Of a stretch of 64,000 bases of DNA, positions 1 through 64,000 are shown piece by piece. A model generated the notes under the pieces. The model was not told the DNA's origin, did no database searches, and saw only the letters and a program-made list of their open reading frames with translations. How positions within the stretch are numbered: the first letter of the stretch is position 1; every line of letters starts with the position of its first letter. The translations under genes were made by a program, and so were the position numbers. The DNA is from Planctomycetaceae bacterium (GTDB lineage Bacteria > Planctomycetota > Phycisphaerae > SM23-33), in assembly GCA_039680605.1 (NCBI GenBank), contig JBDKTA010000015.1, forward strand, positions 1 through 64,000. Direction: 5' to 3'.

Positions 1-2
1 AG

Positions 3-278
3 CCGCCGGCGATTCACGTCAGCGCCGCCCGCCAGGAGCGCGCGTGGCTGTTCTCCGTGCGCGACAACGGCATCGGGATACGCCCCGAGGACCACGAGCG
101 GATCTTCGCGATCTTCCAGCGCCTCGATGCGCACAGCCACACCGCCGCAGAGGGCACGGGCGTCGGCCTGGCCATCTGCAAGAAGATCGTCGACCATCAC
201 GGCGGGCGCATCTGGGTGCAGTCGCACCCGGGCCAGGGCAGCACGTTCCTGTTCACCGTTGCCGACCGTGAAGGGTAG
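3..278 (+). CDS. Sensor histidine kinase, C-terminal end (partial)
   Basis: Only the last 91 residues are in the window; the gene begins upstream. They are the end of a GHKL-type ATPase domain. The N-box-distal motifs are clear: DNGIGI (G1 box), an F-box region around RIFAIFQRL, then [18 protein letters not shown] (G2 box) and the final strand GSTFLFTV. Such domains bind ATP and phosphorylate a histidine in the preceding dimerisation domain of a two-component sensor. No response regulator follows; the next gene is on the opposite strand 51 bp away. The sensed signal is unknown because the input domains are missing. The family call is secure; the protein class (simple or hybrid kinase) is not visible. 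Confidence 0.9.
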
Positions 279-329
279 AAGCCCGCGGTCTCTCGAGGGG
301 GGGCTGCGTAAGCTTTCCGGGGAACTCGT

Positions 330-2525
330 TCAGACCTGCTGGCGCCCTTGGCCTTGGCTGAGTTCTACGGTTTTGCCCTTGCTGTAGAAGCGATTTGAAA
401 AGAACGACTCGGCGGCCATCAGGATCAGGAGCAGCAGCAGGCCCGGGGCGGTCAGGTCCAGGTCCTGGGTGGCCTGGTCCTGTTCGTGGGCGATCTGGTC
501 GATCTTGCTGACGATGCCGGCGCGGCCGGGCGGAAGGAGCTTGAGCACGTCGGCGGGCTCGCTGCGCCGCAGGTCGCTTTCGCCGCTGTCGGGATTGACG
601 CTGAAGCCCCGCAATTCCTGGCGGTCGTCCTGCGTGAAGCGAACCGTCCAGTTGCCCACGGCGTCTGCCGGCAGCGTCACCGACCGCGACTGCACCGACG
701 TCACCACGCCCTGGTACGCCTCGCTGCCCGGGCGGCGAACCGTCACCAGCGGGCTTCGCATGGTGTGCGGAAAGGGAACGCTGGCGGCCGCCCCCCAGGC
801 GTACTGCGAGCGGGTCTCGATGGCGCCCAGGAACACCTGCACGGCGCGCTGGGCCAGCACGGGGAACTGCGCCAGCGGCGCGAGGTTCGACATCGCCCGC
901 GCGGGCGAGAAGTTCCACAACATGACCGTGCCTCGCCCGACCTGGCGGGTGATGATGGCGGGGGTCTTGTCGGCGTAGTCGACGACGCGGGAGGCGTCGC
1001 CGGCCAGGGCGGTGATCGAGAACCGCCGCCGGCAGCGCACGTCCGTCAGCGGCGGGTTCTGCCCCTGCGTGAACGGCGTCAGCAGCGGGTGCTGCGAAGG
1101 CGTCTGCACATCCCACGCCGCGGCCGGCTCGACCGCCTCCATCGCCCCCAGCGAGGCGGGCATGAGCTTCTGCGCCGCCGGCGTGTTGTACGACGCCGCA
1201 CCGGTCATCGACCCGACCACCACCCACAGCCCGCCGCCGCTGCTGACGAAATCTTCCAACAGCCGCCACTGCCCCTCGCCCAGGCTGCCCACATCCGACA
1301 GCAGCACGATGGCCGCGCTCTTGAGCTCCGCTGCGCTGAGCCGGTCAGCCGTGACGACGCGCGTGCTGACCCAGTCGCCGCCGCGCGCGGCGCGGGTCAT
1401 GATGAACGTGGTGTCATTGCCCCGGTCGCGATCGTCGCCCTGGCCGATCGTCGCCGCCTCGCGCACCACCAGGCACGTCGCCGGCGGACCCACCTGCAGC
1501 GTGAAATACTGCACGTTGTCCCAGGTCAGCGGGTCCTTCTGCCGGATCGCCACGCGCCCCTGCAGCAGCCCGGCGCGCCGGGCCTGTACCGTCAGCGGCG
1601 GCGAGTCGATCGCCACCGTCTGACCGGCCTTGAGCGCCACCGCCCGGTGGTCCTCCGGCTGACCGTCCGCGTCCAGGTTCAGGTCGTACTCGCCGGCCAG
1701 GCCGCTGCTGGCCAGCTCCGTCCGCAGCGTCACGCTGACGCCCACCGGGACGCGCGGCGATTCCAACCGCAGCGGCGCCAGCGAGACGTTGGCGCCCTGC
1801 CCGGCCGAGCAGTCCAGCACGATCACCCGCGGGGCGACGGCGGTCTTTCCGGCGGCGGATTTCGCCGCGGCCAGTTCCAGGCCTCCGCCGTCGCGCCAGC
1901 TCTGGGCCGTCATGTCGCTGACGAGGTAGATCTCGCGCCGGGCCAGGTCGCTGGTGGCCAGCAGCGCCGCCGCCCGCGCCATGCCCGCGGCCACCGACGC
2001 GTCCGAAGGCGTTTCCTCGATTTCGAGAATCTGCTGGGCCGCCAGCTTCAGGTCGCCCAGGAACAGGGTGCGGGCGGCGGGGCGCGAGGTGCGGATGACC
2101 GCCACGCGGCTGCCCGGCGAGCGGCTGGCGATACGCGCGATGACATCCTGGGCCAGCGACCGCCCCTGCGCCAGGAGGCTGCGGTCCTGGAACTGGTAGC
2201 CCATCGAGGCGCTGTCGTCGACGACGAACACCGCCGCCACGGGCAAGCTGGCGTCGGCCGCGGTCGTCCAGGCCGCAATCACGCACCGCGCCAGGAGCAT
2301 GATGATCAGCGCCAGGGCGGCCATCCGCATCAGCAGCAGGATCAGGTGCTTGAGTTTGAGCTTGCTCAGGGTGGCCTGCTGGGTCTTTCGCACGAATCGC
2401 AGGGCGGGAAAATCCAGCTCGCGCGGTTTGGTGCGCATGATCAGATGAATGATCACCGGCGCCGCCACCGCGGCGGACGCCCACAGGAGCGAACCGAACA
2501 TGAATGTCAGCGACGCGAGCATCAT
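330..2525 (-). CDS. BatA-like protein with N-terminal membrane pair and VWA domain
   Basis: 731 residues. The first ~85 residues form two hydrophobic segments separated by a basic stretch (IMRTKPRELDFPALRFVRK), the typical BatA N-terminal double-membrane domain. A von Willebrand A domain follows with an intact metal-binding MIDAS start, DDSASMG. The middle is a long periplasmic region containing GATase-like segments (VGRGTVMLWNFSPA). A last hydrophobic helix (LLLLLILMAAE) sits near the C-terminus. Family members work with MoxR ATPases and DUF58 proteins in envelope or stress functions. The only moxR here is about 54 kb away, so a link is speculative. ATG codons at 2525 and 2522 are both possible starts. 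Confidence 0.85.
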   Translation of the reverse strand: MMLASLTFMFGSLLWASAAVAAPVIIHLIMRTKPRELDFPALRFVRKTQQATLSKLKLKHLILLLMRMAALALIIMLLARCVIAAWTTAADASLPVAAVFVVDDSASMGYQFQDRSLLAQGRSLAQDVIARIASRSPGSRVAVIRTSRPAARTLFLGDLKLAAQQILEIEETPSDASVAAGMARAAALLATSDLARREIYLVSDMTAQSWRDGGGLELAAAKSAAGKTAVAPRVIVLDCSAGQGANVSLAPLRLESPRVPVGVSVTLRTELASSGLAGEYDLNLDADGQPEDHRAVALKAGQTVAIDSPPLTVQARRAGLLQGRVAIRQKDPLTWDNVQYFTLQVGPPATCLVVREAATIGQGDDRDRGNDTTFIMTRAARGGDWVSTRVVTADRLSAAELKSAAIVLLSDVGSLGEGQWRLLEDFVSSGGGLWVVVGSMTGAASYNTPAAQKLMPASLGAMEAVEPAAAWDVQTPSQHPLLTPFTQGQNPPLTDVRCRRRFSITALAGDASRVVDYADKTPAIITRQVGRGTVMLWNFSPARAMSNLAPLAQFPVLAQRAVQVFLGAIETRSQYAWGAAASVPFPHTMRSPLVTVRRPGSEAYQGVVTSVQSRSVTLPADAVGNWTVRFTQDDRQELRGFSVNPDSGESDLRRSEPADVLKLLPPGRAGIVSKIDQIAHEQDQATQDLDLTAPGLLLLLILMAAESFFSNRFYSKGKTVELSQGQGRQQV

Positions 2526-2533
2526 CGATGCTG

Positions 2534-2539
2534 ATTATA
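2534..2539 (-). promoter_or_regulatory. Candidate -10 box just before the BatA-like gene
   Basis: A perfect TATAAT on the minus strand ends 9 bases before the ATG at 2525, which would put transcription start at or next to the start codon (leaderless or nearly so). No convincing -35 hexamer lies 16-18 bases upstream. Based on sequence only. Confidence 0.4.
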
Positions 2540-2551
2540 CCCGTGTTGATT

Positions 2552-2585
2552 GCTGATTGTGGATTTCGGATTGCGGATTTGCGGA
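2552..2585. repeat. Quasi-tandem repeat, GGATTTCGGATTGC family
   Basis: Short near-tandem words (GATTGTGGATTTCGGATTGC then GGATTTGCGG). Related tracts lie at 23969-24001 and 52657-52691, always in gaps between genes. Here it sits upstream of the BatA-like gene. Confidence 0.7.
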
Positions 2586-2745
2586 ACGCGCCGGTGAGGG
2601 ATCCGGCTCGCCGCTTGCGGTTTGGCGTCTTTGGCATGCGCAGCGGCGGTCCTTCCAGTCAACAAGCGGGTTAAACAAGTCGATATACCAGGCAATGACG
2701 AAACGCCGACGGCGTTACGCTTACTGAGGGGAAGGAGAAAATGTC

Positions 2746-3204
2746 ATGACGAGTTTATTGTTGGTAATGATGTTAAGCGCAGCCAATCCTCCTGCACAGA
2801 CTCAACCTGCCGCCAAGCCGATCGAAGAAGTGCTGCCAAACGAAAAGGCCCCCAACGGCAAGAAGGTCATGGTCACCACTCGCATCTTGATCGAGAAGGT
2901 CGACCCCAAGAGCTTCAAGGTGACGTTCATCGACGCCAGCAAGAAGTTCAGCGTCAATATCAAGAAGTGGAAGCCCGGTCTGACCGACGTCAAGCCCGGC
3001 TGCATCGTCAACGTCACCGGCGAACTGCATTACGGCGCCTGCCGCGGCGGCACGCAGTCGATCCGGTACAAGGTCAAAGAAATCAGCGGCCGCACGTACA
3101 ACGACCACCGCCACTGGCGCACGGACCAGGCGATCTACATTATCAATCCCACGTACACCATCACCCCGCCCGAGGCCGCCAAAGAAGCGATGAAGAAGAA
3201 GTAG
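2746..3204 (+). CDS. Small exported protein of unknown function
   Basis: 152 residues. I do not recognise the family. A short hydrophobic start (MTSLLLVMMLSAANPP) looks like a minimal signal peptide. The body is a basic, strand-rich domain (residues ~40-120, with GCIVNVTGELHYGAC) that may form a small OB-like barrel. Two cysteines there could pair after export. The end is lysine-rich (EAMKKK). The start is well supported by AAGGAG at 2732-2737, 8 bases before the ATG. A strong terminator follows 40 bp after the stop, so the gene is probably transcribed alone. Confidence 0.7.
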   Translation: MTSLLLVMMLSAANPPAQTQPAAKPIEEVLPNEKAPNGKKVMVTTRILIEKVDPKSFKVTFIDASKKFSVNIKKWKPGLTDVKPGCIVNVTGELHYGACRGGTQSIRYKVKEISGRTYNDHRHWRTDQAIYIINPTYTITPPEAAKEAMKKK

Positions 3205-3210
3205 TGGCAA

Positions 3211-3238
3211 CGGCGGAATGATGGAATGTTGGAATAAC
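3211..3238. repeat. Single arm of the GGAATGATGGAATG repeat family
   Basis: The tract CGGAATGATGGAATGTTGG is one arm only. The same words form the inner arms of the nested repeat at 6163-6323 and a tract near 53924-53947. Confidence 0.6.
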
Positions 3239-3243
3239 AACCG

Positions 3244-3278
3244 ATCGCGCGGGCTTCCTGGCCCGCGCGATTGTTTTT
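3244..3278 (+). terminator. Rho-independent terminator after the small exported protein
   Basis: An 11-bp perfect stem (ATCGCGCGGGC at 3244-3254 with GCCCGCGCGAT at 3261-3271) with a 6-nt loop is followed by TGTTTTT. It lies 40 bp after the stop codon at 3204 and should end that transcript. Confidence 0.9.
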
Positions 3279-3314
3279 GCCGTTGAGCGGAACTGGGGCA
3301 GCGGTTCCGCGGTT

Positions 3315-3370
3315 GGACGTTTGCTGTTTGTCTTCTTGCCTGGAGCTTGTAGCCTGTAGTTTGGAATTTC
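3315..3370. repeat. Low-complexity repeat tract with GCTGTTTGTC and GCTTGTAGCC words
   Basis: A word-like tract (TTTGCTGTTTGTCTTCTTGC, then GGAGCTTGTAGCCTGTAG) fills the gap before the methyltransferase. It resembles the other quasi-tandem tracts in style, but no second copy was seen in the window. Confidence 0.45.
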
Positions 3371-3423
3371 CGTTTTCCGCCCCGCTCTTTGCCGCTAACA
3401 TGCCCCTCTTCACGGAGAATGTT

Positions 3424-4872
3424 ATGATCACTGGAAAACTCTGGGACCTGCACGACGAGGCCACGCTCTGGAAGTTCGACGCCGCGGCCGTCCGCCTGCT
3501 GACGCAGACGGGCCTGCGCATTCACCACGAGGAACTGCTGGACATCATGGGCCGCGCCGGCTGCCGGATCGACAAGCCCGCCATGCGGTGCTACTTCAGC
3601 GAAAAGCTCATCCGCGAGACGATCGAGCACCTGCGCGGCGGCGGGACGGGCGAAGTGAAGATGAACGCCACGTGGAACCCCGCCACGCGCACCGGACACG
3701 GCGGCACGTTCCCGCACCTGCTGGACTGGCCCAGCGGGCGGCGAAAGCTCGCCGGAAAGCAGGACGTCATCGACATGGCCAAGATGGCCCAGATGCTCGA
3801 TGAAATCACCGGCGTGGGCAAAGTGCTCAACTGCTGCGAGGTCGACCAGCGGCTCGAACCGCTCTGGTCGGCGATCACGCTGGCCGAAACCACCAGCAAG
3901 CCCGTCGGCGGCGGCGAGACGTTCTATGCCGGGTATATCGAGCCCCTGGTGCGCATGGGCGAGGTGCTCAGCGGACGCCCCGGCGACACCGGACTGGTGG
4001 CCCCGTTCGACTTCTTCATCGCCCCGCTGATTTTCGACCGCAAGCAGGCCGAGTGCTTCCTGGAGAAACGCCGCTTCAAGATCGCCCTGTACCCCGGCAC
4101 GATGGCCATCTCCGGCATGAGCGCGCCGGTGACCATCGCCGGCACGGTCGTCGTCGCCACCGCCGAGCTGCTGGCGGGCTTCGTCATGGGCTATGTGGTG
4201 GATCCGTCGCTGCCAGTGGGCTTTGGCATCACGGCGACCGGGTCGCTGGACATGCGCACGACCAACGCGTGCTTCGGCAGCCCCGAGGCGCTGCTGCAGG
4301 ACCTGGCCGTCTGCCAGGTGTTCCGCCGCCTGTATGGCATCTTCGTCGGCGGGGCGACGGGCTATGTCGACTGCAAGCGACCCGGCATCGAGGCCACGTA
4401 CCAGAAGATGTTCCCAATGACGGCCGGGGCCATGGGCCTGGGCTCGTACCCCAGCAGCGAGGGTCTGCTCTCAGCCGGTCAGGATTACAGCCCCGTGCAG
4501 CACATGCTGGACCTGGAGATCGCCAAGTCGGTCGAGCGGTTCTGGGGACACTTTGAGGTCAACGACGAGACGCTGGCGGTGGAGTTGATCGAGCAGATCG
4601 CCCGCGGGCAGGGCGCCGATTTCCTTCAGACCGACCACACGCTGTCGCACTTCCGCTCCGAGCAGTGGTACCCGCGCTGGTTCGACCGCAAGGCCTGGCA
4701 GGGCGACGCCGTCGAAGCCGTCGCCGAACGCGATATGCTCAATCGCATCGACGCCTACTGCAAAGACGCCATCGTAAGATACCAGCGCCCGGCGATCGAT
4801 GAGAAGAAAGTCGCCGAACTGCGCAGGATCTACAACGCCAACGAAGCCAGACTGCTGGCGATGCCGCTCTAG
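3424..4872 (+). CDS. Trimethylamine methyltransferase (MttB) family protein
   Basis: 482 residues, the normal length for the MttB superfamily. Members move a methyl group from a quaternary or tertiary amine to a corrinoid protein. Family features include the N-terminal LWDLHDEATLWKFDAAAVRL region, GGGETFYAG, and a glycine-rich barrel core with GGATGYVDCK and SSEGLLSAGQDY. No in-frame amber codon is present, so this belongs to the non-pyrrolysine branch, whose members act on substrates such as glycine betaine. No corrinoid-binding partner is encoded nearby. The chosen ATG has GGAG at 3414-3417, 6 bases upstream; an in-frame ATG at 3400 is possible. Substrate unknown. Confidence 0.88.
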   Translation: MITGKLWDLHDEATLWKFDAAAVRLLTQTGLRIHHEELLDIMGRAGCRIDKPAMRCYFSEKLIRETIEHLRGGGTGEVKMNATWNPATRTGHGGTFPHLLDWPSGRRKLAGKQDVIDMAKMAQMLDEITGVGKVLNCCEVDQRLEPLWSAITLAETTSKPVGGGETFYAGYIEPLVRMGEVLSGRPGDTGLVAPFDFFIAPLIFDRKQAECFLEKRRFKIALYPGTMAISGMSAPVTIAGTVVVATAELLAGFVMGYVVDPSLPVGFGITATGSLDMRTTNACFGSPEALLQDLAVCQVFRRLYGIFVGGATGYVDCKRPGIEATYQKMFPMTAGAMGLGSYPSSEGLLSAGQDYSPVQHMLDLEIAKSVERFWGHFEVNDETLAVELIEQIARGQGADFLQTDHTLSHFRSEQWYPRWFDRKAWQGDAVEAVAERDMLNRIDAYCKDAIVRYQRPAIDEKKVAELRRIYNANEARLLAMPL

Positions 4873-4881
4873 TCCGATATC

Positions 4882-5142
4882 TCACCGCGGAGATCGCGGA
4901 GATCGCAGAGATCGGAGGCGTAGCGGAAGACGGGTGGCATGGCGACACGCGCAGCGGGTCGCCATGATGCTCATCGCACACCCATGGCGACCCGCTGAAC
5001 AACGCGTGTCGCCATGCCACCCGGCCAGACGGCGCCGCCTTTGGAATTTGCAGACAAATCTACATCCCCCGCCGGGCCCAGAGCCCAAGCCTACGAATCA
5101 TTCCCTTCTTCCTCTGCGGTCTCTGCGGACTCGGCGGTGAAT
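4882..5142. repeat. Nested palindrome: CACCGCGGAG arms around a 93-nt perfect hairpin
   Basis: The outer arms are quasi-tandem GAGATCGCG words (4882-4914) and their inverted counterpart (5109-5142, ending GGCGGTGAAT). Inside lies a near-perfect hairpin. Its 21-bp arms are at 4931-4951 (CGGGTGGCATGGCGACACG..) and 5003-5023, and directly within them are 15-bp arms at 4952-4966 and 4983-4997 (CAGCGGGTCGCCATG). The loop is 16 nt. A half copy of the inner element is at 60099-60145. The right outer arm runs to the stop codon of the dehydrogenase gene. Confidence 0.92.
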
Positions 5143-6146
5143 CACATCCAGTCGATGCCGATGCCGGTGTACTGCTCGGGGTGGGCGTAAATCATCTCGT
5201 ACGCCTTGGCGGCGTCGGCGGCCTTGAAGCGGTGCGTGATCAGCGGGTCGATGTTCATCGCGCCGCTGGCCATCAGGCGCCAGGTGGCCTGCACGCGGCG
5301 GCCTTCGAGCGTCCAGGGGAAGTACGCCTCGTGAACGCGGTTGTGGAAGCAGGGCAGGTTGAAGTTTGCCCCTTTGCACCAGGCCAGGAACACATACCGC
5401 CCGCGCCACCGCAGGGCGCCGACGGAGTTCTCGATCGCGGCGTAGTTGCCCGTCGAGTCGGCCACGATGTCCGCGCCCTGCGGCCAGATCTCGCGGACGG
5501 CCTTGGCCAGGTCGATGCCCGTGACGTTGATCGCGTGATCGATGCCGGCCTTGGTCGCGCAATCAAGCCGCACCTGGTGCAGGTCGGCGATGGCGACCTC
5601 GCAGCCGCGCAGGTGATAGTGCAGCGCCGCGAACTGACCGATCATGCCCGCCCCGATCACCAGCGCCTTCTCGTTGACCTCCGGATGCGAAAGGCTCACG
5701 CCCTGGCAGGAGACGGCGCTGATGCCGCCAAACGCCGCCCGCTGACTGGTGAGGTTCTCGGGCACCTTCACCACGTAGCAGTCGCTGCCCAGCAGGTCGC
5801 GGCTGGCCGGGTCGACGTTCACCAGCGCCGTGCCCTGGTGCCCGCCGCAGCCCTGGCCCAGCCCGATCGCCGGCTGCGGGGCAAAATACGAAATGCGCTG
5901 GCCGATGTTCCAACCGGCGTCGGCTGCCTCTTTCGACACCTCGACGATCCGCCCGATCGGCGCGTAACCGGGAATGACGCCGGGGCGGTCCTTGCTCATC
6001 GTGCTGATGATGTACGATTCGGTGCCGACGCTGACCGCCGAGGCTTCCAGCTCGACCTTCACGTCCCAGGGCTTCATCGGCCCGATCCCAATCGGACGAT
6101 ACTCGACCTTCTTGGCATCAACGGCAACGATCGCATGCGGGGTCAT
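5142..6146 (-). CDS. Medium-chain dehydrogenase/reductase, zinc-independent type
   Basis: 334 residues with the MDR fold: an N-terminal GroES-like domain (to ~residue 130) and a nucleotide-binding Rossmann domain with ALVIGAGMIGQFAA. Zinc-type members carry a catalytic Cys in an ICGTD-like motif; here that site reads SVGTES, and the structural four-cysteine zinc lobe is missing. Zinc-free catalysis is therefore likely. Relatives are annotated as threonine or sorbitol dehydrogenase-like. With the isomerases and glycosidases around it, oxidation of a sugar or polyol is a fair guess. AAGGAG lies 9 bases before the ATG. The stop codon is directly touched by a repeat arm. Confidence 0.8.
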   Translation of the reverse strand: MTPHAIVAVDAKKVEYRPIGIGPMKPWDVKVELEASAVSVGTESYIISTMSKDRPGVIPGYAPIGRIVEVSKEAADAGWNIGQRISYFAPQPAIGLGQGCGGHQGTALVNVDPASRDLLGSDCYVVKVPENLTSQRAAFGGISAVSCQGVSLSHPEVNEKALVIGAGMIGQFAALHYHLRGCEVAIADLHQVRLDCATKAGIDHAINVTGIDLAKAVREIWPQGADIVADSTGNYAAIENSVGALRWRGRYVFLAWCKGANFNLPCFHNRVHEAYFPWTLEGRRVQATWRLMASGAMNIDPLITHRFKAADAAKAYEMIYAHPEQYTGIGIDWM

Positions 6147-6162
6147 CAGTCGTACTCCTTAA

Positions 6163-6323
6163 AGTTCACCGCAGAGGTCGCAGAGAACGCAGAGGAAGAA
6201 GAGGAATATTGGAAGATTGGAATGATGGAATGAACGCGGTCGCGCTCTATTGTTCCATTCTTCCACTATTCCATTATTCCGTCTTCTTCGTCTCTCTGCG
6301 GTCTCTGCGATCTCCGCGGTGAA
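6163..6323. repeat. Nested palindrome: TTCACCGCAGAG arms around GGAATGATGGAA arms
   Basis: The outer arms (6166-6193 and about 6290-6323) are the same CACCGC(A/G)GAG family as at 4882-5142. The inner arms (6203-6231 GGAATATTGGAAGATTGG..; 6252-6280 TTCCATTCTTCCACTATTCC) are a second family, also seen singly at 3211-3238 and 53924-53947. The centre is about 20 bp. The right outer arm again ends at a stop codon, that of the isomerase gene. Confidence 0.88.
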
Positions 6324-7508
6324 TCATGGTTTCGCAGCAAGCTCGTCCAGCGTCACTCCGTCGGTCGGCATGTACGTCCGCCAGTAGTCGACGGAGGCTT
6401 CCAGGCGGTTGATGATATCCACCGGGACATCCAGCGTGGAGGAGAAAACTTCCACCGTCAGGTAGATGTCGCTGCACGGCGGCGGCAGGGTCGGGTCGTG
6501 CGCCTGGCGGTAAGACTCCGCCAGGGCCTCGAGCAACTTCTCCGCCCGCACGATGCCGCGGGCGTTGTGCTCGGGCGTGAAAGGCCAGTGGGCCGACCGC
6601 TGCCCGTCGGTCTGCTGCAGATGCACGATGGGGCAATAGCAGCCCAGTTGCCGCGCCCATTCGTAGAGGTCGCCGTCTTGCGGCTGGGCGAAAAGATGAT
6701 CGTACTGCTCCAGCATCGTCTCCAGATCGTCCAGCAGTTTGCCCCGCGCGGGGTCGCTCTCGGCGGCGGCTTCGTCCAGCAGGTCGTAGGCGGCCGGCGG
6801 ACCGAGCCAGAATCCGCGCCACTGCCGTCCGGCGCGCCGCTCGTCGGCCCAATGCTCCATCTGCTGCCGCGTCGGGCGCAGGAACCGCTTCTGCCCGATC
6901 TGGTGGCCGGTGTCGAGCGAGAGATAGAACGGCCAGTGGCCGCGGGCGTACACCTCTTTCAGCAACCGCCCGGCGCCGGCGATGGTCCAGGGCACCTGGT
7001 GGGGCGTGTACATCTGCTCGACGCCGGCGGCGCGGATGCCCTTGCCCGCGGCGTATGCGGCCACCTCGCCCAGGCGGGTATACAGGTCGTCCTCGGCCGC
7101 GGCGTACGCGGCCGGATCGTTGAGCACCGCCTGGTTGAACGCGTGCGTGTAAAATCCCAGCCCCGCGCCCAGGGCGGCCGCCGAATCAATCATCCGCTCG
7201 AGCCACTGGTGCTGCATGCGGTCGCGATTGCGAACGTCGCTGTGCGCCAGCCCCAGCGTGGCGTAGGTCCCGTGGCCGGAGTAGAGATTCGCCACCGCGA
7301 CGCCGGTGGTCTGGCGTGCGGCCTGGCAGTCGGCGATCCAGTCGGCCAGATAGCCTGGATCGCTATAGAGCGGATCGCACTCGTTATCGGCGCTGGCCTC
7401 GACGAGCGAGACGCCCAGGTCAGCCACGATCGCCGCCCATTCGGCCGGGGCCGTCCAGCGCTTCGAGGCGAAGCAGTTGTCGATGACAAGATGAACTCTC
7501 GGTGACAT
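6324..7508 (-). CDS. TIM-barrel sugar isomerase/epimerase
   Basis: 394 residues with xylose-isomerase-like TIM-barrel features: VEASADNECDPLY near the N-terminus, a central GFYTHAF, then YLSLDTGHQIGQKRF and CYCPIVHLQQTDGQ, which carry the likely metal-binding Asp, His and Glu residues. Related proteins isomerise or epimerise ketoses and sugar phosphates such as erythrulose phosphate. The gene is on the same strand as the dehydrogenase, 177 bp apart, with a nested palindrome between them. No ribosome-binding site is obvious before the ATG at 7508. Exact substrate not assignable. Confidence 0.8.
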   Translation of the reverse strand: MSPRVHLVIDNCFASKRWTAPAEWAAIVADLGVSLVEASADNECDPLYSDPGYLADWIADCQAARQTTGVAVANLYSGHGTYATLGLAHSDVRNRDRMQHQWLERMIDSAAALGAGLGFYTHAFNQAVLNDPAAYAAAEDDLYTRLGEVAAYAAGKGIRAAGVEQMYTPHQVPWTIAGAGRLLKEVYARGHWPFYLSLDTGHQIGQKRFLRPTRQQMEHWADERRAGRQWRGFWLGPPAAYDLLDEAAAESDPARGKLLDDLETMLEQYDHLFAQPQDGDLYEWARQLGCYCPIVHLQQTDGQRSAHWPFTPEHNARGIVRAEKLLEALAESYRQAHDPTLPPPCSDIYLTVEVFSSTLDVPVDIINRLEASVDYWRTYMPTDGVTLDELAAKP

Positions 7509-7530
7509 GCCGGTAGTTGTAACAGAAGAG

Positions 7531-7622
7531 GATCCTAGGTCCTAGGTCCTAGATCCTAGATCCTCGATGGAGACAGATCCTCGTTCTCGCCCTAGGATCG
7601 AGGACCTAGGACCGAGGATCTT
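7531..7622. repeat. Inverted quasi-tandem repeat, CCTAGGTCCTAGG family
   Basis: The left arm 7531-7568 (GATCCTAGGTCCTAGGTCC.. then AGATCCTAGATCCTCGAT) and the right arm 7591-7622 (CCTAGGATCGAGGACCTAGG..) are inverted. The right arm encodes the last residues and the TAG stop of the gene ending at 7606. Confidence 0.85.
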
Positions 7623-9225
7623 GTTTATACATGTCGCCCAGATCCTTCGAATCCGCCGGTGACGAAGCAGGCGGCTCGGCGGCCGCGGCGGCGTGGGCGG
7701 CGCTCCAGTAGGGGTTGGGGGTATCCTGCCAGCCGCCGACGGTTTTGTCCCAGATCAGGCGGCAGCGGCGCTCGAGTTCAGTTGGGTCGAGCATCGGGTC
7801 CCAGATCGCCTCGGCCGCCAGCGCCGGCACGCGGCGCGGCTTGAGGTCCCATAGGGCCGCCTCGACCAGGATGAAGATGCCCTTGTTCGGCGGGCCTGCG
7901 GCCAGGTCGCGGCTCCAGGTCAGCAGTTGCTGCATTTGTGCGTTGTCGAGCACGCCCTTGCCCTGTGGCGGCCGCCAGTCGATCGCGCAGGGGTAGCCCA
8001 CGTCTTTGCCGTCGCAGCGGAACGGCCAGCGGTTCTTGCCCGGCGGGTCTTCGACGCCTTCCTCGATCAGGTTCCACAGCCCCTCGATGCGCGGCAGCCA
8101 GGCGCGATCGATCTCGCCCTGGACCTTTTGGCCGTCGAAGATCATCCCGCAGTTCATCGTGATGCGGTAGACGCCGGCGAAGTCTTCGCCCTTGCCGCGC
8201 AGCGCCATCTGTGCCGCGGCCATCTCGCGCGTCGCTGCCCAAGGCACGCCGTTTTCCCACATGATGTTGCAGTACGCCGGCAGAGCGCGCAGGGCCTCGA
8301 ACGTCGCCGCATCGCCGGTGTTGTGGATGCCGGCCGATATCTTCAGCTTGGGGTACCGCTTGTGCAGCGCCTCCATGATCGGCTTGATGTTCTTGACGAC
8401 GGCGCGGCCGAGTTCGGCGCTCTTGCCCGCCAGGCGCGGGTTGATCGCCTCGGTGGCCGACTGGAAGTAGATTCCGTCGATGTCGGGAATCCATGCGTAC
8501 TGGTGCTCGAAGACGTCCAGCACATAGTCCATCAACGCCGCCGGGGTTTCGTCGGCCAGCAGGTCGAGGTTGGCCAGATTGGGGTCGATCTCCCTCTTCT
8601 GCTTTTCGTACAGCGCCCACAGCCGCGCGGCCAGGGCAGGGCTGGCGTCTTTAAGATCCTCGGCGACCCAGCCCCAACTGAAGCCCCACCAGATCTTCAC
8701 GCCGCGCGTGTGGGCGTACTGCACCAAGCGGGCCGCGTCCATCGGCACGCCGCGGTTCCAGAAGACGATGGTGTTGTACTTCCAGCGGCTGGCCTGGTCG
8801 ATGTACGCGTACGGATCGTAGCAACCGTAGAGCCACGTCCACAGCCCGCGATCCTGAATCTTCGGGCAGGAGACAAAGTCGATCGCCGCGGGCTTCTTGC
8901 CCTTGCTCACTGCCGCCAGCCACTCGCGGCAGTAGTAGTGCTGGAAGTCTCGCACGGCCCAGAGCAGCCCCGCCGCGTCGACGCCGGTCAGCGTCACCCC
9001 GCGCGGGCTGATGACAATGCGGAAGCTCTCTGCCGGAGCCCCGCGCTTGACGCCCTTGGGATCGATCACGAGCTCGACCTGCCCGTCCGCCTTCGAGGCT
9101 GACTCGCCCAACGCGCATTTTTCGTTCTGCAGATGATCCTGCAGTTCGTTAAGTGCAAATCGCGACGTGCGATTGCTGCCGGGAAAACACGCAGTGACAG
9201 CCACAGTGATCTTTTGTTTCGCCAT
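7606..9225 (-). CDS. Glycoside hydrolase-like protein with GH20/GH67-type N-domain
   Basis: 539 residues. Residues ~1-110 resemble the non-catalytic alpha/beta domain found before GH20 and GH67 catalytic barrels (FRIVISPRGVTLTGVDAAGLLWAVRDFQ). A TIM-barrel-like region follows (DRGLWTWLYGCYDPYAYIDQ, VKIWWGFSWGW, IDGIYFQSATEAINPRL). Candidate acids include the Glu of SATEA. No signal peptide is seen. The ATG at 9225 follows a purine-rich GAAGGA; an upstream in-frame extension exists but reads into the divergent promoter region. The C-terminal KQDPRS and the TAG stop come from a CCTAGG-family repeat, so the original end of the protein may have been altered. Enzyme activity unproven. Confidence 0.68.
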   Translation of the reverse strand: MAKQKITVAVTACFPGSNRTSRFALNELQDHLQNEKCALGESASKADGQVELVIDPKGVKRGAPAESFRIVISPRGVTLTGVDAAGLLWAVRDFQHYYCREWLAAVSKGKKPAAIDFVSCPKIQDRGLWTWLYGCYDPYAYIDQASRWKYNTIVFWNRGVPMDAARLVQYAHTRGVKIWWGFSWGWVAEDLKDASPALAARLWALYEKQKREIDPNLANLDLLADETPAALMDYVLDVFEHQYAWIPDIDGIYFQSATEAINPRLAGKSAELGRAVVKNIKPIMEALHKRYPKLKISAGIHNTGDAATFEALRALPAYCNIMWENGVPWAATREMAAAQMALRGKGEDFAGVYRITMNCGMIFDGQKVQGEIDRAWLPRIEGLWNLIEEGVEDPPGKNRWPFRCDGKDVGYPCAIDWRPPQGKGVLDNAQMQQLLTWSRDLAAGPPNKGIFILVEAALWDLKPRRVPALAAEAIWDPMLDPTELERRCRLIWDKTVGGWQDTPNPYWSAAHAAAAAEPPASSPADSKDLGDMYKQDPRS

Positions 9226-9360
9226 GACGGATGTTTCCTTCAGTGAACACGACTGTTCGTATAACCCGCTCGGCCGATGCCGCGGGCGGATATTCGCGCG
9301 TGCCCTTGGCGCCCGACAGGGGTTTGATCTCTGGCGGGAATGGCCACTGATCGGAGCGAA

Positions 9361-11148
9361 ATGATGACCCAATATTTCCTTTCCCTATGTCTTGCCGCCT
9401 TAGGCGCCGTCTCTTCCATCGCCGCTGCGGCCGAGACGAAACCCGCCCCAAGACCCGCCGCGGCGCCAGTCCAATACGCCGTCGGACGCGAGCTTTGCAA
9501 GCTGGCCGATCCGGCGATCCAGGAAAGCAGCGGCGTGGCGGCGGGGCGAACGATCAAGGGGGCGTTCTGGACGCACAACGACTCCGGCGACAAGCCGCGA
9601 CTGTTCGCCATTGACGCCGCCGGCAAGACCGTCGCGACCCTGGAGATCGAAAAGGCCGCCGCCGTCGACTGGGAAGACATCGCCTCGTACGTGGACTTCG
9701 GCAAGAGCACGCTGCTGATCGCCGACATCGGCGACAACGGCGCCAAACGCAAGACCGTGATGATCTACGTCGTGCGCGAGCCGTACATCTATCCTGGGAC
9801 CTCGGGACTCGATCTCAAGGCCTCGCCCATCGAGACCATCGAGTTCACCTACGAGGGCGGGCCGATCGACTGCGAATCGATCGCCATCGACCCGACCACG
9901 CGCAACATCTACCTGGTGGCCAAGGGCAGTAAAGAGAAGGCCTCGTGCAAGATCTTCGAATTGCCCTGGCCGCCCAAGGACCGCAAGGGCAACCGCACCG
10001 ACAAAGGCCCGTACACGGCCAAGGCCGTCGGGTCTGTGCCCATGCACATGGTCACGGCGATGGACATCTCGCCCGACGGGCTGCGGTGCGTGATGGCCAC
10101 CTACGGCGGCGGCCTGCAGTACGTCCGCGGCGAAGGCGAGACGTGGGCGCAGGCGTTGGCCCGGCCGGCGGCGAACATCGCCCTGCCCGTGCGCGTGCAG
10201 GGCGAGGGGCTCTGCTTCGGCGTCGACGGGCGGACGCTCTACCTCACCAGCGAGACCAAAGGCCAAGGCCCCTCGCCGCTGCTGGAGGTGCCGCCGGCGG
10301 CGGCCGATGCGATCAAGACCGCCACGCTGACGGTCTACAACACCGGCGACCTTCACGAGCACACCAACAACCTCTCGCGCATCGCACAGTACGTGCGGAC
10401 GGCCAAGAAGCTCGACCCCAACTGCCTTTTCTTCGACGCCGGCGACATCACCGGCGGCGGCGGCGAAAGTGAAATGGCCGTCACCGGCGGCGATGCGATG
10501 TGGAGCATGATGGCCGCCATGGGCTACGACGGCGGCGTGCTGGGCAATCACGATTACAACAAGGGCATCGTGCGGCTGGAGGAAATCACCCGCAAGTATC
10601 CGGCCTTTCCGCTGCTGATGGCCAACGCCGCCTGGAGCGACGAGCAGAAGAAAATCGGCCTGGACAAGCTGATGCCTCCGACGAAGATCGTCAAGATGCA
10701 GGGGTTGACGGTGGGGATCGTCGGCGTGGGCTCGCACGACATGCGGTACGCCGCGGCGCCGCGCGTTCCGGCGACGTTCGCGCCCCCGGCCGTCAAGCAC
10801 CACGTGCCGCTGCTGCGCAAGCAGGGCTGCGACGTCGTGGTGGCCATCACGCACCAGTACGAGGACGACGATTACTGGAAGACCGCCACAGGTGAGAACT
10901 ATCCCGACCTGATCGTGGGCGGGCACTCGCACGGCGGGTACTCGACGCCGTACGGGTATGGGGCCGTCAAGAACTCGTTCATCGTCAAGGCCGGGCCGTA
11001 CGGCAAGTGCATCGGCGTGGTGCAGTTCACCTACGACCTGACGAACAAGAAGCTCATCGACCGCATCGGCGACATTGTGCGCGTGGACGACGCGTGGCCC
11101 GAGGCCCCGGACGTCAAGGCGCTGCGCGAGAAGATCTTTAAGAAATAG
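9361..11148 (+). CDS. Exported calcineurin-like phosphoesterase with N-terminal propeller-like domain
   Basis: 595 residues. A signal peptide (MMTQYFLSLCLAALGAVSS, cut near AAAAE) is followed by a ~280-residue domain of repeated strand segments (KPRLFAIDAAGKTVATLEI, SKEKASCKIFELPW) resembling a beta-propeller. From residue ~321 a metallophosphoesterase domain of the 5'-nucleotidase/UDP-sugar hydrolase type appears: GDLHEH, LFFDAGDITGGGG, GNHDYN (about 394) and GGHSHGG (about 519). These residues hold two metal ions. The C-terminal nucleotide-binding domain of classical 5'-nucleotidases is missing. Likely periplasmic removal of phosphate from nucleotides or sugar phosphates. GGAG lies 4 bases before the chosen ATG (7 before the second). 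Divergent from the gene ending at 9225. Confidence 0.85.
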   Translation: MMTQYFLSLCLAALGAVSSIAAAAETKPAPRPAAAPVQYAVGRELCKLADPAIQESSGVAAGRTIKGAFWTHNDSGDKPRLFAIDAAGKTVATLEIEKAAAVDWEDIASYVDFGKSTLLIADIGDNGAKRKTVMIYVVREPYIYPGTSGLDLKASPIETIEFTYEGGPIDCESIAIDPTTRNIYLVAKGSKEKASCKIFELPWPPKDRKGNRTDKGPYTAKAVGSVPMHMVTAMDISPDGLRCVMATYGGGLQYVRGEGETWAQALARPAANIALPVRVQGEGLCFGVDGRTLYLTSETKGQGPSPLLEVPPAAADAIKTATLTVYNTGDLHEHTNNLSRIAQYVRTAKKLDPNCLFFDAGDITGGGGESEMAVTGGDAMWSMMAAMGYDGGVLGNHDYNKGIVRLEEITRKYPAFPLLMANAAWSDEQKKIGLDKLMPPTKIVKMQGLTVGIVGVGSHDMRYAAAPRVPATFAPPAVKHHVPLLRKQGCDVVVAITHQYEDDDYWKTATGENYPDLIVGGHSHGGYSTPYGYGAVKNSFIVKAGPYGKCIGVVQFTYDLTNKKLIDRIGDIVRVDDAWPEAPDVKALREKIFKK

Positions 11149-11187
11149 TTGTGAGTTGTGTGTGGTGAGTGGTGAGTGAAAAGGGTG
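11149..11187. repeat. Single arm of a GTGGTGAGTGGTGAGTG repeat
   Basis: The tract GTTGTGAGTTGTGTGTGGTG then AGTGGTGAGTGAAAAGGG directly follows the phosphoesterase stop and abuts the folded element at 11195-11296. It is the same quasi-tandem style; no second arm was found. Confidence 0.5.
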
Positions 11188-11194
11188 GCATGGC

Positions 11195-11296
11195 GGGTGC
11201 CGTGGCGGGGAGTCCCAAAGGGACGGACAGCCACGACACGTGCAGGGCCAGGGATCGTGGCTCTCCGGGCCTTCGGCCCTGCGCGCCACGGCACCC
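11195..11296. repeat. 102-bp multi-hairpin element, copy 1 (GGGTGCCGTGGCG)
   Basis: The outer 13-bp perfect arms are GGGTGCCGTGGCG (11195-11207) and CGCCACGGCACCC (11284-11296). The second stem is AGCCACGA (11229-11236) with TCGTGGCT (11255-11262). Side hairpins are AGTCCC/GGGAC and GGGCCTTCGGCCC. A second copy in the same orientation lies at 12542-12637, on the other side of the URO-D gene. Confidence 0.92.
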
Positions 11297-11301
11297 CCGA
11301 T

Positions 11302-12504
11302 TTAAACATATCTTCCGTGCCGCTGAATCGCCGCCATGATCAGGCGCATGCCGGTCAGGCGCGAACCGTTGTTGATGCTCCCTGCCGTGGCGAAGAGCAG
11401 GCCCCGCGTTTCGCCGATGAGCTCGTAGTCGCGCAGGAACTCGGCGACGATGCCCACCTCGTCGTTGCGGCTGAAGGTGAACGGGGCGAGCTGCCCGTGG
11501 ATGACTGCCGTGGGCATGTGGCGGCGGATGTAGTCGACCATGACGGTGGGGCCGAAGTTCACGGCGGTCATGTTGCACCGCGCCAGCACCGGCACGATGT
11601 GACCCATCGCGGAATCGCTGTGCTGATAGCGGCCGTCGGTGGGCTCGGGGCTGTAGCGGGCCCAGATGCCCTGCACGATCGGCAGGGCGAAGAACTCGTA
11701 CATGTCGGCCGTCAGCATCATGCAGTTGTCGTCGGCGAAACCGAACCCGTGCGGGGCGTCGGCGGGGGTGAAGCCCGCTTCTTCATCCTGCACACGGGCC
11801 TTTTCGAGCATCGCCCGCAACATCACGTCGCGCAGGCGCGCGGCCAGGGCGGGGTTGTCCAGGATCAGGAAGATCAGGTTCTCCACGCCCAGCATCGAGC
11901 AGGCCAGCGTGACCGGCCCGCGCTGCCCGCGGTAGAGCGGGGGCTTGACGCCGGCGGCAAGCAGCTTCTGGCGACACGAGTCCCACTCGGGCGGCAGGAG
12001 GAACGCCCGGAGGTTCTCCAGGCGCTTCTCGACGCGGTCGAGCAGTGCGGCCAGTTCCGTCTGATTGCTCGCGGCCTGGTGCCACCACCACGACTGTGAA
12101 ACATCGTCCCAGCGATTCTCCATCTCGAAGATGTCGTGCAGTTCCTTGACCGCCGGCCAGGCCGGACCGGCCGGGGCGGGCGGGTTTTCCCCCAGCAGCT
12201 TGCACCCGACGATCGCCTGGGCCTTGATGTTGTACGCCTTGCTCAGTTCCAGCCGCCACTGCGGGTCGTCGTTCCAGCGCTTCCAGTCCTGCGGGATCCC
12301 CATCTCCTCGAAGACGCACTCCCAGTTGCAGTATGTCGCCATGGGAACCTGCGGAATGCTGCGGCCGAAGGGATCCTTGTCGGCGACGGCGTTGTCGGCC
12401 CAGAAGCGCTCCAGGTCTACCGGGGCCAGGCCGTCGTTTGCATGGGCCTGCCGCACGAGGTCGGCGGCGGCATCAAGATGCTTTTGCGTTACGTTGATTC
12501 GCAT
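11302..12504 (-). CDS. Uroporphyrinogen decarboxylase (URO-D) domain protein
   Basis: 400 residues with the URO-D-like TIM barrel. Seen features: YCNWECVFEEMG, an LLPPEWDSCRQKL segment, CSMLGVENLIFLILDNP, DNCMMLTADMYEFFALPIV, and HSDSAMGHIVPVLARCNMTAVNFG near the C-terminus. In this superfamily true HemE decarboxylates uroporphyrinogen, while many others are methyltransferases that pass methyl groups via corrinoids. The lack of haem genes and the MttB-family neighbour favour the second role, but this is inference. The ATG at 12504 follows AAAGG; the longer frame begins in repeat DNA. The gene lies between two same-orientation copies of a ~100-bp folded repeat. Confidence 0.82.
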   Translation of the reverse strand: MRINVTQKHLDAAADLVRQAHANDGLAPVDLERFWADNAVADKDPFGRSIPQVPMATYCNWECVFEEMGIPQDWKRWNDDPQWRLELSKAYNIKAQAIVGCKLLGENPPAPAGPAWPAVKELHDIFEMENRWDDVSQSWWWHQAASNQTELAALLDRVEKRLENLRAFLLPPEWDSCRQKLLAAGVKPPLYRGQRGPVTLACSMLGVENLIFLILDNPALAARLRDVMLRAMLEKARVQDEEAGFTPADAPHGFGFADDNCMMLTADMYEFFALPIVQGIWARYSPEPTDGRYQHSDSAMGHIVPVLARCNMTAVNFGPTVMVDYIRRHMPTAVIHGQLAPFTFSRNDEVGIVAEFLRDYELIGETRGLLFATAGSINNGSRLTGMRLIMAAIQRHGRYV

Positions 12505-12541
12505 AATAAACCTTTGTCCGAAAAGCCCTGCACGCGTGATC

Positions 12542-12637
12542 GGGTGCCGTGGCGGGAGGGCTTCAGCCCGACAGCCACGACAAATCTTTAGAAAATCGTG
12601 GCTCTCCGGGCCTTCGGCCCTGCGCGCCACGGCACCC
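12542..12637. repeat. 96-bp multi-hairpin element, copy 2 (GGGTGCCGTGGCG)
   Basis: The same design as 11195-11296: outer arms 12542-12554 and 12625-12637, second stem AGCCACGA (12573-12580) with TCGTGGCT (12596-12603), and the same GGGCCTTCGGCCC hairpin. The internal left hairpin differs (AGGGCTTCAGCCC here). It lies between the URO-D and GH42 genes. Confidence 0.92.
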
Positions 12638-12655
12638 GCTGCCACTGCGCCACCA

Positions 12656-14707
12656 TTACCTTGCCAGAACGGCGGCGCCGTAGCCTTTCAGCTTCAACGG
12701 GCCCTGGACCTTCCTGCCCGTCAGCACGTCGGTGTGTTTGGCCGGGCCTAAGTTGACGCGCTGGGCGGTGCGCTTGAAGTTCAGCAGGAAGACGTATTCC
12801 TTCTTGCCGTCGGTGCGAACCTGGGCCGTCACGCCCTCGGGCAGTTTGCCCTTGATGACGCGGGGCAGCTTGAGGGTTTTGATGAGCCCGCCGATCAGGT
12901 CGTCGTGGAACCGCTCGTCATTGCGGCTGGCGACATAGTACGCCTTGCCCTTGCCGACGCGGTTGACGGTGACGGCTGGGCTGCCTTTGTAGAACTCTCG
13001 CCCATAGGTCGCCAGCACCTTGGCGGACTCGGCGTGAATCAGGTCGCAGAAGACGCCGGCCTTGTACGTGCCGCTCAGGCCGGCGGGATTGTTCTTTCGG
13101 GCGACGACGCTATTGGCCTCGTCGTCGTAGAGGACGTCGATTTCCTCGGCCCAGACGCCCAGCAGTTTCCGCAGCGGCCCGGGAAAGCCCGTCAGGAAGC
13201 ACAGGTCGCTCTCGTTGGCGATGCCCGTCAGATACGTCGTGACCAGCGTGCCGCCGCCGGCAACGAAAGCCTCGAGCTTCTCCGCCACGCCCGGGCGGAT
13301 CATGTACAGCATCGGGGCGATCAGCAGCTTGTACGGCGAAAAGTCGCTGTCTTCGCTGACGATGTCGGCCGACACGCCCGCCTGCCACAGCGGGCGGTAG
13401 TGGTCCACGCAGGTGGCGAAATAATCCTTGCGCTGGTTTCGCGGCCCGGCGATCTGGTCGATCGCCCAGGCGTTTTCCCAGTCGTACAGGATCGCCGCCT
13501 GGGCGGGCTTGGTCGTGCCGATGACGGCGTCGAGCTTCTTGAGGGCGGCCCCCACGTCGGCGACCTCGCGGAAGACGCGGTTGTGCTCGTGCCCGCAGTG
13601 ATCGACGACGGCGCCATGGAACTTCTCGCAGCCGCCGCGGCCCTTGCGCCACTGGAAGTACTGCACCGTGTCGGACCCGTGCGAAACGTACTGCATGCAC
13701 TCGAGCATGTGGACGCCGGGGCGCTTGAGCTTATTGACCGGCTTCCAGTTCTGCACGCTCGGCGAGCATTCCATCTGCATGTACGGACGGCCGCCCTTGA
13801 GGCAGCGGTTGAGGTCGGAGACGAACGAGACGCTGACGGCCTCGCGCCAGTCGCCGTCGCGGTCGTGGTAAGCGGGGTAGCTGTCCCAGGCGACGACGTC
13901 GACGGCCTGGGCGAACTTCCACAGGTCCAGTCCGGGGTACACGCCCATGAAGTTGGTCGTCACGGGCACGCGGGGCGTGATGGCCTTGAGCGGCGCCGAC
14001 TCGCACTTGTAAAAGTCGATCATCTGGTCGGAAGTGAACCGCTTCCAGTCGAGCATCATGCCGTGAAGGCTGAAATCGGCGGGGTAGATCTCTTCCCACT
14101 CGCTGAAGCGGTGCGACCAGAACGTCGACCACCACGCGGCGTTGACGGCATCGAGCGAGTCGTTGTATCTGGCCTTGAGCCACGTGCGCCATGCGGCCAG
14201 GCAGTGCTCGCAGAAACACTCGCCGCCGTTGTATTCGTTAGACACGTGCCAGGCGATCAGGGCGGGATGGTCCTTGTAACGCTCGGCGAGGCGCGTGTTG
14301 ATCTCGACGCACTTGGCGCGGAAGACCGGCGAGGTGCGGCAGTGATTGTGCCGCCCGCCGTGCATCTCGCGCCGCCCGTCGGCCCCGACGCGGCAGACCT
14401 CGGGGTATTTGCGCGACATCCATGCGGGCTTGGAACCCGACGGCGTCGCCAGCACGGCGTACCCGCCGGCGGCTGTGAGCTTGTCCATGATCGTGTCGAG
14501 CCAGCCCAGCTCGAACTGCCCCTCGCGCGGCTCCAAGCTCGCCCACGAAAAGATGCCCGTGGACATGGCGTTGCAGCCGGCGAGTTTCATCAGCCGCATG
14601 TCCTGGTCCCACGCCTCCGGCGTGGCGGCCCACTGGTCGGGGTTGTAGTCGCCGCCGTGGAGGAAGTGAGGGAAGCGCGGGTTGATGGGCGGGTAGCGAT
14701 TAAGCAT
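12656..14707 (-). CDS. Beta-galactosidase, glycoside hydrolase family 42
   Basis: 683 residues, full length for GH42. It starts FPHFLHGGDYNPDQW, the family's N-terminal signature. The likely acid/base is Glu158 in HVSNEYNGG and the likely nucleophile Glu313 in YMQMECSPSVQNW. Four cysteines at about 123, 164, 166 and 169 match the zinc cluster seen in many GH42 enzymes. A trimerisation (GATase-like) domain follows (LIAPMLYMIRPGVAEKL) and a small C-terminal beta domain ends the protein. No signal peptide, so it should act in the cytoplasm on imported beta-galactosides. ATG 14707 has GGAG 6 bases upstream; a TTG at 14719 is the alternative. Likely part of a sugar-use cluster with the downstream genes. 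Confidence 0.93.
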   Translation of the reverse strand: MLNRYPPINPRFPHFLHGGDYNPDQWAATPEAWDQDMRLMKLAGCNAMSTGIFSWASLEPREGQFELGWLDTIMDKLTAAGGYAVLATPSGSKPAWMSRKYPEVCRVGADGRREMHGGRHNHCRTSPVFRAKCVEINTRLAERYKDHPALIAWHVSNEYNGGECFCEHCLAAWRTWLKARYNDSLDAVNAAWWSTFWSHRFSEWEEIYPADFSLHGMMLDWKRFTSDQMIDFYKCESAPLKAITPRVPVTTNFMGVYPGLDLWKFAQAVDVVAWDSYPAYHDRDGDWREAVSVSFVSDLNRCLKGGRPYMQMECSPSVQNWKPVNKLKRPGVHMLECMQYVSHGSDTVQYFQWRKGRGGCEKFHGAVVDHCGHEHNRVFREVADVGAALKKLDAVIGTTKPAQAAILYDWENAWAIDQIAGPRNQRKDYFATCVDHYRPLWQAGVSADIVSEDSDFSPYKLLIAPMLYMIRPGVAEKLEAFVAGGGTLVTTYLTGIANESDLCFLTGFPGPLRKLLGVWAEEIDVLYDDEANSVVARKNNPAGLSGTYKAGVFCDLIHAESAKVLATYGREFYKGSPAVTVNRVGKGKAYYVASRNDERFHDDLIGGLIKTLKLPRVIKGKLPEGVTAQVRTDGKKEYVFLLNFKRTAQRVNLGPAKHTDVLTGRKVQGPLKLKGYGAAVLAR

Positions 14708-14730
14708 GGGAGGCTCCAAGTGCTATGGCC

Positions 14731-14819
14731 TGTGGACAGAGTGGACGAAGTGGACATTATGGACAATAGACATGTCATGTCCACCAGTCCACACCGTCCA
14801 CAAAGTCGACTTTGTCCAC
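14731..14819. repeat. Inverted quasi-tandem repeat, GTGGACNNNGTGGAC family, copy 1
   Basis: The left side (TGTGGACAGAGTGGACGAAG..) and right side (CCACCAGTCCACACCGTCC..) are inverted runs of a ~9-bp word. The centre holds ACATGTCATGT. The same family is at 20041-20149. Confidence 0.85.
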
Positions 14820-14823
14820 GGCG

Positions 14824-15900
14824 CTAACGCTGAACTTTCACTTCTTTGCCGGCCTTGGCCGAGCGATTGATCGCCGTCAGCACGCGCACGACGTCCAGGC
14901 CTTGCTCGGGCGTGGCGGGCACGTTGCCCTTGCCGCGGCAGGCGGCCGCGAACAGGCGCCCCTGTCGGGCGAAGAATTCCTCCGTCGACGCCAGGGGCAG
15001 CTCGACGTTGGCGACCTGTTTCTTCTGCTCGGTGTAGAGCGTGACCTTGTCGCCCCAGGGCATGAAGACCGCGCCGCCCTTGGTGCCGTTGAACTCGATG
15101 AACCCCGCGTCGGGCCCGTTGACCGCCCAGGCGATGTTGAAGTTCATCGTGGCGCTCTTGCCGAACCGGACCAGTCCGGTGGTGTAATCTTCAACGTCGA
15201 ACGTGCCGTCGTAGCGCGGCGGGCCCGCCCACATGCCGCCGAAGTGATACCCCTTCATCAGCGGACCGAACTTGGCGTAGTTGGCGGCGCTGACGGCCGT
15301 GGCGTTCCACAGGCTCGCGACGTACATCGCCAGGTCGATCCAGTGTACGCCGATGTCCATGACGGCCCCGCCGCCGCTTTTGGCGGCCGTCGTGAACCAT
15401 CCGCCCAGGCCGGGGATGCCGCGCCGGCGGATCAGCGTCGCGCGCACGTGGTAGATCTCGCCCAGTTTGCCGCTGTCGATGAGCTTCTTGATCGTCATCG
15501 CCCGCCCGTCCTGACGCCACACCACCCCGATCTGCATCGCCAGGCCCTTCTTGCGGGCCTTGACCGCCGCGGCGACCATCGCCTTGGCGTCCTTGACGGA
15601 AACGGTCATCGGCTTTTCGCAAAAGACGTGCTTGCCCGCTTCGAGGGCGGCGATGCTCACCGGCGCGTGCAGGTAGTTCGGCAGCGGCACGACGACGGCC
15701 TCGACGTCGGCATTGGCCAGGAACTTGCGATAGTCGGTGTAGGTCTGGGTAATGCTGTGCTTCTCGGCGGTGCGTTTCAGGGCCGCTTCGTCGATATCGC
15801 ACAGGGCGGTGAGCTGGAAGTCGGGATACTTGGCGAACTGGTCCGCGTGGCAGTTGCCCATCGTGCCGGTGCCGATGACGCCGATCTTGATCTTGCGCAT
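14824..15900 (-). CDS. Gfo/Idh/MocA family oxidoreductase
   Basis: 358 residues. The N-terminal Rossmann fold starts IKIGVIGTGTMGNCHADQ (NAD(P) binding); the conserved EKPMTVSVKDAKAM motif, whose lysine is catalytic in the family, sits near residue 95; the C-terminal domain has GGAVMDIGVHWIDLAMY with the likely catalytic His. Members oxidise or reduce sugars and inositols with NAD(P). The start at 15900 has AGAGGA 6 bases upstream. The isomerase gene ends 20 bp upstream on the same strand, so the two are probably one operon. No signal peptide, unlike many planctomycete relatives. Confidence 0.93.
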   Translation of the reverse strand: MRKIKIGVIGTGTMGNCHADQFAKYPDFQLTALCDIDEAALKRTAEKHSITQTYTDYRKFLANADVEAVVVPLPNYLHAPVSIAALEAGKHVFCEKPMTVSVKDAKAMVAAAVKARKKGLAMQIGVVWRQDGRAMTIKKLIDSGKLGEIYHVRATLIRRRGIPGLGGWFTTAAKSGGGAVMDIGVHWIDLAMYVASLWNATAVSAANYAKFGPLMKGYHFGGMWAGPPRYDGTFDVEDYTTGLVRFGKSATMNFNIAWAVNGPDAGFIEFNGTKGGAVFMPWGDKVTLYTEQKKQVANVELPLASTEEFFARQGRLFAAACRGKGNVPATPEQGLDVVRVLTAINRSAKAGKEVKVQR

Positions 15901-15920
15901 GGAAGTCCTCTTAAGAAAGT

Positions 15921-16808
15921 TCAGGAAGCCTTCAGCAGGGGGGTTAGAAAGCTCACCGCCAGGGCGATATCCGTCCGCGGATCTACGCCGACCTCGCGTT
16001 CGACGGTGAGATAGTAGTCGTACTTCGCCGCTTTCAGGGCCGCCAGATACGCCGGCCACGGCACGGCGCCCTGGCCCAGGGGCACTTCGCGGATGAACTC
16101 GCTGACATCGAATGCCGCGATGCCCGCTTCGGCGAACGCGCCGTAGAGCGCCTCGGCGTCGCAGGGCTTGAGGTTGAGCCCGTCCTTGGCGTGCGTGTGG
16201 ACGATGTACGGCCCCAGGGTTGTCGTCGCGGCGGGAATGTCCTCGGCGATGACCATCGCCAGGTTCGCCGGGTCGAAGTTCACGCCGATGCCCCCGCCGA
16301 CGCCGACCTCGTCGAGAAAGCTCTTGAGAACCGCCGCCGGCTCGGGGCCGGTCTCGATGGCGAAGGTGGCGCCCATGTCTTTTCCGGCCGCGGCGAGTTT
16401 GCGGCAGGCGTCGAGCATGACGCCCCATCGCGGGTTCTTGCGGTCGCCTTCGCGATCGGGGCGGGGCATGCCGGCCGTCGGCAGCACGCCGATGTGCGTG
16501 GTGACGACGCGGCAGTTGAGGTCCAGGGCGAGTTCCGCGACGCGGCGCGAGTCGTCGATGCGCCTGGCGTTGTCTTGTGCGATCTCGAACCCGTGCCCGC
16601 CGAAGTCGCCGCAGATGGCGGCGAATTCGAGACCCATGTCCTGCGTTTTCTTGAGCAGGTCGCGCCTTCGGGTTCCCTTGAGCGTGCGCGGGTGCGTCTC
16701 GCCGGCGGTGGCGTACATCTGCACGCCTTGCGCGCCGACATCCGCGGCGGCGCAGAGTCCGCCGTGGAGACCTTCGCGGAATGATTCAACCATCACGCCG
16801 ATTTTCAT
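15921..16808 (-). CDS. Sugar phosphate isomerase/epimerase (AP endonuclease 2-like barrel)
   Basis: 295 residues with the IolE/xylose-isomerase-like barrel: AAICGDFGGHGF, NCRVVTTHIGVLPT, ATFAIETGPEP, GVNFDPANLAM, YIVHTHAKDG and YLTVEREVG. The Glu, Asp and His residues of these motifs form the usual metal site. The gene directly precedes the Gfo/Idh/MocA gene (20 bp), a pairing common in inositol and rare-sugar pathways. The exact substrate cannot be told from sequence. The start ATG at 16808 fits the usual N-terminus MKIGVMVES. Confidence 0.88.
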   Translation of the reverse strand: MKIGVMVESFREGLHGGLCAAADVGAQGVQMYATAGETHPRTLKGTRRRDLLKKTQDMGLEFAAICGDFGGHGFEIAQDNARRIDDSRRVAELALDLNCRVVTTHIGVLPTAGMPRPDREGDRKNPRWGVMLDACRKLAAAGKDMGATFAIETGPEPAAVLKSFLDEVGVGGGIGVNFDPANLAMVIAEDIPAATTTLGPYIVHTHAKDGLNLKPCDAEALYGAFAEAGIAAFDVSEFIREVPLGQGAVPWPAYLAALKAAKYDYYLTVEREVGVDPRTDIALAVSFLTPLLKAS

Positions 16809-16858
16809 TGTCCTGCTCCCGGATCTCTCATTTGGAGTGCGGGTGAGATTACATCAAA

Positions 16859-16884
16859 AGCCCCTGGGTTACAACCCAGGGGCT
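16859..16884. repeat. REP-like palindrome, left end
   Basis: A 12-bp perfect stem, AGCCCCTGGGTT (16859-16870) with AACCCAGGGGCT (16873-16884). On the minus strand it is followed by TTTT, so it could also terminate the transposase transcript. Confidence 0.9.
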
Positions 16885-16896
16885 CCCCGACTCCGA

Positions 16897-17439
16897 TTAT
16901 GGTTGTGCGCCCCAATACATCCGCTCCCGGAACGACCACGTCCACGCGCCTTTGTTTTTGCGGTTGAGGATGTACTCGAACACGCAGAGTTGATGTTCAC
17001 GATTGGCAATGGGACGCACGGCGCAGAGTTTCGTCCATAACTCTTTCACAGGGAATTGCGATCGCAGTGCGAAATACGCATGCAGTTTCGCGCGCCCGGT
17101 CCAGTATCGCACGCGGTGATCGGGGAACCGCGCGAGGAAGTGATAGTGTACGCCATCGAGCGATAGACTGAGCAGTTCGATGTTGTCGTTCAGGAGACTT
17201 TCGACTAATGCTTGTCCGCCGCACTGGCGCTGCGGTTTCGTCAGTTTTACCGGCGGGTGTTTGAGGAGATCTTTGCTGCGGCGGAGAATCTTCTCCCCGG
17301 TTCCCTCGGGCGGCGGGTGCTTGTAATCGCCGTCGACGTGCTTGCGGTGGTTTTTCTCGCGCCATCCTCTGGCGTCGCCGGGTAACCATGTTCCGTATGT
17401 TGTTCCGTTGATGTGGTACCAGTTGTTCCAGGCGGGCAT
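16897..17439 (-). CDS. REP-associated tyrosine transposase (Y1_Tnp/HUH family)
   Basis: 180 residues, typical for RAYT proteins of the IS200/IS605-related HUH superfamily. The N-terminus YHINGTTYGTWLPGDARGW is the strand and loop common to this branch. The metal-binding HUH motif is HYH at residues 98-100 (DGVHYHFLARF). Tyr156 in FEYILNR is the best candidate for the DNA-attacking tyrosine. Such enzymes nick and rejoin single-stranded DNA at REP hairpins. Its flanks are REP-like palindromes, as expected. The codon use and GC content look slightly lower than the neighbours. Appears intact, so it could be active. Confidence 0.88.
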   Translation of the reverse strand: MPAWNNWYHINGTTYGTWLPGDARGWREKNHRKHVDGDYKHPPPEGTGEKILRRSKDLLKHPPVKLTKPQRQCGGQALVESLLNDNIELLSLSLDGVHYHFLARFPDHRVRYWTGRAKLHAYFALRSQFPVKELWTKLCAVRPIANREHQLCVFEYILNRKNKGAWTWSFRERMYWGAQP

Positions 17440-17476
17440 TTTCGGTTCCCCGGGTCATTGTTTTGAAGGGTCGGGG

Positions 17477-17502
17477 AGCCCCTGGGATGTAACCCAGGGG
17501 CT
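17477..17502. repeat. REP-like palindrome, right end
   Basis: A 10-bp stem, AGCCCCTGGG (17477-17486) with CCCAGGGGCT (17493-17502), and a 6-nt loop; followed by TTTTT on the plus strand. It matches the left-end copy in inverted orientation. Confidence 0.9.
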
Positions 17503-17522
17503 TTTTCTGGAAGAATCGGCGA

Positions 17523-18953
17523 CTACCGGCGTTTGCGTTTGTTTCGTTTTTCGCGGTCTTTTTTGGTCAGGCGCTTGGATCGCTGTTTGACCTTGAATCT
17601 GGGTACCCCGCCCTGGGCGGCGATCTGGGAGAATTGTTGCGCCATCTTCATGCGACCTGACTGGTCTTTGCCCGCCATCTGCTTCATCATTGCGGCAGCT
17701 TGTTCGAAGCTCTTGACCAGACCGGAGACGTCCTGCGGGTCGGTGCCGGACCCTCGAGCGATGCGGCGGCGGCGCGAGGCTTCGATGCTGCTGGGGTCCT
17801 CGCGCTCCTTGACGGTCATCGAGTGGATGATCGCCTCCATCGACGCCAGCTCGTCCCCGTCCATCTGCATCGCGTCCATCTGCTCGCCCATGCCGGGCAT
17901 CATCTTGAGCAGTTCCTTCAGCGGACCCATCTTCTGCATCTGCTTGATCTGCGAGAGGAAGTCCGTCAGGGTGAAGCGGCCCTTGGCCATCTTCTCCTGC
18001 ATCTTGGCGGCCTGTTCGGCGTCGAACTGCTGCTGGGCCTTTTCGACCAGCGTGACGACGTCGCCCATGCCCAGGATGCGCCCGGCCATCCGGTCGGGGT
18101 GGAACTCTTCGAGGCGGTCGAGCTTTTCGCCCACGCCGATGAACTTGATGGGTTTTCCGGTGACGGCTTTAACCGACAGCGCCGCGCCGCCGCGGGCGTC
18201 GGAGTCGAACTTGGTCAGGATCACGCCGTCGAGTTCGAGGCGCTCGTTGAACTCCTTGGCGGAGTTGACGGCGTCCTGGCCGGTCATCGCGTCGCAGACG
18301 AGATAGATCTGGTGGGGGTTGACCGCCTTGGCGATGTCGGCGGCCTGCTGCATCATCTCTTCGTCGATGTGCAGGCGACCGGCGGTGTCGACGATCACCA
18401 CGTCGCGTTCGTTGGCCAGGGCCCAGTCGAGGCTCTTGCGGGCGACCTTGACGGGGTTCTTTTCGCCCTCGATCTTGAAGCACGGCACGCCCACCTGCTC
18501 GGCGACGACGGACAACTGGTCCACGGCCGCCGGACGCTGCAGGTCGCAGGCTACCAGCAGCGGGTGTTTGCCCTGGGCCGAGATGAATTTGGCCAGCTTG
18601 CCGCAGGTGGTGGTTTTACCCGAGCCCTGCAGACCGGCCATCATGATGACGGTGGGGGACGGGCTGACGTAGTAGATGCGCGTGTCGACGGGGCCCATCA
18701 GGGACACCAGTTCGTCGTGGACGATCTTGACCATGAGTTGGCCGGGGTGGAGGCTCTGGAGCACCTCGGTGCCAACGGCCTTGGCCTGAATGCTGTCGCA
18801 GAAGTCGGTGGCGACCTTGTAGTGTACGTCGGCTTCAAGCAGCGCGCGGCGGACGTCTCGCATCGCGTCGGCGACGTTGGCCTCGGTAATGCGTCCGCGG
18901 CCCGACATCTTGCGGATCACGCCGGTCAGTCGTTCTGTCAGTGACTCAAACAT
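17523..18953 (-). CDS. ffh: Signal recognition particle protein Ffh (SRP54)
   Basis: 476 residues, full length. An N-terminal four-helix N domain (1-~95), a GTPase domain with P-loop GLQGSGKTT (107-115), DTAGR (189-193) and TKFD (247-250), then a methionine-rich M domain (~310-440, with MKQMQKMGPLKELLKMMPGM-like runs) that binds 4.5S RNA and signal peptides. The C-terminus is strongly basic (KKDREKRNKRKRR). It guides membrane and exported proteins to FtsY and SecYEG. In many bacteria ffh precedes rpsP; here rpsP is 40 kb away. The gene stands alone, just downstream of the REP element. Confidence 0.98.
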   Translation of the reverse strand: MFESLTERLTGVIRKMSGRGRITEANVADAMRDVRRALLEADVHYKVATDFCDSIQAKAVGTEVLQSLHPGQLMVKIVHDELVSLMGPVDTRIYYVSPSPTVIMMAGLQGSGKTTTCGKLAKFISAQGKHPLLVACDLQRPAAVDQLSVVAEQVGVPCFKIEGEKNPVKVARKSLDWALANERDVVIVDTAGRLHIDEEMMQQAADIAKAVNPHQIYLVCDAMTGQDAVNSAKEFNERLELDGVILTKFDSDARGGAALSVKAVTGKPIKFIGVGEKLDRLEEFHPDRMAGRILGMGDVVTLVEKAQQQFDAEQAAKMQEKMAKGRFTLTDFLSQIKQMQKMGPLKELLKMMPGMGEQMDAMQMDGDELASMEAIIHSMTVKEREDPSSIEASRRRRIARGSGTDPQDVSGLVKSFEQAAAMMKQMAGKDQSGRMKMAQQFSQIAAQGGVPRFKVKQRSKRLTKKDREKRNKRKRR

Positions 18954-19013
18954 CGTTCGTCAAGCATAGCATATTGGTTTGAAGGATGCGACGGGCAGGA
19001 TGGCTGTGTGTAA

Positions 19014-19105
19014 TTAGCCGCTGAGGTCGCTGAGGACGCAGAGGAAAGAGAGAAATAAGCACTCTACCCTTCTTTCTCAGCGTCCTCAGCGACCTCAGCG
19101 GCTTA
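19014..19105. repeat. Inverted repeat, GCCGCTGAGGTCGC family, copy 1
   Basis: 30-nt arms at 19014-19043 (TTAGCCGCTGAGGTCGCTGA..) and 19076-19105 match at 28 of 30 positions when inverted; the loop is ~32 nt. Each arm is itself a run of GCTGAGG words. A second copy is at 56059-56140. Confidence 0.9.
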
Positions 19106-19117
19106 AGCTTTCCCTTT

Positions 19118-19990
19118 CTATAGGTACCGACCAATAAGAACATCGTAGCGTTGCCGCGCCTCGGGGGAGATCTTGGAGCGGTCGGACCAGACGGCCATCT
19201 CCATCGCCGTGTGCGAGGGCGAGGGAATGTCCGCGATGTTCTTGAACGAGGCGACCGCGGCCTTGATCAGCTCGATGGCATTGGCGGTGGCTTCGGTCAG
19301 GTTCCCGATGATCTCCTTGAGCAGCTCGTGCTTGTCGAGATTGCCTGGGGCGGGGCGCCAGCAGTCGTAATCGCTGGGCAGGCAGACCAGGGCGTACGCC
19401 AGTTCGGCTTCGCGGGCGAGTTTGGCCTCGGGCATGGCCGTCATGCCGATCAGGTCGCCGCCCCAGAGGCGGTGCATCTCGCTCTCGGCGCGGGTCGAGA
19501 ACGCCGGGCCTTCCATGCAGATATAACAGCCGCCGTCATGCACGGTGGTCTTAACGGCGCCGGCGCAGCTCAGCAGGTGCTTTCGCAGCACGGGGCAGAA
19601 GGGCGCGGCGAACTCCAGGTGTGCGGCCAGGTCGTCGTAGAACGTCCCGTCGCGGCGGAAGGTCTTGTCGATGATCTGGTCAGGGATGACCAGGTGCTTG
19701 GGAGCGATATGCTCGCGCAGCGAGCCGACGGCCCCCGAGGCGATCACGTGTGTGCAGCCCAGAGCCTTGAGGGCATAGATGTTCGCGCGGTAGTTCACGC
19801 GAGAGGGATTGATCATGTGGCCGCTTCCATGGCGGTTGATGATCGCCACCTCGACGCCGTGCCACGTGGTCTGCAGGATCGCGTCTGACGGTTTGCCGAA
19901 GGGCGTGTCTATCTCGACCGATTTGCCCTGCGCCTGTCCCACCAACGCGTCGCCCAACCCGCTGCCGCCGATAATGCCGACTTTCGCCAT
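19118..19990 (-). CDS. mtnP: S-methyl-5'-thioadenosine phosphorylase
   Basis: 290 residues. The protein starts AKVGIIGGSGLGDAL and carries the phosphate-site NRHGSGHMINPSRVNYRANIYALK, then AIASGAVGSL-like text (VIASGAVGSLREHIAPKHLVIPDQ), GGCYICMEGPAFSTRAESEMH and GMTAMPEAKLAREAELAYA, all hallmarks of MTA phosphorylase. The enzyme splits methylthioadenosine with phosphate into adenine and methylthioribose-1-phosphate for methionine salvage. Other purine nucleoside phosphorylases are related, but the N-terminal GGSGL and the motif set favour MtnP. ATG 19990 has AAGGAG about 7 bases upstream. No other salvage gene is adjacent. Confidence 0.93.
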   Translation of the reverse strand: MAKVGIIGGSGLGDALVGQAQGKSVEIDTPFGKPSDAILQTTWHGVEVAIINRHGSGHMINPSRVNYRANIYALKALGCTHVIASGAVGSLREHIAPKHLVIPDQIIDKTFRRDGTFYDDLAAHLEFAAPFCPVLRKHLLSCAGAVKTTVHDGGCYICMEGPAFSTRAESEMHRLWGGDLIGMTAMPEAKLAREAELAYALVCLPSDYDCWRPAPGNLDKHELLKEIIGNLTEATANAIELIKAAVASFKNIADIPSPSHTAMEMAVWSDRSKISPEARQRYDVLIGRYL

Positions 19991-20040
19991 GTCTGAGGCT
20001 CCTTTGTGTGCGGTCATGATAGCGGGGCGGGGTGAAATGA

Positions 20041-20149
20041 ACAATGGACGTTGTGGACGGAGTGGGCGCAGTGGACACAACAGGCAGGTGATTCCGTGTC
20101 CACGGTGTCCACAGTGTCCACAAGGTCCACTGCATCCACATAGTTCACC
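20041..20149. repeat. Inverted quasi-tandem repeat, GTGGACNNNGTGGAC family, copy 2
   Basis: The left side (ATGGACGTTGTGGACGGAG..) and right side (GTGTCCACGGTGTCCACAG..) are inverted runs of the same ~9-bp word as at 14731-14819. It fills the gap between mtnP and the AsmA-like gene. Confidence 0.85.
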
Positions 20150-20157
20150 TTTTCAGC

Positions 20158-23100
20158 TCAGTCCTCTCGCTGATCCGGGCGCAGGAGTTGTTTGATGAAC
20201 GTGTCGAGGCTGCGCATGGGGACGGTCTTGATCTCCGGGCGGTCGAGCGTTCCGTCGATGTCGATCTCGCCCACTTCGCGCATCATGCCCTTGAAGAACC
20301 CATCGAGGAACTCGATGCGGGGCAGGTTTCGCTGCGGACCCGAGAGGAACCGCAGCTTGAGGGCCCGCGTGGCCATGTTCAGCGTGCCCGACCCGACGAT
20401 CGTCAGCGCCGGACCGCTGAGGTGGATCTCGTCGAAGACCAGTTGCTTGCGGCTGAGCCGGTATCCGACGTAGCCCTCGGTGAAGGCCGACTCGCCGGGC
20501 AGGTTCAGCGTGATCACCTGCAGCAGCCCCAGCATGACCGGCAGCTTGAGGATCTTGGCCTTGGTGATGCGAACCTTGCCGGTGGCCTGCATCGTCGCAT
20601 CGTTGTTCCAGTCGCCGGAGACCACGATCGTGCCCTGGAGCAGTCCGGCCACGTCGGACAGCGCCGCTGCGCCCGGATTCTCGATCCGCACCAGGTCCTC
20701 CAGGCGGATGTCCTCGACCGAGAGTCTGACGGTATACCCCGACGGGTCCGCAAGGCTCACCTTGGCCTCGCCGGCCATCCGACCCCCGTAGGCTTTTCCG
20801 ACAAAATCCTCCAGCGTCACGTGCGGATCGGCGGGTTTCTTGAGCAGGTGGGCGTGGACGTCCGAGATCTCTCGCGACCCGACCAGCATCCGATCCACCG
20901 ACATCTTCGTGTTGAGCATCAGCCCCGCCGGGCTGTATCCCGCCGAACCGCTGAGCCCGCCGCTGAAGTGGCGGTCGCGAAGCCCCATCTGGATCACCGC
21001 ATTGTGGAAACTCATCACCCCGTCGGCGCTCCAGGCCGTCAGACGCTGCGCGGCGGGGCGGGTGGTCGCGGACGGGGCAGGCGGCGGCGGGCTCAGCTTC
21101 AGCGTCAGTTTCGAAAGGTTGACGCTGCCCGTTCCGCCGGGTCGAAGCCGCCCGGCCAACGCGCCCAGACCCTGCGGCAGGGCCTCCAGCACCGGGGCTG
21201 TCAGGGGCACATTCTGCGCCTGCACGGACAGGTCCGCCTCGGTGACCAGGTCGTCATAGGTGACCGTGCCGTTAAGGTTGGCGTTGCCCTCGCCGCTGCG
21301 CCCGGAGACATTACTCAGGACGATCTTTCCCGGCACGGCCGAGATCAATCCGGTGACGTCGCTCAGCGCCAGGGGAAAGTCGCGGCAGAGGAATCGCCCC
21401 TGCCTCGGGGCGATCTGGAGCTCGTAGTCCAGCGCCGCGGGGTTCTCCGGGGTGTTGTGGCGCAGCTTGAGCCTCATCTGGGCCGATCCGCCCACCGAGA
21501 ACTGGTCCCAGATCTTGACCACCGTCGGCGGCAGGGCGGTGTAGAGGTCCATGTCCATCGCCAGCGGCCCGGTGACGATATCGATTTGCGCCCCGGGCGA
21601 GTCGGTCAGATAGATGATTCCCTCGCCCGCCAGCGCGATGGGCGTCTCGCCGTGACGGGCGTGGAAGTTGGACAGCACCATCTTGTTCTCCGCGATCTGC
21701 ACGTCGGCCGACGCGTGCGAGATCGCGTAAGGAAAGAACTCGGGTTTAAATGAGGCGTCGGAGACTTTGCCGCTGATGGTGTAGTTGAGCGGCTGCCGGG
21801 CGTCGCGTTGGATCCTGACGACGAGGTTGTCCAGATCGCCCGCCAGGTGGAGACTGCGCAGCATCGCCGACGACTTGGGGCTTAGCGCACGGCACAGCGC
21901 GGCGTCCAGGGCCAGCGGATAGCCTTCGATGGTGCGCACGGCGACGTCGATGTTCGGATCGTCGCCGCCGGTGCCGGCGATCCTGCCGTCGATGCGGCAC
22001 TGCATTTTGCCCCGCCGCCCGCGCAGGTGCTCGATCGTCACCCCGCCCCCGTCGGCGTGGATGGCGCCGATGAGATTGTCCAGCCGGTAGGGAAACCCGC
22101 TGTACTCCATCGACAGGCGCCCGTCGGCGCTGATGTCGACCTCGACCTGGTCGTGCTCGTCTGCCAGAGTGCGGTGAACCCGGACGCGCGTGGCGACGAG
22201 TCCCTGGGGGCTGAACTGGTTCCAGAACTTCTGCCACAACGGCGGCAGGGCGAGGCGCAGGTCGTCGTCGCAGGGGACCTCTTCCGAGGCGACGGTCACG
22301 TCGTATTCGCGCCCGTGCGAGAGCAGGTTGGCCGTTCCGTTGATGACGCTGCGCCCGCCGTTGCGCTGGCAGGTGATCTGCTTGAGGATGACGGTGCTGT
22401 TGTTGAACTCGATCGTGCCGGTGGCCTTGTGCGTGCGGTAGGGGAAACGCAGGTGGTGGAACGACATGTTCCGGGGCGTCAGCACCCCGTTGACGGCGAT
22501 GGACCCGCCGGCGGGGCGTTCGAGGTGCATGATGATGTCCATCGGGCCGCTGGGCGAGTACCACTTCTGGATCATCGCCACCAGGTTCGACAGCTCGTTT
22601 TCTCCGGCGAGCCGTTGGGGCACGTGGACGTCCTGGGCTGCGATATCCAGGCGGAAGGGGCTGGTCGATTCATATCCGTCATACCGGCCCGACACGGTGA
22701 ACCGCGCGCCCTGGGCCTCGTCGATCTGCCCGCTGACGTCGTGGATGGTCAGGCCCTTGGGGTCGAACTTCAAAACCCCCACGACGTTGCGCAGCTTCAG
22801 CACCGGCGGGGCGTCCTGTGAAGATGCCGCCGGCGCGGAGGTGCTCTTTTCAGTCGTGTTGGGGATCTGCAGCGAGGCGCCCATCAGTTCGATCTCGAGC
22901 GATGCCGCCGCCTGCGGTCCGCTCTGGGGGCGAACCCGCACGCGACCCTCGACGGCGAACTGCCTCTGCAGCGCCTGATACTGCTCGGGCAGAGCGCTGG
23001 CCAGTGAGGGGATCCACGCCCCCGACCCCGGCAGCGGGCGAACCGTCCCGGTCGAGATGTCCACCGCCACGGTCAGCACCCCGCCGCCTAGCGTCTCGTC

Positions 23101-23931
23101 GGCCTGGTTCAGCGCCAACAGGTGTTTTTGGATCTCGTCGCTGCCGGCGGCGAGTTTCTTGGCGGCCGCGGGACGCTGGGCACGCGGAAGCTTGAGAAAC
23201 CCGTCGATCTGCTCGGGCGTCAGACCGGCGCGGGAGAGGGCCGCCAGCGACTCCTGCCTGGGCTCGCGACTGGGTTCGATGGTGATCTGCAGTTCCTTGC
23301 TGCCCCGCGGTGCGATGGAGATATTCCATCGCGAGGGATCGATCTCCAGCGTCTTGCCGGCGCTGACCTTGAAGCGTCGCAGGGTGCAGTCGACCATCGA
23401 GATGGCCGGCAGGTCCACCGGCAGGACGATGGCGGTGGGCGCGGGGCCCCGCCCGGCGTCGACGCGGAGACGCTGGAAGTTGTAGATGCCCCCTGTCCCG
23501 CGCTCATCGGCGTAATGCACGATGGAAATCTCGGGCTCGATCACGCGGATCTCCGAGGGGCTGAATCGCTGCTGAAACAGCAGCTCCCACGGGCGGTGAT
23601 GCAGCACGACGGTGTCGGCCTTGAGCAGCGGCTGGGGCGCCTCGCGACCCTGCGGGTCCAGCGTGAAGACGCGCACGCCGGAAAGCTCGATGGGTCCGAA
23701 GAGGTTGAACTCCGCCGAGCGGATCGTCACCTGCGCCCCGGTGATCTTGCACAGGTATGCCGTCGCCTGCCTGCAGACCCGCTCGTTGTTGGTCAGGTGC
23801 CAGTAGCCGTAGATCATCGCGATCAACGCCATCCACACCAGCAGCCCCGCCCCCTGCCGCCGCGCAGAAACGTAACGCCACTGCCTCTTGCGGCGCGGCA
23901 GATGCTGGCGGATTGTGTTGACCCATCGCAT
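20158..23931 (-). CDS. AsmA-like / DUF3971-type envelope protein
   Basis: 1257 residues. One N-terminal membrane helix (GAGLLVWMALIAMIYGYWHL) is followed by a very long repetitive beta-rich periplasmic region. The start (ITGAQVTIRSAEFNLFGPIELSGVRV) and the end (GKVRITKAKILKLPVMLGLLQ, FDEIHLSGPALTIVGSGTLNM, GEIDIDGTLDRPEIKTVPM) are typical of the AsmA/TamB/YhdP group, which is thought to form long grooves carrying phospholipids across the periplasm. A role in outer-membrane lipid traffic is plausible but inferred. A possible -10 box lies close to the start. The gene has no clear operon partner; a repeat separates it from mtnP. Confidence 0.85.
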   Translation of the reverse strand: MRWVNTIRQHLPRRKRQWRYVSARRQGAGLLVWMALIAMIYGYWHLTNNERVCRQATAYLCKITGAQVTIRSAEFNLFGPIELSGVRVFTLDPQGREAPQPLLKADTVVLHHRPWELLFQQRFSPSEIRVIEPEISIVHYADERGTGGIYNFQRLRVDAGRGPAPTAIVLPVDLPAISMVDCTLRRFKVSAGKTLEIDPSRWNISIAPRGSKELQITIEPSREPRQESLAALSRAGLTPEQIDGFLKLPRAQRPAAAKKLAAGSDEIQKHLLALNQADETLGGGVLTVAVDISTGTVRPLPGSGAWIPSLASALPEQYQALQRQFAVEGRVRVRPQSGPQAAASLEIELMGASLQIPNTTEKSTSAPAASSQDAPPVLKLRNVVGVLKFDPKGLTIHDVSGQIDEAQGARFTVSGRYDGYESTSPFRLDIAAQDVHVPQRLAGENELSNLVAMIQKWYSPSGPMDIIMHLERPAGGSIAVNGVLTPRNMSFHHLRFPYRTHKATGTIEFNNSTVILKQITCQRNGGRSVINGTANLLSHGREYDVTVASEEVPCDDDLRLALPPLWQKFWNQFSPQGLVATRVRVHRTLADEHDQVEVDISADGRLSMEYSGFPYRLDNLIGAIHADGGGVTIEHLRGRRGKMQCRIDGRIAGTGGDDPNIDVAVRTIEGYPLALDAALCRALSPKSSAMLRSLHLAGDLDNLVVRIQRDARQPLNYTISGKVSDASFKPEFFPYAISHASADVQIAENKMVLSNFHARHGETPIALAGEGIIYLTDSPGAQIDIVTGPLAMDMDLYTALPPTVVKIWDQFSVGGSAQMRLKLRHNTPENPAALDYELQIAPRQGRFLCRDFPLALSDVTGLISAVPGKIVLSNVSGRSGEGNANLNGTVTYDDLVTEADLSVQAQNVPLTAPVLEALPQGLGALAGRLRPGGTGSVNLSKLTLKLSPPPPAPSATTRPAAQRLTAWSADGVMSFHNAVIQMGLRDRHFSGGLSGSAGYSPAGLMLNTKMSVDRMLVGSREISDVHAHLLKKPADPHVTLEDFVGKAYGGRMAGEAKVSLADPSGYTVRLSVEDIRLEDLVRIENPGAAALSDVAGLLQGTIVVSGDWNNDATMQATGKVRITKAKILKLPVMLGLLQVITLNLPGESAFTEGYVGYRLSRKQLVFDEIHLSGPALTIVGSGTLNMATRALKLRFLSGPQRNLPRIEFLDGFFKGMMREVGEIDIDGTLDRPEIKTVPMRSLDTFIKQLLRPDQRED

Positions 23932-23948
23932 GATTGAGTGAGTGCCTC

Positions 23949-23954
23949 AGTATA
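23949..23954 (-). promoter_or_regulatory. Candidate -10 box before the AsmA-like gene
   Basis: TATACT on the minus strand, 17 bases before the ATG at 23931, implying a very short leader of about 10 nt. No clear -35 hexamer. Confidence 0.35.
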
Positions 23955-23968
23955 ACAAAACCGCGACG

Positions 23969-24001
23969 CGATTTCGGATTTGCGATCTCGGATTGCGGAT
24001 T
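23969..24001. repeat. Quasi-tandem repeat, GGATTTCGGATTGC family
   Basis: GATTTCGGATTTGCGATCTC then GGATTGCGGATTGA; same word family as 2552-2585 and 52657-52691. It lies in the gap upstream of the AsmA-like gene. Confidence 0.7.
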
Positions 24002-24012
24002 GACCCTCAAGA

Positions 24013-24558
24013 CTACTGGGCCGACGGCGATGATTTCTTTTTGGCGCGAAGCTTCTTTGCGCCTGCGACTGCCATGCAGCCACCTAAAAGCATTACCAGA
24101 ACGAACAGCATCACGTTCCCGATGTTGCCGGAAAAACCTCCGGATGTGATTGATACGCCTATGATAATGACTGCCACGCTGAACAATGCCAGGATTAACC
24201 CAGAGACCAGCAGAACATACGGCACCGATGCCGGCAGCGGCGGTTGGTACTGACAGCCGCAATCCTTGCAGATGCAATCCCGGGTGGCCGTGAAGGCGGC
24301 GAGGCCTTTAGGCGGCGGGAGGCGGTCGGTTCCTTTGGGGGCGAAGCGCCGTCGCCTGGAGCCGCACTTGGGGCAACCTTTCACCGGCGCAGCCTCCGAA
24401 TCAGCAGTCTGCTGACCCTGCGGATGTGGAGCGGCGGCCGCCGCCGGGGAGGGAATCATGATGGGCTGGCCGCACTTGGGACATTTGCCGTGCTTGCCGG
24501 CCTTGTCGTCACTGATGTGCAGCCAGACCAAGCACGCGGGGCACTTGATGGTGATCAT
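24013..24558 (-). CDS. Zinc-ribbon membrane protein of unknown function
   Basis: 181 residues. It opens with a zinc ribbon, CPACLVWLHISDDKAGKHG then CPKCGQPIMIP, and has a second set of cysteine pairs (GCPKCGSRR, CICKDCGCQY). Two hydrophobic helices follow (SVPYVLLVSGLILALFSVAVII and NVMLFVLVMLLGGCMAVAG), and a lysine-rich end. The first ribbon is shared with the divergent neighbour at 24699. This ribbon-plus-membrane style is common in planctomycetes; the function is unknown. The ATG at 24558 has only a weak GGGA upstream, but the zinc ribbon starts right there, supporting it. Confidence 0.72.
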   Translation of the reverse strand: MITIKCPACLVWLHISDDKAGKHGKCPKCGQPIMIPSPAAAAAPHPQGQQTADSEAAPVKGCPKCGSRRRRFAPKGTDRLPPPKGLAAFTATRDCICKDCGCQYQPPLPASVPYVLLVSGLILALFSVAVIIIGVSITSGGFSGNIGNVMLFVLVMLLGGCMAVAGAKKLRAKKKSSPSAQ

Positions 24559-24698
24559 TTTTGTTTTCCCATTTTGAAGAGCCGCAAAAAGTATAAGTCG
24601 CGCCCTACCAACAAACAATACCCCCCCTTTTTGTTTGCATTGCCCCGGGCTCCAGATATCCTCCAGTGTCGAGACGTTTCAATGACAGGGAGACGGGT

Positions 24699-25400
24699 AT
24701 GATTTCGTTCAAATGTGCGTGCGGGCGCAGCATGAAAGCCAATGATCAGCTTGCCGGCAAGAAGGCCAAGTGTCCTCATTGCGGACAAGTTCTGACGATC
24801 CCGGCAGGTCAGGTCCAGGCGCCCGTGCCGCAAGTTCCTGCGGCGGCGATTCCCATGGCGCGCCCCGCACCGGTCGCTCTGGTGCAAGGCGAGGACTCCC
24901 AGGTGGCATACGAGGTCTTCTTCGGCTTCAACGAAAAATACAACCAAGGTCGCGGCAAGGCCATTCAGTACCGCGGCGAGCTGGCTATTGGCCCCGACAG
25001 CGTCTGCATTTCCGGCGCCCCTCGCAAAATATCGACGGGTAACGCGGCGTTCATCGGAGGATTGGCCGGAGTCGTCGCTTTGAAGATTGCAGAATCTCTG
25101 GCAGCCCAGCATGCCTTCGAGATCCCGCGAGAGAGCCTGAGCGGGTACTGCGACAGCCGGCGGGGAATCATCAGCCTGCAATATGAAAAGGACCTCTGGG
25201 TGGCGGTGCGATGCGATTATAAACCCAAAGCCAATTTTCCCCTGCTGTGCGAAGCTCTCGCGGAGTTTACCGGCCGGTCGCTGAAAAAGGCAGATCTGCC
25301 GGGACTGGCGCAATACGAAATCTCTCCGTGGGTATTCTTCCTGATCGTCGTCGGAGGCGGCAGTATAGTCGGCCTATTGGTAAGACTTCTCTACTTGTGA
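24699..25400 (+). CDS. Zinc-ribbon protein with C-terminal membrane anchor
   Basis: 233 residues. The N-terminal ribbon CACGRSMKANDQLAGKKAK then CPHCGQVLTIP is paralogous to that of the divergent gene at 24558. The middle is a ~130-residue globular domain (YEVFFGFNEKYNQG, YRGELAIGPDSVCISGAPRK, EKDLWVAVRCDYK) that may be PH-like; this is a guess. One helix near the end (WVFFLIVVGGGSIVGLLVRLL) should anchor it in the membrane. GGGAG at 24688-24692 supports the ATG at 24699. Its last 10 bases overlap the end of the convergent UvrC-like gene. Confidence 0.7.
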   Translation: MISFKCACGRSMKANDQLAGKKAKCPHCGQVLTIPAGQVQAPVPQVPAAAIPMARPAPVALVQGEDSQVAYEVFFGFNEKYNQGRGKAIQYRGELAIGPDSVCISGAPRKISTGNAAFIGGLAGVVALKIAESLAAQHAFEIPRESLSGYCDSRRGIISLQYEKDLWVAVRCDYKPKANFPLLCEALAEFTGRSLKKADLPGLAQYEISPWVFFLIVVGGGSIVGLLVRLLYL

Positions 25401-26548
25401 GCCTGCTGCGGCGGGGTGTTGAGGTGCAGCGTTTCGATGGCCGACTCGATGGCGGCGGCCAGTTCGGCGGGCTTCATTTCCGGATTCCATCGCACCAGCA
25501 GAGCCCGGCGCTGCTCGGGACCGTATAGGTGCTGGGCGATAAGGGCCAGACGGTAGCTTTGCACGTCAGTCCAGTCGCCCTGCGAAGCGGCGGCGTGGGC
25601 GGCCATTGCCTGCAGCACCGTCTGCAGGGCATCCTGCTTAAGAGGATACGGCAGCGACGGGCCGGCGGCTATGCAGCCGAGCCTGGCGAGGAAGGTTTTG
25701 ATCTGCCTGCGCCCGCGCCCGCGCTGGAGGATGATGAACGCGAACTGTTCAACGGGGCGCACGTCGGCAAAGACCGGGCCGGTCAGCTCATCGAGCTTCT
25801 GAAGCTTGGCTTTAAACGAGGCGGCGGCTTCGAACATCAGTTGTTCGGCGGCCGATCGCATGCGCGACTGCAACTGCTCGCGGACGGATTGCGTGCTGCC
25901 CTGAGCAACCTGCACGGCCGCGGCGACGTGGCGGGCGTAATCCTCCAGGCTGACGGTGCCGTCGCAGACGGACAGGCACTTGCCCATCTGGGCGTACGGG
26001 CAGGGGCGTCCGTGGGGGGCGGCGCGGCCGCACGCGGGTTCGCGGCAGAGGTCGAAGATCTCCACCAGCAGATTGATGTAGGCGTCGGCCGACTTGCCGG
26101 TGGGGAAGGGGCCCAAGTACCGCCCGCGGCGTTGCAGGACGCTGCGGCTGCGCTGGAAGAGCGGAAATCGCTCGCCGAGGTCCACGTGTACGAACCAGGC
26201 GGGTTTCCAGGCCAGCATCGCCGGATAGTTCTGCGGCCACAGCTCGGCCGCGATGTCCAGGAAGCGCAGGTCCGTCTCGAAGTCGCCGGCGGTGAGCGTC
26301 CAGAGAACCTGGGCGGCGACTTTGCTCAGGTCGGGCAGTTTGGTTCCAGCCGGTTCGTCGTCGGCGCCGCGCATGCGGGCCCGCAGGCGGCTGCGCATGT
26401 CGGCGGCAGGCAGCAGGACGATGGGCGTTCCGTCGTGCGTCAGCAGGAGCATGAGCCCCCGCCGCGCCGGGACGTGCCCCAGCAGCGATTCATCCCACTC
26501 GCCGCCCAGACACACGCCCCGCTCGAAATTGCCGATCCATTCGCTCAC
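25391..26548 (-). CDS. UvrC-like protein lacking the C-terminal nuclease half
   Basis: 385 residues. The centre matches UvrC: YLGPFPTGKSADAYINLLVEIFDLCREPACG, the cysteine pattern CPYAQMGKCLSVCDG, then SLEDYARHVAAAV and a UVR-type helical hairpin (AAEQLMFEAAASFKAKLQKLDEL) that in UvrC contacts UvrB. The N-terminal part is in the place of the GIY-YIG nuclease but its catalytic residues are not obvious. The RNase H-like second nuclease and the helix-hairpin-helix tail of full UvrC (~600 residues) are missing. It may be a regulator or a Cho-like relative. Start codon is GTG at 26548. Overlaps the convergent gene by 10 bp. Confidence 0.7.
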   Translation of the reverse strand: MSEWIGNFERGVCLGGEWDESLLGHVPARRGLMLLLTHDGTPIVLLPAADMRSRLRARMRGADDEPAGTKLPDLSKVAAQVLWTLTAGDFETDLRFLDIAAELWPQNYPAMLAWKPAWFVHVDLGERFPLFQRSRSVLQRRGRYLGPFPTGKSADAYINLLVEIFDLCREPACGRAAPHGRPCPYAQMGKCLSVCDGTVSLEDYARHVAAAVQVAQGSTQSVREQLQSRMRSAAEQLMFEAAASFKAKLQKLDELTGPVFADVRPVEQFAFIILQRGRGRRQIKTFLARLGCIAAGPSLPYPLKQDALQTVLQAMAAHAAASQGDWTDVQSYRLALIAQHLYGPEQRRALLVRWNPEMKPAELAAAIESAIETLHLNTPPQQAHK

Positions 26549-26655
26549 GCCGACATGGTAGCCGCAGGCGTCGCCGGATTAAAGCTCCCCATGTCGAACG
26601 GGGTATACAATTCCATTGCCTTGGGGAAGGCATCATTTCAAGAGGGGGGTGCAAA

Positions 26656-27441
26656 GTGCGGAATATGTGGAAGCGCGTCAGGCGCGCCTGGAACAAGCGC
26701 GGTCCGGTGGGCTTTGCGCGACTGGCGTGGCAAAACGTGAGGTACTATGCGCGGCTGCCGTTCGATTCGAGGATCGGCCGCGGTCAGCGCTTCGACCACG
26801 AGTTCGACAATCGCTACGGCACCGACACCACGGGGTACGTTCCCATCGGGGCCCTGACGGTGCCCGCCGAGCATGAGGATCACGCGCGCGAATACGCTCC
26901 GACGGACACTCTTGCCTTCCAGGCGATCCTGGCGCGACTGGAGATCGACCACTCCAGGTACGTCTTCATCGACGTTGGCTCCGGGAAAGGCCGCACCCTC
27001 CTGCTGGCCTCTGACTATCCGTTCAAGCGGATCATCGGCGTCGAGTTCGCCCGGGAGATGCACCTGGTAGCCGTCCGCAACATTGCGATCTACCATTCCC
27101 CGACGCAGAAATGCACCCGCCTGGAGTCTGTCTGCGCCGATGCGGTGGCTTTCGATCTGCCGGACTGCCCGCTGGTCTGTTTCCTGAACAATCCCTTCGA
27201 CGACGTCATCATGGACAAATGGTTGGCAAGCCTGAGGCGATGGGCGGCCGGTAATTTGCATGGGGTCTACGTCGTATATCACAACTGTTACCACCGCGCC
27301 TTGTTCGATCGCTCGCCGCACTGGCAACTGGTGGTAGAGGGAGGCTCCATGGCCGTAGGCGACGCGTTCGCGATCTATCAGTACATCAGAGAAAGCGCCC
27401 CAGCGGTTGCATCAGCCGCGCCCGAAGGCGTTTCCGCGTAA
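26656..27441 (+). CDS. Class I SAM-dependent methyltransferase
   Basis: 261 residues. The SAM-binding motif I is YVFIDVGSGKGRTLLLAS, followed by IIGVEFAREMHLVAVRNI (motif II acidic residue), CADAVAFDLPDCPLVCFLNNPFDD (motif III/IV). The N-terminal ~90 residues are basic and may hold a substrate. The set is somewhat like the DOT1-type or a nucleic-acid or small-molecule methyltransferase, but the substrate cannot be told. The start is GTG at 26656 with a purine-rich GAGGGGGG 8 bases upstream; an ATG at 26665 is possible. It ends 12 bp before the convergent tRNA-Arg gene. Confidence 0.8.
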   Translation: MRNMWKRVRRAWNKRGPVGFARLAWQNVRYYARLPFDSRIGRGQRFDHEFDNRYGTDTTGYVPIGALTVPAEHEDHAREYAPTDTLAFQAILARLEIDHSRYVFIDVGSGKGRTLLLASDYPFKRIIGVEFAREMHLVAVRNIAIYHSPTQKCTRLESVCADAVAFDLPDCPLVCFLNNPFDDVIMDKWLASLRRWAAGNLHGVYVVYHNCYHRALFDRSPHWQLVVEGGSMAVGDAFAIYQYIRESAPAVASAAPEGVSA

Positions 27442-27453
27442 CGGCACATGCAT

Positions 27454-27527
27454 CGCGCCCGGTAGGACTCGAACCTACGACCTGCGGTTTAGAAGACCGC
27501 TGCTCTATCCAACTGAGCTACGAGCGC
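27454..27527 (-). tRNA. tRNA-Arg (anticodon UCU)
   Basis: 74 nt on the minus strand. Acceptor stem GCGCTCG/CGGGCGC (one T-G pair), D arm GCTC..GAGC, anticodon stem GCGGT/ACCGC with loop CTTCTAA (anticodon TCT), and T arm with TTCGAGTCC. The discriminator base is G. The 3' CCA is not encoded and must be added. Confidence 0.96.
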
Positions 27528-27653
27528 TTGGCGGAATTATCGACAACGGTCAAGTTTATCGGGCAGGGGGTATAGAAACAACTGGGTAGCGGCAACCCCT
27601 TGGCGAGGGGAAAGCCGCGGGCGACGCGCGAAGCATCCATTATGCCAGCGGTT

Positions 27654-28631
27654 TTACACGGCCAACCGCCAATACGCTTCGACGGCGGGGGCCAGCGGTT
27701 TGCCCAGATAGGTGCGTTCGAGGGCCGAGCGGATCTTCTCCAATGCGACGATCTGGATCTGTCGCACGCGCTCGTCGGTGAGGCCGACCATCCGGGCGAT
27801 CTCGGCCAGGGTGCGGCTCTTGCCCCCGCTGGAGAGGGCGAAGCGTTCGTCGACAATGGTGCGTTCGATCTTGCTCAGCCGCGCTCCATTGGCGGTGAGG
27901 ATCTCCTTGAGCGTCTCGACGGATTCGCGCCACTGCTGGTCCTGGCGGGCGTTGGCGGCATCGTGGTAATCCAGGTCGGAAGTGAACTGGATCGGCAGGC
28001 GCTTCTGACGGCGCTGGTCGCGTTTGGCCATGCGTCCGAACGCTTTGAGAATCGAGCGGCAGGCGTAGGTGGAGAACTTGGCCCCGCGCGAGACGTCGAA
28101 GTTCTCGATGCTTCGCAGCAGGGCCATGCTGCCCTCGCTGATCAGGTCGGCCGACTCGATGCATGAAATATACGATCGCCGGGCCATGGCGTAGACCAGC
28201 GCCAGGTTGGCGCGTACCAGCATGACGCGCATGTCGGCCGCACGCTGGCGCCACAGGTCGGCCTGGCTGTCGGGCTCGTCGCCGTCGGCCTGCGACAGCA
28301 GCGTGCAGAGGCGGTAGCGGGCATAGTTGTAGCGGCGGAAGAGCAGGCTTTCTTGCTCGCCTGTCAGGGCGGTGGAATTCGTCGGCTGCCGATCGCTATC
28401 GGGTCCCTCGACCGGATTCCAGGTCGAGGCGGCGATCTTGAGGGCTCCGCCGCCGAAGAGTTCGCTCTCGGTCCGGGGATGCTGGAAGGAGGGGTGAAAG
28501 ACGTACTTGATGTCTTCTCCCTCGGCGTCCTGTGTCGCCGGGGGATCGGCCGGAGGCGTCGGTTCCCCCTGCCGCCGCGGCGTCCGCCGAAGCCTGGTGG
28601 TCGGATACGCTGCCAGCGTTGCACTGCTCAT
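27654..28631 (-). CDS. RNA polymerase sigma-70 family factor
   Basis: 325 residues. Region 2 is clear: LVRANLALVYAMARR, then ADLISEGSMALLRSIENFDVSRGAKFSTYACRSI (-10 recognition). Region 4 is LSKIERTIVDERFALS plus a helix-turn-helix (TLAEIARMVGLTDERVRQIQIVALEKIRSAL) that contacts the -35 element. Region 3 is reduced and region 1.1 is replaced by a proline-rich N-terminal tail (~1-90). This is the pattern of group 2/3-type planctomycete sigma factors. AGAGGA lies 6 bases before the ATG at 28631. The genes it controls are unknown; the divergent exosortase locus is its next neighbour. Confidence 0.9.
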   Translation of the reverse strand: MSSATLAAYPTTRLRRTPRRQGEPTPPADPPATQDAEGEDIKYVFHPSFQHPRTESELFGGGALKIAASTWNPVEGPDSDRQPTNSTALTGEQESLLFRRYNYARYRLCTLLSQADGDEPDSQADLWRQRAADMRVMLVRANLALVYAMARRSYISCIESADLISEGSMALLRSIENFDVSRGAKFSTYACRSILKAFGRMAKRDQRRQKRLPIQFTSDLDYHDAANARQDQQWRESVETLKEILTANGARLSKIERTIVDERFALSSGGKSRTLAEIARMVGLTDERVRQIQIVALEKIRSALERTYLGKPLAPAVEAYWRLAV

Positions 28632-29024
28632 GATAATCCTCTTGCTGTCTTTCAGAGCGGAGCCCGTTGAGGCCTCGCCTTCCTGAATGTGAATACGGCA
28701 CAAATCACTTGTTCCCTTGGCACATGGGTTGGCCCCCTGTCAGGCCTGACCATCTTGAAAGAACTCTAGCGGGGCACCGTGGCTCCGCACCATCAGGCTT
28801 TGCCTGTTTTGCAGGGGTGGATTGACTGGAGGGGGCATGGGGGGCGGTCCCTTGTCGGCGGTGGGTGGTCTCTAGTACGCCGCCCCGATGCGGCAGTGGT
28901 CGGTTGGCGTGGGCGCCGAAAAAGTGCGGCGCGTTGGGAATGGTGCGGGGCGTGCCTATGATCAAGATGATTCCCCGCGGGGACAAAGGGGCAGCCGATC
29001 CCTTCGGCGCGTTTGTATCATCAT
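28632..29024. other. 393-bp divergent gap between sigma factor and exosortase
   Basis: No gene or clear repeat seen. It should hold promoters for both divergent genes. A TGGCAC-N5-TTGG at 28718-28732 resembles a sigma-54 site but lacks the essential GC dinucleotide. A GC-rich CCCCGCGGGG palindrome is at 28974-28983, about 40 bp before the exosortase start. Confidence 0.5.
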
Positions 29025-30662
29025 ATGGAAATCGCAGTGAACATGCAGATGCGCCGCTGGCAGAGCGTGGCGGTGGGGGCGGTGCTGTCGTGTACCGCCG
29101 TGGCGGCCTATTGGACGACCCTGGGCGGGATGTGGCAGCGGTGGTATCCGGCGTGGGGCCGCGCGGATCTGGGACTGATCGATCGCATCAGCGAGGGGGA
29201 GAGCTACTACACGCACGGTCCGCTGATGGCGGTGGTAAGCGTGGCCGCGGCGCTGCTGCTGTTGCGTTACACGCGTATCGCGGTGGCGCCGCGGCGGCGG
29301 GCGGGAGCGGTGGTGCTGTGCGCGGGGCTGCTGGTGCTGCACCTGGGAATGCTGGGCCGCGTGTCGTTCATCAGCGCCTTGAGTCTTCCGATCGTGATCT
29401 CGGGGCTGATCCTGCTGCTGTGGGGCGCCGAGGCGCTGAAGCGGCTGTGGTTTCCAGTGGCGATTCTGGGGTTCATGATCCCGCTGCCGGAGGTGACTAT
29501 CGCCGAGTTGAACTTTCGCCTGAAACTGGTCGCCACGGACTGGGGCGTTCGCCTGGCGGGTTTGGCCGGCGTGACGGCCGTCCGGTCGGGCAACCAGGCG
29601 TTTCTCGCCGGCGGGCAGTCGCTGGTGGTCGCCAACGTGTGCAACGGTCTGCGGACGCTGTTGAGTCTGGTGGCGTTCGGGGCGCTGTTTGCGTACGTCA
29701 GCCGCCTTCGCGGGGCGTGGGCGGCGCTGCTGTTCGCGATGTCGATTCCGGTGGCGTTGGCGAGCAACGCGCTGCGGATCGCGGCGCTGGTGGTGGCTGC
29801 CAGCGTGTTGGGCGTCGAGGCGGCGACAGGGTGGTTTCATGACGCATCGGGGATAGGCCTGCTGGCGGTGGCGATGGGGCTGATGTTCGCCCTGGAGCGC
29901 GTGCTGCTGGAGGTCCGCGCCAAGCTGAGCAAGGCGCCGCTGCCGCAGGGGCGGTTCAGCGCCGTGATGGCGGCCGACAGCGCCGGCGGGCAATGGTCTC
30001 GCCTTGGCCATGCACTGTGCGGCCGCCGGGCACTGGTGGCGGCGGGGCTGCTGGGGCTTTCGGCGGCGTTGACGCTCTGGTCGGCGCGTCCGTTGCGCAA
30101 CGTTTTGCCGGCGGCCGATTCGTCGCTGCTGGCCAGTCGGGTGACGATCGACGGGCTGCGTTACGACAGCTACAGTCTGGACCTTGACGAGCGGACGCTG
30201 ACGATCCTGGAGCACCCGAGCTACTGCTATCGTCGTTACGTGCCGGCGAAAACAACCCGTCCGGCGATGGATGTCTGGCTGCTGCTGGCGGGGGAGAACC
30301 GCAAGGGGATCCATCCACCGGACCTGTGCCTGGAAGGCGGCAGCGCGGGGATCATAGCCAAGCGCGACGTGACGGCCCCGTGCGGTGGCGGCGAGGGCAT
30401 TCCCTGTCGGGAGTTGATCGTGCAGGACCAGGAGCGGACGTATTATTACCTGTACACGTACCGGTTCGGGCGCCAGTACACGCGCAGCTACTGGCATCAG
30501 CAGATGCGCCTGCTGGCGGGGGGTCTGCTGGGGCGCCCGACCCAGGGGGCGCTGATCCGCGTCTCGTCAATCTTTGAGGCGGCGCAACTGGAGCAGACGC
30601 GCCGGGAGGCCTTTGCCATGCTGGAACAGGCCTTGCCGCGTCTCGATGCGGCGTTGCCATAA
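29025..30662 (+). CDS. Exosortase fused to an EpsI domain
   Basis: 545 residues. Residues ~1-300 are an eight-helix exosortase membrane domain with the catalytic set: Cys206 in VANVCNGLRTLL, Arg251 in SNALRIAALV and His272 in WFHDASG. Exosortases cut PEP-CTERM tails from exported proteins near the cell surface. Residues ~310-545 match EpsI, the exopolysaccharide-linked partner (GENRKGIHPPDLCLEGGSAG, YYYLYTYRFGRQY). A fusion of both is known for several exosortase types. Downstream lie a TPR protein (10 bp) and an XrtA-type deacetylase, forming one operon. A PEP-CTERM protein is 12 kb away. The start is uncertain (29025, 29043 or TTG 29013); no strong ribosome-binding site. Confidence 0.92.
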   Translation: MEIAVNMQMRRWQSVAVGAVLSCTAVAAYWTTLGGMWQRWYPAWGRADLGLIDRISEGESYYTHGPLMAVVSVAAALLLLRYTRIAVAPRRRAGAVVLCAGLLVLHLGMLGRVSFISALSLPIVISGLILLLWGAEALKRLWFPVAILGFMIPLPEVTIAELNFRLKLVATDWGVRLAGLAGVTAVRSGNQAFLAGGQSLVVANVCNGLRTLLSLVAFGALFAYVSRLRGAWAALLFAMSIPVALASNALRIAALVVAASVLGVEAATGWFHDASGIGLLAVAMGLMFALERVLLEVRAKLSKAPLPQGRFSAVMAADSAGGQWSRLGHALCGRRALVAAGLLGLSAALTLWSARPLRNVLPAADSSLLASRVTIDGLRYDSYSLDLDERTLTILEHPSYCYRRYVPAKTTRPAMDVWLLLAGENRKGIHPPDLCLEGGSAGIIAKRDVTAPCGGGEGIPCRELIVQDQERTYYYLYTYRFGRQYTRSYWHQQMRLLAGGLLGRPTQGALIRVSSIFEAAQLEQTRREAFAMLEQALPRLDAALP

Positions 30663-30672
30663 GGGGGTCTTG

Positions 30673-33600
30673 ATGAAGCGACTGATGTTGATCGTCTGTA
30701 TCGTGGCGGTGCTGGGCGTGCTGTCAGCGGCGGCGGTGGCGTACTGGCACTACAGCGACTCCTCGCGGGTTCTGGCGCGGGCTCGGATCGCCCTGGACGC
30801 GCATCAAAATGCCGTGGCGGCGGAGCTGGCCGAGAAGTACCTGCGGAGCCAGGAGAACGATCGCGAGGGTTGGCTGGTGCTGGCGTCGGCGCGGGTGAGC
30901 CTGGGAGCCTACGACGGGGCGCGAGCGGCGTTTCATCGCGCCGCCGCTCTCGGGGCCGACCAGACCAGCGTGCGAACGGGGATCGCCGAGACGTACATTC
31001 TTCCGGCGATGCATGTCAATATCACCGGGGCGGGGATCAGCCAGGTGAGCATCCTGCGGGCGGCGCTGGAGAGCCTGGACAAGGCCCAGGCGGAACTGGA
31101 CGAGGTGAAGGAAGAAGACCCCGTCCGGGCGATGAGCGTGCAGGGGCTCCAGGGTTCGGTCGAGATGATCCGCGCCCGCCTGTGCCGCAAGATCGCCATG
31201 GTGCTCTTGCACAGCAGCCAGCTCGCCGGCGCGGGCGGGGCCCTGACGCAATCGGGTCGCTACGCTGCCGATGGCGCCGCAATGGCCCGGACCGCCCAGA
31301 CCTGGGAAGACAAAGCCGTCACCACGCTGTCGGACACGCTGCTGCGGTCGAAGGGGGCTCTGGCGTCGCTGGCCAGCCGCAAGAAGCGCCAGATGCTCCT
31401 CAAGCACATCGACACCTCCGCCCGCAACGCTGTCCTTCTCTGCGAAGACCTCGCGGACGACGGTCGCTCCCGCGACCTGCTGGAGATCGTCCACGGTCTG
31501 GGGGAGGCGGCGCCGGTGGCGGCCGCGATGAGCGACCTGCACGCAGTACACGTGGCACAATTCGACACCTCCCGCGCTCGCCGCGCCGCATGCCTCGCCG
31601 CTGCCCAGCGCGTCGAGGGGCTGCTGTCGGCCGGGCAGGCGGGCTCCGACGACTGCCTCCAGATGCGGCTGATCCAGGCCGAACTGCTTCTGGGCGCCGA
31701 CGAGTTCGTCAAGGCCGACCAGGCGGTCACGTCGGTCCTTAAGGACAAGAGCGCCTGGATGGACGCGCGCAAGCTTCACGCCCGCGTGCTGATCGCCCAA
31801 CGGCGATACATCGACGCCGAGAAGCTGCTCTTTGTGCTCAAGACCGACTCGCCGGATCGCCCTGACGTGCTGCACCTGTACGCCCAGGCGGCCGCCGGAG
31901 CGGGCAAGCTCGTGCTCGCCCACGACGCCATGCGGGCGCTGCTGGAACTCAACCCGTCTTTCGCCCCGGCCAGGAAGTATCTCGTCGAGCACTACCTGCT
32001 GGAGAACTACTCCGAGCAGGCGTACATGCAGGCCCGCACGTTCTGGCAGACAAACCCCGACAACCCCGACGCCCTGCGGCTGTTGATCGAGACGGCCTTG
32101 AAGACCAACCGTCGCCCCCAGGCCCGCAATGCCGTCGAAGAAGCGCGAACAAATTACCCCAACAGCCTGACCATGCTGGCGACGGCGGCAGTGTGCTGCC
32201 AGAGGATGGACGAACCGGCGGCCGCCCGCCAACTGGCGCTGCAGGCCATCCGGTTTTCGCCGGTGAGCATTCGCGGGCGTCTGACGCAGGCGCGAGCCAT
32301 GGCGATCCTGGCCCAGTTCGAGGCCGCCCAGAACCTGCTGGCACGCGAATTGGCCGCCAACGGCGACGTGGCGGAGGTTCAGTTCGCGGCTGCGGAGTTC
32401 TATCTCGCTGCCGGGCATGCAGCCCAGGCAATCGAGCGGTACCGTGCGGGGCTGGCGGCGGAACCGACAGCCGCGGTGGAGCGCCTGGCATTGGCTCGGG
32501 TGCTGCTGGACCAGGGTCTGGCGCGACAGTGCCTGCAGACGCTGGAGGGTTTTGCCCAGAGTCACGCGGCGGCCGAACTGGTGCGCCTCGAGGCGCGGGT
32601 GCTGCTGGGAGAAAAGGTGGACCTCTCTCAGCTTCGCATGTCGAACAACCGCTCGGCCGTGCTGGCCATTGGCCAGGCGCTGCTGCGGACGCGCCAGAGC
32701 GCCTTGGCGCTGTCGCTGGCCCGGGCGGAACTGGTCAAGGCCCCGCAGTCGTACGAGCTCAACGTGCTGGCCGGGCAGGCCCTGCTCGAACAGGGCGACG
32801 CCAAGGCCTGTCAGGAGCATTGGGCGGCGGCGCTGTCGTCGGACCCGACGCGTCTGGACGTGTACCTGCGCCTGGCGAACCTGCTGGGCAGCCAGGGCGG
32901 CATCGAGCAGGCTTCGCAGCGGTTGATGCAGATTCCCGGCGCGCGGCAGGAGATGGTTCTGCAGGCCGAGGGAACCATCTGGACGCAAGCCGGCGCGCAT
33001 GACGCCGCCGCGGCCGTCTATCGCCGCCTGTCCCAGACCAGCGGCGTGACGACCTCGCAGGCTCTGCAGGCCAGTTTCAGTCTGGCGGCCAGCCTCGCCC
33101 GAGCCGGGCGCTTCGACATGGCTCTGGCGCGGCTGGACGTGCTGGCCCAGCAGCCGACCGTGCGGGCGCAGGCGCTGTGGGGCAAGGCCGAGGTGCTGGC
33201 GGCGGCCGATCGCCCCGCCGAGGCGCTGGCGTGCCTGGACGAGGTCTGGAAAGACGCCCGGACGCGCCTGGACGCCGCCCGCATGGCGCAGACGCTGAGA
33301 ATGTACGCCCGCCTCGGTCAAAGCGACAAGGCCGCCGCCTGCTGCGACGACATCATCCTGCACGTTCCCGGCGGCGACTACTGGGGGTGCATCCTCAAGG
33401 CCCAGGTATACCAGGCCGGTGATAAGCTCGACCAGGCCGAAGCCCTCTTCCGCCGCGCCATCGCCCTGCTGCCGACGGACCTGATCGGATACGAGGGCCT
33501 GGCCCAGGTGCTCGACGCCCAGCAGCGCCCCGTCGAGGCGCTGGCGGCGCTGGAGACCATGGGCGCCCAGAGCTGGTCGGGACGCTGCCAGGCCCTTCTG

Positions 33601-35226
33601 GCCCGGGCGCATATGCTGGGGCGGTGGGGCCTGTACGCCCCGGCGGTCGAGACCCTCGACGTGCTGGTGCGCGAGGGGTACGCCGACAATCCGTCGATCC
33701 GCCTGACCATCGGCGAGGCGATGGTGGAGTTCGGCCATCCCCAGCAGGGGCGCCAGTGCCTCTCGCAGATTCCGCCCAGCGCCGGCCAGTACATCGCGGC
33801 ACAGTTGGCGATGGCGAAAATAGCCCCGACGCATCAGGAGGCGATGGCGATCCTCGAGCAACTGGCGCCGCGCCAGGGGGAAGAGCCGGAAATTCTCGAA
33901 GCCATCATGTCGCGCCTGATCGCGGTGGGGCAGTGGGACCGGGCGCTGGAGCAGTTTGCAGCCCATGCCCAGACGCAGCGCCGCTGGTACGGGTGGCCCA
34001 TCGGGGCGGCCTGGCAGGCGGCGCGGGCGATGATCCACCAGAAGGACTACCCGCGCGCCGCAAGCCTGGCCAGGCGCATGGCCAGGCAAAGCGGCGGACG
34101 GGACTGGCGGCGGCTGGCCATCGTGCTGGACCCGGACACGCCGATGGCGGACGTGGCCGCGGCGTCGCAACCGCAGGCCGTGGACCTGCTGCTGGCCTTG
34201 GCGCGCCAGGCCCAGCAAGGCCTCCCCTGCGACGCGCGCGTGCTGGAAGACTTCCAGAACGCCGCGGCCAAGCCCGACAGCCGCGCCGGAACCGCCTGGC
34301 AGGCCCTGGCGGCTATCATGACGCTGGAGAAACCCTCCGCCCAGCAGACCATCTCGCTGGTGCGCAGCGAGGACGACGACGACGCCCTGACTCGCGTTCT
34401 GGCACAGTCGCTGCAGGACACCGCGCCCTGGCCTCACAGCCGAACCGTCGCCGCGCGATTGGCGCGAACCTACGTGGCGCTGGACATGGAGCAGGGACCC
34501 CTGGCCGCCCAGATCGCCCGCGCCACCCTCGGCGCCCAACCCACCTGCCAGTGGGCCGCCGTCCTGGCCGTCCGCGCCGACAACACCCCCCAGGCCATCT
34601 CCGACGTGCTGGCGCAGATCCAGCCGCCCGGCGGCGTGGGCGCCCAGATCATCCAGGCCGCCCAGTTCGTCCGCCAGAAGAAGTATCGCCAGGCCGCCGA
34701 CGCCTACGCCAGCGCCGCAGACGCCGCCGGAGGCATCGCCGACTTGAGGCTTGAACAGGCCAAGGCGCTCTACCAGTGCGGCCAGGCTGAGCAGGCGCTG
34801 GAGATGTACAAGCAGCTTCGCACCAACGCCTCGGGCAAGGTCGCCGCCGCTGCCTCCAACAACGCCGCCTGCCTCGTCGCCCGGATGTACCCCAACGACC
34901 GGGCCAAGCTCGGCGAGGCGTATGGCTGGGCCGTCACGGCCGTGCAGACCCATCCCAAGTGGTTGTATCACGACACGCTGGGATGGCTCTGTCACCTGCT
35001 GGGTCGCCATGAAGAGGCTTGCCTGCAACTGCGGTTGGCGCTGCGAGACACGAACCATTCCGGCGAACTTCACGCCCATCTTGCGGCGGCGGAGAAAGCC
35101 GCCGGAAACGAGCAACTGGCCCGCTGGCACGAGCAGGCCGCCCGCATGTTCACCCCCCGCGCGGGCGCCGGTCTGGCCGGGGGCACCAGCGACGCGATCC
35201 TGCCGCACCTGGGAGAAGCCCCATGA
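30673..35226 (+). CDS. Giant TPR-repeat protein of the exosortase locus (PrsT-like)
   Basis: 1517 residues. A single N-terminal membrane segment (MLIVCIVAVLGVLSAAAVAY) is a signal anchor, followed by dozens of TPR helices (for example AELAEKYLRSQENDREGWLVL, AEALFRRAIALLPTDLIGYEGLAQVL, HDTLGWLCHLLGRHEEACLQL). TPR proteins called PrsT accompany exosortases and exopolysaccharide machinery, probably as periplasmic scaffolds; this one is larger than usual. It starts 10 bp after the exosortase stop with a GGGGG purine run upstream, and its stop overlaps the deacetylase start (ATGA), so translation is coupled. A 1494-residue antisense frame across it is a high-GC shadow. Confidence 0.88.
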   Translation: MKRLMLIVCIVAVLGVLSAAAVAYWHYSDSSRVLARARIALDAHQNAVAAELAEKYLRSQENDREGWLVLASARVSLGAYDGARAAFHRAAALGADQTSVRTGIAETYILPAMHVNITGAGISQVSILRAALESLDKAQAELDEVKEEDPVRAMSVQGLQGSVEMIRARLCRKIAMVLLHSSQLAGAGGALTQSGRYAADGAAMARTAQTWEDKAVTTLSDTLLRSKGALASLASRKKRQMLLKHIDTSARNAVLLCEDLADDGRSRDLLEIVHGLGEAAPVAAAMSDLHAVHVAQFDTSRARRAACLAAAQRVEGLLSAGQAGSDDCLQMRLIQAELLLGADEFVKADQAVTSVLKDKSAWMDARKLHARVLIAQRRYIDAEKLLFVLKTDSPDRPDVLHLYAQAAAGAGKLVLAHDAMRALLELNPSFAPARKYLVEHYLLENYSEQAYMQARTFWQTNPDNPDALRLLIETALKTNRRPQARNAVEEARTNYPNSLTMLATAAVCCQRMDEPAAARQLALQAIRFSPVSIRGRLTQARAMAILAQFEAAQNLLARELAANGDVAEVQFAAAEFYLAAGHAAQAIERYRAGLAAEPTAAVERLALARVLLDQGLARQCLQTLEGFAQSHAAAELVRLEARVLLGEKVDLSQLRMSNNRSAVLAIGQALLRTRQSALALSLARAELVKAPQSYELNVLAGQALLEQGDAKACQEHWAAALSSDPTRLDVYLRLANLLGSQGGIEQASQRLMQIPGARQEMVLQAEGTIWTQAGAHDAAAAVYRRLSQTSGVTTSQALQASFSLAASLARAGRFDMALARLDVLAQQPTVRAQALWGKAEVLAAADRPAEALACLDEVWKDARTRLDAARMAQTLRMYARLGQSDKAAACCDDIILHVPGGDYWGCILKAQVYQAGDKLDQAEALFRRAIALLPTDLIGYEGLAQVLDAQQRPVEALAALETMGAQSWSGRCQALLARAHMLGRWGLYAPAVETLDVLVREGYADNPSIRLTIGEAMVEFGHPQQGRQCLSQIPPSAGQYIAAQLAMAKIAPTHQEAMAILEQLAPRQGEEPEILEAIMSRLIAVGQWDRALEQFAAHAQTQRRWYGWPIGAAWQAARAMIHQKDYPRAASLARRMARQSGGRDWRRLAIVLDPDTPMADVAAASQPQAVDLLLALARQAQQGLPCDARVLEDFQNAAAKPDSRAGTAWQALAAIMTLEKPSAQQTISLVRSEDDDDALTRVLAQSLQDTAPWPHSRTVAARLARTYVALDMEQGPLAAQIARATLGAQPTCQWAAVLAVRADNTPQAISDVLAQIQPPGGVGAQIIQAAQFVRQKKYRQAADAYASAADAAGGIADLRLEQAKALYQCGQAEQALEMYKQLRTNASGKVAAAASNNAACLVARMYPNDRAKLGEAYGWAVTAVQTHPKWLYHDTLGWLCHLLGRHEEACLQLRLALRDTNHSGELHAHLAAAEKAAGNEQLARWHEQAARMFTPRAGAGLAGGTSDAILPHLGEAP

Positions 35227-36245
35227 CGCCTACCACCGTCGAAGCAACCCGCCCGGACGCCGCCGCGATCGCGGAGATGGCGGTCGCCCCCCGTCCGTGG
35301 CGGGCGCCCGTGCAGGCGAAGCTGCCGGCCAACATGCTCTCGTTCGACGTCGAGGAGTATTTCCAGGTCCAGGCGGCCTCCTCATGCGTCAAGCCCTCGC
35401 AGTGGGACTCGATCCCATGGCGCCTGGAGGCCGCCGTCGACGGGCTGCTGGACCTTCTGGCCCGTCATGGAACGCTGGCGACGTTCTTCGTGCTGGGCTG
35501 GGTGGCGCGGCGTCAGGGTTCGATTATCCGGCGCATCGCCGCGGGAGGGCACGAGATTGCCTCGCACGGCATGACGCACACGATGATCCAGCACCTCAAC
35601 GCTAGTCAATTCGCCCGCGAGATTCGCGACAGCCGCAAGGCGCTGGAAGACCTCAGCGGCTGCGCGTGCCTGGGATACCGCGCGCCGACGTTCTCGCTGA
35701 CGCACAAGACGGCCTGGGCGATCGACGCGCTGATCGAGGAAGGCATCGAGTACGACTGTTCGGTCTTTCCGATCCGCCACGACCGCTACGGCGTGCCCGA
35801 GGCGCCGCCGGAGCCTCATATGGCCGTTGGGCCCGGCGGGGGTCGAATGCTGGAGATTCCGCCGCTGACGGCACGCCTGCTGGGGATGAATTGGCCGGTG
35901 GGCGGCGGGGGATACTTCCGCCTGCTCCCCCTGGCGGCGACGCGGGCGGCGTTGGGCGCCGCCCAGCAGTGCGGGCGCTGCACTATGCTATACCTGCACC
36001 CGTGGGAGTTCGATGCGGACCAGCCGGTGCTGGCGATGTCGCGATTGAGCCGGTGGCGCCACCGGGTAGGGCTGCGCCGAACGCCGGGGCGCCTGGCGGC
36101 GCTGCTGGAACAGTTCCGCTTTGCGCCCGTCGGCGCCTGCGCCGCGGCGCTGCGCGCGTCGGACCTGGGGGAGCATCGCTACGGCTTGACCGCCGCAGCG
36201 GCCGCCGGCGGTGAAAAATCGAACTTCTCCGGGCGGGCGAAGTAA
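35223..36245 (+). CDS. XrtA-system polysaccharide deacetylase (with DUF3473)
   Basis: 340 residues. A NodB-type deacetylase: LSFDVEEYFQV (catalytic Asp), TLATFFVLGWVARR, GHEIASHGMTHT (metal His pair), LGYRAPTFSLT, and the exosortase-linked C-terminal part with YDCSVFPIRHDRYGVPEAP, MNWPVGGGGYFRLLP and YLHPWEFD. It removes acetyl groups from an exopolysaccharide. The ATG overlaps the TPR stop by 4 bp. The last ~22 residues (GGEKSNFSGRAK and before) run 67 bp into the convergent beta-helix gene and are probably a non-conserved extension. Confidence 0.93.
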   Translation: MTPTTVEATRPDAAAIAEMAVAPRPWRAPVQAKLPANMLSFDVEEYFQVQAASSCVKPSQWDSIPWRLEAAVDGLLDLLARHGTLATFFVLGWVARRQGSIIRRIAAGGHEIASHGMTHTMIQHLNASQFAREIRDSRKALEDLSGCACLGYRAPTFSLTHKTAWAIDALIEEGIEYDCSVFPIRHDRYGVPEAPPEPHMAVGPGGGRMLEIPPLTARLLGMNWPVGGGGYFRLLPLAATRAALGAAQQCGRCTMLYLHPWEFDADQPVLAMSRLSRWRHRVGLRRTPGRLAALLEQFRFAPVGACAAALRASDLGEHRYGLTAAAAAGGEKSNFSGRAK

Positions 36246-39157
36246 TCCGCCGAGACGTCGGCGAACTGCGGTTCCTCAAAGCGGTTGCCCCGAATGCGCG
36301 GACCCAGGCCCGACATCAGCTTGAAGCTGACGTTCTGCGGACCGTACTCCATGACGAAGTCCGGACCGGCCGAGCGGAACAGCGTGTTGTTCTCGAAGGC
36401 GATGTCCGCGGCGAATCGTTTCTGCCGCAGCGACAGCGAGGGTCCTTCCGAGGTCACCAGCACGTTGTTGCGAAAGACGTTGTCGTTCATCCGCACCTTC
36501 TGCTCGACAGTCATGTCATTGATCTGGACAGCCGCGGCGGTCTTGGGCTCGCTGCCCTCCTGCCAGCTCTGCCGCCCGATCCAGATGGTGTTGCGTTCGA
36601 AAACGTTGGCGGTCTGATCGTACGCGACGACCTTCTGCGAACCGACGCCGCCGGCAGACAGGGCGATGCCCTGACGCGTGTTGTTGAAGATGAGGTTGTC
36701 GGTGGCGGCCGACTGCGACACCCCGTTGCTGAGCAGGATGCCCTCGCCGGTGTTGGTGTGAATGACGTTGCGCTGCAGGAGCAGTTCACTGACGCGCCCG
36801 TCGTTGTGCAGCCCGCTGGCGCCGTTTCGGTACGCCAGGCAGATCCGGACCGTCACGCGCGAGTTCGGCAGAACGCGGCTGCCCAGGTACAGACCCTCGG
36901 CGGTGTTATCGTGGAAGACGCAGTGCTCGATGAGGATGTCGTGCAGGTCTTCCTGCCCGCGCAGGCCCCACTTGTTCGCGTGGCTGTCCAGGTTCCGCAG
37001 GGCGATCTGACCGCAGGCGTTGAGGTCCACCCCGGCGCTGGTGCTGGCCGACCCGGCGCCGACGAGCGTCAGACCGTCCAGGGTGACAAAGTGGCAGCGG
37101 TCGAGCACCGCGCAGGCCAGTTGCCCCTCGATGACGGCGCGGTGGCCCGGGTACGCCGCGATCAGGATCGGCGCCTCAGCGGTGCCGATGAGCCCCCGCA
37201 GAATCAGCGGGTACTTGCCCGCATACGTGCCTTCGCGGAACAAGACCGCGTCGCCGGCCTTGAGGTCGCGGCGCACCGCCGCGAAGGTGGCGTAGGGCGC
37301 CGAAGCGTCGTCGACCTGCCCATTGTCATCGCTGCCCGCCGGCGAGAGGAAGAAGATCCGCTGCGGGCGGTATCCCTGGGCCGCCAGCAGCGCCCGGACG
37401 TCCTGACCGTACTTGGCGGTGACGGTGTCGGGGGTATTCAGGGCGGCGTTGGCGTCGCTGGCGTCGGGGCCCAGCGGGCTGGCCGGACCGTACCCGTCGC
37501 CGTCGTTATCCCAGTAGAGCACGCCGGCGCCGTTGCGAGATCCGGCGCCGCTGGAGACGCCGGTGACCGCCGCGCCGGCGCCGGCCGCGACCGTCAGTTG
37601 CGGGGCGACCCGGCGCACTGCCGCGGGAGGAATGGCCACGGCCTCGACGGGCACCGCCGCGGCCAGCGGTTGCACCACCACGTTATGCACCGCCACCGAT
37701 CCGCCGCCGCGGGAGAAGTCGAACTTCTCGGGGGTGGCGAAATAGCTCGGCGAGACGTCGCGGAACTTGGGGTCTTCGTAGACATTGCCCTGGACGCGGT
37801 TGCCCAGTGAGGCGATCGCGGCATAGGCGAGCGTCTGGGGCACCGACTCGACGCACATCGCCGGACCGGCGATGCGGAAGAGGGTGTTGTTCTCGATGCC
37901 CGTCACGGCTGCGAAACGCCGCTGCTTGAACGAGAACACCGGTCCGCGCTGGGTGACGATCACGTTGTCGCGGAAGATGTTTTCGCTCATCTGGATGGTC
38001 TGGGCGGTGGTGGAGTCGTTGAAGACGACGGCGGGAAAGTCCACCGGCTCGTACTGCCCGTTCCATCCGCGCTGCCCGATCCAGATGGTGTTGCGCTCGA
38101 AGAGGTTGCCGTTCTGGCTGTACGGGACGATCTGCGGATTGGGATCGGTGTACGTGTACATCACGATGCCCTGTTTGTTGTTGTTGAAGATCAGGTTGTC
38201 GCGAACGATCGAACTGGACACCCCGTTGATGAACGAGATGCCGCCCAGGGCGTTGGTGTGGAAGGAGTTGTTCTCGAGCAGCAGTTCGGTCACGCGGCCG
38301 TTGTGCTGGAACCCATGTCGCCCGTTGCGGTAGGACAGGCAGTTTCGCATGGTCAGGCGCGAGTTGGGGGCCTCGCGGCAGCCCAGGTACACGCCGTGCT
38401 CGACGGGGTTGTTGTGCAGCACGCAGTCTTCGATCAGGATCTCGTGGAGGTCCTGCATCCCGTGGATGCCCCACTTGTGACCGCAGGCCTCGATGCGGCG
38501 CAGCACGATGCGGCTGCAGAAGTGCATCGACACGCCCGCGCTGCTGCTGGTGGCGCTGCTGGTGAGAGTCAGACCGTCGAAGACGAGATTGCGGCAATTG
38601 CCCAAGGCCAGCGCCAGCCCTTCGGCGTCGATCACGACGCGCTGCCCCGGATACGCCGCAACCACGATGGGCTGGTCGTCCGAGCCCTGGACCTTCTGGC
38701 AGACCATGGGGTACTTGCCCTTGTACGTGCCGCCCATGAACAAGACCGCGTCGCCGGCCCGCAAGCTCCCAACCACCGCGGCGAATGTGGCGTAGGGCTT
38801 GGCCGGGGCATCGGCCTGTCCTGTGGCGTCCCTGCCGGCCGGGGCGATGTAGAAGATGCGCCGCGGGCGGTAGCCCTGCTTGGCCAGCAGCGGCGAGATG
38901 TCGTCGCCGTACTTGGCCTTGACGGTGTCGGGCGTGTTGACCAGGGCGTCGGCGTCGTCGGCGTCAGGCCCCATCGGGCTGGCCGGACCGTACCCGTCGC
39001 CGTCATGGTCGATGTACAGCGACCCGGCCCCCGGCGGGGGGCCCGCTTCGGCCGGCGCGATGACCTGCCCGTCGACCTTTGCGATAGTTCCTGTGAACGC
39101 CGCAAGAAACGCTGCAACCAGAGCGACTCCGACGGAGACTTTAGGCGTGGTTGGCAT
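36179..39157 (-). CDS. Exported right-handed beta-helix protein, internally duplicated
   Basis: 992 residues. A signal peptide (VGVALVAAFLAAFTG) precedes two ~450-residue copies of the same unit (about 45-520 and 540-985). Each unit opens with a metal-binding-like motif (DHDGDGYGPASPMGPDADD; DNDGDGYGPASPLGPDASD), resembling the MopE-type motif but without its cysteine, then a linker (YRPRRIFYIAPAGRD) and a pectate-lyase-like beta-helix (PYATFAAVVGSLRAGDAVLF; VHENNTL-like FENNTLFRSAGP). Each ends near PEKFDFS. Likely a secreted polysaccharide-binding or lyase-like surface protein; no catalytic residues could be named. GGAGGGGG precedes the ATG. Convergent overlap of 67 bp with the deacetylase. 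Confidence 0.85.
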   Translation of the reverse strand: MPTTPKVSVGVALVAAFLAAFTGTIAKVDGQVIAPAEAGPPPGAGSLYIDHDGDGYGPASPMGPDADDADALVNTPDTVKAKYGDDISPLLAKQGYRPRRIFYIAPAGRDATGQADAPAKPYATFAAVVGSLRAGDAVLFMGGTYKGKYPMVCQKVQGSDDQPIVVAAYPGQRVVIDAEGLALALGNCRNLVFDGLTLTSSATSSSAGVSMHFCSRIVLRRIEACGHKWGIHGMQDLHEILIEDCVLHNNPVEHGVYLGCREAPNSRLTMRNCLSYRNGRHGFQHNGRVTELLLENNSFHTNALGGISFINGVSSSIVRDNLIFNNNKQGIVMYTYTDPNPQIVPYSQNGNLFERNTIWIGQRGWNGQYEPVDFPAVVFNDSTTAQTIQMSENIFRDNVIVTQRGPVFSFKQRRFAAVTGIENNTLFRIAGPAMCVESVPQTLAYAAIASLGNRVQGNVYEDPKFRDVSPSYFATPEKFDFSRGGGSVAVHNVVVQPLAAAVPVEAVAIPPAAVRRVAPQLTVAAGAGAAVTGVSSGAGSRNGAGVLYWDNDGDGYGPASPLGPDASDANAALNTPDTVTAKYGQDVRALLAAQGYRPQRIFFLSPAGSDDNGQVDDASAPYATFAAVRRDLKAGDAVLFREGTYAGKYPLILRGLIGTAEAPILIAAYPGHRAVIEGQLACAVLDRCHFVTLDGLTLVGAGSASTSAGVDLNACGQIALRNLDSHANKWGLRGQEDLHDILIEHCVFHDNTAEGLYLGSRVLPNSRVTVRICLAYRNGASGLHNDGRVSELLLQRNVIHTNTGEGILLSNGVSQSAATDNLIFNNTRQGIALSAGGVGSQKVVAYDQTANVFERNTIWIGRQSWQEGSEPKTAAAVQINDMTVEQKVRMNDNVFRNNVLVTSEGPSLSLRQKRFAADIAFENNTLFRSAGPDFVMEYGPQNVSFKLMSGLGPRIRGNRFEEPQFADVSADYFARPEKFDFSPPAAAAAVKP

Positions 39158-39270
39158 GGGTCCCCCTCCCGTTGTGTGCCTATGGAGTTTTACGCGATAT
39201 CTCTACCCCTGCCCTTCATCCGCAGGCCCTATTTCAGCCACAGGCTTTGCCGGATGGGCTTACTCCACGC

Positions 39271-40863
39271 TTACACTTCCCCGGATTCTTCGCCAAAGGC
39301 CGCCGCGGGTAGATCCGGCACCGGGCGGCGCACGACGGTCTTGCGCCAGCGCCCGCTGAGATAGTAGGCGAAGCTCGCCAGCATCGAGACGGCGAAGCTG
39401 GCGGCCATCGCATACCACACGCCCGTGATGCCCATGTGATCCGCCAACCACAGCGCCATCGGCACGCGGACGACCCAGAGGCTCACCAGCGAAAACACCG
39501 TCGTCACCATCGTGTGCCCCGCGCCGTTGATGACGCCGTTGGTGACGAACATGAAGGCGAAAAACACGTAGCACGAACCCACGATGCGCAGATAGCCCGC
39601 CCCCAGTTCCACCACCTCCTTGCCGCACTGGGGGCACATCGTTTTGCCCGCCCCGCCCGGCTGCCCCGCGCGATTCTGCATCGCCGCCACGGACGGCCCC
39701 GATGCCGCCGGCGGGCGGTGATCCTTGCACAGCGCGCCGTCGCCGCTGTCGCTGATGAAGACTCGCATGAGCGTCTCCGGAATGCTCACCGCCAGCGCCG
39801 AGGCCGCCAGCGTAAAGCCGCCGCTGAGCACGCAGCCCCACAGTACGATCTGGCGCACGCGATGGTGCTTGCGCGCCCCGATGTTCTGCCCGGCCAGCAT
39901 CGACACCGCCATGCTCAACGCCAGCGCCGGCATGAACGCCAGCATGTCGATGCGACCGGCGATCCCAAAGGCAGCCGTGGCGTTGCCGCCGAAGCCGTTG
40001 ACGATGCCCGTCACAAAGACCATGCTCACCGACACCAGCGACTGCTGCAGTGCCGAGGGGAATCCGATGCGCGTCGTGATCAGCGCCGTGTGCCCGTCGA
40101 ATGCCTTCCAGCTCGCCGCCGGGGCCACCAGGTTTTTCTGCCGCCGCAGCACCACCACCAGCGCCCCCAGCGCCAGGCCCTGGGCGATCAGCGTTGCCCA
40201 GGCCGTTCCATTAAGCCCCAGCGCGGGAAGCCCGAGCCAGCCGAACATCAACAGCGGGTCCAGCGCCGCATTGATCGCCACCGCAGCGGCCTGGTAGTAC
40301 AGCGGCGTGCGGGAGTCGCCGATGCCCTGGAGCATGCTGCGCGTCAGGAAGAGGCCGTAGCCCATCGGCAGCGACAGCAGGAAGATCCGCATATACTGTT
40401 CCGCCAGGGGCAGCACGTCCTCCTGCGTGTCCATCGCCCGCAGAATCGCCGGCGTGAGCAGCTCGCCTGCCGCCACCAGCACCAGGCTGCACGCGCCGAT
40501 GAGGATGGTCGAACTGTTCACCACGCGGCGAATCGCCCCCTCGTCTTTGGCCCCGTAGTGCTGAGAAATCAGGATGCTCGACGCCAGCGTCAGCCCCATC
40601 CCCGCCGAGATCAGAACGAAGACCACCGGCATCGAGACCGTGACTGCCGCCACGGCATTCTCGCCCAGGTACCGTCCCACCCAGAAGAGGTTGATGAGGC
40701 TGTGGCCCATCTGCAGGGCGTTGCCAGCCAGCATCGGCAGCGAGAAGATGATCAGGTGCCGGGGAATGCTGCCGGTAGTCAGATCGCGCCCCCGCAACAG
40801 CGGCGAGGCAGCGGGCAAAGGTTTGTCGGGCTCGGTCATTGAAGCGGCTGGCCTTGAAAACAT
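39271..40863 (-). CDS. MATE family efflux transporter with a cysteine-rich insert
   Basis: 530 residues. Twelve hydrophobic segments in the MATE/DinF pattern (LPMLAGNALQMGHSLINLFWVGRYLG; GLFLTRSMLQGIGDSRTPLYY; the second half from ~260). MATE proteins export drugs or, as flippase-like relatives, lipid-linked sugars using Na+ or H+. Residues ~373-416 are an unusual hydrophilic insert between helices, with CKDH and CPQCGK, which could hold a zinc ion. The normal text resumes at GAGYLRI. ATG 40863 or 40839 (MTEPDKP) are both possible; neither has a good ribosome-binding site. The gene sits beside the exopolysaccharide locus, but no direct link is proven. Confidence 0.88.
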   Translation of the reverse strand: MFSRPAASMTEPDKPLPAASPLLRGRDLTTGSIPRHLIIFSLPMLAGNALQMGHSLINLFWVGRYLGENAVAAVTVSMPVVFVLISAGMGLTLASSILISQHYGAKDEGAIRRVVNSSTILIGACSLVLVAAGELLTPAILRAMDTQEDVLPLAEQYMRIFLLSLPMGYGLFLTRSMLQGIGDSRTPLYYQAAAVAINAALDPLLMFGWLGLPALGLNGTAWATLIAQGLALGALVVVLRRQKNLVAPAASWKAFDGHTALITTRIGFPSALQQSLVSVSMVFVTGIVNGFGGNATAAFGIAGRIDMLAFMPALALSMAVSMLAGQNIGARKHHRVRQIVLWGCVLSGGFTLAASALAVSIPETLMRVFISDSGDGALCKDHRPPAASGPSVAAMQNRAGQPGGAGKTMCPQCGKEVVELGAGYLRIVGSCYVFFAFMFVTNGVINGAGHTMVTTVFSLVSLWVVRVPMALWLADHMGITGVWYAMAASFAVSMLASFAYYLSGRWRKTVVRRPVPDLPAAAFGEESGEV

Positions 40864-40904
40864 TGATTAGACACCTGCGACAGGGGCTTGGCAATGGAGA
40901 AGAA

Positions 40905-40943
<39 letters not shown>

Positions 40944-40977
40944 AAGAACACTCTCCCCGTCCGTCTTTTGTTTGTTT

Positions 40978-41057
40978 CTTAATCCTCTTAATCCTTTCTA
41001 TCCCGTCAACCTGCCTGCCGGCAGGCAGGTCCCGCACTCCTCGTCTCCGTCCCCCGC
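40978..41057. repeat. Composite repeat shared (inverted) with 60014-60072, carrying an inserted palindrome
   Basis: Order on the plus strand: AATCCTCTTAATCCTTTC (to ~41005), the perfect 22-bp palindrome ACCTGCCTGCC/GGCAGGCAGGT (41009-41030), then CCCGCACTCCTCGTCTCCG. The outer parts read in reverse complement match 60014-60072, where the palindrome is absent. Confidence 0.8.
41009..41030. repeat. Perfect 22-bp palindrome CCTGCCTGCCGGCAGGCAGG
   Basis: Exactly self-complementary with no loop. It lies inside the composite repeat 40978-41057. Confidence 0.92.
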
Positions 41058-41084
41058 CTAGAATCCTTCAGGGCTTCAGACAGG

Positions 41085-42371
41085 ATGAACCCAGGCACAA
41101 CGACATCGGGAGGCATTGGCGGGCGCGATCATGCCACGCTTCGGTTCGCCTCTATCGTCGCCAGTTATGGCTTGGGATCGTTCGCCGAGAACTTCTTCAA
41201 GCAGGCCGCCATGCTGCTGGCAGTCGGGCAGGGAATGGCGTACTTGCAGGGTCTGGCGGCGATACTGTACTCCCTGCCGTATCTGCTGCTGGCGGCCGCG
41301 GCGGGCTGGCTGGCGGACCGCTATTCCAAGCGTCGCGTGCTCATCGCGGCCAAGTGCCTGGAGGTGCTGGCGATGTCGCTGGCGGCGTACGGGCTTTACA
41401 GCGGCAACTGGACGCTGATCATGGTGATGTCGGCCCTGATGTCCACGCACGCGGTGATCTTCAGTCCTGCATTCAATGGAACGCTTCCGGACCTGTTCGA
41501 TCGCCAGGACATGCCCCGCGCCAATGCGGCGACCAAGATTGCGCTGATCGGGTCGATCCTGGCCGGGGTGGCGTTGGCGGGCGTGGTGCTGACGCGCAGC
41601 GGCTCAGAGCACGACGCGCGCGTCCTGATCGCCTGGATGACCGTGGCGGTGCCTCTGCTGGGCCTGGCGGCGGCGATGGGGGCCCCGCGCCGCCCGGCGG
41701 CAGACCCGCACAAGCGGTTCCCCCGTGCCGGTCCGCTCTCGTCGATGCGTCACCTGATGGCGATGCGCAAAGACCGATTGCTGGCTTACACGGTCATCGC
41801 CGACACGTTCGTGTGGTTCCTCGGTTCAGCGCTGATCCAGTTGACCAATACCCTGGGCGTGCAGCAGCTCCAGTTCGGTGAAGAGACGACCGGGCTGTTG
41901 GTGGTAGCCGAACTGGCGGGCTTCGGCGTCGGCGGTTTGCTGGTGAGCTTCTACGCCGACGGCAGGGTGTGGTACCGCCTGGTGCCGCTGGCGGGGGTCG
42001 TTGCCAGCGCGTTCATCGGGGCGGTCTGGCTCGTGCCGTACCTGCCGCAGTCGTGGCACGTCTGGGCGGTGGTAGCCGCGCTGGGCGGGGCCGGCGCCGG
42101 CGGCGGGGCGATCCTCATCCCCGCGGAGAGCTTCATCCAGGTTCGCCCCGCCGCGGCGAGCAAGGGGACGGTGATCGCCGCGGCGAACTTCGCCAATTTC
42201 GGCGGCATCCTCCTCTCGGGCGCGGTGGCCAACCTGCTGGATTACTGGTTCACCCCTGCCGCGGCCTTTGGGGCCCTGGCCCTGCTGGCGCTGGTGGTGA
42301 CCGCGGTGATCGGCGTAACGATGCGGTCGCTGTCGCAGCAAGAACTGGCAGAGGCGTCCTTCGACGCGTGA
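41085..42371 (+). CDS. MFS transporter, lysophospholipid-transporter (LplT)-like
   Basis: 428 residues with about 12 hydrophobic helices. The loop between helices 2 and 3 has AGWLADRYSKRRVL, the MFS signature. STHAVIFSPAFNGTLPDLFDRQDMPRANA and the late VIAAANFANFGGILLSGA resemble the LplT/Aas branch that moves lysophospholipids inward for repair. The acyltransferase partner (aas) is not adjacent, so substrate assignment is tentative. The start ATG at 41085 follows AGACAGGATGA with AGG upstream. It is transcribed toward the PEP-CTERM gene 114 bp downstream. Confidence 0.82.
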   Translation: MNPGTTTSGGIGGRDHATLRFASIVASYGLGSFAENFFKQAAMLLAVGQGMAYLQGLAAILYSLPYLLLAAAAGWLADRYSKRRVLIAAKCLEVLAMSLAAYGLYSGNWTLIMVMSALMSTHAVIFSPAFNGTLPDLFDRQDMPRANAATKIALIGSILAGVALAGVVLTRSGSEHDARVLIAWMTVAVPLLGLAAAMGAPRRPAADPHKRFPRAGPLSSMRHLMAMRKDRLLAYTVIADTFVWFLGSALIQLTNTLGVQQLQFGEETTGLLVVAELAGFGVGGLLVSFYADGRVWYRLVPLAGVVASAFIGAVWLVPYLPQSWHVWAVVAALGGAGAGGGAILIPAESFIQVRPAAASKGTVIAAANFANFGGILLSGAVANLLDYWFTPAAAFGALALLALVVTAVIGVTMRSLSQQELAEASFDA

Positions 42372-42485
42372 GCTAGAGCAGCTTGTCCCGGGCCCGGAAA
42401 TGATGCAATTTCGTTTTGCCGAGTTCGCCCGCCCGGGCATATGATCAGTGCCGGGAGGGGTCAAGTGCAAGAGGGGGGGCTTGGG

Positions 42486-43871
42486 ATGCGCAGGTTATTC
42501 CTGGTGGCATGGGCGCTGTTGGTGCTGATATGCGCCCAGGCAGTCCGTGCGGACGCGGTGTTGGACTGGAACAACGTCTGGCTGGACATGATCCGCGCCA
42601 CGGGCGGGCCGCCTGCCCCCGTCTCGCGGGCCGGAGCGATGGTCCACGTGGCGATCTTCGATTCGGTCAACTCCATCGACCGCCTGTACTATCCGTACCT
42701 GGTCAAACTGGACGCCCCGCCCACGGCCTCGCACGAGGCAGCCGTGGCGGCGGCGGCCTATAACGTCATGTCTTGCTTGTACCCTTCGCAGCAATCGGTG
42801 CTGGACTCGCGTTACGCCTCGGCCTTGGCGGCGATCCCCGACGGGGCCGGCAAGATGCAAGGCGTGACGCTGGGCGCGGCGGTCGCGTCGGCCGTCATCG
42901 CCGACCGCGCCGCAGACGGCTGGGACACGCCGGGGACGTACACTCCGGCCGGAACGCCCGGGACATGGCGCCCGACGCCGCCGGACTACACGGCGGCGTT
43001 CGACCCGCAGTGGAAGAGCGTCCAGACCTGGTCTATTCCCAGCGTCGAGGCGATTCGCCCGCCCGCGCCGCCGGACCTGACCAGCCCCGAGTATGCCGCC
43101 GAGTGGCTGGAGGTCTACCAGAAGGGGGCCCTGACGGGCTCTACCCGCACGACGGAGGAAACGCAACTGGCGTCGTTCTGGGCCAACGACCGTGACGGCA
43201 CCTACAAGCCGCTGGGACAGCTCAATGCCATCGCACAGGAAGCCTCCATCGCCAAAGGCTTGAGCCTGATCGAAAACGCCAGACTGTTCGCGATGCTCAA
43301 CGTGGCGATGGCTGACGCCGGGATCGTCGCATGGGACGCCAAGTACGCCTATGACCTCTGGCGCCCCATCACGGGAATCCAGGAGGCCGACACCGACGGC
43401 AACAGCCTCACCTTCGCCGACCCGACATGGGCGCCGCTTTCGGACGACCCGCTGGTCAACGGCTTTACGCCCCCCTTCCCCGCCTACACCAGCGGGCATG
43501 CGACGTTCGCCGCCGCGGCCGCGACGGTGATGTCCGACTTTTTTGGCGAGTCGATGACGCTGACTGTCGGCACCGACGACCCTGGATATACGGGCGGCCT
43601 CAGAACGTATTCGAGCTTCTGGGAGATGGCCCAGGAGAACGCCCAAAGCCGCATCTGGCTGGGCGTGCATTGGCGATCCGACGCCGTCTACGGTCTGGCC
43701 AGCGGACAGCAGGTTGGGCAGTACGTCGCCGACAATGAATTTGGCGTGGTCCCCGAGCCGATGTCGCTGGCGCTGGCGGCCCTGCCTTTGGCGGGCCTGC
43801 TGCGGTGGCGCAAGGAGGCCATCTTCACGTGGTTGAGGCGTGTCAGTGGAACAGCACGTCGTTGGGGATGA
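42486..43871 (+). CDS. PEP-CTERM vanadium haloperoxidase / PAP2-type protein
   Basis: 461 residues. A signal peptide (LFLVAWALLVLICAQAVRA) leads a helical vanadium-haloperoxidase-type domain with the full vanadate/phosphate-binding set: Lys286 and Arg293 (KYAYDLWRP), Ser336-Gly-His338 (AYTSGHATF), Arg389 and His395 (SRIWLGVHW). The end has the exosortase sorting tag: PEP at residues 423-425, a hydrophobic stretch (MSLALAALPLAGLL) and RWRK. The exosortase at 29025 is the likely processor. About 16 extra residues follow the usual tag and overlap the convergent gene by 29 bp. It could oxidise halides or act as a phosphatase at the cell surface. The ATG has a strong AGAGGGGGGG upstream. Confidence 0.92.
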   Translation: MRRLFLVAWALLVLICAQAVRADAVLDWNNVWLDMIRATGGPPAPVSRAGAMVHVAIFDSVNSIDRLYYPYLVKLDAPPTASHEAAVAAAAYNVMSCLYPSQQSVLDSRYASALAAIPDGAGKMQGVTLGAAVASAVIADRAADGWDTPGTYTPAGTPGTWRPTPPDYTAAFDPQWKSVQTWSIPSVEAIRPPAPPDLTSPEYAAEWLEVYQKGALTGSTRTTEETQLASFWANDRDGTYKPLGQLNAIAQEASIAKGLSLIENARLFAMLNVAMADAGIVAWDAKYAYDLWRPITGIQEADTDGNSLTFADPTWAPLSDDPLVNGFTPPFPAYTSGHATFAAAAATVMSDFFGESMTLTVGTDDPGYTGGLRTYSSFWEMAQENAQSRIWLGVHWRSDAVYGLASGQQVGQYVADNEFGVVPEPMSLALAALPLAGLLRWRKEAIFTWLRRVSGTARRWG

Positions 43872-46800
43872 ACTGGCGGGGGATGTTCGGGCCGCTGTAC
43901 TCGACCTTGAGCAGTTTGCAGGCGGTGACTTCAAAGTACGCCAGGCGGATGGGGTGCAGGCCCGCTCGCAGGGCGATCTGCCCGCTGGCCATCTGCGGGG
44001 GGTGGCGGCGGTCGTTGTCGGCCACCCGGGCGTTGCCGATGAAGAGGCAACTGCCGTCGTCGCTGGTGGTATAGAAGGTGTAGACGCCGTCAGTGGGCAC
44101 GCGGATGTACCCGGTGAAGGTGACGCCCCAGTTGTCGCCAGACGTCCAGGGGCTGATGTCGAAGCTCGGGGATGTTCCGGTTTTGAGGACCTTGAGAGCC
44201 CCCATCTCGGCGATGGTCTTGACGCCCCCGCCGGCGTAGGCGTAGGTCAGGCCCGGCTGAACGTTGGGCGGCGTGTCGGGGGCCCGGGCGGCGAGGATGC
44301 GGTAAGTCTGCTCTCCCGTGGGGATAGTGGCGAAGGTCTTGCCCGGCGCGCCGGCGGCGGCTTTGACCACCGTGCCGGCCCCCAGGCGCAGCGGGGCGGT
44401 GTAAGGCTGACCTGCCGAGAGCGGGTCGGTGCTGTCAAGGGTGTATCGCACGGCAGCGCCGCGGACGGCCGTGCCGATCGCGACGGTGACTTCGCCGACG
44501 TAGTCGCCTCCGGGCGGGGTCATGACGGGGCGATAGGCCTGCTGGACGATGGCGTCGACGCCGACAGCGGCGCTGGCTGCCAGGGCGGCTCGCGGCTCGG
44601 CCGGCAGGGCGGCTGAGGCGGCGCCGGCGGCGAAGGCCCTGGCGGCGGCCGAGGCCTTGGCGGCTGCGGCGTCGAAGGTGGCGATATCGGGGCTCTTGCC
44701 GGCCAGCGCGGCCAGGTCTCGGATGTCGGCGGTCAGGGAGGCGAAGGCTTTTCCGCCGCCGGCGTGGGTGCGAAAGAGGTGCGCGCCGTCAGGGGCGGTG
44801 ATGGCGACGGCGCGGTCGAAGATGACGCCGCGAGTGGTGAAGTCGCCGAATCCGCGGTCGTAGAAGGGCAGCGAGGCCAGTTCCTGGCGGGCGATGCGCT
44901 GACCGCCGGCCAGATCGAAGACATCGACGTACATCCGCGAGTCTTCCGGGCGATACCACAGTCTGCCGTTTCGCATATCGGCGTTGAGGCTCTCGCCGGT
45001 CGAGGCCCACAGGACCACCAGCGTGTGGCCGACCTCGCGCAGGTCCAGCACCGTGCAGACGCGGACGAGGTCGCGCGGCTGAAGTTCGTACGCCGCCTGC
45101 TGCTTCGTGGCGGTGTCGAAGGCGGACACCTGTCCGCAGGCGTGCAGGTAGAGCCTGCCGCCGCGGGGGAACATCGCGATGCTCGAAGGGTAACGGTCCT
45201 GGATGGACTGGTCGAACCACATGTCCCAACCGGCGGCGGCGTCGCCGGCGAGGCTCCTGGCGTGCAGCCAGGCGGTTCGCCCGACGAACCGCATCGCCGT
45301 GCTCTCCAGCGGCGGGCGGTGCGGCGAGTCGCCCGGCCCGGCCGGACGCGCCTGGCGAAGCTGTCCGGTGCGAGGGTCGTGATAGCTGACGCCGTGCTCT
45401 TGCCACTGGCCGTGTACCTGCACCTGAGGCCAGCGGACCACCAGACCCTGGTCGGTCAGGGCGATGTCGCGAATATCGCCCTGCACGCCGGCAGCTTTCA
45501 GCGGACCGGCCCAGAGTACGTTGCCGCCGGCGGGATCGACGACGGCCGCCGCGGGCGGCTGCCCCGGTCCCGACGCCGCCCATACCAGTCCCTGCCCGCC
45601 GCCCAGGCGAGCGGGGGCGAAGGGCAGTGCGGCTGTCCATGCCGGCGCGCCGTCGGCGGCGCGGAACGCCTCCAGCGAGCGCGCCGCGGACAGGACGATG
45701 GTGCGACCTTCGACGATCGCCGCCTGCGGACGCGTGGGCAGCAGGCGCTGCCAGATCACACCGGCGCCGGCGCCGGCCGCGGCAAGGGTGCGCCCCGAGA
45801 GCACCACAAATGTCTCCGCGGCGGCGGGGTCGGTCAGCAGCAGGGGGCTCTCGCAGGAGAGGGTCAAGGCGTCTTCCAGCGGCAGACCCAGCGGCACGTC
45901 GGGACCGGCGGGCGTGGAGGGGCGGGCGAACGCCAGCGGTGGGGCGGCGGCTTCGAGCACCGTGCCGTCGTCGAGCAATACGATCTGTGCAGCCGCCCCG
46001 GCAGGAAGGTCGAGCCGTTCGGCGATCTGCCCGGTGGCCGCGGCGATGCGGACCAGCGATTCGCCGGCGGCGATGACGGCGCTATCGCCCACGAGCGAGC
46101 CGCGCCCCTGAGACCCCTGGGGCAGCGGCGTGATCCAGCGGCGCGTTCCCGTGGCGATGTCGACGCCGGCCGCCCAGCGGTTGCTCATGGATACCGCCAC
46201 GCCGCCGGCGGCGCCGAGCAGGCGGTCGCTGGGCGTCAGGGGGGCTTCCCACAGCAGTTCGCCGCTGTCGCACCGCAGCGCCAGCACGCCGCTGTGATCG
46301 CGCGGGGCCGCCAGCAGCACGCTGCCGGCCACTACCGGCGAGACGCCCTGGCGGGCGAAGTTGTGCGAGTCGGGCGCCGCCCCAACGGCGCTGGCGTAAC
46401 CGCTGGTCCAGATCAGCGCCCCGTCGCGCAGGTCGCAGCGGGCGATCAGCCCCATGTTCGTCTGGCAGTACACGCTGCCGCGGTGGATCGTCACTGCGCA
46501 GCCGCCGCGGGCGAGGTCGCGATGAGTGAACGGTTGCCACCCGATGGCCCGCTTCCAGAGCATGCGCCCGCTGCGCCCATCCAGGCACAGCAGGTACCAC
46601 ATCATGGGCGGGCCTTCGTCCTCGGCCGTGCCGATATCCTGCTCCGCCGGACCCAGGGCCAATGCGAAGACGCAGCCGTCGGCGGCGGCGGGGCGGGACA
46701 TGATCGTCAGGGCGGCTTGCGACCGCACGACCTGGAACTGCTCGTCATCGGCTGTGGTCCAGAGCGTCTTTCCGGTGGCGGCGCTGACGGCGGCGATGGC

Positions 46801-48177
46801 GGAGCGGGTCGCGTCGCTCTGGTAGTAGTAGAGGATGCTCGCGTCGGACGAGAAGGCGGAGCTTTCACCGTCTGCCGTCGAGGCGCCGCGTCGCTGGAAA
46901 TCGGCGGCGGGGTTTTCCCTCTGGTAGCGGCGGGCCGCGTTGGCGTCCCAGGGCAGGGGGGTCTGGTTTTCACCGCAGGCCCAGGCGGCTGCGGCGTCGT
47001 CGAATCGCGCGACGCGGTTGCCTGAATACACGATCAATGCCGCCCCGGCGGCTTGCACATGGCTGATCGGCCAGGGGGTGTGCAGAGCGAAGTCCCCGAC
47101 AGGCCCGTCGCCGACGCGCCCTTCGAGCGTCCACGGGGCCGGAAGGACAATCCGCCGCCGCGGCAGGTTCGCCAGTCTCATGGCATGGGCGTCTCGCCCA
47201 TGCTCTTGCTGCTGGTCGCCTGCCAGCAGGGCCTGTTTAATCTCTCTCGCGGGCGCCTGGGCGCCGCGCCAGGGCAGTTGCACGCCATCGTCGACAGCCG
47301 CCATCGCATCGAGCAAATCCTGTCGCGTCTGGCTCTGCTGGGCCAGCGCCAGCCACAGTCCGACCTGGGCCTGGCCGCGCAGGGCGGGGTCGGCGGCGTG
47401 GGAGATGACGTCGGCGAAGGCGGCGGCGGCCCATTGCGGGCGACCGCTGCGCAGCGCCTTCTCGCCGAAGCCCGCCAGCAGTTCATGGACGCCCGCCGAC
47501 CAGGGGTATCGCCGCCAGGCCGCCAGTGCCGCCTCGGCGTCGGTATCCAGCCGCGCCGCGGATACCAACCGCTCGGCCGCCTGGTTCTGCGCCGCCCGCA
47601 CGGCCGTCAGCCTCGCCTGCGGAAGGGCGAGCATCATCCGGTCGACCATCGCCTGGCACGAGACCCAGTGTGACTGCCCGACGGCGACGCACGCGCCGCT
47701 GCGGGCGGCAAGGTCGAGCGTTTCCTGAACGTCCTGGGCCGAGACCGGCTCGGGGGCGGAGATCTGCTTGAGAGCCCCCGACAGCGCCGCCCATCGCGTC
47801 TGCAACTCGAAGTTCGTCTTGGTCAGCGCCACGCGTCCCGATGGGAACCGAGCCTGGTCCACGCCTACGGGCATGAGTTCGTTGACGGCCGCGGCGTGTC
47901 CAAAGCTGCCTAGCAGCGTCACCGCCGCCGCCCGCGCCTGGGGAGACTTGTCCGCCAGTTCCTTCAGCCGCCCCAGCAGCGCCGGCAACTGATCGTACCG
48001 CTGCTGCGCGATGGCGAACGAGACAGCCTCATTGCACACCGCCGTCGCGGTTGCCGGCTCGGCAGGCAGATTCCCCGCCAGCACCTGCTGCATCGCCTGC
48101 TCCTGCGCGCGAGTTGGCACGGCGAAGGCTGCGAGGGTCGCCGCAGTGAGCACGAGTTTCAGGCCAAAGGTTTTCGT
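43843..48177 (-). CDS. Exported PQQ-like beta-propeller protein with CHB_HEX and PA14 domains
   Basis: 1444 residues when started at ACG 48177, which gives the textbook signal peptide TKTFGLKLVLTAATLAAFAV..PTRAQ (with Met in place of Thr). GTG 48153 is the first usual start codon but would cut the basic part off. GGGAG sits 7 bases before the ACG. After a helical N-terminal part (to ~320) a long PQQ-type propeller follows (LYYYQSDATRSAIAAVSAAT, LLCLDGRSGRMLWKRAIGW, GALIWTSGYASAVG). A chitobiase-C-terminal-like domain (AVRYTLDSTDPLSAGQPYT) and a PA14 domain (FTGYIRVPTDGVYTFYTTSD, DGSCLFIG) end it. Likely a surface carbohydrate-binding protein; no PQQ-enzyme active site seen. Confidence 0.8.
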   Translation of the reverse strand, partial: TKTFGLKLVLTAATLAAFAVPTRAQEQAMQQVLAGNLPAEPATATAVCNEAVSFAIAQQRYDQLPALLGRLKELADKSPQARAAAVTLLGSFGHAAAVNELMPVGVDQARFPSGRVALTKTNFELQTRWAALSGALKQISAPEPVSAQDVQETLDLAARSGACVAVGQSHWVSCQAMVDRMMLALPQARLTAVRAAQNQAAERLVSAARLDTDAEAALAAWRRYPWSAGVHELLAGFGEKALRSGRPQWAAAAFADVISHAADPALRGQAQVGLWLALAQQSQTRQDLLDAMAAVDDGVQLPWRGAQAPAREIKQALLAGDQQQEHGRDAHAMRLANLPRRRIVLPAPWTLEGRVGDGPVGDFALHTPWPISHVQAAGAALIVYSGNRVARFDDAAAAWACGENQTPLPWDANAARRYQRENPAADFQRRGASTADGESSAFSSDASILYYYQSDATRSAIAAVSAATGKTLWTTADDEQFQVVRSQAALTIMSRPAAADGCVFALALGPAEQDIGTAEDEGPPMMWYLLCLDGRSGRMLWKRAIGWQPFTHRDLARGGCAVTIHRGSVYCQTNMGLIARCDLRDGALIWTSGYASAVGAAPDSHNFARQGVSPVVAGSVLLAAPRDHSGVLALRCDSGELLWEAPLTPSDRLLGAAGGVAVSMSNRWAAGVDIATGTRRWITPLPQGSQGRGSLVGDSAVIAAGESLVRIAAATGQIAERLDLPAGAAAQIVLLDDGTVLEAAAPPLAFARPSTPAGPDVPLGLPLEDALTLSCESPLLLTDPAAAETFVVLSGRTLAAAGAGAGVIWQRLLPTRPQAAIVEGRTIVLSAARSLEAFRAADGAPAWTAALPFAPARLGGGQGLVWAASGPGQPPAAAVVDPAGGNVLWAGPLKAAGVQGDIRDIALTDQGLVVRWPQVQVHGQWQEHGVSYHDPRTGQLRQARPAGPGDSPHRPPLESTAMRFVGRTAWLHARSLAGDAAAGWDMWFDQSIQDRYPSSIAMFPRGGRLYLHACGQVSAFDTATKQQAAYELQPRDLVRVCTVLDLREVGHTLVVLWASTGESLNADMRNGRLWYRPEDSRMYVDVFDLAGGQRIARQELASLPFYDRGFGDFTTRGVIFDRAVAITAPDGAHLFRTHAGGGKAFASLTADIRDLAALAGKSPDIATFDAAAAKASAAARAFAAGAASAALPAEPRAALAASAAVGVDAIVQQAYRPVMTPPGGDYVGEVTVAIGTAVRGAAVRYTLDSTDPLSAGQPYTAPLRLGAGTVVKAAAGAPGKTFATIPTGEQTYRILAARAPDTPPNVQPGLTYAYAGGGVKTIAEMGALKVLKTGTSPSFDISPWTSGDNWGVTFTGYIRVPTDGVYTFYTTSDDGSCLFIGNARVADNDRRHPPQMASGQIALRAGLHPIRLAYFEVTACKLLKVEYSGPNIPRQFIPNDVLFH

Positions 48178-48222
48178 GGCGAATCTCCCGCGTGTTAAAC
48201 CCCGACCATCGGTGCGCGGGCC

Positions 48223-48315
48223 TATGGAGTGCGGCAGCCTTAGCTGCCGCTTTCAACGCGTCCCACAGGAGGCCAACAACTGCCAAAGCGGCAGCTAAGG
48301 CTGCCGCACTCCATA
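48223..48315. repeat. 31-bp perfect inverted repeat with hairpin arms (GCGGCAGCCTTAGCTGCCGC)
   Basis: The arms at 48223-48253 and 48285-48315 are perfect inverted copies with a 31-nt loop. Each arm also folds by itself: GCGGCAGC-CTTA-GCTGCCGC, an 8-bp stem with a 4-nt loop. The element sits between the divergent propeller and hydrolase genes. Confidence 0.93.
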
Positions 48316-48368
48316 TTGCACGCCGCTGCCGCGCGTGTTACTTTCGCCTCCATCGTAAGGAGATTCCC

Positions 48369-51023
48369 ATGCACTCACGCGTTCGCGAGTTGCTTGAAAA
48401 CCGCGGCGGGAACTATCTGCTTCCGTTCTTCTGGCAGCACGGCGAGGACGAACCGGTCCTGCGCGAGGAGATGGCCCGCATCGCACAGTGCGGCGTCGGG
48501 GCGGTCTGCGTCGAGTCGCGGCCGCACCCGGACTTCTGCGGTCCGCTGTGGTGGCGCGACATGGACATCATCATGGACGAGGCCCGCCGCCGTGACATGA
48601 AGGTCTGGGTGCTCGACGACGCGCACTTCCCGACCGGTTTTGCCAACGGCTGGATCCGCGACAAGTTTCCCCAGCTCAAGAAGATCTATCTCGCCGAGCG
48701 GCACATGGACGTCGCCGGCCCGCTCGCCGGGGCGAGCATCATGGTCAACATGTGGGTGGGCGAGCCGGACACGCTGGTGGCCGTCGTCGCTGCGCCGGTT
48801 TCGCCCACGGGCAGCAGCACCGGCGCCGAGCCGGTGGACCTGACCAACCGCATCCGCGACAACCGCCTGTACTGGGACGTGCCTGCCGGTCAGTGGCGGG
48901 TGTACTTCGTCTTCGAGACCCAAAGCGGCGGCGGCAACCAGGACTACATCAACCCGATCGAGCCGGCTTCGTGCCGCGTGCTGATCGACGCGGTGTACGA
49001 ACCGCATCGCGAGCATTACGCCGCGGACTTCGGCAAGACGCTGGTGGGCTTCTTCAGCGACGAGCCCAACATCGGCAACGGCGGCGGGCTGTACGATGTT
49101 TCCATCGGCCGCAAGCCCATGGTGCTCCCGTGGCGGGCGGGGCTGCTGGCCGAGCTGCAGCGCGAGTTCGGCGCCCCTGTCGCGGCGCTGCTGCCGGGGC
49201 TGTGGCACGACATCGGCCCGGCGAGTTGGCCGCTGCGATACGCGTACATGAACCTGGTCAGCCGCCTGTACAGCGAGTGCTTCGCCGGGCAGCTTGGGCA
49301 GTGGTGTACGTCGCACGGCCTGGAGTACATCGGGCACATCATCGAAGACGGCGACGCGCACACGCGCATGGGCGCCAGCGCGCCGCATTTCTTCCGCGCG
49401 ATGGACGGCCAGACCATGAGCGGCATCGACGTGGTGCTCTGCCAGATCCGCCCCGGCCTCGACCGGCGCAACGCCACGTGGATCATCGACGACCACGCCG
49501 ACGGCGAGTTCTATCACTACGAGCTGGCCAAGCTCGGGGCCTCGCATGCCCACATCGACCCGAAAAAGCGAGGCCGCGCCATGTGCGAAATCTTCGGCGC
49601 CTACGGCTGGGCCGAGGGCCTGCGGCTGATGAAGTGGCTCACCGACCACATGCTCGTGCGCGGGATCAACTGGTACGTCCCGCACGCGTTCTCGCCCAAG
49701 GAGTTCCCCGACGGCGACTGCCCGCCGCATTTCTACGCTCGCGGAAAGAACCCGCAGTTCCGCTACTTTGGCGAGTTGATGCGCTACACCAATCGCATCT
49801 GCCACCTGATCAACGACGGCCGCCACGTCGCCGACGCGGCGGTGCTCTACCACGCCCAGGCCGAATGGTCGGGCGAGTACATGTCAATCAAAGAGCCGCT
49901 GCGCGTACTGGCGCAGGCGCAGCTTGACGCGGACATCGTGCCGGCCGACCTGCTGGATGCGACGACGGCCGTGCGCGGCGGCAAGCTCGTCATCGCCGGT
50001 GAGGATTACGGTTGCCTGATCCTGCCGTGCGCCCAGCGCTGGCCCCGCGCGACGCTCGAAGCGATCGTGCGCATGATCGGCGAGGGGCTCAAAGTTGTTG
50101 TGGCACAGCCTTTCCAGGCTGTGGAGGCACAGGCTGGAAAGCCTGTGCCACAGCAGTGGCCCGTCGGCATCAGCGAGGGCGGCGACGCCAGTGCGCTGCT
50201 AGACTCGCTGCGGTGTGCGCGGGTCTGCGCGCTGGACGATCTGCCCGCGGTGCTCGGCGCGTGGGGCGTCACCGGCGTGCGCACGGGCAATCGCCAACCG
50301 TACCTGCGCAGCTACCAGTACCGCCACGACGGGTTGACGATGTGGATGTTCTTCAACGAAGACCCCGCCGCGACTATCGACACCAGCGTCTGGCTCGATG
50401 GCGCCAAGAACGTGGTGGCATACGATGCCTTCGCCAACGTGCTGTTGGCCGTCGAGGGCGCCGAGCCCGAAGACGGCGGCATGCGCGTTCCGCTGACGCT
50501 CTCGGCCGAGGAATCAATCGTGCTGCTCTCGGGCGAAGGGTGCCATGGCGGCCGTCTTCCAGCCGCCATGTCCCTGACTTCTGCGAAGGGCAAAGTCGTT
50601 CCCGTCGCCATCGAGCAATGGGCCGTCTCGACAGCCGACTCCCAGGCGTACCCGACGTGTACGCCCTGGCGGTCGCTCGATGCTCTGGTCAACCTGTGCG
50701 AGCCTGACCTGCTGCCCGGCTTCTCGGGCACCATTGCATATGAAGGTGGATTTGATGCCCAGGGCGCCGAAGGCGGCCACGTATTTCTGGACCTGGGGGA
50801 AGTGGGGGAGACCGCCGAAGTCTGGCTCAACGATGAGCCGCTGGGTCTGCGGATCGCCCGCCCCTATGCCTTCGACGCCACCGGCGCCTTGCGCGAGGGG
50901 CGAAACCGCCTGCGGATCGAGGTGACCAATACGCTGGTGTACGCCCTGCGCGACTGGTGGTCGAAGTTCATGGCCCAGGGCCCATCAGGTCTGATCGGTC
51001 CGGTGGTGTTGCGGTACGCGTAG
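48369..51023 (+). CDS. Large glycoside hydrolase, GH106-like with GH2-type sugar-binding domain
   Basis: 884 residues. The N-terminal half looks like the barrel of GH106-type enzymes (alpha-L-rhamnosidase-like): NYLLPFFWQHGEDEP, GVGAVCVESRPHPDFCGPLWW, FFSDEPNIGNGGG (candidate Glu and Asp), GHIIEDGDAHTRMG. A GATase-like region follows, then a C-terminal jelly-roll like the GH2 sugar-binding domain (VFLDLGEVGETAEVWLNDEPLG). No signal peptide. Two repeat palindromes lie inside the gene: 50100-50151 encodes residues 578-595 in frame, and 50544-50570 is a 9-bp hairpin. AAGGAG is 7 bases before the ATG. Substrate not certain. Confidence 0.78.
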   Translation: MHSRVRELLENRGGNYLLPFFWQHGEDEPVLREEMARIAQCGVGAVCVESRPHPDFCGPLWWRDMDIIMDEARRRDMKVWVLDDAHFPTGFANGWIRDKFPQLKKIYLAERHMDVAGPLAGASIMVNMWVGEPDTLVAVVAAPVSPTGSSTGAEPVDLTNRIRDNRLYWDVPAGQWRVYFVFETQSGGGNQDYINPIEPASCRVLIDAVYEPHREHYAADFGKTLVGFFSDEPNIGNGGGLYDVSIGRKPMVLPWRAGLLAELQREFGAPVAALLPGLWHDIGPASWPLRYAYMNLVSRLYSECFAGQLGQWCTSHGLEYIGHIIEDGDAHTRMGASAPHFFRAMDGQTMSGIDVVLCQIRPGLDRRNATWIIDDHADGEFYHYELAKLGASHAHIDPKKRGRAMCEIFGAYGWAEGLRLMKWLTDHMLVRGINWYVPHAFSPKEFPDGDCPPHFYARGKNPQFRYFGELMRYTNRICHLINDGRHVADAAVLYHAQAEWSGEYMSIKEPLRVLAQAQLDADIVPADLLDATTAVRGGKLVIAGEDYGCLILPCAQRWPRATLEAIVRMIGEGLKVVVAQPFQAVEAQAGKPVPQQWPVGISEGGDASALLDSLRCARVCALDDLPAVLGAWGVTGVRTGNRQPYLRSYQYRHDGLTMWMFFNEDPAATIDTSVWLDGAKNVVAYDAFANVLLAVEGAEPEDGGMRVPLTLSAEESIVLLSGEGCHGGRLPAAMSLTSAKGKVVPVAIEQWAVSTADSQAYPTCTPWRSLDALVNLCEPDLLPGFSGTIAYEGGFDAQGAEGGHVFLDLGEVGETAEVWLNDEPLGLRIARPYAFDATGALREGRNRLRIEVTNTLVYALRDWWSKFMAQGPSGLIGPVVLRYA
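50100..50151. repeat. GTGGCACAGCCTTTCCAGGC element, copy 1, inside a coding sequence
   Basis: 24-nt arms at 50100-50123 and 50128-50151, inverted with two mismatches. Each arm is its own hairpin (CACAGCCT-TTCC-AGGCTGTG; CACAGGCT-GGAA-AGCCTGTG). It is translated in frame as VAQPFQAVEAQAGKPVP. Copy 2 is intergenic at 54666-54718. Confidence 0.93.
50544..50570. repeat. Small palindrome CATGGCGGC/GCCGCCATG inside a coding sequence
   Basis: 9-bp perfect stem (50544-50552 with 50562-50570) and a 9-nt loop, within the hydrolase gene; translated as HGGRLPAAM. It may be a second inserted repeat; no other copy was found here. Confidence 0.55.
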
Positions 51024-51049
51024 GAAGAAACGGTTCGTCCACGGATCTA

Positions 51050-51093
51050 TAAAAAGAGGCTCACGCCGCGCATTGGGTTGCGGCGTGAGCCTC
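51050..51093 (-). terminator. Rho-independent terminator of the rplI transcript
   Basis: 14-bp perfect stem, GAGGCTCACGCCGC (51056-51069) with GCGGCGTGAGCCTC (51080-51093), and a 10-nt loop. On the minus strand it is followed by TTTTTAT. It lies 23 bp after the rplI stop and ends the prs-rplI cluster. Confidence 0.93.
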
Positions 51094-51116
51094 GCTTCGG
51101 GCTATTGATTCCTGCC

Positions 51117-51605
51117 TCAGCCTTCGGCGGGCGGGGGCGTCGTCTCGGGGGTTTCTTCGTCTCGGATCGGGACGACCCAGACGTGGATGGTGGCGCTGAC
51201 GTCGTGGGGGAACTTGATCGTCACGTCGTACTTGTCGAGCTGGCGGATCGGCTCAGCCATGACGATGTTCTCGGCGTCGACGAAGGCCTTTTCGGCGGCC
51301 AGCGCTTCGGCGATCTGCGCAGGTCCGATGGACCCGTACAGGTGCCCTTCCTCGTTGGCTCGGGCGGAGATGGTGATCTCTTTGCCCTGCACGAGCTTGG
51401 CCTTGGCCTCGAATTCCTGGCGCTGTTTGGCGAGTTCTTCGAGGTAGCGTTGCTTGTCGGCCTCGACGGCCTTGAGGTTGGCCGCGGTGGGCTCGACGGC
51501 CAGGCCGCGGGGCACGAGGAAGTTTCGGGCGTAGCCGGTCTTGACGTCGACGACCTCGCCGATAGTGCCCAGGTTCGATACGTTCTTTTTCAGCAGCAGT
51601 TTCAT
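51117..51605 (-). CDS. rplI: 50S ribosomal protein bL9
   Basis: 162 residues. The N-terminal domain MKLLLKKNVSNLGTIGEVVDVKTGYARNFLVPRGLA is the bL9 signature for 23S rRNA binding. A long connecting helix (AVEADKQRYLEELAKQRQEFE) leads to the C-terminal domain (GSIGPAQIAEAL). The last ~10 residues are acidic and proline-rich. Last gene of the cluster and directly followed by a strong terminator. The gap to rpsR upstream is filled by repeats, so the genes share a transcript that carries these repeats. Confidence 0.98.
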   Translation of the reverse strand: MKLLLKKNVSNLGTIGEVVDVKTGYARNFLVPRGLAVEPTAANLKAVEADKQRYLEELAKQRQEFEAKAKLVQGKEITISARANEEGHLYGSIGPAQIAEALAAEKAFVDAENIVMAEPIRQLDKYDVTIKFPHDVSATIHVWVVPIRDEETPETTPPPAEG

Positions 51606-51658
51606 CTTAGAGTCCTCTGCACGACAGTCGAAGTTTCGTGTTTTTCAGAACAACATTT

Positions 51659-51702
51659 ACAACCGACGACGAGGACGGGGACGACGACGAGGATGAAACA
51701 AC
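51659..51702. repeat. GACGAG-type repeat, copy 2
   Basis: ACAACCGACGACGAGGACG leader followed by a degenerate GACGACGAC tract; the same leader as at 40905. In the rpsR-rplI gap. Confidence 0.75.
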
Positions 51703-51747
51703 ATCCTGCCATTGCACCTCATCCATTCATCCAACAACATTTCGGCG

Positions 51748-51854
51748 CCGAACAACCCGTGGGGCAAGCCCCGCCGCTAACGTCTGCCACCTGCGCCTTT
51801 CTGCAATTCTGGTCCCGTCCATTCGCGTCGTTCGTGACATTCGTGGACGTAATG
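51748..51854. repeat. Composite repeat in the rpsR-rplI gap (CCGAACAACCCG + GTCCATTCGCGTCG)
   Basis: Part 1 at 51748-51783 (CCGAACAACCCGTGGGGCAA..CGCTAACGT) and part 2 at 51817-51854 (GTCCATTCGCGTCGTTCGTG..GTGGACGTAATG), about 33 bp apart. The same two parts in the same order lie at 52731-52825. Confidence 0.88.
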
Positions 51855-51856
51855 CT

Positions 51857-52117
51857 TTATCCCGCGTACGGCAGCAGGCCCAGGAACCGAGCGCGCTTGA
51901 TGGCGTGCTTGGTCGAGCGCTGGTGGTGGGCGCAGTTGCCGCTGCGCTTGCGCGAGAAGATCTTGCCCTGCTGCGTCAGCAGCTTGGCCAGGGCGCCGAT
52001 GTCCTTGTAGTCCACCTGGGGGATCTTTTCCCGGCAGTAACGGCACTTGGCCTGCTCGCGGAAGCGGGGCTTGCGTGGGCCGGTGGTCCGTCGAGGTCGT
52101 CGTGATTGCATTGCCAT
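51857..52117 (-). CDS. rpsR: 30S ribosomal protein bS18
   Basis: 86 residues. The core VDYKDIGALAKLLTQQGKIFSRKRSGNCAHHQRSTKHAIKRARFLGLLPY is the bS18 signature. The N-terminal extension has CRYC together with the later GNCAHHQ, giving a possible zinc site (C+ type ribosomal protein). It binds with bS6 to the 30S platform; the bS6 gene lies in the same cluster, two genes upstream. The start ATG at 52117 reads MAMQSRRPRRTTGPRKPRF. Confidence 0.98.
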   Translation of the reverse strand: MAMQSRRPRRTTGPRKPRFREQAKCRYCREKIPQVDYKDIGALAKLLTQQGKIFSRKRSGNCAHHQRSTKHAIKRARFLGLLPYAG

Positions 52118-52155
52118 TTCTTGTCCTCAAAAAGCTCGATGTCCGAAGCAGAACG

Positions 52156-52187
52156 CTATAGGTCCTATAGGTCCCATAGGACCTATG
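52156..52187. repeat. CCTATAGGTCC inverted repeat
   Basis: 11-bp perfect arms, ATAGGTCCTAT (52158-52168) and ATAGGACCTAT (52176-52186), in the ssb-rpsR gap. Word-like family of its own. Confidence 0.85.
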
Positions 52188-52194
52188 TTTTCAC

Positions 52195-52647
52195 TTAAAA
52201 CGGAATATCTTCGCCACCGCCGCTGGGGGCGGGGGCTTCGCTGTCGTAGTCAGGCATCGGCGGTTCGTCCGATCCGCCGCCGGCGCCGGCCGCGGATGGG
52301 GCGCCTTCGCCGCGCTGTCCGCCGCCGAGGAACTGGAACCGTTCGACCACCACGCGGTGCTTGCTGCGCTTGGTGCCGTCTTTGCCCTCCCACGAGGAAT
52401 AGTGCAGCCGCCCTTCGATCAGGATCGGCTGGCCCTTGCGCATGTACTTATTGAGCGTTTCGGCGGAACGCCCGAAGCAACTGCAGTCGATGAAGCAGGT
52501 CTCTTCCTTCTGCTGCCCGTCGGGCGTGCGCCACTTGCGGTTGACGGCCAGACCGATCTCGCACACCGGAGTCTGGGCCGGCGTAAAGCTCATCTGCGGG
52601 TCACGCGTGAGGTTGCCGACCAGGATCACCTTGTTGTAGCTGGCCAT
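52195..52647 (-). CDS. ssb: Single-stranded DNA-binding protein
   Basis: 150 residues. The OB-fold covers ~1-110: NKVILVGNLTRDPQMSFT, KEETCFIDCSCFGRSAETLNKYMRKGQPILIEGRLHYSSWEGKDG. A Gly/Pro-rich linker follows and the acidic tip ends DIPF, the contact for recombination and repair partners. It protects single-stranded DNA in replication and repair. Its place between rpsF and rpsR is the classic bacterial order. Confidence 0.98.
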   Translation of the reverse strand: MASYNKVILVGNLTRDPQMSFTPAQTPVCEIGLAVNRKWRTPDGQQKEETCFIDCSCFGRSAETLNKYMRKGQPILIEGRLHYSSWEGKDGTKRSKHRVVVERFQFLGGGQRGEGAPSAAGAGGGSDEPPMPDYDSEAPAPSGGGEDIPF

Positions 52648-52656
52648 ATCAGGTCT

Positions 52657-52691
52657 CCGATTTCGGATTTCTAATTTCGGATTGCGGATTA
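52657..52691. repeat. Quasi-tandem repeat, GGATTTCGGATTGC family
   Basis: CCGATTTCGGATTTCTAATT then TCGGATTGCGGATTA; same words as at 2552-2585 and 23969-24001. Lies upstream of the ssb start, in the rpsF-ssb gap. Confidence 0.75.
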
Positions 52692-52730
52692 TTGCCCGCG
52701 ATCCTGCTCATCCGTTGGACGTATATCCAG

Positions 52731-52825
52731 TCCGAACAACCCGCGGGGCAAACCCCGCCGCTAACGTTCGTTGCCCGAGTCTTTCGCGTCCATTCGCGTC
52801 ATTCGTGACGTTCGTGGACGTAATG
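52731..52825. repeat. Composite repeat in the rpsF-ssb gap (CCGAACAACCCG + GTCCATTCGCGTCA)
   Basis: Part 1 from 52731 (TCCGAACAACCCGCGGGGCA..GCTAACGT) and part 2 at 52786-52825 (GCGTCCATTCGCGTCATTCG..GTGGACGTAATG). Same order and orientation as 51748-51854; both copies end a few bases after a ribosomal-protein stop codon. Confidence 0.88.
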
Positions 52826-52832
52826 TATTTTC

Positions 52833-53261
52833 CTAGTCCCTGTAATCGCGATCGCGGTCACGATCGCGGTCGAAGTCCATGTCGTCCTCGCGCGGGCCTT
52901 CACCTTCGGCGCGTGGGGCGTCGGGCTTGTGGCCGCCTGTGGCGGGGGTCTCGGCGTTGATCTGTTCCTCGGTGAGGTCGTCGCCGGTCAGGATCAACGC
53001 GCGGAGGATCTCCTCGTTGAGCTGACAGTCGTGCTCGATCTCGGTGACCTTGGCCGGGTCGACCTTGAAATAGGTCAGGATATACAGGCCGCGCTTGCGC
53101 CCTTTGATCTCGAAGGCCAGGCGGCGGTCGTCCCAGGGCTTCATCGAGAGCACTTCGGCCTCGCTGCGGGCCAGGATGGTGTTGATCGGGGCCGAGGCGG
53201 TCTGAAAATCTTTGCCGGAGTCGACCAGGAACATTGCTTCGTACGTTTTGGTCTTGCTCAT
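52833..53261 (-). CDS. rpsF: 30S ribosomal protein bS6
   Basis: 142 residues. The ferredoxin-like fold KTYEAMFLVDSGKDFQTASAPINTILARSEAEVLSMKPWDDRRLAFEIKGRKRGLYILTYFKV is the bS6 signature. The last ~30 residues are an acidic, low-complexity tail (DDMDFDRDRDRDRDYRD), longer than usual. The ATG at 53261 overlaps the pth stop by 4 bp (ATGA), so the two are translationally coupled. Confidence 0.98.
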   Translation of the reverse strand: MSKTKTYEAMFLVDSGKDFQTASAPINTILARSEAEVLSMKPWDDRRLAFEIKGRKRGLYILTYFKVDPAKVTEIEHDCQLNEEILRALILTGDDLTEEQINAETPATGGHKPDAPRAEGEGPREDDMDFDRDRDRDRDYRD

Positions 53262-53869
53262 TCTTCTGCTTTTCCGTTGTACTTGTCCATCACGAAGGCA
53301 ATCCCGTTGAAGACCCAATCCTCAACGGCATCGGCAGCCGTCTTGACGGCGATCTCGATGATCGCCGCCTGGTCCTGCGGAACCGCTTGCAGGACGTAGT
53401 CGGCACTGTCCATATTCGCCGGCGACGGGCCGATCCCGATCCGCAGGCGAGGCAGGGCGTTAGTGCCCATCTTTTGCATCACGTCGGCCAGGCCGTTATG
53501 CCCGCCGGCCGACCCCTCCGCCCGCGCCCGAAGGCGTCCCGGCGGCAGGGCCAAGTCGTCCATCACCACCAGCACGTGATGCGGCGCCAGGTGGTAAAAA
53601 CCCGCCGCCATCGCCACGGCCGACCCCGAGCGGTTCATGTACTCCTGCGGCTCAAGCAGCGTCACGCGCCGCAGGGCATCGCTCCGCGTGGTTCGCACGT
53701 CCCAGGCGCGGGCGCCGAAGGCGTCACGGCCGGAGCCTGCATCGAACCGCCGCACCAGTTCGTCGACAACCCGGAACCCCAGGTTGTGCCGCGTGTGGCG
53801 ATATCGCGTGCCGGGGTTTCCCAGGCCCACGACCAGGCGGCGGTCGACGACATCATTTCCAATTTCCAA
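53258..53869 (-). CDS. pth: Peptidyl-tRNA hydrolase
   Basis: 203 residues. The core VVGLGNPGTRYRHTRHNLGFRVVDEL holds the catalytic His; VLVVMDDLALPPGRLRARAEGSAGGHNGL has the Asp and substrate loop. It frees tRNA from dropped peptides. The start is unclear: the first in-frame codon of the usual kind is TTG 53869, inside a repeat (TTGGAAATTGGAAATGATG). An ATG pair at 53856 and 53853 is in another frame. The expected start of Pth would be just before RRLVVGLGN, so the upstream DNA may have been replaced by the repeat. Overlaps rpsF by 4 bp. Confidence 0.95.
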   Translation of the reverse strand: MEIGNDVVDRRLVVGLGNPGTRYRHTRHNLGFRVVDELVRRFDAGSGRDAFGARAWDVRTTRSDALRRVTLLEPQEYMNRSGSAVAMAAGFYHLAPHHVLVVMDDLALPPGRLRARAEGSAGGHNGLADVMQKMGTNALPRLRIGIGPSPANMDSADYVLQAVPQDQAAIIEIAVKTAADAVEDWVFNGIAFVMDKYNGKAEE

Positions 53870-53998
53870 TTTTCAATTTCCAATTTTCAATTGGAAAAAC
53901 CGCTCAATCGCAGCTTCCAATATTCCATCATTCCAACATTCCGCATTTACGCCGCTATGCGGCAATGGGCAATTGGAAATCGGAAATTGGAAATTGCC
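53859..53998. repeat. Palindromic tract CAATTTCCAATTTTCAATTT with an inner TTCCATCATTCC tract
   Basis: Outer words CAATTTCCAATTTTCAATTT (53859-53900) return inverted as GCAATTGGAAATCGGAAATT (from about 53968). Between them lies TTCCAATATTCCATCATTCC (53921-53947), the family of 3211-3238 and 6203-6280. A nested design again; the tract reaches the pth start codon and the rplY stop codon. Confidence 0.85.
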
Positions 53999-54646
53999 TC
54001 ACTCTTTCTTCTTGCCCTCTTCCTCTTCGCCTTCCTCTTCCTTCTTGGCGCCGATGACTTCGGGTTCCGCGGCGGCGCCTTCTTCGGCGGGGGCGGTTTC
54101 TTCCTCGGTGATGATCACGACCGTGCAGACGATGGTCTCCGGATCGCTCTTGAGGATCGAGCCTTCAGGCAGCTTGAGGTCGGCCATCGTGATGACGTCG
54201 TCGACCTTCAGGGCGTTGACCTGCACCGAGAGGCTCTCGGGGATGGCCACGACGGGGCATTCGAGGTCGACTTCGGCGCTGACCTGCTGCAGCGAGCCGC
54301 CTTCGATCAGCCCGACGGGCGTGCCCTTGAGGATGATCGGGACCGTCACCTCGACGCGCTCGTCGAGGTTGACGCGCGTCAGGTCGACATGGATGACGTC
54401 CACGCCGTAGGTGTCCCACTGCACTTCCTTGATCAGGACGTTCTGAATAGTCCCGGCGACGTCCAGCTCGAGCAGGCGCTCGCCGTGCTTGACGGCCAGT
54501 TCCACCTCATGCACCGGAAGGGCGACGGTCTCGTTGGCCAGACCGTGTCCGTAGATCACGGCCGGGATCAGGGACTGTTTTCGCAGGGATCGCGAACCGT
54601 GCGTTCCGGTCCGGGTGCGGGGGTTTGCTTTGAGTTTGGCTGCCAT
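53999..54646 (-). CDS. rplY: 50S ribosomal protein bL25 (CTC family)
   Basis: 215 residues. The 5S-rRNA-binding N-domain has RTRTGTHGSRSLRKQSLIPAVIYG, then VLIKEVQWDTYGVDVIHVDLTRVNLDERVEVTVPIILKGTPVG, typical of the long CTC form with a second beta domain (~100-190). The end is a Lys/Glu-rich tail (KKEEEGEEEEGKKKE). AGGAGA lies 8 bases before the ATG at 54646. Follows prs, as in many bacteria. Confidence 0.96.
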   Translation of the reverse strand: MAAKLKANPRTRTGTHGSRSLRKQSLIPAVIYGHGLANETVALPVHEVELAVKHGERLLELDVAGTIQNVLIKEVQWDTYGVDVIHVDLTRVNLDERVEVTVPIILKGTPVGLIEGGSLQQVSAEVDLECPVVAIPESLSVQVNALKVDDVITMADLKLPEGSILKSDPETIVCTVVIITEEETAPAEEGAAAEPEVIGAKKEEEGEEEEGKKKE

Positions 54647-54665
54647 GTTCGCTTCTCCTGTTACG

Positions 54666-54718
54666 GTGGCACAGCCTTTCCAGGCTGTGAAAGTCACAGG
54701 CTGGAAAGCCTGTGCCAC
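54666..54718. repeat. GTGGCACAGCCTTTCCAGGC element, copy 2
   Basis: 24-nt arms (54666-54689 and 54695-54718) identical to copy 1 at 50100-50151; only the 4- to 5-nt centre differs (AAAGT here, GAGG there). It nearly fills the prs-rplY gap. Confidence 0.95.
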
Positions 54719-54727
54719 CAAAAATCG

Positions 54728-55699
54728 CTAGTCCGAATGCTCGTTGTGCGTCAGGAACAGACTGCTGACGGATTGATCGTTGTGAATGCGGTAGATCGCC
54801 TCGCCCATCAACTCGGCCACGCTCAGGACCGTCAGCTTGCCGATGGCGGCTCGCTTGTCGGGGCCGATGGGGATCGTGTCGGTGACGACGATCTCGTCGA
54901 AGGGGGCGTCTTTGAGGCGTTTGGCGGCAGGACCGCACAGCACGCCGTGCGTGGCGCCGACGTAGATTTTCCTGGCCCCGCTGTCGCGGCAGAGCTGGGC
55001 GGCGCTGCAGATGGTCCCGGCGGTGGAGATCATGTCGTCCATCATCAGGACGTTGCGGTCTTTGACGTCGCCGATGATGCGGCTGACGACGACCTCGCTG
55101 CCGCTGGTGCGGCGCTTGTCGATGATGGCCAGGTCGCCGCCGAGGCGGTTGGCGTACACGCGGGCGCGCTTGGCGTTGCCCGGGTCGGGGCTGACCAGCA
55201 CCAGGTCCTCAAGCTTGCGGCTGGCCCAGTAGCGGCTCAGCACCGGCTCGGCGGCCAGGTTGTCGACCGGGATGTCGAAAAAGCCCTGGATCTGCCCGGC
55301 GTGCAGGTCCATCGTCAGCACGCGGTCGGCCCCGGCCGTGGCGATCAGATTCGCCACCAGCTTGGCGGTGATGGGCGTGCGCCCTTCGTCTTTGCGGTCC
55401 TGGCGGGCGTAGCCGTAATAGGGCATGACGGCAGTGATGCGTTCAGCCGAGGCGCGCCGGGCCGAGTCGATGAAGATCAGCAACTCCATCAGCGTCTCAT
55501 TGACCGGCGAACAGGTCGGCTGGATGATGAAGATGTCGCGCCCTCGCACGTCCTCTTCCAGCTTGATCATCAGTTCGCCGTCGGGAAAGACGGAGGAGTT
55601 GACCTTTCCCAACGGGATGTTGAGATAGTCGCTGATGGCGCGGGCGAGGTCGGGGTTGCCTCGTCCGCTGAAAAGCATGAGATTAGCTGGTGCAGTCAT
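54728..55699 (-). CDS. prs: Ribose-phosphate pyrophosphokinase
   Basis: 323 residues. Class I PRPP synthetase: GRGNPDLARAISDYLNIPLGKVNSSVFPDGELM, IIQPTCSPVNETLMELLIFIDSARRASA, MPYYGYARQDRKDEGRTPITAKLVANL (ATP and ribose-5-phosphate), MDLHAGQIQGFF, and the PRPP loop VLMMDDMISTAGT. It makes PRPP for nucleotides, His and Trp. First gene of the cluster that leads to rplI. tRNA-Gln lies 17 bp upstream of the start on the same strand. Confidence 0.98.
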   Translation of the reverse strand: MTAPANLMLFSGRGNPDLARAISDYLNIPLGKVNSSVFPDGELMIKLEEDVRGRDIFIIQPTCSPVNETLMELLIFIDSARRASAERITAVMPYYGYARQDRKDEGRTPITAKLVANLIATAGADRVLTMDLHAGQIQGFFDIPVDNLAAEPVLSRYWASRKLEDLVLVSPDPGNAKRARVYANRLGGDLAIIDKRRTSGSEVVVSRIIGDVKDRNVLMMDDMISTAGTICSAAQLCRDSGARKIYVGATHGVLCGPAAKRLKDAPFDEIVVTDTIPIGPDKRAAIGKLTVLSVAELMGEAIYRIHNDQSVSSLFLTHNEHSD

Positions 55700-55716
55700 T
55701 GATGTCTCTAATGAAA

Positions 55717-55788
55717 CTACCCGGCCAGGACTCGAACCTGGAAAAACAGGACCAAAACCTGTTGTGTTGCCAATTACACCACCGGGTA
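55717..55788 (-). tRNA. tRNA-Gln (anticodon UUG)
   Basis: 72 nt on the minus strand. Acceptor TACCCGG/CCGGGTA (U1-A72 as usual for Gln), anticodon stem ACAGG/CCTGT with loop TTTTGGT (anticodon TTG), T arm with TTCGAGTCC. The discriminator base is G and no CCA is encoded. Confidence 0.95.
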
Positions 55789-56211
55789 AAAGGTTCCAGT
55801 CGCTCGTCCGGCCCAGGCGCTGCCTGGCAAAAAACCCAATCGCGGCGGGGGGTCGTCCCGAGGCCTGCGCGGACGGCCGCGAGGGGCCCGCACACTCTCC
55901 GCAATACCGCCGCGAAGACGCCCGTGAGGACGATCAGGTAAATCGCCTTGAATCAGGTCCAGAGATTCTACGTTTGAAACAATCCCCTGTCAACGGACTT
56001 TGCCGCGAAAATGTTTCCCCGTGAGGAAGAAGAAGCCCTGCCACAGCCCGGAGACCAAATTAGCCGCTGAGGTCGCAGAGGGAAGAAGTCGTTTCATCTC
56101 TTTACATCCTCAGCGTCCTCAGCGACCTCTGCGGCCTAATCTATCGGCGGCAGTAATCGCATTCTGCAATAAATTGCGGGCCACGCCCGCGCCGGGCTTG
56201 CCACGTAGAAC
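55789..56211. other. 423-bp gap between tRNA-Gln and moxR with one repeat
   Basis: No gene seen. It contains a small hairpin (CCAGGC/GCCTGG at 55813-55828), a GC-rich stretch to ~55960 and the GCCGCTGAGG repeat at 56059-56140. I could not fit a known structural RNA here. Confidence 0.5.
56059..56140. repeat. Inverted repeat, GCCGCTGAGGTCGC family, copy 2
   Basis: Left ATTAGCCGCTGAGGTCGCAG (56059-56081) and right CCTCAGCGTCCTCAGCGACC.. (56108-56140) are inverted; same family as 19014-19105. Confidence 0.85.
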
Positions 56212-57234
<1,023 letters not shown>

Positions 57235-57248
57235 TCTACGCCCATCGA

Positions 57249-58034
57249 TCAAGTTCGGTCAAGGAACCGCCGGGCGTTGGCGGTGGTCTGACGCGCGATG
57301 GCGTCGTAGCTCACGCCGCGCACCGCCGCCAGGCACCGTGCCACGTGAGCGACGTTGGCCGGTTCGTTAGTCTTCATCTTGCGCACCGGCTCGGGGGAAA
57401 GGTACGGGGCGTCGGTCTCGATCAGCAGGCGGTCGTCCGGCACGATGGCGGCTGTCTGGCGCAGGGCCTGGGACTTGGCGAACGTGACGATGCCCGAGAA
57501 GCTGATCATCGCCCCCAGGTCCAGCGCCCGGCGGGCGGCGGCGGGATCTTCGGTGAATGAATGAAAGACGATGTGGCCGCCCTCGAGCCCGGACTCGCCC
57601 ACGATGGCCAGGGTGTCGTCGAACGCTTCTCGCGTGTGAATGATTGCGCCGGCGCCGAGTTGCCGCGCCGCGTCAAGCTGCTCGGCGAAGACTCGACGCT
57701 GGATCTCGCGCGGCGAGAAGTCGTAATGGTAGTCCAGCCCGATCTCGCCCACGGCGGCGAACCTCGGCTCGGCCGCCATCGCCCGCAGGGTGTCAAGATA
57801 TCCCGGCGCGGCGGACTTGGCCGCGTGCGGGTGAATGCCGGCTATGAAAGACAGGTCGCGATGGCTACGGGCGAGGTCTCGTGCGGCGGCGGCCTCGGCC
57901 AGGTCGCCGGCGGCGACGATCACGGCGACCACGCCGGCTGAGCGTGCGGCGGCCAGCACGTCGTCGATGCGCTCAGCCAATCGCTCGTGGCAGAGGTGGC
58001 AGTGGGTGTCGATGAGTGGGGGCAGGTCGCTCAT
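57249..58034 (-). CDS. tatD: TatD family metal-dependent hydrolase
   Basis: 261 residues. The metal site DTHCHL (HxH), then GIHPHAAK, AVGEIGLDYHYDFSP (Glu), IIHTREAFDDTL (His), VFHSFTEDP (His) and LLIETDAPYLSPEP (Asp) are all intact. TatD proteins are DNA exonucleases or D-aminoacyl-tRNA-type hydrolases. Sits 14 bp upstream of moxR and 5 bp after yraN on the same strand, so it belongs to the same operon. Confidence 0.94.
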   Translation of the reverse strand: MSDLPPLIDTHCHLCHERLAERIDDVLAAARSAGVVAVIVAAGDLAEAAAARDLARSHRDLSFIAGIHPHAAKSAAPGYLDTLRAMAAEPRFAAVGEIGLDYHYDFSPREIQRRVFAEQLDAARQLGAGAIIHTREAFDDTLAIVGESGLEGGHIVFHSFTEDPAAARRALDLGAMISFSGIVTFAKSQALRQTAAIVPDDRLLIETDAPYLSPEPVRKMKTNEPANVAHVARCLAAVRGVSYDAIARQTTANARRFLDRT

Positions 58035-58039
58035 GTCCG

Positions 58040-58432
58040 TCAGAACGCTCCGGTCATGTGGTTGATCCGCGGCGGGTCCTGGTCGAGCAGCACCGTGACG
58101 ATGTCGTAGCGGATGTCCAGGTCCTGCGCAGCGTGGCGGGCGAGATAATGGGCGGCGGCGCTGCGGATGCGTTTCTTCTTGCGCCAGTGAACGGCCGCTT
58201 CGGGCTGGGAGTGCTCGGCGCTGGTGCGGGTTTTGACTTCGACGAAGGCCAGCACGTCGGCGGCGTTGTCTCGGCTGTCCAGGGCGATCAGGTCGATTTC
58301 GCCGGAGGCGCAGCGATAATTTTCGGCGAGGATTTTGAGGCCTTGCTTTTTGAGAAAGGAACGGGCGAGAGCTTCGCCGCGTGAACCCACGTCGGCGTCA
58401 TCGCGGCGCTTGCCCGTCCGGAAAGGCCACAC
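58040..58432 (-). CDS. yraN: YraN family (UPF0102) endonuclease-like protein
   Basis: 130 residues. The restriction-endonuclease-like core is LARSFLKKQGLKILAENYRCASGEIDLIA followed by VLAFVEVKTRTS, giving the Glu/Asp/Glu-Val-Lys metal site. The family is widespread and possibly acts in DNA repair or recombination. The start codon is GTG at 58432. It lies 3 bp after the rplS stop, as common in rplS operons. Confidence 0.92.
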   Translation of the reverse strand: MWPFRTGKRRDDADVGSRGEALARSFLKKQGLKILAENYRCASGEIDLIALDSRDNAADVLAFVEVKTRTSAEHSQPEAAVHWRKKKRIRSAAAHYLARHAAQDLDIRYDIVTVLLDQDPPRINHMTGAF

Positions 58433-58435
58433 GGC

Positions 58436-58849
58436 CTACTCCTGGGCGGGGCTTTCCGAGGCAGGTTCGTCGGCGGTCTGCTTGTCGCCGGCGGTTGCCT
58501 GTCGGGTGATCTGGCGAAGGCGGGTGGCCTTTCCGGTGCGATCGCGGAGGTAGTAGAGCTTGGCCCGGCGGGTGCGTCCGCCGCGGACGACCTCGACGGA
58601 GCTGACCTTGGGGCTGTGCATCGGGAAGGTTCGCTCGACGCCCTGGTTGTTGACGATGCGGCGGACGGTGAACATCTCGCCCATGCCCGAGCCCTTGCGG
58701 GCGATCACCACGCCCGTGAAGACCTGGACGCGTTCCTTGTCGCCCTCGACGATGCGCACGGAGACGTTGACCGTGTCGCCGATCTTGAACTGCGGCAACG
58801 TCGGCTTGATGTTGTGGGCTACGGCTTTGGCGATCAGTTCCTGGCTCAC
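58436..58849 (-). CDS. rplS: 50S ribosomal protein bL19
   Basis: 137 residues from the GTG at 58849, which has GGGAGAA about 7 bases upstream (an ATG at 58888 would add 13 residues and has no such site). The core PQFKIGDTVNVSVRIVEGDKERVQVFTGVVIARKGSGMGEMFTVRRIV and the end KVSSVEVVRGGRTRRAKLYYLRDRTGKATRL are the bL19 signature. It bridges the two ribosomal subunits. The C-terminal tail is acidic. Confidence 0.97.
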   Translation of the reverse strand: MSQELIAKAVAHNIKPTLPQFKIGDTVNVSVRIVEGDKERVQVFTGVVIARKGSGMGEMFTVRRIVNNQGVERTFPMHSPKVSSVEVVRGGRTRRAKLYYLRDRTGKATRLRQITRQATAGDKQTADEPASESPAQE

Positions 58850-58894
58850 GGTCGTTCTCCCGCCGGCCGACGGGGCGGCTGGCATCATTAAAGT

Positions 58895-59608
58895 CTATTC
58901 GTCCTCTTCCAGTCGGGCGGCGTACTTTGCCCACAGGTCCGGCCGGCGAATCTGCGTCCGCAGGCGGGCCTGTTCCAGCCGCCACTGGGCTATCTTCTTA
59001 TGGTCGCCGCCGACGAGCACTTCCGGAACCGTCAGGCCCCGAAAATCGCGCGGCCGCGTGTACTGCGGATACTCAAGCAATCCTTCCGAAAACGATTCCT
59101 CGTCCAGCGACGTTTCGCCGCCCAGCGCGCCGGGCAGCAACCGCACGATGGCGTCGGTCAAGGCCATCGCCGCGATCTCGCCGCCTGAGAGCACGAAGTC
59201 TCCCAGGCTGATCTCGACATCGGCCAGGTTCGTCCGGATCCGCTCGTCGAATCCTTCGTAATGCCCGGCCAGCAATATCAGCCTTGGCTCGGCGGCCAGT
59301 TCCTGCACGACCGCCTGCGTCAGCGGGCGGCCTTGCGGCGTCAGCAGCACGACCTTGCCCGGCGGCTCGGCCTGGGGGCGGACGTGCTCGACAGCCGCAA
59401 ACACCGGCTGGCACATCATCACCATTCCCGCACCGCCGCCGAAGGGCGCGTCGTCGACGCTGCCGTATGCATCTACCGCGAAATCGCGGATGTTGGTTAA
59501 GTGGAGTTCGACCAGCCCGCGCTGGACGGCCCGGCCGACGATGCTCGTCTTGCGGAAGTCACCGAACATCTCGACGAACAGCGTGAGGATGTCGATGCGC
59601 AAGGCCAT
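58895..59608 (-). CDS. trmD: tRNA (guanine-N1)-methyltransferase TrmD
   Basis: 237 residues. The trefoil-knot SAM site is clear: [68 protein letters not shown], then [28 protein letters not shown]. It methylates G37 of tRNAs and prevents frameshifts. ATG 59608 reads [11 protein letters not shown]. It follows rpsP by 29 bp with no rimM between them. Confidence 0.97.
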
Positions 59609-59637
59609 CGCAGACCCGTTTCGCCAGCGTGGCGGCG

Positions 59638-59895
59638 TTACTTCGAGACGGCGATGCCGCTCTTTTTGAGCAGGTCCCGCACCGTCTCGGAGGGCTGGGC
59701 GCCGACCGCCAGCCAGTGCTCGATCCGCTCGCGCTTGAGCGAGATCTGGGCCTGGGGGTCCGTTGCCCGGGGATCGTACCAGCCGAGTTCTTCGATCACG
59801 CGACCATCGCGCGGGGTGCGCGAATCGATCGCATTGAGCCGAAAGAAGCTGCGATTCCGCCTGCCAAACCGTTTCATTCTTAACCTGACAGCCAC
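59638..59895 (-). CDS. rpsP: 30S ribosomal protein bS16
   Basis: 85 residues from GTG 59895 ([41 protein letters not shown]). The N-terminus matches the usual MVKIRLKRFGRK..RPFYRIV text of bS16. GGAG lies 6 bases before the GTG, which decides the start; a later in-frame ATG (MKRFGRR) would remove a needed strand. First gene of the operon, with a good promoter 80-105 bp upstream. Confidence 0.95.
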
Positions 59896-59972
59896 GACGT
59901 TCTCCGCATCGGCCCGCCCCGCAAAGGGCCCGGCCTGGGACTGACAATTCTCGCAAAGCGTGCGAACCACGC

Positions 59973-60000
59973 ATTCTAGCAATCGCCGCCAACCTTGCAA
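59973..60000 (-). promoter_or_regulatory. Sigma-70-type promoter for the rpsP operon
   Basis: On the minus strand: -35 TTGCAA (60000-59995), a 16-base spacer and -10 TAGAAT (59978-59973). Expected start of transcription is near 59966, leaving a ~70-nt leader before rpsP. Confidence 0.7.
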
Positions 60001-60013
60001 GAGGATTTCTGGA

Positions 60014-60072
60014 AAAGACGGGGACGGGGATGGGGAGTGCGGGATTACCGGATTGGGAAAAGGATCAAGAGG
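60014..60072. repeat. Composite repeat shared (inverted) with 40978-41057
   Basis: GGACGGGGATGGGGAGTGCG, then GGATTACCGGATTGGGAAAA and GGATCAAGAGGATG. The flanking words match the reverse complement of 40978-41057, but here the 22-bp palindrome is absent. Confidence 0.75.
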
Positions 60073-60098
60073 ATGAGATGATTGAAGAATGAAATTGT

Positions 60099-60145
60099 CG
60101 GGTGGCATGGCGACACGCGTTTTTGTTTCTCGCGGGTCGCCATGG
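60099..60145. repeat. Half copy of the GGGTGGCATGGCGACACGCG hairpin element
   Basis: CGGGTGGCATGGCGACACGC (from 60099) and CGCGGGTCGCCATGG (60131-60145), separated by TTTTTGTTTCT. These are the two left arms of the element at 4931-5023; here they pair with each other with one mismatch. Confidence 0.85.
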
Positions 60146-60226
60146 GATTGAGAAAGCACTAAACGCATTGCCTGCCGCTCGGTACAATGAGCATCGCCTC
60201 GACGGTGGTCTTCCAAGGAGAACGCG

Positions 60227-63200
60227 ATGAATACTCCAGAGCATCGTCCGCTGGACACTGGGGCCGGCGGGGGACGTGGCAAACGCCAATACGTGGGAAT
60301 TGTTGCAATTCTGCTGGCCGCGATGTTCAGCGACTGTTCCTCCAGGACGGTCCCGACGAGTCAACCCGCCTCGACGGCTGCAACTGAAAGCCGGCCTGAC
60401 TCGAGTCCGGCAACGTCCCGTGCGGCTACACGAAGCCAGCCGGCGAGCAAGCCCACCGTTGCGGATCTGGCTGCCGGACTCAAATCGCCTGATGCCAAAT
60501 CGCGAGTGCAGGCCATCATGGATTTCGTGATGGAATGGGCGGGGGAATTACCAGATGATTCCATTCCTCTTTTTGTTAATGTCAGCCGGGACTCTATCGG
60601 TACCGTGCGGAGGGCGGCCTGTTGGTGCTTGGGCTACGCTTCAGGATGGCGAGCAAAGGAACAGGCCCAGGCGGCCTTGCTGGCCAGGCTGGAGGATCGG
60701 GATGCTGCCGTTCGCCGCGCGGCGCTTTTTTCGCTGGCGACATTAGGTCTTCCCGCTGACGCAATCGATCGCACTTTGCCGCTTCTGAAAGACACCGACA
60801 ATAATGTGCGAGCAGCAGCGGTGCTGGCGCTGGGATCCACCGCGACGGAAGGCCGAGGCGACCGCAGAGTGGTGAGCCTGCTTGTCAAGGCCCTGGATGA
60901 CCCCTCGCACGACGTGCGAGGGGCTACAGTGAACGCCTTTTGGCGAATGGGACCCAACGGGCAATTGGCCGACGAGGCGCTGGTCCGAAAGCTCTCGGAC
61001 TCCCAGCCGCTGGTGCGGACCGTAGCGGCAGCCGCTTTGACGAAAGTCTGGCCTCAGCGTGCCTGCAAGGGCGACGTGATAGGCATCCTCGTGCAGGCCC
61101 TGAAGGGGCAGGACCCGACTATGGCCAACTGGGCGGCCAATGCGCTGCATCAGCTCGGTCCGGCGGCCGCTCCGGCTTCGGAGGCGCTTCTGGCGAGACT
61201 GGCGGATCCCAACAATGACACTGCCAACGAAGTTCTGCAGACCCTGCAAGAGATCGGCCCGGTCCTTGCCCCGCAGGTGGGGCAAGTATTGAAGGAGACC
61301 AGCGCCCGTCGCCGCGCGGCGGCCGCATTCCTTGTGGCGCAATGGAGCCTCCTGGCCAAAGGCCTGCCACAGCAACTGACCGACCAGGCGTTGGGCGACA
61401 CGGATGCTGCCGTGCGTCTCTCTGCCGTCCGGCAACTGACGACGACGCCGGAGCGGACGCAGGACAAACTCGTTGATCGCCCCGCGATCGTGCGCCAACT
61501 GTGCCAGCGCGTGCAGAATGACCCGGATGCCCGCGTGCGGGCAGAGGCCCTGCGACGGATGCCGACAACGTTTCCGCCGGAGGAGGGGATCTGGCAGGCG
61601 ATGAAAGTCGCCGCCGCGGACAAGGACAAGTCCGTGCGCGAGCACGCCGCTGCGGCGCTGAAGTCGATGGAAGAAGATCGTACGGCCGCCGCCCTGGGCG
61701 AGCAGCTCAAGAGGCCCCAGGCGAAGGATCGCGCCCGCGCGGCGGGGCGCGTCATCGCGGCCGGTCTGGCCGGGCGTCTCCATCGCGAACTTGCCCCTGT
61801 GCTCCTGGAGCTTCGGGACAGCGCCGATCTGCGATCCGAATCGGGTGTGGATTGGCCCGAGGCCGCCTGCAGCGCGATGGCCGAAATCCTGAGGCAAGAT
61901 GCGCCGGCGAGGCTGGTGGATCAGGTCAAGTCACACCGGCAGTTCGGCGAGGGTGTATCGGCCGCGCTTTATCGCGAAGCCCTTGCCGCGACCGGGCACC
62001 CGCGCCTGCGGGGTGCGCAGGCCCTGCTGGCCCTGGGTGACCCGCGCGCTGCCGAAATCGCCATAGCGGCGCTGAAGGACAACGAGGAAGAAGTCCGCAA
62101 GAAAGCTGTCCGGGTTGTGGCTCTTGCCGGGTCCGGTGAAAGGATAACCAAAGCTCTGGCGGCAGCCTCCGGCGATCAAGGCGTATATGTAAGATCAGAC
62201 GCGCTGGAGGCCTTGGCCAAGATGGGACGCCCCGCCGGCAAGAGCCTGCCCAGCTTGTTCAGGCAGTCCGCAAAGATCAGAGCGAAAAGCGACTGGCCCT
62301 CCAGCGATGATACGATCAAGACAGTCAAGTCCGTCGCCTGTGCGGCCGTCGGGGACTTGGTCGAGGCGATGAAGGATCCCGACCCGGTCGTTCGCCGCGA
62401 GGCCGCCTGGACCGCCGGGCAGATCAAAGCCAGTTGCGCCGCCGTGGGCCAGGCGCTGATGGCGGCGTTGAAGGACGAAGACAAGTCGGTTCGGTTGGCG
62501 GCGGCACAGTCGCTGGGGGAGCTGAGCTACCTCAGCCGCGACTACAAGAAACACGTGATGAACACGCTGCTGGCGCAGTTCGAAAGCCAGGGGCAGTGGC
62601 AGTATCTCTCCGCGGCGGCGTCGTTGCTGGACCACGATACTTTCTCGCCCTCGGCACGGGCAGCCATCTTCAAGGCCACTGATAGTCCCGATGCGGAGGT
62701 TCGGGCCGCGGGGGCCCGTGGTCTGGGATGTCTGATCGGCTTGTCGACGCCTCGCCAGGACAGCCCCGCCAGTGCCCCGTCCGGCGCGGCCGACGACCGC
62801 GCTATCGTGGCTGCTCTAGTCAGACTCAGCGGCGACCGGGACGACAAGGTGCGGTTGGCCGCAGTCAGCATATTAATCTGGCGGGTGGAGCTCTTTTCGC
62901 GCGACGCCCAGGTGCTGGACGCTCTGCGAAAGCGAGCGGCGGACCCCGTCGCGGCCATTCGCTGTTCGGCGATATCTGGATTGGGCCACGATAACGTGAG
63001 TGAGCGGGAAAGGGCCGAGCTTTTGGAGCAGGCCCTGAAGGATGTAGATGAGGACGTGCGGCGAACCGCTATCGAGAGCTTGTTCCAGGCAGCCGTGGCG
63101 CAGGGGCGGGCAGACCTTATCGAACGCGTGCTGAATCTGCGGGATGAGCACGAGGTCTTATATGCTTTTAGAGTATTGGGGGACATGGCACAATCTGATG

Positions 63201-64000
63201 GAAGGTATCTGCCCGAGCTGAAACGGCTCTGCAGGCACCCGAGGATCATGGTGCGACGCCACGCGGCTTCAAGCCTGCCCCAGGGCGAGGGGACGCCGGC
63301 GATGCTGATCGATCTGCTGGATGATGAATCCAGCGTCGTGGCTTCGGCGGCGCTGGCGCACCTTGATGATCAAAAGGAATTGTGGAGGTCCGATCCCGCC
63401 ATCATCGACAAGGCCTTGCCCGCCTTGTGCCGATGCCTGAAGGACCCCGACATCAGCTTTCGGGGAGGTGCGGCAAACATGCTGCAGTACATCGGCCCTC
63501 AAGGAGCAGTGGCTGCGCCCTTGCTGGCACGGGGGATTTATGTTGTCGAGCCATATTATGGTCATGACAGCTTCTATTTCCCATGGCAGGCGGCAGTGCC
63601 GGAGTTGCTCGAGGCCCTCAAGCACCTCGACTGGCGCGTGCGACTCCAGGCAATGCAGGCCCTGAAAGAGATCGACCCACTCCCGCAGGATGCAATCGTC
63701 GCCATTATGGAACGACTCAATGGCGACGACGACCCGGCCGTTAGGAAATCTGCCGAACAGGTTTTCGAGAAGGTCCGGATCGCCACGCCCGAGCAAGTTG
63801 GAGCGGCTGCGACGGTTCTTAAGAGCGACCAGCCAAAACTGCGCCGGACGGCGGCGCAGGCATTGTCGGCCTTTGTCCAGACCCCTGATTTGTTCGACGA
63901 CCATAGCGTCCGCTCCAGGCGTGGCCGCCGTTTGGCCATCGAAGCGCTTGTCGGACTCGTCGATGACCCTGATGAGGAAGTGGCACTGGCGGCCGTCAAC
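60227..64000 (+). CDS. HEAT-repeat protein, 5' 1258 codons (open at window end)
   Basis: An uninterrupted frame of 1258 codons from ATG 60227 to the window edge. AAGGAG at 60215-60220 lies 6 bases upstream. The N-terminus has a hydrophobic segment (YVGIVAILLAAMFSDCS) that anchors or exports it; the Cys is not in a good lipobox. After a Ser/Pro/Ala-rich linker, dozens of ~30-40-residue HEAT/PBS-lyase-like repeats follow (for example LLARLEDRDAAVRRAALFSLATLG, LLKDTDNNVRAAAVLALGS, LVKALDDPSHDVRGATVNAF). These alpha-solenoids bind proteins; no enzyme domain is visible. A TACAAT at 60183-60188 may be its -10 box. Confidence 0.9.
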   Translation, partial: MNTPEHRPLDTGAGGGRGKRQYVGIVAILLAAMFSDCSSRTVPTSQPASTAATESRPDSSPATSRAATRSQPASKPTVADLAAGLKSPDAKSRVQAIMDFVMEWAGELPDDSIPLFVNVSRDSIGTVRRAACWCLGYASGWRAKEQAQAALLARLEDRDAAVRRAALFSLATLGLPADAIDRTLPLLKDTDNNVRAAAVLALGSTATEGRGDRRVVSLLVKALDDPSHDVRGATVNAFWRMGPNGQLADEALVRKLSDSQPLVRTVAAAALTKVWPQRACKGDVIGILVQALKGQDPTMANWAANALHQLGPAAAPASEALLARLADPNNDTANEVLQTLQEIGPVLAPQVGQVLKETSARRRAAAAFLVAQWSLLAKGLPQQLTDQALGDTDAAVRLSAVRQLTTTPERTQDKLVDRPAIVRQLCQRVQNDPDARVRAEALRRMPTTFPPEEGIWQAMKVAAADKDKSVREHAAAALKSMEEDRTAAALGEQLKRPQAKDRARAAGRVIAAGLAGRLHRELAPVLLELRDSADLRSESGVDWPEAACSAMAEILRQDAPARLVDQVKSHRQFGEGVSAALYREALAATGHPRLRGAQALLALGDPRAAEIAIAALKDNEEEVRKKAVRVVALAGSGERITKALAAASGDQGVYVRSDALEALAKMGRPAGKSLPSLFRQSAKIRAKSDWPSSDDTIKTVKSVACAAVGDLVEAMKDPDPVVRREAAWTAGQIKASCAAVGQALMAALKDEDKSVRLAAAQSLGELSYLSRDYKKHVMNTLLAQFESQGQWQYLSAAASLLDHDTFSPSARAAIFKATDSPDAEVRAAGARGLGCLIGLSTPRQDSPASAPSGAADDRAIVAALVRLSGDRDDKVRLAAVSILIWRVELFSRDAQVLDALRKRAADPVAAIRCSAISGLGHDNVSERERAELLEQALKDVDEDVRRTAIESLFQAAVAQGRADLIERVLNLRDEHEVLYAFRVLGDMAQSDGRYLPELKRLCRHPRIMVRRHAASSLPQGEGTPAMLIDLLDDESSVVASAALAHLDDQKELWRSDPAIIDKALPALCRCLKDPDISFRGGAANMLQYIGPQGAVAAPLLARGIYVVEPYYGHDSFYFPWQAAVPELLEALKHLDWRVRLQAMQALKEIDPLPQDAIVAIMERLNGDDDPAVRKSAEQVFEKVRIATPEQVGAAATVLKSDQPKLRRTAAQALSAFVQTPDLFDDHSVRSRRGRRLAIEALVGLVDDPDEEVALAAVN

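Follow-up and report, generated by a model that had tools for sequence, protein, structure and literature searches.

Word-armed nested palindromes in a planctomycete genome as probable MITE-like mobile elements with lasting ends and replaceable interiors

The window (the whole stretch of 64,000 nucleotides that was analysed, in contig C15 of its genome) contains two nested palindromes, whose outer arms are inverted arrays of a degenerate 9-nt word, CGCNGAGNN, named O9. We estimate, at roughly two chances in three, that O9 elements are small, non-autonomous, MITE-like mobile palindromes with lasting ends and replaceable interiors; the claim is that they work like a MITE, not that they are MITEs. 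Orthologous sites carry a whole element in some species and none in others, one element is bounded by a clean 9-bp target duplication, interiors have been inverted in place, at least two sites carry differing interiors in the same arms, and the nesting is mixed. The small number of clean target duplications speaks against a mobile element. In the proposed mechanism, the arrays of the degenerate word would form long terminal inverted repeats, on which a putative transposase would act, and the elements would insert between genes, for the most part shortly downstream of stop codons. The interior could then flip at its site, or a different type of interior could take its place or arise from it, presumably via recombination or template switching between the inverted arms, within or between copies. 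Other mobile palindromes could land in the loop, which would give the Russian dolls as a layered result.

Element A (4882-5141) lies between convergent genes, i.e., a gene of the trimethylamine methyltransferase (MTTB) family (3361-4872, plus strand) and a zinc-binding dehydrogenase gene (5142-6146, minus strand). Its arms, TCACCGCGGAGATCGCGGAGATCGCAGAG and CTCTGCGGTCTCTGCGGACTCGGCGGTGAA, enclose a 93-nt hairpin (P93, with GGGTGGCATGGCGAC ends) at 4931-5023, whose two perfect helices measure 21 and 15 bp and whose bulge and loop have 5 and 16 nt, respectively. The left arm, composed of 9-nt words (4882-4911, plus strand), starts 10 nt past the TAG of the MttB-like gene, and the 9 nt in between resemble the K-type left end CCCGGATATTTCACC (see below); the right arm (5112-5141, minus strand) abuts the TGA of the dehydrogenase gene. 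Element B (6165-6322) is found between two minus-strand genes, the dehydrogenase gene and a gene for a xylose-isomerase-like TIM barrel protein (6324-7508). Here, O9 arms at 6165-6194 (plus strand) and 6293-6322 (minus strand, directly after the TGA of the TIM barrel gene) enclose GGAATATTGGAAGATTGGAATGATGGAATG and CCATTCTTCCACTATTCCATTATTCC, with GGAATGATGG arms that span 6202-6280 and comprise a left array of GGAAT words with an 8-nt period (6202-6231, plus strand) and a right one (6251-6280, minus strand). Reading along the minus strand, the two genes that precede an element each have a TGA stop followed immediately by TTCACCGC. Each left arm pairs with the right arm of the other element (inverted pairs I1 and I12), and the top 28-nt inverted match in the 2-kb region reaches 25 of 28 positions, compared with 17-21 in 20 Markov resamplings. 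The earlier description of one outer arm family around differing interiors was thus confirmed, both in its coordinates and in its structure. Curated RNA families matched two tRNAs in the window and neither of the elements. The dehydrogenase has a single fair relative (67% identity), from a different genus; its remaining relatives are distant.

The same arms and interiors recur in the window. Empty O9 palindromes of the TTAGCCGC type are present at 19014-19105, with a 32-nt loop, and at 56060-56138, with a shortened left arm. The sequence-only reading had also placed the inner families alone at three other positions. At 3.2 kb, this holds for a lone GGAATGATGGAATGTTGG word array without outer arms (3213-3238, plus strand), and at 60.1 kb it holds in part, the repeat being a half-form of the P93 hairpin outside O9 arms (60099-60146, plus strand). 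The third position, at 53.9 kb, turned out to be another doll (53855-53996): arms of TTTCCAATTTTC words (53855-53893 and 53963-53996), described as CAATTTCCAATTTTCAATTTCC arms, enclose one-sided GGAAT words (53911-53942).

The genome comprises 5.23 Mb in 72 contigs, of which 2.37 Mb (45%) were read for element counts. The O9 arm pattern matched 661 times genome-wide, as opposed to 51 times for the reversed-pattern control. In the 2.37 Mb, 67 arm pairs were convergent, two divergent and two same-direction, i.e., the arms are arranged as terminal inverted repeats, like those of MITEs. About 67 further arms appeared solitary in the same 2.37 Mb, although many of these, when read singly, are degenerate or half elements or lie beside another repeat; thus, arms may also spread or decay singly. 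The interiors of the 67 pairs fall into 21 empty ones (loop of at most 40 nt), 16 that share one conserved interior, called K110, 12 with GGAAT or GGATG words, 5 with a member of a hairpin family, one of which also carries GGAAT words, and 13 others. K110 was found solely with O9 arms; 16 of its 18 real copies in the 2.37 Mb have both of them. One arm family therefore surrounds several unrelated interiors, as in NIME-like mosaics. K-type elements, most of which measure 187-200 nt, read (T/C)TA(A/G)CCCGGATATTTCACCGC...GCGGTTCATGCAGTTTTCGGGCTA, and O9 elements end in TTCACC, TTAGCC or TAGCCCGG. Since a TAGCCCGGATATTTCACCGC-like end is also present without O9 words behind it, the end that is recognised may lie outside the O9 array. 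At four loci of the window's genome (C4:150267, C22:27102, C4:124409 and C22:17382), the outermost end CCCGGATATTTCACCGC occurs without O9 words, and two of these copies continue with ATGAACCTTCGGTTC.

Nesting is not confined to O9. Other palindromes with short-word arms in this genome are built of CACAGAG, GTAATCAG, GATCCTAG, CCGAAATT, GTGAGTG, GACGAGG, GGATTAAGA or TTTCCAA. A triple doll at C33:95541 has TTAGCCGCTGAGG arms around GGAATGATGG arms around a hairpin of the 93-nt type; at C17:27992, the order is reversed and an O9/K110 element sits inside a GGGTGCCATGGCGG hairpin; at C33:76640, a GGGTGCCATGG hairpin lies within GATTTCGGATT arms; and at C22:301227 and other places, GTTAGCGG hairpins lie within GACGAGG arms. 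With 21 empty centres, at least five kinds of interior, the reversed nesting and the triple doll, outer arms are neither always filled nor tied to one inner family, and the layered reading therefore survives.

Among the relatives searched, no second genome of the window's genus was found. The proposed base-resolution comparison of insertion points with empty copies proved workable in two related genera, i.e., genus g9 (G008 vs. G050, G044 and G048, with 80-93% DNA identity in most flanks), in which G008 belongs to the GTDB family of the window's genome, and genus g41 (G041 vs. G047). Ten sites occupied in G008 are empty in its congeners: L377 and L446 in three relatives, L375 and L435 in two, and further L436, L441, L443, L373, L371 and L393. 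Such presence and absence at orthologous sites is what is seen for MITEs. At L375, a clean 9-bp duplication, CTTGATTAG, surrounds TACGGATATTTCACCGC...GCGGTGAAGCAT and is present as a single copy in two relatives, and L446 shows a probable 7-bp duplication, TAAGAAA; in most elements, no duplication is clear. In the window's genome, flanking direct repeats of at least 8 bp were found at 7 of 67 elements, where 1.6 were expected from partner shuffling, and repeats of at least 10 bp at two elements (0.3 expected).

Between some relatives, the element is shared at the orthologous site and its interior has or has not changed. L385, L444, L431 (G008/G048), L388 and L384 carry the same element with the same interior. 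At L373, the interior is inverted in place (100% identical when inverted vs. 71% in the forward direction). The same is found at L441 (97% vs. 61%), where a private base, CATAAAAG, is kept in both orientations, and hence it is the same ancestral copy that was turned round. At L371 and L447, another interior type is found within matching arms and junctions, with identities of 48%, which is the shuffled level, and 42%, which is below it. The interiors at L431 (in G044) and L438 are ambiguously different, L445 has a nested element in one species and a simple one in the other, and L436 has collapsed in G044. Another palindrome occupies the same slot at L438 in G050 (a triple doll), at L385 in G044, and at L380 and L390 in G047. 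Thus, an interior at a fixed site can be inverted or changed in type between species, a layer that was invisible to the sequence-only reading. The presence and absence at L373 and L441 conflict with a single tree, so that elements are also lost or inserted repeatedly; some of the cases of different interiors could be repeat insertions at the same spot. The orthologous empty sites make the movement of O9 directly testable, and they separate insertion of the unit, inversion or replacement of the interior, and landing of one repeat in another, which are usually merged for intergenic repeats.

In an orthologous slot after a stop codon, CCGCAGAG-T-CCGCAGAG-A-GCGCAGAG at L390 in G041 faces CCGCGAAT-T-CCGCGAAT-T-GCGCGAA at L487 in G047, with equal spacer letters. 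It looks as if all word units have changed together.

The mover was sought via long-range arm pairs and K-type ends, and no transposase or autonomous unit with O9 or K ends was found in 2.37 of the 5.23 Mb. Likewise, none of the 15 Y1_Tnp (RAYT-like) genes of the window's genome (L193-L207) is flanked by paired O9 arms. A RAYT was rejected as the mover of O9, as the Y1 genes carry other repeats, including those of GCG and CGCACAACTC hairpin families. GTAG-tagged hairpins flank L202, CGCACAACTC hairpins L203 and GTCAGCCCAGGGCG repeats L193. The GTAG tag beside a short stem, by which REPs and REPINs are recognised, is not found in O9, and the GCG hairpins constitute a separate, REP-like family.

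How far such elements extend was assessed by scanning about 85,000 species genomes once for three exact words. The O9 arm was found in at least 119 stretches, from more than ten bacterial phyla and at least two archaeal records. Among the matches listed, the bacterial assemblies are labelled Acidobacteria, Chloroflexi, Planctomycetota, Deltaproteobacteria, Nitrospirae, Gallionellaceae, Latescibacterota, Armatimonadetes, Cloacimonadota and Bipolaricaulota, and the archaeal ones ANME-1 and Methanosarcinaceae. An inverted partner lies inward of 70 of the 132 arms among the matches listed and outward of three; a few matches, among them those in Prauserella and Mycolicibacter, resemble chance occurrences in coding sequence. 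By eye, nesting was recognised in other phyla at L229, L250, L209 and L272. The arm also occurs in 44 stretches of viral contigs. One O9 palindrome (L359:748-866) directly follows a major capsid gene (PF20911; phrog_212), and another (L348:6858-7023) shares its contig with genes for portal, protease and major head proteins; phages may therefore be a vehicle. It is a tentative proposal, which we hold to be possible though not probable, that O9 represents a pan-prokaryotic class of word-armed transposable palindromes, which phages would partly carry between phyla and domains, of which the ends alone would be recognised, and in which cassette interiors would be exchanged between inverted arms and the repeated word could change in concert in all its units.

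The dolls might instead reflect a preference of palindromes for the loop of another palindrome, e.g., because single strands of a cruciform are open to an HUH (RAYT-type) transposase. This was assessed on 141 word-armed palindromes from which the hairpins were excised. Their loops amount to 8,892 bases and their arms to 8,260, out of 273 kb that are intergenic according to gene calls from a home-made hexamer finder; diverged pairs (e.g., element A) escape the seed-based count in numerator and denominator alike. Eleven of the 145 hairpin loci lie in loops, where 4.7 were expected (P about 0.008), and none in arms, where 4.4 were expected. In addition, GTTAGCGG hairpins are found in GACGAGG arms (6 of 45 copies), and the letters beside them are unrelated from one case to the next; there is also a precedent in REP dimers, some of which lie within longer palindromes (Di Nocera et al., 2013, PMC3733652). 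However, this one combination makes up 6 of the 11 loop insertions, and the modest excess could result from tolerance, from selection against broken arms or from detection bias. Moreover, hairpin copies are mostly free (nested are 2 of 28 for P93, 1 of 29 for AGC and 0 of 14 for HIN), and 6-8% of random intergenic points lie within some palindrome. Arms are hit too, as a small hairpin, GGCGGCTGTTCGCCGTCCC, lies within an O9 arm at L414, L454 and L465 (genus g9, two species), in two of these cases at an identical nucleotide position in the left arm. The insertion preference for palindrome centres that had been suggested at the outset is thus weakly supported; after control placements it was rejected as the main cause of the nesting, and we regard it as doubtful.

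Alternatively, the palindromes could be selected, functional RNA hairpins, such as terminators or stabilisers of 3' ends, and the dolls longer stems. Their position would fit: 51 of 73 elements lie within 40 nt of a stop codon, vs. 19% in random placement, and there is some excess between convergent genes (17 of 64, vs. about 17% of the intergenic length). The position is accounted for equally well by a bias towards safe landing past stop codons, and such a safe-site effect would most simply be the cause. In the arm-swap test, after which the RNA structure reading was rejected, arms of the same element paired no better than arms of different elements: identity within elements vs. shuffled partners was 0.915 vs. 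0.924 in the TTAGCCGC class, 0.835 vs. 0.861 in the K class, and 0.858 vs. 0.843 in the rest. The compensatory changes of a structured RNA are thus not seen: identity within elements equals the shuffled level in two classes and is marginal in the third (28 of 500 shuffles). The arms match the family consensus, not each other, and therefore resemble the ends of a transposon, not a co-evolving RNA hairpin. As elements are also missing at many orthologous sites and interiors turn over, a role as selected RNA hairpins appears improbable.

Replication is known to err by switching templates between inverted repeats, and the arms are inverted and centred on hairpins, but the suggestion that local switching of this kind copied them around a hairpin already in place is very improbable and for O9 already contradicted, as the arms belong to one dispersed word family at hundreds of places, 21 of the 67 pairs have no inner hairpin, whole elements come and go at orthologous sites whose empty versions lack both arms and hairpin, and the two arms of an element resemble each other no more closely than do arms of different class-mates.

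The MITE-like reading of O9 can be set against several known systems. REP, BIME and REPIN sequences with their RAYTs are likewise small intergenic palindromes in hundreds of copies and inverted pairs, and a GTAG-CACGGGCGTCTCGCCCGTG family flanks one Y1 transposase in the window's genome. In contrast, O9 arms are arrays of about 30 nt of a 9-nt word without a terminal GTAG, they are not tied to a Y1 transposase, and the cleanest case is flanked by a target duplication, which HUH transposition is not known to make. MITEs (Correia elements, RUP, ERIC) share with O9 that they are short, non-coding and intergenic, have inverted ends, and are present or absent between relatives; the target duplication of MITEs has one clean and one probable counterpart in O9. 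O9 differs from them in its ends, which are tandem degenerate words, in the inversion or replacement of interiors at fixed sites, and in having no known parent element. In neisserial intergenic mosaics, dRS3, a 20-bp palindrome described in Neisseria, is combined with different RS (PMC3898611). Here too, one kind of repeat is combined with differing others, which is a likeness in arrangement and no claim of membership; O9, however, is a 9-nt word array that occurs in many phyla and whose interiors are inverted at a fixed site. The pneumococcal BOX, RUP and SPRITE repeats insert into one another, and BOX has fixed outer modules, boxA and boxC, around variable inner ones (PMC3049150); unlike O9 arms, the outer modules of BOX are not inverted copies of one word array, and BOX varies mainly in the copy number of boxB. 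Both the insertion of one repeat into another and variable interiors between fixed ends have precedents (PMC3733652, PMC3049150, PMC3898611). No description of the O9 arm was found in open-licence papers searched with the literal words and with phrases for nested palindromes, broader searches yielded the REP paper and otherwise unrelated work, and an earlier description elsewhere is possible. As far as the searched literature goes, a pan-prokaryotic word-armed palindrome and direct evidence of interiors being inverted or changed in type inside standing arms are new.

Three further repeats were observed in the window. A palindrome at 7526-7625 has arms of GATCCTAG words and represents a further word-armed family. 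At 48223-48315, a perfect 31-bp inverted repeat (TATGGAGTGCGGCAGCCTTAGCTGCCGCTTT) belongs to a dispersed hairpin family with 29 copies in 2.37 Mb. Long direct repeats at 36546-39031, spaced by exactly 1500 nt and 71-76% identical, are probably a duplicated coding region.
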